Shown: positions 1 to 20,177 of the stretch, one piece after another
How positions within the stretch are numbered: position 1 is the first letter of the stretch
How the letters are laid out: each line of letters opens with the position of its first letter
Source of the DNA: a virus
Strand: one strand, 5' to 3'
DNA length: 20,177 nt
Virus record (IMG/VR): IMGVR_UViG_3300035670_005106
Coordinates: 1 to 20,177 of that record
The notes under the pieces: generated by a model
Told to the model about the DNA's origin: nothing
The model's database searches: none
What the model saw: the letters and a program-made list of their open reading frames with translations, nothing else
Position numbers and translations under genes: made by a program

Positions 1-293
1 TCATCCCAGAATGCAGTATCGCCTTGATCACCCATCACAATCTTGACATCACCATTGTATTCATACTTCAAACATTCTTGATTGATGTCAAGGCCAACAA
101 CTTGAGTGCCTTCACCAAAGTATTTCAACCACATCTCAATAGAACCACCACCGAGAATACCAATCTCTAGTATGCGTGGTGCTTTACCAACAAACTTATT
201 CAGATGCCTTTCATACACATCAAAGTAACCAGACCATTTAGTGGATGGCTTTTCTAATTCCCAAAACAACTCTTTAATTTTATTTGTCATCAT
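1..293 (-). CDS. Class I SAM-dependent methyltransferase, C-terminus beyond window
   Basis: Only the N-terminal 97 codons are in the window; the frame is open to base 1. The visible part has a glycine-rich SAM-binding motif I (RILEIGILGGGSIEMW, about residues 40-55), followed after the next strand by an acidic motif II (VVGLDIN). This is the layout of Rossmann-fold methyltransferases of the TylF/CmcI small-molecule or sugar O-methyltransferase type. Two in-frame ATGs are adjacent (293 and 290). I prefer 293 because a GAGG Shine-Dalgarno sits six bases upstream. The start overlaps the end of the upstream glycosyltransferase by 14 nt, so the two are probably translated together and may act on the same glycan. 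The substrate cannot be inferred. The fold call is solid, the specific family is not. Confidence 0.72.
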   Translation of the reverse strand, partial: MMTNKIKELFWELEKPSTKWSGYFDVYERHLNKFVGKAPRILEIGILGGGSIEMWLKYFGEGTQVVGLDINQECLKYEYNGDVKIVMGDQGDTAFWD

Positions 294-1122
294 ATTTTGC
301 CTCAATCACTTTTCTCCACTCGGGAACACGATCATATTGATGTACAATAGTATACTCTATTCCATTTGAAGTTACAACTTTATCGCCCTCTAATTTCGGT
401 GATGGTTCCAGAAGGAATGGACGGAATGAATCAATCTTACTTGGATCAGCCGTTGTGCCTAATTGACATGCCCATCCTGTTTCTGATGCTGTATACATTG
501 ATGAATCAAGATATGGATGTCTAGAAATCATAACATTGAATACTGCTTGATCAACAATTGGAATTGGACGATTGATGCAGTTTAAAAATAATTGCAGTAC
601 CAAATCTCTCATTGCATAACCACGACCAGCAAGAACACCTACGTTAAAGATAGTATTGTTCTTAAAGTCTTCATAGATGCCCTGACCATAACATTGCGTT
701 AGATTCTCACGGCCCCACGGTTCGTCTTTATATTTGATGCTTTCCGATGCAAATACTAATTGTTCTTTTTCTAATAGATTATTCTCAAGCCATGTAGATG
801 GATTCTTTTGGAAGATAACATCTTTCACGTCCGTAGTAATTACATAACGATATTGATTGTCTTTGAGTAACCTGTAGATGTGAACGAAACGTTCAACGTG
901 TACCATCAATTGAGATTGATAAGTTAGATTACCGTCAGCGTCTTGATTGAATGCAATAATTGAGAAGCCTGCATCTGTAATTTTTTGTGCAGTATCTTTA
1001 TCGCAGTTCATGAGAATCAGGACTTTATCACCTTCAAATCCTGATGCATTGATAGAATTAACCCAATACTTTAATTTTGACCAATCATAATTGGTCGCAC
1101 AACCCACAATCAAATCCTTCAT
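280..1122 (-). CDS. GT-A fold glycosyltransferase-like protein
   Basis: 280 aa soluble protein. A short N-terminal beta-alpha region (DLIVGCATNYDW) leads to a strand ending in YVITTDVKDVIF (residues 93-104). There D98/D101 sit where GT-A enzymes carry the DxD metal- and nucleotide-sugar-binding motif. Further on are FNVGVLAGRG and VDQAVFNVMI, typical of the acceptor-side region, and a late IVHQYD whose His could be the third metal ligand as in GT8-like enzymes. The start at 1122 has a good Shine-Dalgarno (GGAGATATT before ATG). It is followed by an overlapping methyltransferase gene, suggesting a two-step glycan decoration of virion, host envelope or DNA; which one is unknown. The GT assignment is from motifs only and the exact family is not recognised. 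Confidence 0.65.
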   Translation of the reverse strand: MKDLIVGCATNYDWSKLKYWVNSINASGFEGDKVLILMNCDKDTAQKITDAGFSIIAFNQDADGNLTYQSQLMVHVERFVHIYRLLKDNQYRYVITTDVKDVIFQKNPSTWLENNLLEKEQLVFASESIKYKDEPWGRENLTQCYGQGIYEDFKNNTIFNVGVLAGRGYAMRDLVLQLFLNCINRPIPIVDQAVFNVMISRHPYLDSSMYTASETGWACQLGTTADPSKIDSFRPFLLEPSPKLEGDKVVTSNGIEYTIVHQYDRVPEWRKVIEAKYDDK

Positions 1123-1137
1123 AATATCTCCAATAAT

Positions 1138-1323
1138 TTAATTTTTGTCTGCTATGTTCCAGTTACCTGTGAATTTTTTATATTGTTGTTTACTCTGTCC
1201 AGGAGTATCGTCAACATATTTAGCCGTTAGTTCTGGTCTTCCCCACTCTCCAGCACCAGCTTGAGAAACAAATTCCTGTGGCTGTGCTTTATCGGCTTTT
1301 AGAAAGTCTTTGAATTTTTTCAT
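1138..1323 (-). CDS. Small phage protein with MKxFKxFL N-terminus
   Basis: 61 aa, no recognised domain. The ORF can be opened nine codons further upstream, but the ATG at 1323 overlaps the stop of the IscA-like gene as ATGA, which fixes this start. The N-terminus ([11 protein letters not shown]) resembles the capsid-targeting leader of T4 internal proteins (MKTYQEFIAEA). It also resembles the start of the ligase-like protein at 1916-3139, but the cleavage glutamate is replaced here by Ala. The rest is polar, rich in Lys, Gln and Gly ([11 protein letters not shown]), and ends [12 protein letters not shown]. It is probably a small virion-associated or unknown late protein. The gene is certain from its overlap; the function is unknown. 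Confidence 0.6.
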
Positions 1324-1643
1324 ATTGTGAATGATGAGCCGCAACCGCATGTTGCAGTCACGTTAGGATTTTTGATTGTAAACGAAGCACCCATTAAATC
1401 TTCTTTATAATCAATCTCTGCTTCATTCATGTATTGCATACTCATACTATCTATGACAACACCAATGCCATCTTTTTCAAATGTTAAATCATCTTCAGAT
1501 GGTGGTAATTCTTCTAAAGAAAATCCATATTGAAAGCCAGAACATCCACCGCCCTGCACAAACACACGAAGCTTCAGTGAAGGATCTTCTTCATGAATGA
1601 TTGATTTGATCTTTTTTACTGCTGAATCAGATATGGTAACCAT
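1320..1643 (-). CDS. iscA: A-type iron-sulfur cluster carrier (IscA/ErpA/HesB family)
   Basis: 107 aa, the normal size of the A-type carrier family. All three conserved cluster-binding cysteines are present: C34 in [11 protein letters not shown], and C99 and C101 in the C-terminal CGCGSSF. The protein would accept or deliver [2Fe-2S]/[4Fe-4S] clusters to apo-proteins in the host cytoplasm. Known family biology: IscA, ErpA and SufA act late in Fe-S maturation. A phage copy may support phage or host Fe-S enzymes during infection. It starts directly after the stop of the upstream gene (TAA then ATG) and overlaps the next gene as ATGA. It belongs to the operon that begins at the late promoter at 3917, so late expression and even packaging are possible. 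Confidence 0.93.
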
Positions 1644-1916
1644 TTAGCCTCTTGTCAGTGACAGTAGTTTTTGAATTTGCTTCTCAATGATTGGTCCACG
1701 ATTTGGCCAATGAATATATGGTTGTTCTGCTGTCTTATATAAGTTTGTCAGAAATGGCATAATAATCTTTTCTACTTGCTGGAGTCTTACTTTATACTCT
1801 TCAACAGTTTCATCTTTCTCTGCAATGACTGCTTCATATTCAGCTTCATCAACTGCTGTAAATCCAAAATCATTATCAGAATATTCTGCTAAAATTTTAT
1901 TGATGTCGTATTCCAT
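1644..1916 (-). CDS. Conserved small phage protein (FGFTAVDE type)
   Basis: 90 aa from the ATG at 1916, which overlaps the stop of the preceding gene as TAATG. An ATG four codons upstream (1928) is possible, but it would lie inside the preceding gene. The sequence is acidic at the N-terminus (KILAEYSDNDFGFTAVDEAEYEA), then forms a predicted helix or coiled coil (EKDETVEEYKVRLQQVEKII) and a C-terminal segment YIHWPNRGPIIEKQIQKLL. Short proteins with this FGFxAVDE start recur in T4-like phages of aquatic bacteria, as far as I recall, without a known function. Its stop codon is immediately followed by the IscA-like start, so the two are tightly coupled in translation. Confidence 0.7.
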   Translation of the reverse strand: MEYDINKILAEYSDNDFGFTAVDEAEYEAVIAEKDETVEEYKVRLQQVEKIIMPFLTNLYKTAEQPYIHWPNRGPIIEKQIQKLLSLTRG

Positions 1917-3139
1917 TATTTGTCCCATGCTTTCTGTGCTGTAAAATTCTTATGGCTAAACTCAAGTCTGTCTACTAATTTCAATGCTTTACCTAAATGG
2001 TCCACCGCAACAAAACCTTCAGGTGCAGTTACTTTGAAACCATCGTCTGTCCGAACAAACGTACCAATACTTTTAATTGTTTCTAGCTTGCGAATGATCA
2101 TCAACTTTGCATCAACAATCATATTCATCAAATCAAAAATGAGTTTAAGTTGTATTGCATTAGACCTATAGAAACGCATAACTTCATTTTTCTCTTTGAT
2201 GCGTTTTTGTTTTGTGTCTTCTTTTTTAGCTGCAAGAATTTCTTTATTCAGTTTTGCTTCTACCCAATTTATTAACTCTTGTGTATGCGCTCTTGTATCT
2301 GCAATCTTCTTGCCCTCACGTACCTTTGTGTTATTGAATGTTTTGATTTGCGTTAGAAAAACGTCTGATGCTGCAATACGATTCAATGTCAATGCAGGTA
2401 TTGTTTGAAATACACGGCCAGCTTGTGAAAGAACTGATGTGATCTCAGCGGTTTCTTGTTCTGTAAATGTTGCTGAACCAGATGCGTCGGTGAATGATGC
2501 GTCACGGAACCAAACATCTTTTGTTGGTTTCAAATGTCCAATATCAATATTAAATGATGCTTTCATTGTATCTAGAGTTTTACCAAAATATGCTGTATGA
2601 AAGACTATGCCGATCTGAGCAGCAAGCATTGTTTGTGCTAGTTTAGATTTTACTGGTACAGCATACACGATTGTATTTGGCTGAAAGGTAATATAATCTT
2701 CACCATCAATTGTTTCATGCTTGATGTCACCCTTAGAAAACATCATGTCGCCTTGCAGAACACCTTTGATACCCAACTTAGGCAAAAATGCTAATGCAAG
2801 TTTTAGTTTCTCATTGAGTCCTTCGCCTGGATGATTCTCATCAATATCTTTATCAGTATAATTCAGTTTTGCATTTTTTGCAAATACTGATTTCGTGCCA
2901 ACAAAAAATTTATCATTCTCAGGATTGACACCAGCAAAAATGGCAGGAGCACCATCCCACTTTGTGGTCACGTTTATTTTTGAACCTGTTTGACCAGCAA
3001 GCATATTACGCAATGAACGTAAAAACTCCAATGAACCACGTGCGCCAGAAACGCCATGATTCAATACATTGTCTTCCAAATGTTCAAGGTGAAGATTCTT
3101 TCCTTCCATACTTTCCTTTAGATATTCTTTGAAGTTCAT
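1916..3139 (-). CDS. Ligase/nucleotidyltransferase-like protein with capsid-targeting-like N-terminus
   Basis: 407 aa. The segment TTKWDGAPAIFAG (K60-W-D-G) has the shape of motif I (KxDG) of covalent nucleotidyltransferases (DNA/RNA ligases, capping enzymes), where the Lys is adenylylated. GVLQGDMMF (126-134) sits where motif III (hhhGEhhF) would be. Near the C-terminus PEGFVAVD (373-380) resembles motif IV (EGhVhk), and ALKLVDR (385-391) resembles motif V. A long charged helical insert (about 270-355) separates III from IV, which is unusual, so the fold is an inference. The N-terminus MNFKEYLKES closely matches the T4 internal-protein leader MKTYQEFIAEA, with L-x-E before the expected cleavage. 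It is coupled to the upstream nuclease gene by ATGA. Another reading would be a structural protein of unknown function. Confidence 0.6.
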   Translation of the reverse strand: MNFKEYLKESMEGKNLHLEHLEDNVLNHGVSGARGSLEFLRSLRNMLAGQTGSKINVTTKWDGAPAIFAGVNPENDKFFVGTKSVFAKNAKLNYTDKDIDENHPGEGLNEKLKLALAFLPKLGIKGVLQGDMMFSKGDIKHETIDGEDYITFQPNTIVYAVPVKSKLAQTMLAAQIGIVFHTAYFGKTLDTMKASFNIDIGHLKPTKDVWFRDASFTDASGSATFTEQETAEITSVLSQAGRVFQTIPALTLNRIAASDVFLTQIKTFNNTKVREGKKIADTRAHTQELINWVEAKLNKEILAAKKEDTKQKRIKEKNEVMRFYRSNAIQLKLIFDLMNMIVDAKLMIIRKLETIKSIGTFVRTDDGFKVTAPEGFVAVDHLGKALKLVDRLEFSHKNFTAQKAWDK

Positions 3140-3888
3140 ATGTCAAAGCAGCTTAGATTGAGGTCTTTAGTTATTATGTTCACAGTTTTTCCATTGACAG
3201 GAGCAATATTGAATGGTGATTTTTTTGTTGACGGTATTGCAAATTGCATTTCAAATGTAAACTGATAATTGCCACCTCCTTTGTATTGTACACGGGCACG
3301 ATATGTTGCTTTTGCTGAAGTGCCAAACATTGGAACACCTTTCAATTTCAATGGATTTTTTTTACCCATGAGATAGAAACCATGTGTTCCTACGTTTACA
3401 TAGTACGTGGCTTTTTTATTATAATATTGTTCAATTTTAGTTGCCGATATTTCTCCACGAATGTCTTTGAATGTATCACGATCACGTTCATATCTTTGTT
3501 GTGGTGATAGTTTACCGGCAGTAGCTTCCCATTTCAAATCTTTTTCACGTTTATAGGGAACTTCTTTCCACTCTTTTTTAATGATATCAAACAATCCAAC
3601 TTCTTCTGCAAGTTCTTTGATGAACATTTTTTCTTCATCATCTTTTTTGATATCACCAAACTTCCATGGACTTTTTTTATCTGATGAATCATACTTCAAA
3701 ACAAGGGAACCAGCAGATGCAGCCGTGATTTTTAATTCACAACCAGCTTTGATTTTTTTATACTCTAACATCAAGTCTGGCTGATCATGACCTGCACCAG
3801 CTGGAACAAAACTTTTAGGAACTAACCCCATTGGTTTCAAAACTTTTGCAGCATTAATTTCGTACTGAAATCCTTGTTGAGCAGCCAT
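3136..3888 (-). CDS. PD-(D/E)XK nuclease-like protein
   Basis: 250 aa. The N-terminal third has the pattern of PD-(D/E)XK nucleases: a helix with E10 (GFQYEINAAKVL), then PD at 37-38 (HDQPDLML), then E51-L-K53 after a beta turn (KAGCELKI). That gives PD-x12-ExK on consecutive strands. The rest is basic and includes RYERDRDTFKDIRGE and a C-terminal beta-rich region (KATYRARVQYKGGGNYQFTFEMQF) that could bind nucleic acid. The start at 3888 has a clear GGAG Shine-Dalgarno. It is the first gene after the TATAAATA late promoter at 3910-3917, and its stop overlaps the ligase-like gene as ATGA. A nuclease made late next to a ligase-like protein suggests DNA packaging, repair or host-defence functions. 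The motif reading is good, the biological role unknown. Confidence 0.68.
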   Translation of the reverse strand: MAAQQGFQYEINAAKVLKPMGLVPKSFVPAGAGHDQPDLMLEYKKIKAGCELKITAASAGSLVLKYDSSDKKSPWKFGDIKKDDEEKMFIKELAEEVGLFDIIKKEWKEVPYKREKDLKWEATAGKLSPQQRYERDRDTFKDIRGEISATKIEQYYNKKATYYVNVGTHGFYLMGKKNPLKLKGVPMFGTSAKATYRARVQYKGGGNYQFTFEMQFAIPSTKKSPFNIAPVNGKTVNIITKDLNLSCFDI

Positions 3889-3909
3889 AAATTCTCCAAA
3901 TTATTAGAG

Positions 3910-3917
3910 TATTTATA
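3910..3917 (-). promoter_or_regulatory. T4-type late promoter upstream of the nuclease/ligase-like operon
   Basis: On the minus strand the octamer TATAAATA exactly matches the T4 late promoter consensus recognised by gp55 (with gp33 and the gp45 clamp). It overlaps the gp41 stop. The start of transcription would be about 5-7 nt downstream, leaving a short leader that contains the GGAG Shine-Dalgarno of the nuclease gene at 3888. It is the only exact match I found on the minus strand by eye. It marks the change from early replication genes to a late operon. Confidence 0.7.
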
Positions 3918-5319
3918 CTTTGAAGCCTCCGAACTTATTCTTTGTTCCAGATAATCTCTCACGCTCACCAAATGTATTCAGAGGTTTATCATCAACTTGA
4001 CCGGTATCTACCAAGTCATCCTGTGCAGTCTGTTCTACATCATACAGCTTCATCTTTGCCCTGTCAATACCTACCACAAATCTTTTATAATAACTTGGAT
4101 CATTATACCGATTCTTGAGTTGCTTAATCATTAACTGATTCAATTGTTCCAACTCTTCGGTACTTATCAAAGCAAACATAAAGTCGGCTGTAGCTGGAAG
4201 ACCAAACGATTCTGATGTATCTTCCAAGCCTGGATCCGAGCTGGTGAAGCCGCTTCGGGTTGTCTGTGTAGCTGACATGATGGGAACGTCAAACTCTACG
4301 GCCAGACCCCGGAGTTCTTCGGCAATTGCCTTAATATAAGAATAACTATTTACGTTAGCACCAGGCTTGATTCTGGCACTTGCACAAATGTTAAGATAGT
4401 CAATAAAGATGATATCAGGTTTGAAACTCTTTTTAAGTTGCAATTCATTTAACAATGCACGAAAATGAAGTGCTGAAGATGATGCTGTCGGATATTCTTT
4501 GATAATAAGCTTACCCTGAGTCTTTACCCTCAGAGCAGAAAACTTACGATCATAGTCCTGCTTGGAAATAGAATTTAAGTCTGCAATATCAATGTTCAAT
4601 AGATTGGCATCAATACGTTCTGCAATACGTTCTTCTGCCATTTCCATTGTGATATACAAAACATTCAGACCTTGTGATAAACAAGAACCTGCAACGTGAC
4701 ACATGAACAAAGATTTACCAACACCAGTGCCAGCAAGAGCAATGTTCAAAGTCTTCTTAGGCAAACCACCTTTTGTGATCTTGTTGAATAGATCAAGGTC
4801 AAAAGGAATTTTAGATTCGTGGCGATGATAGAAGTCATATCGTGACGATGAATCATCAATGTAATCGTGACCAACTGATGCATCAAAAGATACACCAAGA
4901 GCATCACTCAACAGTTTTGGAATTGAACCCTTGTCTTCTTTCTTTGTCTTGTCATCAAGAATCTTAACAGATTGCATGATCGCATTATACAATGCACGAT
5001 CTTGACAAAACTTCTCTGTTTGATTGATAAGCCAATCAACATCTGTCGGCTCATCTTTGTCAGCATTGATCTCACGAATCATCTGAATAGATTCGCTGAC
5101 TTGATCTTCTGAAAGTTTTTTAGACTCTGTAAAATTAATTACAAGGGATTCGTATGTAGGAAGGTGTTTATAGTGTTGTATATGATTGTTGATCTCATCA
5201 AATACAATTTTTTCTGTTGTATCGGTGAAGTATTCTGTTTTAATAAAGGGTAAGATTTTTCTTGCGAAATCTTCATTAAATATCAAATTCTTCAGAATTG
5301 TAGTTTCTAGTCTTTTCAT
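3913..5319 (-). CDS. gp41: Replicative DNA helicase, T4 gp41 type (DnaB family)
   Basis: 468 aa, matching T4 gp41 (475 aa). It is a hexameric 5'-3' helicase that unwinds DNA at the fork and works with primase. The N-terminal domain begins MKRLETTILKNLIFNEDF, parallel to T4 gp41. The RecA-like motor has Walker A AGTGVGKS (196-203), the H1a acidic residue in YITMEM (around 226), Walker B IIFIDYLN (D307), and a DnaB-type arginine/Gln segment (SATQTTRSG). The start overlaps the upstream small gene by 44 nt. That gene contains a TTGACA-N17-TACAAT promoter, so the helicase can be transcribed on its own. The C-terminus ends RERLSGTKNKFGGFKV. Confidence 0.97.
   Translation of the reverse strand: MKRLETTILKNLIFNEDFARKILPFIKTEYFTDTTEKIVFDEINNHIQHYKHLPTYESLVINFTESKKLSEDQVSESIQMIREINADKDEPTDVDWLINQTEKFCQDRALYNAIMQSVKILDDKTKKEDKGSIPKLLSDALGVSFDASVGHDYIDDSSSRYDFYHRHESKIPFDLDLFNKITKGGLPKKTLNIALAGTGVGKSLFMCHVAGSCLSQGLNVLYITMEMAEERIAERIDANLLNIDIADLNSISKQDYDRKFSALRVKTQGKLIIKEYPTASSSALHFRALLNELQLKKSFKPDIIFIDYLNICASARIKPGANVNSYSYIKAIAEELRGLAVEFDVPIMSATQTTRSGFTSSDPGLEDTSESFGLPATADFMFALISTEELEQLNQLMIKQLKNRYNDPSYYKRFVVGIDRAKMKLYDVEQTAQDDLVDTGQVDDKPLNTFGERERLSGTKNKFGGFKV
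4039..4067 (-). promoter_or_regulatory. Sigma70-like promoter within 3' end of gp41
   Basis: The minus strand reads TTGACA (4067-4062), 17 bp, then TATGAT (4044-4039). -35 is perfect and -10 is 5/6. It points to the nuclease gene 150 nt downstream, so that operon could have both an early and a late promoter. It lies in coding sequence and is inferred from the motif alone. Confidence 0.4.
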
Positions 5320-5590
5320 CTTGTATTTGTGCCGATAAAATTTTTGTCAGAAGATCACCCATTATTGTATGAAACTCTGGGTCATTTGTCAACTCATCTG
5401 GATCATGTTGACCAGGAAAATCAATCACATAAGAGAATTGAAGCTTTGCAAATCCTTCGTCTTCAACAACTCTTGCTTTGCCATAATGATACAAGACACC
5501 GGCGTATTTTCCTTTTAAAAATCCTACGCCAGTGACTTTACCATCATCAGATTCAACAAACTTATAATCTACATTTTCTTCAAGTTGCAT
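5276..5590 (-). CDS. Conserved small phage protein between uvsX and gp41
   Basis: 104 aa from the ATG at 5590. The ORF extends to 5644 inside uvsX, but the start MQLEENVDYKF has a strong GGAAG Shine-Dalgarno about ten bases upstream and gives an 11-nt overlap with the uvsX end, the usual spacing in this genome. The sequence has a compact beta-rich start (NVDYKFVESDDGKVTGVGFLKGKYAGVLYHYGK) reminiscent of small barrel folds, and an acidic helical C-terminus. I recall similar proteins in the same position in other T4-like marine phages, but no function is known to me. Its coding sequence carries the helicase promoter (5364-5392). Confidence 0.75.
   Translation of the reverse strand: MQLEENVDYKFVESDDGKVTGVGFLKGKYAGVLYHYGKARVVEDEGFAKLQFSYVIDFPGQHDPDELTNDPEFHTIMGDLLTKILSAQIQDEKTRNYNSEEFDI
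5364..5392 (-). promoter_or_regulatory. gp41: Sigma70-like promoter for gp41
   Basis: The minus strand reads TTGACA (5392-5387), 17 bp, then TACAAT (5369-5364). -35 is perfect, -10 is 5/6. The predicted start is about 40 nt before the gp41 ATG (5319). It is in the coding sequence of the small protein upstream of gp41, so the helicase can be expressed separately from uvsX. Confidence 0.55.
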
Positions 5591-6635
5591 CGGCTTCTTC
5601 CAAAACTTCATCTTCTCCCATAATGTTGTTATAAGTGATCTCATATTTTTTTCTCACAAACTCTTTGAATTTATTATCAACAATAATATCTTTCCAGAAT
5701 TCTTCTGTCTGCGTATCGGCAAAACGTTTCTTATCCAACACTTCACCAGTTTCTTGGTCTACTTTTGCATACCAACCATTACTTGGCTTTGTTACGAAAT
5801 TACTTTCAAGTGCAATATCCAATAAGCCAGACCACTTGTTAATGCCACCATCAAAAGATACAGTAACAGGTATTTTAGATTTCTCACGAACATATCTTGA
5901 CTTTTCTACGTTGATAATAAAGTTATAACCTACAATTTCTGTACCATCTTTATCTTGCTGACGACCAAGAATCCAAATCGTATCCGCTGAATAGTATGAG
6001 CCAGTACCACCACCAACAATGTCTTTTGGGAACATACCAATTTCTTTGTATGTGTGATTCACAACAATCATTGGAATATCTTTGAGAGTTAGATGTGGTG
6101 TAATCATACGAAACAAACTCTTGATTTGTTTTGCACGTGACATATCCGCTACAGACTTACCTTCAATTGAATCTTCAACTTCTTTCTTTGATGCAAGATT
6201 ACCAATTGAATCAAGAACGATAATAACACGATCACCTTTTTCAATACTCTGAAGTTGATTCATGATATCATGCTTTAACTGTTCCACATCGGTGATCGGC
6301 GTATGCAGTACACGTTCAGTATCAATATTAAAAGTCTCAAAGTATTTTTGTGGCGTACCAAACTCTGAATCGTAAAACAAAACAACAGCATCTTTATACT
6401 TCTTCATATATGCAGATGCCATCAAAAGTGCAAAGGCCGTTTTGAAGTGCTTAGATGGACCGGCAAACATCGTCAACCCTGGTGTCAAACCACCATCAAG
6501 ATTGCCAGACAATGCAACGTTCACCATAGGAACGTCTGTCTGTATCATATCTTTTTCTGTGAAAAATTGCGACTTTGAAAGTATAGAACTTTCTTTAATC
6601 GTTGAACTCTTTTTTAGTTTATCAAGTACGCTCAT
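5580..6635 (-). CDS. uvsX: UvsX, RecA-like recombinase
   Basis: 351 aa. It forms filaments on ssDNA and promotes strand exchange for recombination-dependent replication and repair. Walker A is GPSKHFKT (59-66), the form typical of T4 UvsX rather than bacterial RecA (GPESSGKT). Walker B is VIIVLDSIGNLAS. The DNA-binding loop region includes IVGGGTGSYYSADTIWILGR. The start at 6635 has a good Shine-Dalgarno (GGAGAT) and overlaps the end of the membrane-protein gene by 14 nt. The C-terminus is acidic (EDEVLEEADAT), as expected for recombinases. T4 UvsX is 391 aa, so this one is slightly shorter. Confidence 0.97.
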   Translation of the reverse strand: MSVLDKLKKSSTIKESSILSKSQFFTEKDMIQTDVPMVNVALSGNLDGGLTPGLTMFAGPSKHFKTAFALLMASAYMKKYKDAVVLFYDSEFGTPQKYFETFNIDTERVLHTPITDVEQLKHDIMNQLQSIEKGDRVIIVLDSIGNLASKKEVEDSIEGKSVADMSRAKQIKSLFRMITPHLTLKDIPMIVVNHTYKEIGMFPKDIVGGGTGSYYSADTIWILGRQQDKDGTEIVGYNFIINVEKSRYVREKSKIPVTVSFDGGINKWSGLLDIALESNFVTKPSNGWYAKVDQETGEVLDKKRFADTQTEEFWKDIIVDNKFKEFVRKKYEITYNNIMGEDEVLEEADAT

Positions 6636-7533
6636 TTATATCTCCAATATTAGCTATTTTTTCTTTCGGTATAATTTCGTGTTTATCATCTGCAAAAAAA
6701 GTTTCAAGACTTCTTGATGAAGTCGGCTCAAACTTCTTTTTCTTTGATGGTCTTTTGACTGGTTCATTCTCAACACTCTCTTCTTTTATCTTACGAAGTG
6801 TTTGATTTGCTGCTATCAATAATAACACAGCAAGTGGATCAAATACAATGATAATAATAAAGATTACCAGTCGGACTGCTTTATCAATTAAATCACGATC
6901 TTGTGTGCCATATACTACCTCAGCAACGTACTTGATAGGTCCCAAGTCTGATTCAGCCTTCTTAACTTCCAGGGATAAAGGAAGCTTTTCTTCTGTAAGT
7001 TTTTGAATCTCTTTTTGAAGCCCTGCATTCTCAGTAGCGATTCTCTGACGGTCTTTCTGTTGGGCTTTGCGTACCTGATTTGCCCTCTCGGCACCCCTCT
7101 CATCTTTCGATCTGCCCATGATTTGATCGACAGCTTCATCATACTGACTAAGGTTCTTGTTGTTCCTCTCAATGGTCGCTTGAATGCTCTTGATCTTCTC
7201 TTCATATATAATTACCTTTTCAACTAATGGTGCTATGCTGGTTGAATGTTCAATGTGTGCTTTTGACAGATAACCGAAAATCCCCATTGAAGTGATTGCC
7301 ATCAACAATACAACAGCAATTAAAAAATACAACTTCATTGCGGAGAATGTTGTCTTCCAATTGTTGTAAAGCCATGATACAGTTACCAGTTTTGATGCTT
7401 CAAGTACAGAACCCATGATGATAATTGGCCAGTAAGAGCCTGGAAATATCTGAGCAAGACCTATCACTGAATAGTATGCTGCGATACCAGACAGTGCAAG
7501 TGCAGTCAACAGTGGTAATATAACCTGTGTCAT
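6622..7533 (-). CDS. Four-TM coiled-coil membrane protein with clamp-binding-like tail
   Basis: 303 aa. Three hydrophobic segments are at about 4-28, 33-57 and 68-90. A long charged coiled coil follows (about 100-197; EEKIKSIQATIERNNKNL, ENAGLQKEIQKLTEEK), then a fourth TM segment (220-243, RLVIFIIIIVFDPLAVLLLI) and a basic, polar tail of 60 residues. With three TMs before it, the coiled coil would be on one side and the tail on the other; the Lys-rich tail (KRPSKKKKFEP) suggests the tail is cytoplasmic. The tail contains SRSLETFFADD, similar to STLEDFFS at the very end of this phage's DNA polymerase. The start overlaps the polymerase stop as ATGA, so it is co-translated with gp43. It may link the replisome to the membrane (inference). 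Possible alternatives are a lysis or superinfection-exclusion protein. Confidence 0.75.
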   Translation of the reverse strand: MTQVILPLLTALALSGIAAYYSVIGLAQIFPGSYWPIIIMGSVLEASKLVTVSWLYNNWKTTFSAMKLYFLIAVVLLMAITSMGIFGYLSKAHIEHSTSIAPLVEKVIIYEEKIKSIQATIERNNKNLSQYDEAVDQIMGRSKDERGAERANQVRKAQQKDRQRIATENAGLQKEIQKLTEEKLPLSLEVKKAESDLGPIKYVAEVVYGTQDRDLIDKAVRLVIFIIIIVFDPLAVLLLIAANQTLRKIKEESVENEPVKRPSKKKKFEPTSSRSLETFFADDKHEIIPKEKIANIGDINERT

Positions 7534-10073
7534 GAGAAAAAGTCTTCAAGTGTAGATTGTTTTTCTGTTTTCCAATCAATGCAATTCAAAATCAATTTGA
7601 TTGGTTCAAGGAAAGTTTTTTCAAACTGTGTATCATAATCAATATATTCTTGTAGATCAAACTCTTTTGGCAATCTTGTAGGGAAAGAAATTACCATATC
7701 TTTGATTGGATTTGGAACCTTTAGATAAGTAAACTTTAGTTTCTCACCTTCTTTTACAAACGGATACTTATTTGTAAGGTTATACTGTTTCAGATAGTGA
7801 TTATAGAGTATTGCACCCTTGACATGAATTGGTGTTCCCTTTTTATATATTGTAACGGAATCAGAATATTCAGACAAACCATTGCATCCACGCGGAAAAG
7901 ATATATCTTCTACAGGTAATGTTTTGAATTCTTCTTTGAAGTCGGCAATAAATTGTTGAACTGTTTCTTCATCTGTATTCACTACCAACTCAATCAGCTT
8001 ATACATCTTGTCACGCACAACTGTAGGTGTTGATGACTTGACCATCTCAAGACCCATGACTTTGAGTTTTGGTTTGGCATACTGAACACCTTCGTTGTTA
8101 TATACATTCAGAATGTATCTCTTCTTTGCAGTCCAGATACCTTTGTCTGAAAGACCCTCACGCTTCATCTGCATCTTCTGTTCATACGCATGAACGTAAT
8201 CAGCAAGTTCTTGATATGACTTGTCAATATATGGCTGAATTTTCTGTTCACACACTCTGTCCATGAACTCAATTGCTTTTGCACCGGGCAAAGTTACTTT
8301 ACCATCAACACCATATACTTTCTTCACAAGAGGACCAAGATTTAGATAGATTGAATCTGTGTCTGAAGCAATCACATAATCACTGTTCGTTTTGAGAACA
8401 TCATTCATATACTGATTGAGTTTGTTTTCAATCCAACGAATTGATAGCTGACCAGTTTGTGTTACAGCAAGAGCAATACGCAAATCATAGAAACGGAAGT
8501 ATTGTGAACCCATGATACCGTAAGCAGAGTTCAATGAAACTTTCTTTGCAAGTTGTAGATTGTTATAACGTGCAATCAGTTTCTCAATTTCTTTTCTCTT
8601 TTTCTTGTCAGTCTCATTCTCATAGTCTTGTTGAGCCTTCAACATCTCTTTCTTGAACTTCTTTCGGTCATCATACATCTCAGACATCATCTTAGGAAGA
8701 AAGCCTTGCTTATCTGTACGAAAGAATTGTCCGTTCGGAGTAATCGTTACATCTTTTAGCACCGATGTATCTACTCTTTTATCAAGCAAATTATCAACAG
8801 AAGCTTCGGATGAAAGCTTACGCATCTCTGGAGAATAATTTGAGTTATCAATCAATGTTTCTGGACTGATATTGTACTGCATGATCAAGTGTGGATATAG
8901 ACTGTTCAAGTCAAACGATGCCACATAATCATGCAAACCAACTTGTGGGTCTTTGACATATGCACCCTCAAAAGCTTCGTTCTTTTTTACGATTCTTCTT
9001 GGCGGTACAACGATTTGTTTATCAAGCAGATAGTTATAGATCAGAGCATCCCACATGCGTGTTTGTGCAAACACATCACCAAAGTTTGATTTGGTATCAT
9101 ATGCAAGAGTGAGTGCAAGTTCAATCAACTTCAACTTATCTTCAAGTGCAAGAACAAGATGAACGTCTTTGATATTGTAATCAATAAACTTCTGATAATC
9201 TAACTTGTATAGTTGATGCAAGTTATCGTACTCATCATACGACAATTTACTTTCATCTAGTTCATTGTTTGCAATCGTTTCAAGTCTGTAGTTCTCAACG
9301 TTCTTGCCACCAGGAGCATACCACTGATATAACTCAAGATAATCAAGTGCAGCAACACCGACAATTTCATATGCAATCTGTTTTTTGCCCTTGAACACCA
9401 TCTCACGATCAGAAATAAGTTCCCAAGGAGAAAGTTTCTTTACATCATCTTCGCCAAGTATACGTTTGAAGCGATTGATAAGATAAGGAACATCAAAGAA
9501 CTTGATATTCCAACCAGTAAGAACGTCAGGGCAATTGCTTGTCCAATCAGCAAGAAACTTTTCACAAAGATCAATTTCATCTTCACATAAAATGTAGTCA
9601 ACATCATCACGATTATTTTCATAAGTTCCACAACCATAAACTGTAGTGCCACCATTTAATTGATGTATGCCAATTGCAGTGATTGGCTCTGTTGCTTTGT
9701 ATGGATCAGGAAATCCATTGTCAGAACCGACCTCAATGTCTATGAAAGCAATAGAGAGATCAGAAATATCCCAATCAATGTTACCTCTAAAATTGTCAGC
9801 AATAAAGGCGTATTCATACCTTGTATTGCCAAAGATTTGAAAGTTTGAAACATCTTCATAACGTTTGACAAAATCACGTGCCTCCCTAATAGTATCAAAG
9901 GTCATTGGTTCTAATGGCTCATTGAATAATGAATTCCATTTAGAAGATTTATTAGACTTCAAAAACAAAGTCGGAGAGTATTTGACTTTTGCCTTTACTC
10001 TCCGTCCGTTGTTTACTCCACGAAACAATATATTATTGTTGTGAACGCATACGTTTGTGTAATACTTTGACAT
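7530..10073 (-). CDS. gp43: DNA polymerase, family B, T4 gp43 type
   Basis: 847 aa (T4 gp43 is 898). It is the replicative polymerase with 3'-5' proofreading. Exonuclease motifs are complete: Exo I D112-I-E114 (IAFIDIEVG), Exo II N189 to D194 (GWNIKFFDVPY), Exo III Y299 to D303 (YNIKDVH). Polymerase motifs are motif A FDLNSLYPH (D388), motif B KKVSLNSAYGIMGSQ (about 510-524) and motif C ASDTDSIY (D571, D573). The C-terminus STLEDFFS is the expected sliding-clamp peptide (T4 SLDFLFG type). The start overlaps the preceding gene as TAATG, and the stop overlaps the membrane-protein gene as ATGA. All catalytic residues are intact and no intein or intron is seen. Confidence 0.98.
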   Translation of the reverse strand: MSKYYTNVCVHNNNILFRGVNNGRRVKAKVKYSPTLFLKSNKSSKWNSLFNEPLEPMTFDTIREARDFVKRYEDVSNFQIFGNTRYEYAFIADNFRGNIDWDISDLSIAFIDIEVGSDNGFPDPYKATEPITAIGIHQLNGGTTVYGCGTYENNRDDVDYILCEDEIDLCEKFLADWTSNCPDVLTGWNIKFFDVPYLINRFKRILGEDDVKKLSPWELISDREMVFKGKKQIAYEIVGVAALDYLELYQWYAPGGKNVENYRLETIANNELDESKLSYDEYDNLHQLYKLDYQKFIDYNIKDVHLVLALEDKLKLIELALTLAYDTKSNFGDVFAQTRMWDALIYNYLLDKQIVVPPRRIVKKNEAFEGAYVKDPQVGLHDYVASFDLNSLYPHLIMQYNISPETLIDNSNYSPEMRKLSSEASVDNLLDKRVDTSVLKDVTITPNGQFFRTDKQGFLPKMMSEMYDDRKKFKKEMLKAQQDYENETDKKKRKEIEKLIARYNNLQLAKKVSLNSAYGIMGSQYFRFYDLRIALAVTQTGQLSIRWIENKLNQYMNDVLKTNSDYVIASDTDSIYLNLGPLVKKVYGVDGKVTLPGAKAIEFMDRVCEQKIQPYIDKSYQELADYVHAYEQKMQMKREGLSDKGIWTAKKRYILNVYNNEGVQYAKPKLKVMGLEMVKSSTPTVVRDKMYKLIELVVNTDEETVQQFIADFKEEFKTLPVEDISFPRGCNGLSEYSDSVTIYKKGTPIHVKGAILYNHYLKQYNLTNKYPFVKEGEKLKFTYLKVPNPIKDMVISFPTRLPKEFDLQEYIDYDTQFEKTFLEPIKLILNCIDWKTEKQSTLEDFFS

Positions 10074-10381
10074 TACAACTTTAGTCCTGCTGGTGCAATT
10101 TCAATTTTGCTGAACATGCGCCGATAGTTTTCTAGCAAGTCTGCAACAGGCGTATTGATTGTCAACATATCAGCACGTTCAATACGAATGCCCTTATCAA
10201 ACTCTTCAACAAAAGCAAGATATGGTGCAAAGCCCACACCACCAGGATCATTTGCTGAACGTGGTGGTACAGAAATTATTTGTACAGGATTTTTGATGAA
10301 GTAAATTTCACTATTACCTTCATCCATAATCTCACCAATGATTGTTTGATGAGTTTTAAAAGTGATGCATTTAATTGTCAT
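10073..10381 (-). CDS. Conserved phage protein upstream of gp43, possible small beta-barrel
   Basis: 102 aa. The first 50 residues alternate short beta strands (TIKCITFKTHQTIIGEIMDEG, IYFIKNPVQIISVPPR), a pattern compatible with an Sm-like or similar small barrel. The conserved-looking VGFAPYLAFVEE and a C-terminal helix (ADLLENYRRMFSKIEIAP) follow. Proteins with KNPxQxxxVPPR and GFAPY recur in T4-like aquatic phages near gene 43 and regA, in my recollection, with no assigned role. It is coupled on both sides (ATGA upstream, TAATG into gp43), suggesting stoichiometric expression with the polymerase. RNA binding is speculative. Confidence 0.7.
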   Translation of the reverse strand: MTIKCITFKTHQTIIGEIMDEGNSEIYFIKNPVQIISVPPRSANDPGGVGFAPYLAFVEEFDKGIRIERADMLTINTPVADLLENYRRMFSKIEIAPAGLKL

Positions 10382-10608
10382 ACTGTTACTCCAGTTGTAG
10401 TTTCAAGAACATCAAGTGTTACCCATTTTTTAGGAAACAACATTTCGCGTCCACGAAAATCCTCAATGTTATAAGTTGGGTCATCAACAAGACCAATAAG
10501 TTCAACTTTATTGTCAAACTCTCTCAATGCAAGGTCATACTTGTAAGCTTTAGGAAGTTTTGAATTAGCTTCAGCAAGTTGCTTTGCGACTTTAGCGATA
10601 ATACTCAT
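10378..10608 (-). CDS. Small conserved phage protein of unknown function
   Basis: 76 aa, cytoplasmic. The N-terminal amphipathic helix (MSIIAKVAKQLAEANSKL) is followed by a beta-rich region (YDLALREFDNKVELIGLVDDPTYN) and a hydrophobic end (KKWVTLDVLETTTGVTV). The start has one of the strongest Shine-Dalgarno sequences in the window (AAAGGAGAG), so it is probably highly translated. It lies 15 nt after the dCMP deaminase gene and overlaps the next gene as ATGA, leading into the polymerase operon. I do not recognise a family. Confidence 0.68.
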   Translation of the reverse strand: MSIIAKVAKQLAEANSKLPKAYKYDLALREFDNKVELIGLVDDPTYNIEDFRGREMLFPKKWVTLDVLETTTGVTV

Positions 10609-10623
10609 AACGCTCTCCTTTTA

Positions 10624-11115
10624 TTATTGAACTTGAACTACTTCTATTTTACACTTAGTTAAAAATTCTATGCCAGTTGTTTCACGATAGCTGTGTTTGT
10701 AATAAACCTCCTTTATTCCTGCTTGATATATTATTTTGGCACAATCTAAGCATGGTGCGTGTGTAACAAATAAACTAGCACCGTCACTTGAATTTGTTGA
10801 CCGAGCAATCTTTGCCAGACAGTTTGTCTCTGCATGGAGAACTTCTGGTTTTGATTTCGTTTTTATCCAACCATGTGCAACTTTTGTGTATTGTAGTTTT
10901 TCTAAATCTATAGGTTTCAGATCAGTCTCATCATCTGAAACAAAGAAAACTTCTTCACACTCATTTGTCCAACCACTCGGCATACCGTTGTAACCAATAC
11001 CGATAATTGTGTTATCTTTTACCGCAACGCAGCCAACGTGAAGGCGTGTTGCCGTAGAAAGTTCAGCATATACTTCTGCTGCTTTCATATGGGCTTGTAT
11101 AAATTTTTCTTTCAT
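10624..11115 (-). CDS. cd: Deoxycytidylate (dCMP) deaminase
   Basis: 163 aa. It converts dCMP to dUMP, feeding thymidylate synthesis. The zinc site is complete: H94-A-E96 (EVLHAETNC) and P-C122-L-D-C125 (APCLDCAKI). The N-terminal core RLHVGCVAVKDNTIIGIGYNGMPSG is typical of dCMP deaminases of phages, as in T4 cd (193 aa). The start at 1111x (ATG 11113-11115) overlaps the preceding glycosyltransferase stop as ATGA and has no Shine-Dalgarno. A sigma70-like promoter (TTGACT-N17-TATAAT) lies so close that the mRNA would begin at or near the ATG, so it may be translated leaderless or by coupling. A deaminase fits the other nucleotide and replication genes around it. Confidence 0.96.
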   Translation of the reverse strand: MKEKFIQAHMKAAEVYAELSTATRLHVGCVAVKDNTIIGIGYNGMPSGWTNECEEVFFVSDDETDLKPIDLEKLQYTKVAHGWIKTKSKPEVLHAETNCLAKIARSTNSSDGASLFVTHAPCLDCAKIIYQAGIKEVYYKHSYRETTGIEFLTKCKIEVVQVQ

Positions 11116-11936
11116 TCTAATATTATAAGTGGAACATGCAAAGAAGTCAAGCCATTAGCATGTAAAAAGAAAGGAAAAAATCTTTCACCTAAAAAGCCTG
11201 GATATCTCCACGGTAAAGGTTCAGATGTTGTTTGTTGTGTTGGATATGGATTACTGGTATTTTTCCAAATATATTCCATCAGTTCAAAATATTCACTAGC
11301 ATATTTTTTGAATGCTTGTTTACGCATGATATAACAAGTTTCAAAATTGATGACATTAGTTTTGAACCAATCAACGTGCTTTCGGTAGTCTGGAAATAAT
11401 TCTATAATGCCAGTTAAGAATAAATTCCAATACTCTTGTTGTTGTGATTGAAGATACTGTTCTTCAATTGAGCATGATAATACCGTGTGTTTGTTTGTAA
11501 TGACATCTACATTTTCAAGATACTGTAACGCTTTTTCTTTTTGTACTTCAGACGATAAGAAATCTGCGCTCTCTTGCGTAGGACTCATTGACGCTTTAGT
11601 TACATGCGCCACATCAAACTTTTCACTGCCGTCAATCATAAGGTATCTACGATAGGTTGTGCAGCCAATAAAATCTGTTTGACAATTTTTCCACAACCAA
11701 TATTCTGATGCTTGTTGTCCCATCGCACGAAGAAAATCATGCTCAGTTACACCTTTATAATAATGCTTGTATTCTATAACACCGCCTGGTGTTACATTAA
11801 TGAATTTGCCGTTGTCTGATGGAGGATGCCATTCATATGGACCAGTACCGCCAGCATAGCCAGCTTTTATCCATGAAGAAGCGTGATTGAAAGGAAAGTC
11901 TCTATGAAAGTGACTCAATACAAAAATGTCGTTCAT
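11112..11936 (-). CDS. DUF4422-type glycosyltransferase-like protein
   Basis: 274 aa. Three signature segments match DUF4422 capsular-polysaccharide proteins: SEYWLWKNCQTDFIGCTTYRR (the E-W-WKN..IG..HYRR block), a central region with FETCYIMRKQAF, and a C-terminal GFLGERFFPFFLHANGL. These are thought to be GT-A-like glycosyltransferases that act on cell-surface polysaccharides. The gene starts only 12 nt after the T-run of a terminator that ends the hsp20 transcript, and it overlaps the dCMP deaminase as ATGA. It has no clear Shine-Dalgarno (a weak GGAT). It interrupts what is otherwise a nucleotide/replication cluster, so it is probably an accessory insertion. The family call is fairly confident; the substrate is unknown. 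Confidence 0.78.
   Translation of the reverse strand: MNDIFVLSHFHRDFPFNHASSWIKAGYAGGTGPYEWHPPSDNGKFINVTPGGVIEYKHYYKGVTEHDFLRAMGQQASEYWLWKNCQTDFIGCTTYRRYLMIDGSEKFDVAHVTKASMSPTQESADFLSSEVQKEKALQYLENVDVITNKHTVLSCSIEEQYLQSQQQEYWNLFLTGIIELFPDYRKHVDWFKTNVINFETCYIMRKQAFKKYASEYFELMEYIWKNTSNPYPTQQTTSEPLPWRYPGFLGERFFPFFLHANGLTSLHVPLIILE
11122..11150 (-). promoter_or_regulatory. cd: Sigma70-like promoter abutting the dCMP deaminase start
   Basis: The minus strand reads TTGACT (11150-11145), 17 bp, then TATAAT (11127-11122). -35 is 5/6 and -10 is perfect. Only six bases separate the -10 box from the deaminase ATG (11115), so the transcript would start at or next to the ATG. It lies inside the 3' end of the DUF4422-like gene. 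Confidence 0.5.
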
Positions 11937-11948
11937 GATTTAAAATCC

Positions 11949-11972
11949 AAAAAGTGGGGCGCAAGCCCCACT
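11949..11972 (-). terminator. Intrinsic terminator after hsp20
   Basis: On the minus strand AGTGGGGC, a TTGC loop and GCCCCACT form a perfect 8-bp GC-rich stem followed by five T. It begins three bases after the hsp20 stop. The next gene (DUF4422-like) starts 12 nt later. Confidence 0.88.
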
Positions 11973-11975
11973 GTA

Positions 11976-12461
11976 TTACGCTGCTTTCTTGTCTTCTTGT
12001 AGAAGTTGAGGATCAAAGAATTTCAGTTCATTACCAATTTCAATACGTTTTGGTTTCTGATGTTCTGGAATAATATTGATAAGACCCACACGCAGAATAC
12101 CATCTTTGAGTTCCGAACTGTGTACTTCAATAGTGTCAGCAACAGTAATTGTTTTAGTGAAATTACGTGCAGCAATACCTCTATGAAGATATGTCGCTTG
12201 TCCCATCTCATCTTCTTCTTTGACACCTTTGATTACCAAAGTATTTTTTTCTCTAGTAATTTCAATGTCATCTTTGCTGAAGCCTGCAACCGCAAGTTCA
12301 ACAATGTAGCGATTCTCATCTACTCTGATAATATTGTGATATGGAAATGTATTCACATTTTGCTGTGCTGGTGTAGCAGCAAGCAATCTTTCAATATCAT
12401 CAAAGAAACGATCAAAGCCTAAAGTTTGATGTAGTAGTGGACTAATACGAGTGATAGTCAT
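11976..12461 (-). CDS. hsp20: Small heat shock protein Hsp20 (alpha-crystallin domain)
   Basis: 161 aa. The ORF opens seven codons earlier, but the ATG at 12461 has a strong AAGGAGAAA Shine-Dalgarno and gives an IbpA-like start (MTITRISPLLHQTLGFDRFFDDI). The alpha-crystallin domain spans about 42-132: YHNIIRVDENRYIVELAVAGFSKDDIEI, LVIKGVKEE, HRGIAARNFTKTITVADTIEV, and the signature LKDGILRVGL. The C-terminal I-x-I anchor is IEI (140-142). It is an ATP-independent holdase, common in T4-like aquatic phages and suggested to aid capsid assembly or protein folding. A terminator follows its stop codon directly, so it ends a transcript. Confidence 0.96.
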   Translation of the reverse strand: MTITRISPLLHQTLGFDRFFDDIERLLAATPAQQNVNTFPYHNIIRVDENRYIVELAVAGFSKDDIEITREKNTLVIKGVKEEDEMGQATYLHRGIAARNFTKTITVADTIEVHSSELKDGILRVGLINIIPEHQKPKRIEIGNELKFFDPQLLQEDKKAA

Positions 12462-12491
12462 AGTTTTCTCCTTATTAAGCAAGTTAAATTA

Positions 12492-12512
12492 CGTGACCCC
12501 GAAGGCATCACG
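12492..12512 (-). terminator. UUCG-loop hairpin after the small gene downstream of regA
   Basis: The minus strand has CGTGATGCC-TTCG-GGGTCACG, a stem of eight pairs with one bulged G, closed by the very stable C(UUCG)G tetraloop common in T4 terminators. It lies two bases after the stop at 12515. The following T-run is weak (TAATTTAA), so it may be a partial terminator or an mRNA 3' stabiliser. Confidence 0.55.
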
Positions 12513-12514
12513 AC

Positions 12515-12697
12515 TTACTTGACAACTGTAAATGCTGTACGGTTGACAAGATAAGTTCGGTTAGGATTTGACGATTGAAACACACGAACAAACTCATTGT
12601 TTCCTTCGCGGATTACATCGTCATAATCCCTAGTATACACTTCTTCTTTGGTATACTTATTAATTAGTTTCACAGGATTTGCTTTCACTTTATTCAT
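12515..12697 (-). CDS. Small conserved phage protein downstream of regA
   Basis: 60 aa, basic, beta-rich. It reads like a compact small fold: VKLINKYTKEEVYTRDYDD, then FVRVFQSSNPNRTYLVNRTAFTVVK. Small proteins ending YLVNRxAFxVV recur in T4-like phages, as far as I recall, without known function. The start has an AAGGA Shine-Dalgarno. It follows regA by 12 nt and is followed two bases after its stop by a UUCG-loop hairpin, so it is the last gene of the clamp-loader/regA transcript. Confidence 0.7.
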   Translation of the reverse strand: MNKVKANPVKLINKYTKEEVYTRDYDDVIREGNNEFVRVFQSSNPNRTYLVNRTAFTVVK

Positions 12698-12709
12698 AAT
12701 GAAATGTCC

Positions 12710-13114
12710 TTATTCGGCTCTGCCTTTTTTACCTATATTATATTTAGCAATAAGTTCCCAATCGTCTTTTTCTTTGAAAGAAATAATTTTAATTTGATGA
12801 ATGGGTGCCATATTTTCTCTTAGTATATCATAGTTTACAATTTTTAGTAAACCCCATTCTTCAAGTAAATTGGCAATTGCGTTACGCCTTTGTATATCGT
12901 TTTCGGTAATAGTTGAGAGTTTGCCGTCTAGTGCAAATAATTCTTTAAAATGAACTATGTAATACTTGCCCTGCTTGTGTAGAATATGGCAAGACTGATA
13001 TAATACCTTTTCTTTTCTACTTGATACGCCAATACGTGTTAAAGTTTCACGTACTTTTAAGAAATCATCCTCGTGCTTTAGGGTGACTTCAACAAACTTA
13101 GATAGATCAACCAT
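12710..13114 (-). CDS. regA: RegA translational repressor
   Basis: 134 aa (T4 RegA is 122). The core is clearly homologous: DFLKVRETLTRIGVSSRKEKVLYQSCHIL, then KYYIVHFKELFALDG and RRNAIANLLEEWGLLKIV, ending IKIISFKEKDDWELIAKYNIGKK. RegA binds AU-rich ribosome-binding sites of early mRNAs, including its own and those of gp44, gp45 and gp62, and shuts off their translation. The start is preceded by AGGAAAATGAT, an A/U-rich ribosome site that could be an autoregulatory target. The upstream gp62-tail fragment ends one base before the regA start (TGATATG), so the two are coupled. This is the expected ancestral neighbour of gp62. Confidence 0.97.
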   Translation of the reverse strand: MVDLSKFVEVTLKHEDDFLKVRETLTRIGVSSRKEKVLYQSCHILHKQGKYYIVHFKELFALDGKLSTITENDIQRRNAIANLLEEWGLLKIVNYDILRENMAPIHQIKIISFKEKDDWELIAKYNIGKKGRAE

Positions 13115-13115
13115 A

Positions 13116-13331
13116 TCATTTTCCTAATCCACCTTTATAGGTTTCTTCTTTTAGTTTTTGGATTTGTTCTTTGCTAAGTAGGCGCAAGGCTTCTCTTGCT
13201 TTGGAGTCGGACAGGCCAAAGGCCAGCTTGATACATTCCAAATCATCGTTTTTTTCTGCTTTTGCCCACTTCGCAAATGGTCTTTTCATAGACCTTACGG
13301 TATTTAGTCTTTCAATGTTTTCATGAACCAT
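13116..13331 (-). CDS. Duplicated C-terminal fragment of clamp loader gp62
   Basis: 71 aa. From residue 11 on it is a near copy of the last 60 residues of gp62: VRSMKRPFAKWAKAEKN and SKAREALRLLSKEQIQ are identical in both. DNA identity is about 90% over 161 bp (13141-13301 versus 13726-13886), without gaps, and many differences are silent. The first ten residues (MVHENIERLN) overlap the end of the HNH gene and have no gp62 counterpart. There is no good Shine-Dalgarno at 13331; an internal ATG at 13289 has TAAGG just upstream and may be the real start. It is probably the displaced original 3' end of gp62, since it still abuts regA. It may be a non-functional remnant or a free C-terminal peptide; the frame is intact. 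Confidence 0.72.
   Translation of the reverse strand: MVHENIERLNTVRSMKRPFAKWAKAEKNDDLECIKLAFGLSDSKAREALRLLSKEQIQKLKEETYKGGLGK
13141..13301 (-). repeat. gp62 3' repeat, copy A (in fragment before regA)
   Basis: 161 bp that align without gaps to 13726-13886, offset 585 bp. By eye there are about 16 mismatches, about 90% identity, with one perfect run of more than 40 bases. It ends three bases from the HNH stop codon. Confidence 0.9.
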
Positions 13332-13666
13332 AGTAATTTTTCTATATCGTCAACACTACAATCGTTTTTCATTTTATTTGCTTTGAAAGATATGACTTGT
13401 ATATTTCCCTTCACATATCCTTTTTTGGGATCTATCCTATCTAATGATGGAGATTTATCTGATGGTCCTTTTCCTTTTCCTACTTCAAATTTGAAGCCAA
13501 AAACTGGACAAACATCAGGTATGTCAATGTCTTCTTTCAAAATATTGAACTCTACACCATTTTTTTCTGATCTTTTTTTTGCTCTCCACCACATACATTT
13601 TACGTAATATGTAGATATGTCTTTATATTCTTTTCTTTCTCTTTCATTAGTATTAGCGTTTCTCAT
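13304..13666 (-). CDS. HNH family homing endonuclease-like protein
   Basis: 120 aa from the ATG at 13666, chosen over the longer ORF start (13720, inside gp62) because a GGAGAA Shine-Dalgarno lies at the right distance. The core follows phage HNH nucleases of the DRIDP type: DVCPVFGFKFEVGKG (C53), SPSLDRIDPKKGYVKGN (D76-R-I-D, G83-Y-V, G87-N), then ISFKANKMKND (N97, K98). These supply the ββα-metal fold. The first cysteine is kept, while a second CxxC Cys is replaced by Phe. It lies exactly between two copies of the gp62 3' end, stopping two bases short of one of them, as a free-standing mobile gene would. Confidence 0.82.
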   Translation of the reverse strand: MRNANTNERERKEYKDISTYYVKCMWWRAKKRSEKNGVEFNILKEDIDIPDVCPVFGFKFEVGKGKGPSDKSPSLDRIDPKKGYVKGNIQVISFKANKMKNDCSVDDIEKLLWFMKTLKD

Positions 13667-13694
13667 ATTATTCTCCAGTGAGTATTTGCTAATA

Positions 13695-14087
13695 CTATTT
13701 AGTATTTTTGATTCCTCCAATTTGTGTTTCTTCTTTTAGTTGTTGGATTTGTTCTTTGCTAAGTAGGCGCAAGGCTTCTCTTGCTTTAGAATTAGACAGA
13801 CTAAAGATTAATTTGATACATTCCAAATCTTCATTTTTTTCTGCTTTTGCCCACTTCGCAAACGGTCTTTTCATAGACCTTACCGTGTAAAGCAAAAAGT
13901 CATTTTGAAGCTTTTTGTCCAGATGGTGCCTGCGGTTCATCTCATTTGCGTACAGAACACAATCTTTATGCTGAGACAATGCACGATTGGTCAGAAAGGG
14001 TTGATATTCCTTCTCAGTCAGATCATCAACAATCAGTTGCCTCTTGGACTGAAGAATGGATTTGACATACTCAAATGGATCGCTCAT
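13695..14087 (-). CDS. gp62: Clamp loader small subunit, T4 gp62 type
   Basis: 130 aa, as in the shorter gp62 of aquatic T4-like phages (T4 gp62 is 187). gp62 joins four gp44 subunits to form the clamp loader that opens gp45. The N-terminus MSDPFEYVKSILQSKRQLI and the central YANEMNRRHHLDKKLQNDF, then the basic C-terminal region with RPFAKWAKAEK and SKAREALRLLSKEQIQ, fit gp62. The start overlaps the methyltransferase stop as ATGA, with a GGAGT Shine-Dalgarno. The last 60 residues are duplicated downstream at 13116-13331. This copy ends TQIGGIKNTK while the other ends TYKGGLGK, so the tail may have been replaced when the HNH gene inserted. Confidence 0.88.
   Translation of the reverse strand: MSDPFEYVKSILQSKRQLIVDDLTEKEYQPFLTNRALSQHKDCVLYANEMNRRHHLDKKLQNDFLLYTVRSMKRPFAKWAKAEKNEDLECIKLIFSLSNSKAREALRLLSKEQIQQLKEETQIGGIKNTK
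13696..13702 (-). promoter_or_regulatory. Possible late promoter of HNH gene (CTAAATA)
   Basis: The minus strand reads ACTAAATAG at the gp62 stop, 6/8 to the T4 late consensus and an exact CTAAATA, a form seen in late promoters of T4-like cyanophages. It lies about 30 nt before the HNH ATG (13666). It is within a small palindrome (AATACTAAATAGTATT, 13691-13706), so chance is possible. Confidence 0.3.
13726..13886 (-). repeat. gp62 3' repeat, copy B (in complete gp62)
   Basis: Second copy of the 161-bp direct repeat, inside the full-length gp62. The repeat starts at the codons for TVRSM and runs to near the C-terminus. The HNH gene lies between the two copies, so the unit HNH + one copy is 585 bp. 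Confidence 0.9.
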
Positions 14088-15097
14088 TTGGACTCCATAA
14101 TTTTGTAAACTTCAGTTGTGTCTGCGCTTTTTAAATTTTTAGATGTGTCTTGTAGTGCTTGTCGTTTGCTACTCAAAACGGAAAAGACTTCAGATAAGAA
14201 ATATTGTTTATCTTTAAGTATTCTTTCAACATCATTTTTCATATCTCTTCTACCTACTTTACCAACATTCCAACATGTAACACCACCATCATTTAAATAA
14301 TCTAAAGAATTTACGATTAGTGGTTCTAGAAAAGAATTAATCCATCCATCATAATCAGAAATGTTCGTTATTGATTGTGTGTCTTCTTTACAATACACTT
14401 CTACGTCAAAATATGGTGGACTAGTCAGAATCATATCAACTTTAGGTAAGCTGTAAGCATTCATCTTTAAAGCATCGTCACAAATCAATGTTACTTTATC
14501 TTGAATGTTTAAAAATTTAACTATCTCCATCAAACCCGTATATGTCTCCGTGTTCGGTTCAAATGCAATATAGTTTGCACCGCTTGAAACAACACCCAAC
14601 ATTCTACCACCCCAACCAGCGCAAGGATCAAAAACTATTTTAGGTTTGTGATGTATGCATAATAGTTTTGCCATTTGTGGTCTGTACATTGTATTTTTAG
14701 TAAGACCGCAACAAAAATAAATTCCTCTTTTAATTTCTGATAAGTATGGCGTACTATGGCTTTTTCTGTTCCATCTTAGTATTTTTTCCAAATTGTCAGC
14801 AGTCCAACTGTTAGAAAAACTTTTACCTTTATTGTTTTCAATGTCATAAAAATTTGGAAAATAATGTTCACAAAGTTTCATACCAATTCTTGATGTTGAA
14901 TTTATGTAATCATCTTTTGAGTTCCACTTACATAAATTATTCCAATCAGTTCTCAATTGTTGATCAGAATATTTTGATATAAAACTAATATTTTCTAACT
15001 GAGAAGCAAGTGTTGCGACAACAGATTCAAATTCAATATCATTTAACTTTCGTGTGGTATTTCTAATATTCAAAAAATTATGGATATTTACATCCAT
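14084..15097 (-). CDS. DNA methyltransferase (TSPPY type), likely restriction-modification partner
   Basis: 337 aa. Motif I is VFDPCAGWGGRMLG (156-168), an acidic motif II residue is E180 (YIAFEPNT), and motif III is CDDAL (about 207-211). The catalytic motif IV is TSPPY (225-229), which marks an N4-cytosine or N6-adenine DNA methyltransferase. The N-terminal 140 residues include a region ending MYRPQMAKLLC that probably contains target recognition; the family is not recognised beyond this. The preceding gene (15088-15669) is a PD-(D/E)XK-like nuclease that overlaps by 10 nt. The stop overlaps gp62 as ATGA. The region is visibly AT-richer than its replication neighbours, consistent with transfer. 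Confidence 0.85.
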   Translation of the reverse strand: MDVNIHNFLNIRNTTRKLNDIEFESVVATLASQLENISFISKYSDQQLRTDWNNLCKWNSKDDYINSTSRIGMKLCEHYFPNFYDIENNKGKSFSNSWTADNLEKILRWNRKSHSTPYLSEIKRGIYFCCGLTKNTMYRPQMAKLLCIHHKPKIVFDPCAGWGGRMLGVVSSGANYIAFEPNTETYTGLMEIVKFLNIQDKVTLICDDALKMNAYSLPKVDMILTSPPYFDVEVYCKEDTQSITNISDYDGWINSFLEPLIVNSLDYLNDGGVTCWNVGKVGRRDMKNDVERILKDKQYFLSEVFSVLSSKRQALQDTSKNLKSADTTEVYKIMESK

Positions 15098-15669
15098 AGT
15101 TCAACCCCTATCTTTTTTATACCATCTTTCATCCACACACTCATTTCTTGTAAAATTTTAGCGGTTTCTAGCTTAGAATAATCACTGGAAAACATGTAGT
15201 CATCATTTTCACTATTTTTACCTCCTTGTTGATGCTTGAAAACGCAATTGTTTGAGTTTATATTTTTAACAAAATCTTCTTTGCATATCCAATTTATACG
15301 AAAATGATCATTTGGATTTACGCCAAGTAATATTAATCTCTCCCAATCTTTATGACATGCAAGATGATTAAACGTAAAATAGTCTGTTTTCATACTTAAA
15401 CTGAACTTGATTTCAGTTTTGTATCCATCAATTATTCTATCATGCTCCCTATTTCTTCTTGGATAAACTTCACTACCTTTTTTTTGCATTATCTTAGACA
15501 CTAAAATTTCACCAAAAGCTCCCATTTGTGTGTTTGAGAGTTTTAAGTATCCTTCATATTGCGTCCCAATCCAAGGATCATCAATATCAATCCTTGATTT
15601 CACGTAATTATGAAGAACACCGTCTTCAAAAAATTCATTTAAAGACACAATATTTTGATCGTGTTTCAT
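15088..15669 (-). CDS. PD-(D/E)XK-like restriction endonuclease candidate
   Basis: 193 aa. MGAFGEILVSKIMQKKG (E54 on a helix), then REHDRIID (D77, D81) and TEIKFS (E86-I-K88) give the E...D-x-ExK layout of the PD-(D/E)XK fold, like many type II restriction enzymes. The protein is small, basic in the centre and soluble. It lies between gp44 (ATGA overlap) and a TSPPY DNA methyltransferase (10-nt overlap). That gene order and coupling is what makes a restriction endonuclease the best reading. A lone homing-type nuclease protected by the neighbouring methylase would be an alternative. The recognition site cannot be derived from the sequence. Confidence 0.72.
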   Translation of the reverse strand: MKHDQNIVSLNEFFEDGVLHNYVKSRIDIDDPWIGTQYEGYLKLSNTQMGAFGEILVSKIMQKKGSEVYPRRNREHDRIIDGYKTEIKFSLSMKTDYFTFNHLACHKDWERLILLGVNPNDHFRINWICKEDFVKNINSNNCVFKHQQGGKNSENDDYMFSSDYSKLETAKILQEMSVWMKDGIKKIGVELWM

Positions 15670-16595
15670 TTGAATTCCACATTTGCCATCAGTTCAGTCA
15701 GACAAGCAACAAGATTGATCTCTTGATCAGCAACAAATGCTTGTTTGTATTGATAGTCAGCAAGAATGATCACTGCTTGTGGAATACTCTGAGGCTTTGC
15801 GATATCATACAAAGCATCATAGAGTTTACGAAAGAATGTCGTGCTATCAATTTCGGTTGTTGCTGCCCATTTACGGACGGATGCAAAGTCTTTTTCTTTC
15901 AGATGTTTGACAATCTGTGAAATAGAAATGTCACCAATCTGAGAGAGGATGCCCACATCAATCTTGCCGAGTTGAGAGTAGCGTTGAAGTTCATTAATAG
16001 CACGACGAAAATCTGGAAAGTGTTTCTTGATAAGTTCAGCAATCACTTTCTCATCATATTCAACTTTTTCTGTGTTTAGTATGTGTGTGATGCGTTTAAA
16101 AAACGCAGATGCCATTTTTGTTTTTTCACCATTCTGCAAACGAAAATCAATTACAGCACACCGACTGTGCAGTGGCTCAATGATTCTGCTTTTGAAATTA
16201 CAAGTGAAAATGAATGAACAGTTTACTGCAAACTCTTCAATGGCATTTCTTAGAATTGCTTGTGCGTTTGGTGTAAGATAATCGGCTTCATCTAGAATGA
16301 CAACTTTACGACCACCAGTAAACGACATTGCAGATGCATAGTTTTTGATTTTTACACGAATTGTATCAACACCATTCTCATCAGAACCATTGAGAATCAT
16401 GAAGTCGCAACCGATCTCGTTGCACATTGCTTTGGCGATTGTTGTCTTGCCTACGCCCGCTCCACCAGTCAGAAGCAGATTGGGTATCTGCTTCTGATTT
16501 ACATATTCCTGAAAAACTTCTTTCAGACGATCTGGTAGAATACAGTCGTTTATTACTTGTGGTCTGTAACGTTCCGTCCACAGAAGATGTTCCAT
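15666..16595 (-). CDS. gp44: Clamp loader large subunit (AAA+), T4 gp44 type
   Basis: 309 aa (T4 gp44 is 319). It is an ATPase that, with gp62, loads the gp45 clamp. Walker A is GGAGVGKTT (44-52), Walker B VVILDEAD (98-105), sensor-1 FIFTCNFKSRI, and the SRC motif PLHSRC with the arginine finger at R145. The N-terminal WTERYRPQ is the usual clamp-loader start. The start has a GAGGAAAC Shine-Dalgarno and lies 24 nt after the -10 box of a perfect sigma70 promoter (16619-16647). The stop overlaps the nuclease start as ATGA; in T4 this position is taken by gp62. Confidence 0.98.
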   Translation of the reverse strand: MEHLLWTERYRPQVINDCILPDRLKEVFQEYVNQKQIPNLLLTGGAGVGKTTIAKAMCNEIGCDFMILNGSDENGVDTIRVKIKNYASAMSFTGGRKVVILDEADYLTPNAQAILRNAIEEFAVNCSFIFTCNFKSRIIEPLHSRCAVIDFRLQNGEKTKMASAFFKRITHILNTEKVEYDEKVIAELIKKHFPDFRRAINELQRYSQLGKIDVGILSQIGDISISQIVKHLKEKDFASVRKWAATTEIDSTTFFRKLYDALYDIAKPQSIPQAVIILADYQYKQAFVADQEINLVACLTELMANVEFK

Positions 16596-16618
16596 CTTGT
16601 TTCCTCACAAAAATCATA

Positions 16619-16647
16619 ATTATAAAAGACAATCGTTAGAATGTCAA
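16619..16647 (-). promoter_or_regulatory. gp44: Perfect-consensus sigma70 promoter of the gp44 operon
   Basis: The minus strand reads TTGACA (16647-16642), 17 bp, then TATAAT (16624-16619): both hexamers and spacing are ideal. The start would be near 16612, giving a short leader with the GAGGAAAC Shine-Dalgarno of gp44 (ATG at 16595). It drives gp44, the nuclease/methyltransferase pair, gp62, HNH, the gp62 fragment and regA. Confidence 0.82.
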
Positions 16648-16841
16648 ACTTCATTCAGTCTTGCAACAACTTCCATGTAAGGCTCTTTTACTTCCCAAGA
16701 ATTACCATTCAATGCATAAAGAATGGTAACTGGTTCTCCTTCTTCAGGCTTGAACTCAATAACTGTAGCAATTTTTGATTGATTAATTGCAATTGATTCA
16801 CCTTCAAAGCCTTTTGATGCATTTGTGAAATATTTAAACAT
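16644..16841 (-). CDS. Small conserved phage protein between gp45 and gp44
   Basis: 65 aa from the ATG at 16841, which overlaps the gp45 stop (TGATG). A TTG one codon earlier is possible but unlikely. The sequence is MFKYFTNASKGFEGESIAIN, then SKIATVIEFKPEEGEPVTILY and a C-terminal SWEVKEPYMEVVARLNEV. It looks like a compact beta-rich fold. Similar proteins occur beside the clamp gene in T4-like aquatic phages, as far as I recall, with unknown function. Its stop codon overlaps the -35 box of the gp44 promoter. Confidence 0.72.
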   Translation of the reverse strand: MFKYFTNASKGFEGESIAINQSKIATVIEFKPEEGEPVTILYALNGNSWEVKEPYMEVVARLNEV

Positions 16842-17521
16842 CAATTGTCCTTTTCATATTTGGAACCAGTTTCAGTTGCAATCCAATACTGAAGATTGAG
16901 TGTCTTGTGTTTGAAGTTTGAGATACCCTTTGAAGAGATTTTAACATCATAATCACCAGAAATCATCTTCAAGTTTTCAACTTTGAACAACATCTTGAAA
17001 GTCTTTTTGCTTTCTGCAATCTCAAGTGACTCTGTATGTGCTGAATCATTCTGTGGATCAAAAGTAGTAACAAAGAGTTTTGAACCATCAGCTTCAATTG
17101 CAATGAACGGTGAAGAAAGAACTGATGCTGCTTTGAGAATCCAATCAAAGTCTTCTTGTGAGAGAGTGAGAGAAATTTCAGGCTCAGGCATAGCAATTGC
17201 TTTTTCTGGTGCAGCGACAATCATATGCGGCGCACAGAAACGATACTTGATTTTGCTGCGACCCTGAAGGCCAGAAATCAAAACATTGTTGTCTTGAAAG
17301 TCAAGAACGGGATCATCTTTGTGTAGAGATAGAACGGAAAGAAAGTTGTTCAAATCATATACACCAAAATCAGTTGGAATTTCTTCATTGATTGTTGCTT
17401 CAGCCATTACGTTCTTTTGGCTAGACACTGTACGAAGTGTTTTACCTTTTTTGAACATAATACCTTGATTGATTGTTGCAAAGTTCTTCAGCAACGTAAG
17501 TGTGTTATCAGAGAGTTTCAT
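16841..17521 (-). CDS. gp45: Sliding clamp, T4 gp45 type
   Basis: 226 aa (T4 gp45 is 228). It is a trimeric ring that tethers polymerase and, in T4, activates late transcription with gp33 and gp55. The start MKLSDNTLTLLKNFATINQGIMFKKG is close to T4 gp45 (MKLSKDTTALLKNFATINSGIM). The central YDLNNFLSVLSLHKDDPVL and the C-terminal KVENLKMISGDYDVKISSKG are also clear. It has an AAGGA Shine-Dalgarno, and a promoter with an extended -10 (TGCTATAAT) lies about 37 nt upstream (17559-17587), inside the DUF3310-like gene. Its likely partners here include the polymerase tail (STLEDFFS) and perhaps the membrane protein at 6622-7533. Confidence 0.97.
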   Translation of the reverse strand: MKLSDNTLTLLKNFATINQGIMFKKGKTLRTVSSQKNVMAEATINEEIPTDFGVYDLNNFLSVLSLHKDDPVLDFQDNNVLISGLQGRSKIKYRFCAPHMIVAAPEKAIAMPEPEISLTLSQEDFDWILKAASVLSSPFIAIEADGSKLFVTTFDPQNDSAHTESLEIAESKKTFKMLFKVENLKMISGDYDVKISSKGISNFKHKTLNLQYWIATETGSKYEKDN

Positions 17522-17524
17522 AAT

Positions 17525-17794
17525 TTATTTCCTTGTCAAATCATGGTTGTGTAGAGCCATTATAGCATAATGTAAAACTTTCATCAAGTCATCACGATTA
17601 TAGCCATTCTTTTTACCGTACCGTTGTGCATACTTCATAATATTTCCAATGCAAAAACCTTCACCATGTCCACTGTCCATGATAAATTCTGATGCTTGAA
17701 ATTTATTTTGTGAATAGTGTTGACCGTATGTCTTATCAATGTATTCTTTCATCTCTTTAAGAATACGGTCTTCACTGTACTTATAATCTATCAT
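17525..17794 (-). CDS. DUF3310-like protein (SaV-like)
   Basis: 89 aa. The C-terminal half reads FCIGNIMKYAQRYGKKNGYNRDDLMKVLHYAIMAL. The I-x-N-hhKYhxRY-KKNG-xxDLxK pattern is the signature of the DUF3310 family, small phage proteins of which some relate to the T7 gp1.7 nucleotide kinase. The N-terminal third is a polar helix (EDRILKEMKEYIDKTYG). It starts at 17794 overlapping the glycosyltransferase stop as ATGA. The gp45 promoter is inside its 3' region. A nucleotide-metabolism role would suit the location, but it is not shown by the sequence. Confidence 0.75.
   Translation of the reverse strand: MIDYKYSEDRILKEMKEYIDKTYGQHYSQNKFQASEFIMDSGHGEGFCIGNIMKYAQRYGKKNGYNRDDLMKVLHYAIMALHNHDLTRK
17559..17587 (-). 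promoter_or_regulatory. gp45: Sigma70-like promoter with extended -10 for gp45
   Basis: The minus strand reads TTGATG (17587-17582), 17 bp, then TATAAT (17564-17559), with TGC just before it (extended -10, TGnTATAAT). -35 is 4/6. The start would be about 30 nt before the gp45 ATG. It lies in the 3' part of the DUF3310-like gene. Confidence 0.6.
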
Positions 17795-18606
17795 AGACGA
17801 CCAGTATATTGTGCAACCGCAGGCATATTACCTGTGAATGCGTATGTACCGATGTGCTGAGTTCTCATCCATGGACAGAGATATACTTGACCACCAATTT
17901 TACGCCACATCTGACAGAACATATAATCTTCGGACAGATAACGATCTGAACCACCGCCAGTATAACTATCGGCAGAATCAATCACTGTATCAAAGTATGC
18001 ATGAATATATCTGGAGCCATCAAAGTTAGCTTGACCAACATGATCTGGCTTGTAACGAATTTGAGGAAACGCTTTTGCCATTTTATCAAAGACTTGACGT
18101 TTAATCATCATGTGACCTGTACCAATCTCCATAACTTCAAGAGGTTCAGAAACTTGAAACTGTTGTGTACCTTTCACAACATTAAACACATATTCACCAA
18201 CAAGATTTTCAAGTTCTTTTGGATTCAAATCTGGATGACGCCGAGCAGTGTCAGCAATGTTGCCCCAATTGATAGATTTTTTCGGATAAGGACCACCGAT
18301 AACATCTTTATCAAGTGCCATCAGTGCAATGATATCATTTGGATCAAAATGAATATCTGAATCAATAAACATCATGTGCGTATAATCTGTACGTAGAAAT
18401 TCATCTACTAAATAATTTCTTGCACGTGTGATGAGTGATTCGTTGAATAGGAATGAAAACTTAACTTCAATTCCATATTTGATCATAACTGTTTGAAGAT
18501 CAAGACACGATTTCATGTACAAGCCATGATTCATGCCACCATACATTGGTGTTGCAACAAACAGTTTATTTTTTCTTAGTTCTTCAAGGTTGACTTGTAT
18601 TTGCAT
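17791..18606 (-). CDS. GT-A glycosyltransferase (GT2-like)
   Basis: 271 aa, soluble. The N-terminal KLFVATPMYGGMNHGLYMKSC is a beta-alpha nucleotide-binding start. HMMFIDSDIHFDP (78-88) carries the DxD (D82-S-D84). GGPYPKKSINW follows, and MEIGTGHMMIKRQVFDK is typical of the central region. SEDYMFCQMWRKIGG contains the E-D pair usually supplying the base. The C-terminal HIGTYAFTGNM follows. Phage proteins with this FIDSDI layout are common and may glycosylate virion or cell-surface components. The ATG is only about 12 nt after the T-run of a terminator, with an ATGGAT-like ribosome site; no promoter is evident between them. Confidence 0.82.
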   Translation of the reverse strand: MQIQVNLEELRKNKLFVATPMYGGMNHGLYMKSCLDLQTVMIKYGIEVKFSFLFNESLITRARNYLVDEFLRTDYTHMMFIDSDIHFDPNDIIALMALDKDVIGGPYPKKSINWGNIADTARRHPDLNPKELENLVGEYVFNVVKGTQQFQVSEPLEVMEIGTGHMMIKRQVFDKMAKAFPQIRYKPDHVGQANFDGSRYIHAYFDTVIDSADSYTGGGSDRYLSEDYMFCQMWRKIGGQVYLCPWMRTQHIGTYAFTGNMPAVAQYTGRL

Positions 18607-18617
18607 AATTTATCCAT

Positions 18618-18657
18618 AAAAAAAAGTAGAGACACATATTATATATATGTCCCTACT
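18618..18657 (-). terminator. Intrinsic terminator after the winged-helix gene
   Basis: The minus strand has AGTAGGGACATAT paired with ATGTGTCTCTACT (about 13 pairs, two of them G-T) and a run of eight T. It begins 18 nt after the winged-helix stop. The glycosyltransferase start follows within about 12 nt. Confidence 0.88.
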
Positions 18658-18674
18658 TCAAAACTCACTATTTT

Positions 18675-18938
18675 TTAGGCAAAAACTTCTGCGCCATAGA
18701 TAGCATGTGCAGCGGCAACCATCTCACGGCTAGGCTTACCAAGACGGTAGTAAGTAATTGTCTTACCGTTGTCAAGAGTTTTCTTGTTGGTGTAGATGCA
18801 GTGACCTTCTGAACGAAGTTCTTCAATACGGGCACCAACATTAGTGATACCGAAACGGGCACGAATTTGTGCCGCAGTGAGTGTGTTGTAACCAGAATCT
18901 TTAGAAAGATAGTTTAGAATTTTCTGTTTAGCAGACAT
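18675..18938 (-). CDS. Winged-helix/HTH DNA-binding protein
   Basis: 87 aa. The first 45 residues form a helix-turn-helix (KILNYLSKDSGYNTLTAAQIRARFGITNVGARIEELRSEG). The wing follows: HCIYTNKKTLDNGKTITYYRLG. The C-terminal PSREMVAAAHAIYGAEVFA is a short helix. This is a known small phage DNA-binding family, likely a transcription regulator. The start has a GGAG Shine-Dalgarno. It has its own transcription unit: a sigma70-like promoter lies in the terminator upstream (19012-19040), and a terminator follows the stop (18618-18657). Its target is unknown; the overlap of promoter and terminator hints at tight control. Confidence 0.85.
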   Translation of the reverse strand: MSAKQKILNYLSKDSGYNTLTAAQIRARFGITNVGARIEELRSEGHCIYTNKKTLDNGKTITYYRLGKPSREMVAAAHAIYGAEVFA

Positions 18939-19011
18939 TCAATTTACTCCATGAAAAATTAGTCGCACAAAAAGAAAAGATAGTAGAGGCGACTGTTCTC
19001 TACATATTGTC

Positions 19012-19040
19012 AGTATATAAAAAAAGGGGGAGTGTGTCAA
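19012..19040 (-). promoter_or_regulatory. Sigma70-like promoter overlapping the cobS terminator
   Basis: The minus strand reads TTGACA (19040-19035), 17 bp, then TATACT (19017-19012). The -35 box is formed by the loop and adjoining stem of the terminator hairpin, and the -10 box lies just after its T-run. The leader before the winged-helix gene (18938) is about 65 nt and contains a short inverted repeat (AGTCGC/GCGACT, 18961-18994). Confidence 0.6.
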
Positions 19041-19050
19041 CACTCCCCCT
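19019..19050 (-). terminator. Strong intrinsic terminator after the CobS-like gene
   Basis: The minus strand has AGGGGGAGTGT, a TGAC loop and ACACTCCCCCT: a perfect 11-bp stem, followed by seven T. It is 14 nt after the cobS stop. It overlaps the promoter at 19012-19040. Confidence 0.92.
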
Positions 19051-19063
19051 GGTAAATGTTAGC

Positions 19064-20177
19064 TTAGAAAGGAATTTCTTCCGTGTTTGTTTCTGCTGTA
19101 GGCGTTTCGGCAGGTTTGATAGAGTCGGCATCAGCACCGCCATCAACTTTGGTATACAAGTCAAGGAAAGTAACCGAAGTATCAACATCAAAACGATTCA
19201 AGCAATACTTAATTGCTTTGATCTTATCACCGTAGATACCGTATGTTTTAACGATATGTACCAGACGGCGGGTAGAGATAACTTCATCACAGCCACCTTC
19301 AGTGAAAGTATTCCGAATCACTGTAGCCCAAGTCACAAGCTTTTTGGCGAAGTCATCATCAGCACGACCAACAGAATTAAGTTCTTTGCTGATAATTTTC
19401 TCTTCAACTTTCGCAGGAGGCCATTCTTGTTCCATCGTATTAGGAAAACGTTCAAGAAACGCTTCATTCAATACGTTGGTAAACATATAGCGACCATCTT
19501 CAGAACCCTTACCCTTTGTGTTAGCAGTAGCAAACACAGTAAAGCCAGGAGCAGGAGCAACAACCTCGTTTTTCTTTTTCAGAAGAAACGGCTTACCCTC
19601 AAGGACACGCTGAAGGCAGGACAGATTTTGTGCGCCGTAATCAATTTCATCAATACACAATACAGCACCCTGGCGGGCTGCAACAGTAACAGGACCATCA
19701 CGCCATTCCATCTGACCGTTGATCAGAACATAGTTACCAAGAAGATCGCCTTCGTCGGTTTCTGGTGTCATTGATACGCAAACGAATTTACGTTTTGCTT
19801 TGGCACAAGCTTGTTCAATTGACATTGTTTTACCGTTACCAGAATGACCCGTAACGAAAACAGGAAAGAACATATTTGATTGTACAATTGACAACACATC
19901 AGCAAAGTTGCCAAAAGGTACATAGTTTGAATACTGAGTTGGTATCAAATCAGTAACTTCAAGATCAGTTGTCACATTTGCAATGCGACTACCAGCAACT
20001 GGCTCAGGCTTTGCAAGTGGAATCACTTGTGCAGCCATGTTGATAGCCACGGAAGCAGCCGGTGCCACGTTGGATGCAGCTGGAACACGATACACACCAC
20101 GCTTCACTTTGTTAGATTCATCATTCACGAACCACTGAGGAATGGGAATACTTAGCTTTTCAGCAATTGCAACAACA
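19064..20177 (-). CDS. cobS: CobS/MoxR-type AAA+ ATPase, N-terminus beyond window
   Basis: At least 371 codons are visible. A GTG at 20128 could be mistaken for the start, but the frame continues open upstream (AIAEKLSIPIPQWF) to the window edge, so the protein is longer. Walker A is GHSGNGKTMS, followed by SMTPETDEGDLLG (a MoxR/CobS feature), Walker B VLCIDEIDYG, sensor-1 FTVFATANTKGKGSEDGRY and FLERF, with STRRLVHIV as sensor 2. T4-like cyanophages commonly carry a cobS gene of this type. In bacteria CobS works with CobN and CobT in cobalt insertion for B12. Here no CobT or CobN is in view, so a MoxR-like chaperone role is equally possible. A strong terminator lies just after the stop. Confidence 0.9.
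   Translation of the reverse strand, partial: VVAIAEKLSIPIPQWFVNDESNKVKRGVYRVPAASNVAPAASVAINMAAQVIPLAKPEPVAGSRIANVTTDLEVTDLIPTQYSNYVPFGNFADVLSIVQSNMFFPVFVTGHSGNGKTMSIEQACAKAKRKFVCVSMTPETDEGDLLGNYVLINGQMEWRDGPVTVAARQGAVLCIDEIDYGAQNLSCLQRVLEGKPFLLKKKNEVVAPAPGFTVFATANTKGKGSEDGRYMFTNVLNEAFLERFPNTMEQEWPPAKVEEKIISKELNSVGRADDDFAKKLVTWATVIRNTFTEGGCDEVISTRRLVHIVKTYGIYGDKIKAIKYCLNRFDVDTSVTFLDLYTKVDGGADADSIKPAETPTAETNTEEIPF

What the first reader, a model, noticed from the sequence alone, without database searches (positions are those of the whole stretch)
1916..3888. Late, coupled nuclease plus nucleotidyltransferase-like pair
The first two genes after an exact T4 late promoter are a PD-(D/E)XK nuclease-like protein (PD at 37-38, E51-x-K53) and a 407-aa protein with KWDG (motif I), GVLQGD (III-like), EGFVAVD (IV-like) and ALKLVDR (V-like), joined by ATGA. 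A cut-and-seal or cut-and-adenylylate pair made late is not part of the known T4 replication set. Possible roles are DNA end processing before packaging, RNA or DNA repair, or counter-defence in the next host.
Basis: partly seen in the sequence, partly recalled or inferred. Interest (0 to 1): 0.8.

Follow-up and report, generated by a model that had tools for sequence, protein, structure and literature searches.

The report
Capsid-tagged ligase-like enzyme with nuclease
A T4-like phage switches on, late in infection, a restriction-enzyme-like DNA cutter together with a ligase-like enzyme that carries the address tag T4 phages use to load proteins into their heads, so the pair is probably carried in the virus particle and injected into the next bacterium, though this has not been shown in the lab.

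Summary
The 407-aa protein (window 1916-3139, -) is Pfam DUF6267, a phage family of unknown function. KxDG, EG(F/Y)V and KLVxR are conserved through 116 diverse relatives. Its AlphaFold2 model aligns best to RNA and DNA ligases: all 50 listed PDB entries, best Z 8.9. The 250-aa partner (3136-3888, -) is a PD-(D/E)XK nuclease, closest in fold to restriction enzyme HhaI (Z 11.0). The late promoter is real: NATAAATA (often exactly TATAAATA) precedes the partner gene in 71% of relatives, about 20-fold over background, even where that gene has been replaced by an unrelated one. DUF6267 starts MNFKEYLKE|S, the T4 capsid-targeting tag with its prohead-protease site (T4: MKTYQEFIAE|A). Most long relatives outside cyanophages carry it. 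In two cyanophages a tagged neighbour (cytidylyltransferase) was found in virions by mass spectrometry, while the untagged DUF6267 was not. Best reading: a late, head-packaged enzyme pair used at the start of the next infection. Packaging of this protein, injection, catalysis and targets are inferred. Verdict: new variant of a known kind, a T4 internal-protein module that carries enzymes.

The parts
3910..3917 (-). T4-type late promoter TATAAATA, 29 nt upstream of the nuclease start
   Evidence: site; exact octamer in 96 of 196 and NATAAATA in 140 of 196 related loci versus 0.019 and 0.035 expected per region
3136..3888 (-). PD-(D/E)XK endonuclease, 250 aa, HhaI-like fold (E10, D38, E51-x-K53)
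   Evidence: conservation; AlphaFold2 pLDDT 93.7; VIA-align HhaI Z 11.0 over 181 residues, then Hjc and I-Ssp6803I
3775..3777 (-). codon of D38 of the nuclease motif
3730..3738 (-). codons E51-L52-K53 of the nuclease motif
1916..3139 (-). DUF6267 protein, 407 aa, predicted ligase-superfamily nucleotidyltransferase with a helical insert (about residues 227-353) between motifs III and IV
   Evidence: Pfam DUF6267 E 7e-115; invariant motifs; AlphaFold2 pLDDT 86.7; VIA-align, all 50 rows RNA/DNA ligases, best Z 8.9
3113..3139 (-). capsid-targeting tag MNFKEYLKE with predicted gp21-type cleavage after E9 (LKE|S)
   Evidence: rule from PMC9026906
2951..2962 (-). motif I, K60-W-D-G63
2747..2758 (-). 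motif III-like, L128-Q-G-D131
2009..2020 (-). motif IV, E374-G-F-V377
1967..1981 (-). motif V, K387-L-V-D-R391
1644..1928 (-). 94-aa downstream gene, overlaps the end of DUF6267, unknown function, conserved in close relatives

Best explanation
The two genes are a late-expressed internal-head-protein cassette of a T4-like phage. DUF6267 is a ligase-superfamily nucleotidyltransferase whose N-terminal tag (MNFKEYLKE) guides it into the prohead and is cut off by a gp21-type protease. The upstream gene supplies a swappable endonuclease, here HhaI-like, made in step with it by ATGA coupling and probably packaged with it (a tagged relative of this nuclease exists). Both enter the next host with the DNA. 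There the nuclease cuts DNA that is not the phage's own (host, plasmid or rival phage), and the nucleotidyltransferase adenylylates and seals nicks or breaks, most likely in the phage's own nucleic acid. Supported here by sequence and computation: folds, catalytic motifs, late promoter, tag, slot swapping. Inferred: packaging of this particular protein, injection, the enzymatic activities, substrates and joint action.
For: Ligase-type motifs are invariant in 116 sequences, including about 300-aa forms with most of the insert missing. The model's top 50 structural neighbours are all ligases. The nuclease fold and active site are supported; one unrelated family in the same slot is a recognised type II restriction enzyme (PADLOC E 4.8e-18). 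Late promoter conserved. Tag: 98 of 142 long DUF6267 proteins pass a strict T4-like pattern, against 0.2% of shuffles and 3.4% of other ORFs. It is the only tagged ORF of 90 in the window; in the complete Melnitz genome the only strict hit among 441 ORFs is the gene just upstream of DUF6267. The Melnitz capsid protein carries a like site, FLSE|A. A gp21-type protease is present in 9 of 10 relatives. T4 tag biology: PMC9026906 and PMC3012670. Virion proteomes: the neighbouring cytidylyltransferase was found in S-SM1 (PMC3037559), S-SZBM1 and S-CREM2; those of S-SZBM1 and S-CREM2 are tagged, and their untagged DUF6267 proteins were not found. A divergent homologue of the window nuclease has the tag itself, MTVRFKSFITE|S (L242). 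DUF6267 is fused to the cytidylyltransferase in L131 and L137.
Against: No virion proteome of a phage with a tagged DUF6267 was available. The window's nuclease has no tag. Sequence-profile comparison with T4 RNA ligase 1 is not significant and Foldseek E-values against PDB are above 0.5; the ligase assignment rests on motifs plus a Z of 8.9, close to the level the tool calls possibly a common arrangement. Cyanophage forms lack the tag, so packaging is not universal. The slot changes independently of DUF6267, which argues against a tightly co-evolved enzyme pair.
Confidence: 0.52

Rival explanations
1. The pair acts at the end of the same infection: in the prohead or during packaging it trims and seals replication or recombination intermediates, and the tag only brings it to the assembling head.
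For: Late promoter and tag fit equally; the genes lie beside the replication genes gp41, uvsX and gp43 in many phages.
Against: Known T4 proteins with this tag are injected and act on host defences (PMC9026906; PMC12373910). The upstream gene is as variable as T4 internal proteins, which is unexpected for a housekeeping packaging step.
Confidence: 0.2
2. DUF6267 is an RNA-repair ligase delivered to counter host tRNA or RNA cleavage, like T4 Rnl1 with Pnkp, and the upstream nuclease is functionally separate.
For: Best structural neighbours are RNA ligases. There is no OB domain after motif V. A tagged HAD phosphatase with a weak match to polynucleotide kinase (E 0.003) follows in close relatives.
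Against: Usually placed directly behind another gene in the slot, often with ATGA overlap. The HAD link is weak and that gene is absent from the window.
Confidence: 0.25
3. The upstream nucleases are homing or selfish endonucleases that invade the spot next to DUF6267; the pairing has no joint function.
For: The slot holds many unrelated families. GIY-YIG SegE-like endonucleases sit there in L006 and L128. I-Ssp6803I is among the structural neighbours.
Against: The late promoter and tight spacing are kept in front of different families, and one family is type II REase-like. Free-standing homing enzymes usually lie in addition to, not in place of, a gene under the local promoter.
Confidence: 0.15
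4. DUF6267 has the ligase fold but acts on something else, such as capping an RNA 5' end, modifying a protein, or using NAD+ with cofactor regeneration by the neighbouring NMNAT/cytidylyltransferase.
For: Human capping enzyme is the first Foldseek hit (not significant). Fusion with and adjacency to an NMNAT-like cytidylyltransferase. Conserved H17/H20/E22/D23 before the core.
Against: No direct evidence; the VIA-align list is ligases throughout.
Confidence: 0.15

Closest known systems
DUF6267 (PF19782) / phrog_455 / T4-GC_71
   Same: Direct member: Pfam E 7e-115 over the whole protein; in 465 phage records.
   Different: The family had no function. The capsid tag is present on long forms outside cyanophages and absent from cyanophage forms.
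RNA ligases: Naegleria Rnl, T4 Rnl1, T4 Rnl2, TbREL1
   Same: KxDG, EGxV and KLx in order; the model aligns over 166-194 residues with Z 7.4 to 8.9.
   Different: No significant sequence-profile match; helical insert between motifs III and IV; motif III carries Asp (QGD); ends just after motif V.
HhaI and other PD-(D/E)XK endonucleases (Hjc, I-Ssp6803I, HinP1I)
   Same: D38, E51-x-K53, helix with E10, sheet core; HhaI Z 11.0 over 181 residues.
   Different: About 9% identity; cleavage specificity unknown; paired with a nucleotidyltransferase, with no methylase gene directly beside it.
T4 internal proteins IPI, IPII, IPIII and Alt
   Same: Same N-terminal pattern [FY]xx[FYL][LI]xE|[AGS] as IPII and IPIII with a gp21-type site, late expression, variable cargo.
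   Different: T4 IPs are small inhibitors of type IV restriction enzymes; here the tag is on a predicted nucleotidyltransferase, and in relatives on a nuclease, phosphatases and cytidylyltransferases.
Virion cytidylyltransferase/NMNAT of cyanophages (T4-GC_190)
   Same: Neighbour or fusion partner of DUF6267; tagged in many phages; found in virions.
   Different: Unrelated HIGH-type enzyme; not present in the window fragment.

Membership tests
Covalent nucleotidyltransferase (ligase/capping) superfamily | Motif I KxDG with nucleophilic Lys | tested here: met
   K60, D62 and G63 invariant in 116 sequences; 262 of 265 complete ORFs have KxDG
Covalent nucleotidyltransferase (ligase/capping) superfamily | Motif IV EGxV and motif V KxK or KLx | tested here: met
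   E374, G375, K387 and R391 invariant; 259 of 265 complete ORFs show EGxV followed by K[LIV][VI]
Covalent nucleotidyltransferase (ligase/capping) superfamily | Motif III acidic residue | tested here: inconclusive
   Q129-G-D131 on a strand, Asp instead of the usual Glu; equivalence not checked on coordinates
Covalent nucleotidyltransferase (ligase/capping) superfamily | Nucleotidyltransferase fold | tested here: met
   AlphaFold2 pLDDT 86.7; all 50 listed VIA-align rows are ligases, best Z 8.9, 184 residues, rmsd about 4 A. Foldseek alone not significant
Covalent nucleotidyltransferase (ligase/capping) superfamily | Formation of an enzyme-NMP adduct | not testable with these tools
   Needs a biochemical assay
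T4 RNA ligase 1 family | Sequence-profile similarity to Rnl1 | tested here: not met
   hhalign probability 0.7%, E 0.08, only 20 columns around motifs IV and V
ATP-dependent DNA ligase or capping enzyme | C-terminal OB domain after motif V | tested here: not met
   The chain ends 16 residues after R391 with one helix
PD-(D/E)XK nuclease superfamily | D and (D/E)xK on adjacent strands of the core | tested here: met
   D38 at the start of strand 39-43, E51-x-K53 at the end of strand 46-53; E51 and K53 invariant, D38 90% or more, in 47 homologues
Type II restriction endonuclease | Fold match | tested here: met
   HhaI Z 11.0 over 181 residues, 9% identity
Type II restriction endonuclease | Sequence-specific double-strand cleavage | not testable with these tools
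   Needs an assay; PADLOC gave no match for the window protein
T4-type internal (injected) head proteins | N-terminal capsid-targeting sequence ending in (L/I)xE| | tested here: met
   MNFKEYLKE|S; statistics; rule from PMC9026906
T4-type internal (injected) head proteins | Late expression | tested here: met
   Conserved late promoter sequence; transcription itself not measured
T4-type internal (injected) head proteins | gp21-type prohead protease in the phage | tested here: met
   Peptidase_S77 in 9 of 10 related records; the window fragment does not contain that region
T4-type internal (injected) head proteins | Presence in the mature virion and injection | not testable with these tools
   The proteomes at hand that could be matched gene by gene cover only phages with untagged DUF6267, where it was not detected

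The most novel reading that the evidence does not exclude
A broad group of T4-like phages carries in its heads a modular nucleic-acid kit (a swappable restriction-like nuclease, a DUF6267 ligase-like enzyme, and in relatives a HAD phosphatase and an NMNAT-like nucleotidyltransferase), loaded by the same kind of peptide tag, and injects it at the start of infection to cut foreign DNA while repairing its own.
Probability: 0.3. Interest if true: 0.88.

Novelty: new variant of a known kind. Interest (0 to 1): 0.7.

Why it matters
DUF6267 is in hundreds of sequenced phages, often beside the replication genes, yet no paper in the searched library names it. A predicted catalytic fold plus a capsid tag gives it a testable role and suggests that injected cargo in T4-like phages goes beyond small inhibitors to nucleic-acid enzymes. 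The tag rule also gives a quick way to list candidate injected proteins in uncultured phages.

Tried and rejected
Sequence links from DUF6267 to known ligases: profile search of PDB sequences, Pfam and NCBIfam at loose cut-offs and hhalign against T4 Rnl1 gave nothing significant. Foldseek against PDB gave no E below 0.5 for either model; only the second-look aligner gave clear lists. I first thought that most slot families share a D...(E/S)xK nuclease motif by eye; a shuffle test showed 15 of 28 families with the pattern against 13.9 expected, so that claim is dropped. Only the window family and the L069 family are supported as endonucleases, plus GIY-YIG insertions. A PADLOC scan of ten further slot families gave nothing. 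A scan of bacterial and archaeal genomes found DUF6267 almost only on contigs of metagenome bins, read here as mis-binned phage, so it gave no host context. The capsid tag as chance: rejected by the shuffle and genome-wide counts.

Full report
Observation. The two ORFs, their ATGA overlap and the quoted motifs are in the sequence as stated. The window is a 20,177-base virus record, a fragment. On the same strand lie a DnaB-like (gp41-type) helicase directly upstream, and further upstream a RecA/UvsX-like protein, a B-family DNA polymerase, a clamp loader subunit and a sliding clamp (ORFs; helicase family, the others read from the ORF translations and the order in relatives), so it is a T4-like phage.

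What the 407-aa protein is. It is a full-length member of Pfam DUF6267 (E 7e-115), also phrog_455. Homologues are in 465 phage records, mostly Synechococcus and Prochlorococcus myoviruses (Kyanoviridae), but also Methylophilales, Pelagibacter, Stenotrophomonas, Pseudoalteromonas and Vibrio phages. In cyanophage annotation it is T4-GC_71. No paper in the library mentions DUF6267. Across 116 diverse sequences K60, D62, G63, P65, Q129, D131, E374, G375, K387 and R391 are invariant. About 300-aa natural variants keep them while lacking most of the helical insert, so these residues mark the core. AlphaFold2 gave pLDDT 86.7, with the first 13 residues of low confidence. Against PDB, Foldseek alone was not significant, but the VIA-align second look listed only ligases in its 50 rows: Naegleria RNA ligase Z 8.9 (184 residues, rmsd about 4 A), TbREL1 8.1, T4 Rnl1 7.9, T4 Rnl2 7.5, DNA ligases 6 to 6.6. 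K60 ends one strand, and motifs IV and V sit on the last two strands, as in ligases (established knowledge of the superfamily). No profile-level similarity to Rnl1 was found, and no OB domain follows motif V. I therefore call it a new branch of the covalent nucleotidyltransferase superfamily that most resembles RNA ligases in fold. Activity is not shown.

What the 250-aa protein is. Its homologues keep G6, Y9, E10, D38, E51 and K53. AlphaFold2 gave pLDDT 93.7. VIA-align puts HhaI first (Z 11.0, 181 residues), followed by Hjc resolvases and the homing enzyme I-Ssp6803I, all PD-(D/E)XK. Foldseek alone was not significant. A restriction-type endonuclease is the best reading; its specificity is unknown.

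The slot. Among loci with DUF6267 the gene directly upstream belongs to many unrelated groups: 38 single-linkage clusters, of which 28 have a tightly linked member of at least 180 aa. The list includes some genes that only happen to lie there. One family (L069, also in DLP6 and S-PRM1) is a recognised type II restriction enzyme (PADLOC E 4.8e-18). A D...(E/S)xK pattern seen by eye in other families is not above shuffles, so no claim is made for them. GIY-YIG endonucleases appear in two loci.

Late expression. One TATAAATA in the window could be chance. Across 196 related loci, 96 have the exact octamer near the start of the slot gene, in nearly every case between -47 and -16, and 140 have NATAAATA, against 0.019 and 0.035 expected. 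The promoter is kept when the gene behind it is replaced.

The tag. T4 internal proteins carry a capsid-targeting sequence, of which the first 10 residues suffice, removed by gp21 after (L/I)xE; residues 4 and 7 matter for targeting, 8 and 10 for processing (PMC9026906). T4 IPII and IPIII begin MKTYQEFIAE|A, and T4 gp23 contains FLTE|A (that this is its cleavage site is established knowledge). The window DUF6267 begins MNFKEYLKE|S, with the same spacing of aromatic, aromatic, aliphatic and Glu. Most long forms outside cyanophages carry such a tag, while cyanophage forms start right after it, at M-x-K-N-T-H-L-E-H-L-E-D. A strict pattern is met by 98 of 142 long forms, 0.2% of shuffles and 3.4% of other ORFs, several of which are neighbours in the same cassette. 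In the window it is the only hit among 90 ORFs. In the complete Melnitz genome the only strict hit among 441 ORFs is the slot gene; DUF6267 there has LINFSKYITE|D, and the capsid protein has FLSE|A. A gp21-type protease is present in 9 of 10 relatives. A divergent homologue of the window nuclease is itself tagged (L242, MTVRFKSFITE|S).

External check of the tag. Published virion proteomes contain the neighbouring cytidylyltransferase: S-SM1 (PMC3037559), S-SZBM1 (PMC9146016) and S-CREM2 (PMC10665884); related NMNAT-like proteins occur in others (PMC9602691). In S-SZBM1 and S-CREM2 that protein starts MRFRQFIIE|A and MKNFSSFLTE|A, whereas their DUF6267 proteins (SSZBM1_141, gp87) have no tag and were not detected. 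This agrees with the tag rule. Untagged virion proteins are also present, absence in a proteome is weak evidence, and two phages is a small sample. No proteome of a phage with a tagged DUF6267 was available.

Neighbours. In relatives the cassette goes on with a tagged HAD phosphatase (weak polynucleotide kinase match, E 0.003) and a HIGH-type cytidylyltransferase, also tagged, and fused to DUF6267 in L131 and L137. The best BFVD match of the model is a 591-aa S-PM2 protein named cytidyltransferase-like.

Mechanism. Most likely: made late, guided into the prohead by the tag, trimmed, packaged, injected, then acting at the start of the next infection, with the nuclease on foreign DNA and the nucleotidyltransferase on breaks in phage or host nucleic acid. 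The parallel is T4 IP1-3, which are injected and each block a different GmrSD type IV restriction enzyme (PMC12373910). Supported here: folds, motifs, promoter, tag, slot variability. Inferred: packaging of this protein, injection, catalysis, substrates, joint action.

Novelty. The family is catalogued, the nucleotidyltransferase and PD-(D/E)XK superfamilies are known, and T4 internal proteins are known. The combination, a tag-bearing predicted ligase-like enzyme behind a swappable restriction-like nuclease under a late promoter, was not found described in the papers searched. I rate it a new variant of a known kind.

Noticed in passing
window 14084-15669 (-): A restriction-modification-like pair: DNA methyltransferase with TSPPY (337 aa, PADLOC MTase_II E 4.7e-9) overlapping a 193-aa type II REase-like protein (PADLOC E 4.3e-14). 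The methyltransferase could protect the phage genome from such nucleases.
   Followed up: partly
window 13116-14087 (-): The sequence VRSMKRPFAKWAKAEKN..LECIKL..KAREALRLLSKEQIQ occurs twice, in a 130-aa and a 71-aa ORF, either side of a 138-aa ORF that looks HNH-endonuclease-like (13304-13720): possibly an endonuclease insertion with partial duplication of a host gene.
   Followed up: no
window 1138-1350 (-): Small ORF containing [12 protein letters not shown], tag-like but without the cleavage Glu; in close relatives the same place holds a tagged HAD phosphatase (L012 3824-4612, L050 2978-3766).
   Followed up: partly
L137 5080-7068; L131 6732-8618: Natural fusions of DUF6267 with a cytidylyltransferase (FGRMNPPTxGH), 663 and 629 aa; L137 has the tag MLTFSTFLVE at its start.
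   Followed up: partly
L204 8685-9950; L206 4699-6087: Cytidylyltransferase-like proteins beginning MKTYQRFMTE and MKTYKNLIKE, almost the T4 internal-protein tag MKTYQEFIAE.
   Followed up: partly
L502 4010-5227 (phage Melnitz): A cytosine-5 methyltransferase annotated HhaI-like lies near the DNA polymerase gene, of interest because the window nuclease resembles HhaI endonuclease.
   Followed up: no
window 1320-1643 (-): IscA/HesB-like iron-sulphur assembly protein (Pfam Fe-S_biosyn E 3.9e-21) in the same gene row, kept in close relatives.
   Followed up: no
DUF6267 residues 17-23, window 3071-3091 (-): Conserved H-x-x-H-x-E-D just before the nucleotidyltransferase core; role unknown, possibly binding of the leaving group of the nucleotide cofactor or a metal.
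   Followed up: no

Follow-up and report, generated by a model that had tools for sequence, protein, structure and literature searches.

The DNA analysed here (hereafter the window) is a stretch of 20,177 nt from a virus, positions 1 to 20,177 of IMG/VR record IMGVR_UViG_3300035670_005106. Its minus strand carries, in this order, gp44 (16595–15666), two inserted ORFs (15669–14084), gp62, a nuclease gene, a second gp62 3' end and regA (Table 1). The original prediction had recognized a complete gp62, an HNH endonuclease gene and a second gp62 3' end abutting regA, and all of these are confirmed by ORF, Pfam and PHROG evidence. The two gp62 3' ends form an ungapped direct repeat of 174 nt with 87% identity and a spacing of 585, essentially as first described (161 bp at about 90%, unit of 585 bp), while the tails are 88.1% identical in nt and 89.3% in aa over codons 66–121. 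The nuclease stop codon had been placed two bases away from the downstream copy; the TAA (13304–13306) in fact falls within the native gp62 copy, which provides this codon. The start of the nuclease gene is likely the ATG at 13666 rather than the TTG of the long ORF.

Table 1. Features of the gp62 locus in the window
Feature	Coordinates	Strand	Remarks
gp62, hybrid clamp-loader small subunit	13695-14087	minus	130 aa; Pfam Phage_clamp_A 6.6e-11; PHROG 225 2.8e-39
Native (resident) 5' part of the hybrid gene, gp62 codons 1-65	13893..14087	minus	90.8% nt identity to L001 (empty); change in identity pattern at codon 65/66
585-bp insert comprising a replacement gp62 3' end and the nuclease gene	13308..13892	minus	both breakpoints correspond to one point of the empty allele (L001/L006)
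Replacement gp62 tail, codons 66-130 and stop, ending ..GGIKNTK*	13695..13892	minus	target half-site recoded; 87.5% identity to the nearest empty allele
ACTAAATA, late-promoter-like motif ahead of the nuclease gene	13696..13703	minus	TAAATA found here in 11/11 elements checked
HNH-like nuclease gene, 120 aa, ATG start, SD GGAG	13304..13666	minus	stop codon from native gp62 sequence
Displaced native gp62 3' end, codons 66-stop	13116..13307	minus	97.0% nt identity to L001; its stop is separated from the regA start by one base
71-aa ORF from an in-frame ATG 24 nt upstream of the displaced tail	13331-13116	minus	
Translational repressor gene regA, the ancestral neighbour downstream of gp62	12710..13114	minus	Pfam Translat_reg 1.4e-46

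The source of the window is a T4-like phage without a near isolate, since the nearest isolate DNA polymerases are only ~51% identical and, at the DNA level, the region is matched best by regA of Pelagibacter phage Mosig. The ORFs between gp44 and gp62 (14084–15669, minus strand) form a putative type II restriction-modification pair (PADLOC: REase_II 4e-14, MTase_II 5e-9). Relatives of this pair are found at the same gp44–gp62 place in two other contigs (L075 and L039) and further contigs have different spacers, so that the gp44–gp62 junction looks like an insertion hotspot.

We compared the locus with 249 records containing gp62 and regA, a number in which some contigs were re-fetched and are thus counted twice. 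In 213 of the 249 records regA lies at most 6 nt from the gp62 stop or overlaps it (empty alleles), while 36 are occupied or altered. As for a free-standing homing endonuclease element, the insertion site is fixed, empty alleles exist, and the left and right breakpoints coincide; on the empty allele the insertion point lies between GA[TC]TTTTT[AG] and [CA]TAAATAC, that is between gp62 codons 65 and 66. Relatives lacking the HNH gene, which the original prediction proposed to align with both copies and to search for the HNH cut site, do exist, and their tails match the downstream copy. Compared with L001, its nearest empty relative, the window shows 90.8% identity in codons 1–65, and its downstream tail (97.0%) is closer to L001 than its upstream tail (87.5%). 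The corresponding values are 99.0%, 100% and 65.5% for L082 versus empty L193, 97.9%, 99.4% and 68.5% for L128 versus L237, 92.8%, 98.8% and 76.8% for L120 versus L282, and 87.7%, 99.4% and 72.0% for L083 versus L243. Together with the coinciding breakpoints, these pairwise identities mark, at the sequence level, the downstream gp62 copy as native and displaced, and the upstream tail and nuclease gene as the insert.

The insertion point adjoins a strongly conserved sequence, with zero synonymous variation at codons 66–67 (CTAAAT) in 75 dereplicated empty alleles. Between upstream and native tails, synonymous changes are found in 48 of 70 codons at positions 66–73 versus 24 of 92 at positions 74–85 (P = 9e-8), a count that uses aa-identical codons only and treats related tails as independent, though they are not fully so. 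The insert splits the conserved site, its left half being joined to the recoded codons and its right half to the nuclease gene. Such a split and recoded site would prevent cutting of the occupied allele.

The nuclease matches PHROG 3322 (endonuclease, 1.3e-31) and PHROG 1035 (endonuclease VII, 3.7e-18), and no nuclease match was obtained in Pfam or NCBIfam scans or in a profile search of PDB sequences. Its AlphaFold2 model (pLDDT 86) displays a beta hairpin and a helix (strands 73–77 and 89–93, helix 94–98), and of all structures matched it resembles PacI, an HNH enzyme, most closely (prob 0.99, E 0.016, Z 6.4); the weaker matches include other HNH nucleases. The conserved motif, S-L-D-R-I-D..G-Y..G-N..A-N, is without histidine. 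Among 56 relatives, D76 and N97 are each present in 56/56, position 77 is R or K and position 79 is mostly D; the full DHHRN set of the EndoVII type is thus not found in this family, no histidine occurring at position 77 or 79 in the 56 relatives. The protein appears to be an HNH-like nuclease with predicted catalysis, its motif lacking histidine and its sequence belonging to no Pfam family. The search turned up no close relative of the nuclease in an isolate phage, the best match reaching 46%.

We also ran flank-repeat tests on ~150 loci of other HNH relatives, and a gene-tail repeat was absent at most of them. Three candidates were rejected as gene-tail cases: the repeats in L182 correspond to a pair of group I introns within a ribonucleotide reductase gene, those in L383 are tandem hli-like genes with their own starts, and L167 holds a pair of HNH paralogues. 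Of the L182 introns (3227–4581), both in one ribonucleotide reductase gene, the first is followed by the nuclease relative and the second by a GIY-YIG-like ORF. The position of this relative beside a group I intron is a homing context. HNH copies at other loci without any host-gene tail had been named at the outset as an observation that would count against an element carrying a gene end; relatives do occur in this way, one of them beside the group I intron, and their occurrence suits a family of homing nucleases with several strategies.

The arrangement of gp62, nuclease, gp62 tail from codon 66 and regA was found in 20 further IMG/VR contigs (L081–L087, L116, L118–L128 and L131), which after merging of near-identical contigs represent seven lineages besides the window (L082, L083/L084, L085, L116, L118, L120 and L128). 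In these other lineages the element measures 584–717 bp, and its sequence is 69–80% identical between lineages. Both parts are under purifying selection, with an omega of 0.09–0.15 for the nuclease and 0.08–0.17 for the replacement tail. In the L083/L084 pair, the element is 98% identical within flanks of 81% (left) and 91% (right) identity, the pattern by which we recognized horizontal spread, and dS is 0.075 in the nuclease versus 0.63 in the native tail. From these comparisons of sequence we conclude that the element has moved between backgrounds. Alternatively, the locus could be static and inherited, with a nuclease that is dead or has another role and with ordinary gp44–gp62–regA recombination accounting for its spread. 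The histidine-less motif, the missing Pfam family and the small number of carrier lineages would suit such a locus, but they have to be set against the nearly identical element in diverged flanks, the low omega of the HNH gene, the family member beside a group I intron and the precise insertion at a single site with a recoded half-site. We consider a static locus unlikely, and it is the strongest of the competing explanations.

The origin of the tails was followed in trees, as the original prediction had proposed. With all ten upstream tails included, eight fall in one cluster while those of the window (UP_W) and of L209 (UP_L209) are placed elsewhere, UP_W grouping with native tails and not with the element clade. 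Native tails are placed with empty alleles from the same phage; DN_L128 and E_L237, for instance, are joined at 100/100. In a tree without the two mosaic copies UP_W and UP_L209, the eight upstream tails form one side of a branch with 97/92 support. The 20 differences between the window tails are clustered at codons 66–68, 85–86 and 92–100, and separated by identical runs of which the two longest reach 45 and 29 nt (P = 0.007 jointly); the upstream tail is 98% identical to the native one in codons 70–83 and 101–119, versus 63–67% in codons 66–69 and 91–100. Clustered differences and long identical runs indicate that the window upstream tail is a mosaic, which arose most simply by conversion between the two tails of the window. 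In codons 74–85, the upstream tails of L083, L085 and L120 also match the native tail of the same contig unusually well.

The mosaic bears on a further explanation, a simple local duplication of the gp62 3' end with the HNH gene landing between the copies. Such a duplication was expected to leave the two tails as each other's closest relatives, and the window copy behaves so in part, with tails that are 88% identical and with UP_W among the native tails, which its mosaicism explains. The other carriers do not: their upstream tail is 61–78% identical to their own downstream tail, while the downstream tail reaches 100% identity to empties, the element tails form one clade, and the breakpoint is identical in all carrier lineages. 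Tandem duplication has occurred nearby in L229 (3460–3575), a plain 57-bp repeat of the regA 3' end without a nuclease gene, which we set aside as a candidate. AU tests, with little power on 168 columns, clearly reject simple duplication for L082 only (P 0.0025), the values for the others being 0.17–0.40. Altogether, a local duplication is very improbable; the insertion inside gp62 with a compatible donor tail, as originally put forward, is supported by the empty relatives, the tail tree and the identified empty site. The reverse polarity, in which the downstream tail arrived with the HNH gene by insertion at the gp62–regA junction and the upstream tail is native, draws on the gene order and nothing else and is hardly conceivable with downstream, not upstream, tails matching empties at 97–100% in five pairs and with a breakpoint at codon 65/66 instead of the gene end. 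A group I intron or intein interrupting gp62, brought to mind by a homing-type nuclease inside a conserved replication gene, has just as negligible a chance, given that there is no Rfam intron match in the window and that the upstream gp62 frame is complete, with its stop before the nuclease start.

The locus is, with high probability in our view, occupied by a mobile element that combines a foreign, recoded gp62 3' end with the gene of an HNH-type homing nuclease, the activity and homing being those predicted for such an enzyme. In a co-infecting phage with an empty gp62 allele, the nuclease would cut this allele at or close to the junction between ..TTTTTA and CTAAATAC.., and repair of the break would copy the replacement tail and the nuclease gene into the cut gp62. 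The replacement tail would keep the essential clamp-loader subunit whole, provided that the hybrid gp62 is functional as we presume. Immunity of the occupied allele would rest on its two junctions, where the left half-site meets recoded codons and the right half-site meets the nuclease gene. As for the displaced tail, it would stay in place for the conserved sequence that it holds ahead of regA, and it may keep translation running into regA. Expression of the nuclease would probably be late, from the TAAATA promoter-like motif.

The displaced tail holds a second conserved stretch, as codons 111–121 of the empty alleles are nearly invariant synonymously (CAAATCCAA..TAAAAGAA.AAACC). Displaced tails keep 28–33 of the 33 consensus bases of these codons and upstream tails 17–24, while the mosaic upstream copy of the window keeps 31. 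The displaced tail ends at most a few nt before regA, and an in-frame ATG lies 24 nt upstream of it, inside the nuclease gene, in 11/11 elements checked. It may serve as a regA leader or in translational coupling, which is a guess. In gp62 as a whole, codons 66–67, 78 and 111–121 have near-zero synonymous variation versus a median of 0.47 (75 empty alleles, e.g. L001:1224–1620), which points to unannotated cis-acting sequence, probably for regA.

The TAAATA motif is found directly ahead of the nuclease gene in 11/11 elements checked. The sequence TATAAATA precedes gp22 in related contigs, which makes a T4-type late promoter for the nuclease gene plausible. The AAAATACTAAATAGTATTA motif in L115 was discarded, as it occurs in an unrelated place. 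In six elements a hairpin is predicted over the TAAATA motif and the nuclease RBS (z down to -4.1), a weak signal with thin covariation that is reminiscent of the control of I-TevI (PMC2988022); folding gave no clear RBS hairpin in the window element.

A third kind of allele is found in L209, L210, L212 and L213, four contigs of the phage that also includes occupied L082 and empty L193; the flanks of L209 are 97–100% identical to this phage over most of 1.2 kb per side. All four have a replaced gp62 tail and a displaced native tail with ~25 nt between them, and the nuclease is gone. Codons 66–73 of L209 are 96% identical to the L082 element, so that L209 most likely descends from an occupied allele. 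Judging from these alleles, empty (L193), occupied (L082) and nuclease-less (L209) states coexist in one phage, which offers a small system for invasion, recoding immunity and loss.

The layout of the gp62 element equals that of mobile ORFs (mORFs) in fungal mitochondria, which carry a foreign C-terminus in Allomyces atp6 and in Glomus atp6, atp9, cox2 and nad3 (PMC3630166). Shared are the order of native 5' part, foreign 3' end, free-standing endonuclease ORF and displaced native 3' end, the hybrid gene in frame, and a displaced tail that resembles close relatives next to a foreign tail that has diverged from them, a difference that is weaker in the window with its mosaic. The fungal mORFs are mitochondrial and encode LAGLIDADG or GIY-YIG enzymes, whereas the gp62 element lies in a T4-like phage contig and encodes an HNH-like nuclease. 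What sets the gp62 element apart is that one position presents three allele states and carriers from several lineages; it also differs in that the target supplies the nuclease stop codon and in that recoding of the half-site was measured. As far as the literature could be searched, we found no phage or bacterial precedent for an element with a replacement gene end.

Among phage systems, the T4 free-standing homing endonucleases SegF, SegG and MobE occupy intergenic positions in most cases, and their cut sites are hundreds to thousands of bp distant (PMC2988022). The gp62 element has in common with them a free-standing nuclease gene in a T4-like replication region and, with several T4 homing genes, a late-promoter-like motif in front; in contrast, it is located within the gene that it targets, at the presumed site, and brings a replacement gene end along. 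Other homing genes split their host gene, namely Aeh1 mobE in nrdA, T4 mobA in gene 60 and seg43 in gene 43 (PMC2988022). These too are free-standing homing genes inside phage replication or nucleotide-metabolism genes, but they turn the host protein into two chains, while the gp62 element leaves it whole by means of the carried tail. With I-TevI and other intron homing systems (PMC2988022) it shares an insertion that separates half-sites and would protect the occupied allele, and a plausible late expression; it has no splicing element, and instead the replacement tail completes the host gene. Finally, F-CphI of cyanophage S-PM2, an EndoVII-type (DHHRN) enzyme (PMC6083498), resembles the nuclease in being a small phage nuclease with a PHROG endonuclease VII match and conserved D and N positions, but in the gp62 element the DHHRN histidines are absent and there is no pairing with a psbA intron.

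Phage homing genes are known to survive in essential genes through splicing (introns, inteins), an intergenic position or protein splitting. A carried replacement gene end would be a further route, seen so far, as far as could be searched, in fungal mitochondria only. By this route, phage lineages could exchange the 3' ends of a core replication gene through homing, and trees built on such genes would be distorted. Engineered gene drives can carry a recoded rescue copy, and the gp62 element would be a natural analogue of these.

A related nuclease (42%) was found in a Pelagibacteraceae single-cell genome (L190, 1500–2200), after a tyrosine recombinase gene ending RRYIQESNLFKNNALNKISNE. The nuclease is followed by a leftover KRYIREANIFKNNALNKIKV, which is similar to the usual end seen in 29 relatives (RRYIQEANLFKNNALNKIKI and variants). 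By its sequence layout this gene appears to follow the same design as the gp62 element, and with this one clear case generality beyond gp62 is a lead. We give even chances to the proposal of a general 'home and rescue' strategy in phages and bacteria, in which homing nucleases would invade essential or core genes while carrying recoded, cleavage-immune 3' ends; it would embrace two unrelated genes (phage gp62 and the Pelagibacter tyrosine recombinase) with related nucleases, and recoding would be kept by selection for immunity. If true, this strategy would be the natural counterpart of engineered rescue gene drives. Two further tyrosine-recombinase loci were seen, one with the element present and without the leftover tail (L191:2118–2651) and one in which an intact tyrosine recombinase is followed by a nuclease fossil (L469:360–540).

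A deeper marine case of the gp62 arrangement is found in L134, where a related nuclease (49%) follows gp62 and the downstream tail is decayed, with codons from ~86 kept. In this contig (5334–5460), ~95 bp of unrelated DNA separate the nuclease from the decayed native tail of gp62, and a second CTAAATA stands directly before that tail.

Follow-up and report, generated by a model that had tools for sequence, protein, structure and literature searches.

A predicted nuclease-methyltransferase pair inserted between the clamp-loader genes of a T4-like phage behaves like a type II restriction-modification system

Why should a nuclease gene and a DNA methyltransferase gene lie between the two clamp-loader genes of a T4-like phage? 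The question is raised by the viral record IMGVR_UViG_3300035670_005106, a stretch of 20,177 bp referred to here in its entirety as the window, which is a fragment of the replication region of a lake-type T4-like bacterial virus and carries gp45, gp44, gp62, regA, Hsp20 and gp43 on its minus strand. The genes for the clamp-loader large subunit, gp44 (15666-16595; Gp44_lid match), and small subunit, gp62 (13695-14087; PF16790, Phage_clamp_A, 6.6e-11; phrog_225, 2.8e-39), form the left and right flanks of a two-gene cassette on the same strand. Its genes are NUC (15088-15669), encoding a PD-(D/E)XK nuclease of 193 aa that is the predicted restriction endonuclease of the pair, and MT (14084-15097), encoding an amino-methyltransferase of 337 aa that is the predicted cognate methylase. 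An earlier note, made from these letters alone, had described all of the gene junctions as overlapping, and on the minus strand gp44 and NUC do share a 4 nt ATGA (15666-15669), NUC and MT 10 nt (15088-15097) and MT and gp62 a further 4 nt ATGA (14084-14087). Both ATGA overlaps coincide with the ends of the cassette as defined by comparison with the empty site of a related phage (L101), and the 10 nt NUC/MT overlap is also present in L012-L021, L139, L194 and L237. A sigma70-type promoter consensus, TTGACA-17-TATAAT (16619-16647, minus strand), precedes the gp44 start by about 24 nt and reads into gp44-NUC-MT-gp62; the perfect promoter proposed in the earlier note holds as a 12/12 consensus match. 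The cassette is AT-rich, with a GC content of 30.8% compared with 37.7-39.1% for gp62 and gp44, which weakly suggests a foreign origin given that regA is likewise low in GC (32.3%). The 3' end of MT, ATGGAGTCCAAATGA (14084-14098), resembles that of gp44, GTGGAATTCAAATGA (15666-15680), at 12/15 positions on the minus strand; this likeness, absent in L012, is a possible insertion footprint.

A profile search assigned NUC to phrog_6927 (2.9e-44), and it matches the PADLOC family REase_II PDLC03515 (4.3e-14). Pfam and NCBIfam gave no significant match and PDB sequence profiles no meaningful one, and no bacterial or plasmid relatives were found at the sensitivities used. A pattern scan of genome contigs returned 58 matching stretches, none of which was a NUC relative, although it relied on two short patterns and could have missed distant relatives. 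The structure was predicted with AF2 from an alignment of the window and the viral-contig loci alone, giving a model with a pLDDT of 85.7 and a pTM of 0.84, in which E54 lies on the first long helix, E86 and K88 on a later strand and D77 just ahead of the strand preceding that one, an arrangement as in PD-(D/E)XK enzymes. The PD-(D/E)XK core claimed for this protein is therefore borne out by the model and by its comparison with PDB structures. Of the catalytic residues named with that claim, D77, E86 and K88 are invariant among 26 aligned sequences, in which E54 reaches at least 90% conservation; D81, offered as an alternative to D77, is not an invariant column, and for this reason D77 is the likely metal ligand. 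Foldseek ranked EcoRV and NhoI/Eco15I at the top, and pairwise alignment with VIA-align gave the highest Z score for the homing enzyme I-Ssp6803I (Z 9.3, rmsd 3.4, 121 residues aligned), followed by Eco15I (Z 9.0, rmsd 3.2, 114), NhoI (Z 8.8, rmsd 4.0, 126) and the resolvase Hjc (Z 8.1, rmsd 3.0, 104). Scores no more than 1 Z apart count as tied, so the fold cannot tell restriction from homing or resolvase activity. Together, the fold, the E54/D77/E86/K88 residues and the REase_II match are those of a restriction-type catalytic core. The cyanophage homing enzyme F-CphI was considered as a counterpart of NUC and rejected, as it has an Endo VII motif and not a PD-(D/E)XK one (PMC6083498).

MT has the intact motifs of a DNA methyltransferase. 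It matches PF01555 at 2.4e-6, above the gathering score, and carries motif I (DPCAGWGG) ahead of motif IV (TSPPY). TSPPY (225-229), the motif on which the earlier note had identified the protein, is invariant among 23 MT sequences, as is most of DPCAGWGGR (157-165). The AF2 model shows a class-I fold whose N-terminal part is helical, and a structure search with it recovered generic class-I methyltransferases only, which do not separate m4C from m6A activity. An RNA methylase was considered, but the Pfam and NCBIfam matches of this kind are weak, and TSPPY and the pairing with a nuclease argue for DNA as the substrate. Nor does MT resemble an orphan phage methyltransferase, as it overlaps NUC in the window and in nearly all of its relatives the gene directly upstream is nuclease-like. 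In L093 (4760-7014) and L094, the window-type MT is preceded by a second SPPY-containing methyltransferase-like ORF and not by a nuclease. For NUC and MT relatives dN/dS was 0.09-0.29, with 0.52 in one short N-terminal MT comparison, and both genes are under purifying selection. The two reading frames are not chance products, because their relatives retain the motifs, because of these dN/dS values and because 25 relatives have gp44 and gp62 directly overlapping by ATGA.

Those 25 empty junctions come from a survey of relatives in which both flanks could be read. In others the junction is filled by inserts of 277-2011 nt, and across L101-L180 and the NUC loci these encode T5orf172/GIY-YIG nucleases, endonuclease VII, further PD-(D/E)XK-like proteins, NUC alone or NUC with MT; another insert is a gene for a 95-aa small membrane-protein-like product. 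Phages that match the window at 91-99% identity across most of the last 800 nt of gp44 have an empty junction (L101, L103), a GIY-YIG gene (L102) or an endonuclease VII gene (L106). Against the empty site of L101, to which the window is 94-98% identical at the nucleotide level over those 800 nt, the insert falls exactly between the two ATGA overlaps. As near-identical phages have empty or differently filled junctions, the site is a nuclease hotspot with a fast turnover, in keeping with the suggestion that the cassette is mobile and not fixed in its relatives; it may be likened to the clusters that homing-endonuclease genes form near essential phage genes (PMC10448857). The earlier note had also offered long adaptation as one reading of the seamless fit, and this does not stand: most junction inserts start with an ATGA overlap on gp44, and many also overlap gp62 at their far end. 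The fit thus reflects the site, through translational coupling in the operon, and not a long adaptation of this pair. Elsewhere at gp44/gp62, three marine cyanophages (S-RIM32, S-H9-2 and ACG-2014b; L001-L003) carry unrelated DNA methylase genes without NUC, and a Pelagibacter phage carries an Fe2OG dioxygenase gene.

A second element has entered the same operon. An HNH endonuclease gene (13304-13720, minus strand) has a full-length gp62 on one side and a repeat of the gp62 3' end (13116-13331, minus strand) on the other, and the arrangement (13116-14087 as a whole, minus strand) recurs in seven other contigs (L260-L266). Of the two 3' ends the downstream one is native, since it is closer to the gp62 3' end of L101 (91.2% identity compared with 84.7% for the upstream copy) and regA begins 1 nt after it, as it does in most relatives with an empty junction. 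The upstream copies of the window, L260, L261 and L264 share the ending GG(I/L)KNTK, which was not seen in native ends, and together with the native downstream tail this indicates that the HNH element appears to bring a recoded replacement gp62 3' end. Mobile elements in fungal mitochondrial genes likewise bring replacement gene ends.

The main new result is that NUC and MT behave, as judged from their distribution, like a type II restriction-modification system, the pairing that the earlier note had put forward. NUC relatives were collected by NUC similarity and grouped at 90% identity into 36 clusters, and in 22 of these a Pfam-checked methyltransferase gene starts within a range of -10 to +70 nt relative to the end of NUC, taken at its stop codon; by comparison, an adjacent methyltransferase was present at 0/30 control loci drawn from the family of the adjacent HNH nuclease. 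Three methyltransferase families serve as partners (8 window-type, 6 DPPY and 8 DLPYG). The pair occupies gp44/gp62 in the window, L011-L021, L139, L194 and L237, lies upstream of the gp45 gene in L042 and is present in unrelated phages (L066, L068, L075, L080, L085-L092 and L095), at unrelated loci and on contigs of up to 348 kb. With the 10 nt overlap, the two genes thus show the adjacency and co-inheritance of a type II system. Seen from the methyltransferase, nearly every window-type MT has directly upstream a nuclease-like gene of about 200 aa that belongs to the NUC family, to an 'EVKP' family with a conserved E..D..E-x-K or to a 'KSG' family with an invariant E..D..K, the latter two being assigned as nucleases by motif only. 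The partners are mixed and matched, as the identity of the partner nuclease requires 8 changes on the MT tree. For example, L050 (1418-1990) and L052 (2040-2636) hold unrelated nuclease-like genes between upstream DNA that is 96.8% identical and MT genes that are 99.0% identical, and a swap of the same kind is seen between L063 and L055 (flanks 87.7% and 96.2%), the L055 gene not being classified separately. Chimeric assembly was rejected as the source of these swaps because every arrangement is represented by several contigs drawn from different metagenomes. The simplest reason for them would be that one methylase protects against all of the exchanged nucleases, as expected if these share a target. 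At gp44/gp62, NUC of L139 is only 36% identical to that of the window and MT 68%, L237 being similar with an MT of 69%, and between the window and L012 dS is 0.31 for NUC, 1.18 for MT and 0.70 for gp44; both observations fit a nuclease gene with a higher rate of exchange than that of its methylase.

The remaining 14/36 clusters lack an adjacent methyltransferase, and most of them keep E54, D77, E86 and K88. A clade without MT at gp44/gp62 (L022-L029) carries the substitutions E54Q and R78K and is still under purifying selection, which looks like the disarming or reuse of a nuclease that lacks its methylase. NUC also lies at this junction without a window-type MT in L030, L031, L032 and L241. 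The loci of L031 (850-1575) and L032 (54-788) have a different methyltransferase-like ORF upstream at the junction (phrog_15480, 2e-4). All four complete cyanophage genomes with a solo NUC carry a Dam-type methyltransferase elsewhere, but such genes are common in cyanophages, and this is weak evidence for a partner acting in trans. The solo NUC genes are the main weakness of the restriction-modification reading and the main support for homing.

We propose, and consider it probable, that NUC and MT together form a phage-borne type II restriction-modification pair that has settled at a hotspot of homing endonucleases. NUC, as a predicted PD-(D/E)XK endonuclease, would cut a short unmethylated sequence, and MT would methylate an amino group within that target; both would share a transcript with the early clamp-loader genes, their translation being coupled to that of these genes. 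The DNA packaged in the phage would arrive already methylated, having been marked in the previous cycle, and the nuclease-first gene order might be harmless to the phage for this reason. We infer that NUC would then harm only unmarked DNA, namely the host chromosome and unmarked co-infecting phages, with MT probably shielding the virus's own DNA, and cuts in unmarked relatives could also spread the cassette by recombination. Interference with a co-infecting phage has been described for an intron-encoded homing enzyme of phage PhiPA3 (PMC11620839). A bolder version, to which we give only tentative credence, is that in aquatic phages the conserved MT is an immunity gene with interchangeable nucleases, and that the arrangement serves a multi-site, methylation-guarded homing of the linked segment and not host defence. 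With the carrier genome marked by MT, each nuclease would be free to cut unmarked relatives in the same cell at many sites, and its segment would spread through recombination.

Another explanation is that NUC is a free-standing homing endonuclease whose target is gp44/gp62 in its insert-free form or some other site in the clamp-loader genes, with MT as a passenger or a methylase of separate use. T5orf172/GIY-YIG, endonuclease VII and several PD-(D/E)XK-like genes share this hotspot, and homing genes are known to gather near essential phage genes (PMC10448857); empty sites exist, NUC is found there without a window-type MT in L022-L032 and L241, and I-Ssp6803I gave the highest structural score, tied within 1 Z with the next enzymes. 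However, relatives of NUC also occupy many unrelated loci, a methyltransferase follows NUC directly in 22/36 clusters as against 0/30 for the HNH homing-type family, and an interchange of nuclease families before a single MT clade is not what homing produces, and we therefore regard homing alone as unlikely. Less likely still is that the two proteins have different targets, with MT guarding phage DNA from host restriction and NUC degrading host DNA or serving recombination, for example as a junction resolvase. Solitary methyltransferases are common in phages (PMC4176335), NUC matches Hjc with a Z of about 8 and cyanophages have unrelated methyltransferases at the junction without NUC, but this leaves unexplained the repeated tight pairing with three methyltransferase families and the swaps before near-identical MTs. 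It would be very surprising if NUC were a modification-dependent nuclease of the BisI/DpnI kind that attacks methylated rival or host DNA: NhoI, Eco15I and DpnI rank among its nearest structural neighbours and a virus-borne example exists in HHPV4I (PMC10101028), but a linked and co-expressed MT would expose the phage's own DNA unless the specificities differ.

The modular pairing of a nuclease with a methylase recurs in many aquatic phages, including T4-like ones and those on contigs of up to 348 kb. Restriction and homing, which are usually separate fields, meet here at one defined site. Matched natural variants are at hand, with an empty junction, the pair, another nuclease or a catalytically altered solo NUC, and bear on competition between phages and on the takeover of host DNA.

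The pair shares features with several known systems. In chloroviruses such as PBCV-1 and NY-2A the gene of a site-specific endonuclease adjoins a methyltransferase gene, the virus modifies its own DNA and that of the host is reported to be broken down early (PMC7019647); the likeness lies in a virus-encoded predicted endonuclease next to a methyltransferase. Chloroviruses, however, infect eukaryotic algae and package the restriction endonuclease in the virion, whereas the present pair belongs to a bacterial T4-like phage and sits inside the clamp-loader operon, with the nuclease family swapped before a constant methylase. As in bacterial type II systems, a PD-(D/E)XK nuclease with a REase_II PDLC03515 match adjoins an amino-methyltransferase, but the nuclease gene comes first and there is no sign of a controller or a delay; complete restriction-modification systems have been reported to be nearly absent from phages (PMC4176335). 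Like the free-standing homing endonucleases of T4-like phages (Seg, Mob), NUC lies beside an essential replication gene, is polymorphic for presence and absence and shares its site with other families (PMC2988022, PMC10448857), yet unlike them the cassette carries a methyltransferase and occurs at many unrelated loci. The nuclease family itself is on record as phrog_6927 and as cyanophage cluster T4-GC 685, of which the P-SSM7 member is followed directly by two DNA methylase genes; these records are annotated as hypothetical or 'restriction endonuclease' and do not describe the pairing or the junction context. Virus-borne restriction-modification is thus already known, and what is unusual here is its setting in a clamp-loader operon, together with the modular exchange of its nuclease.
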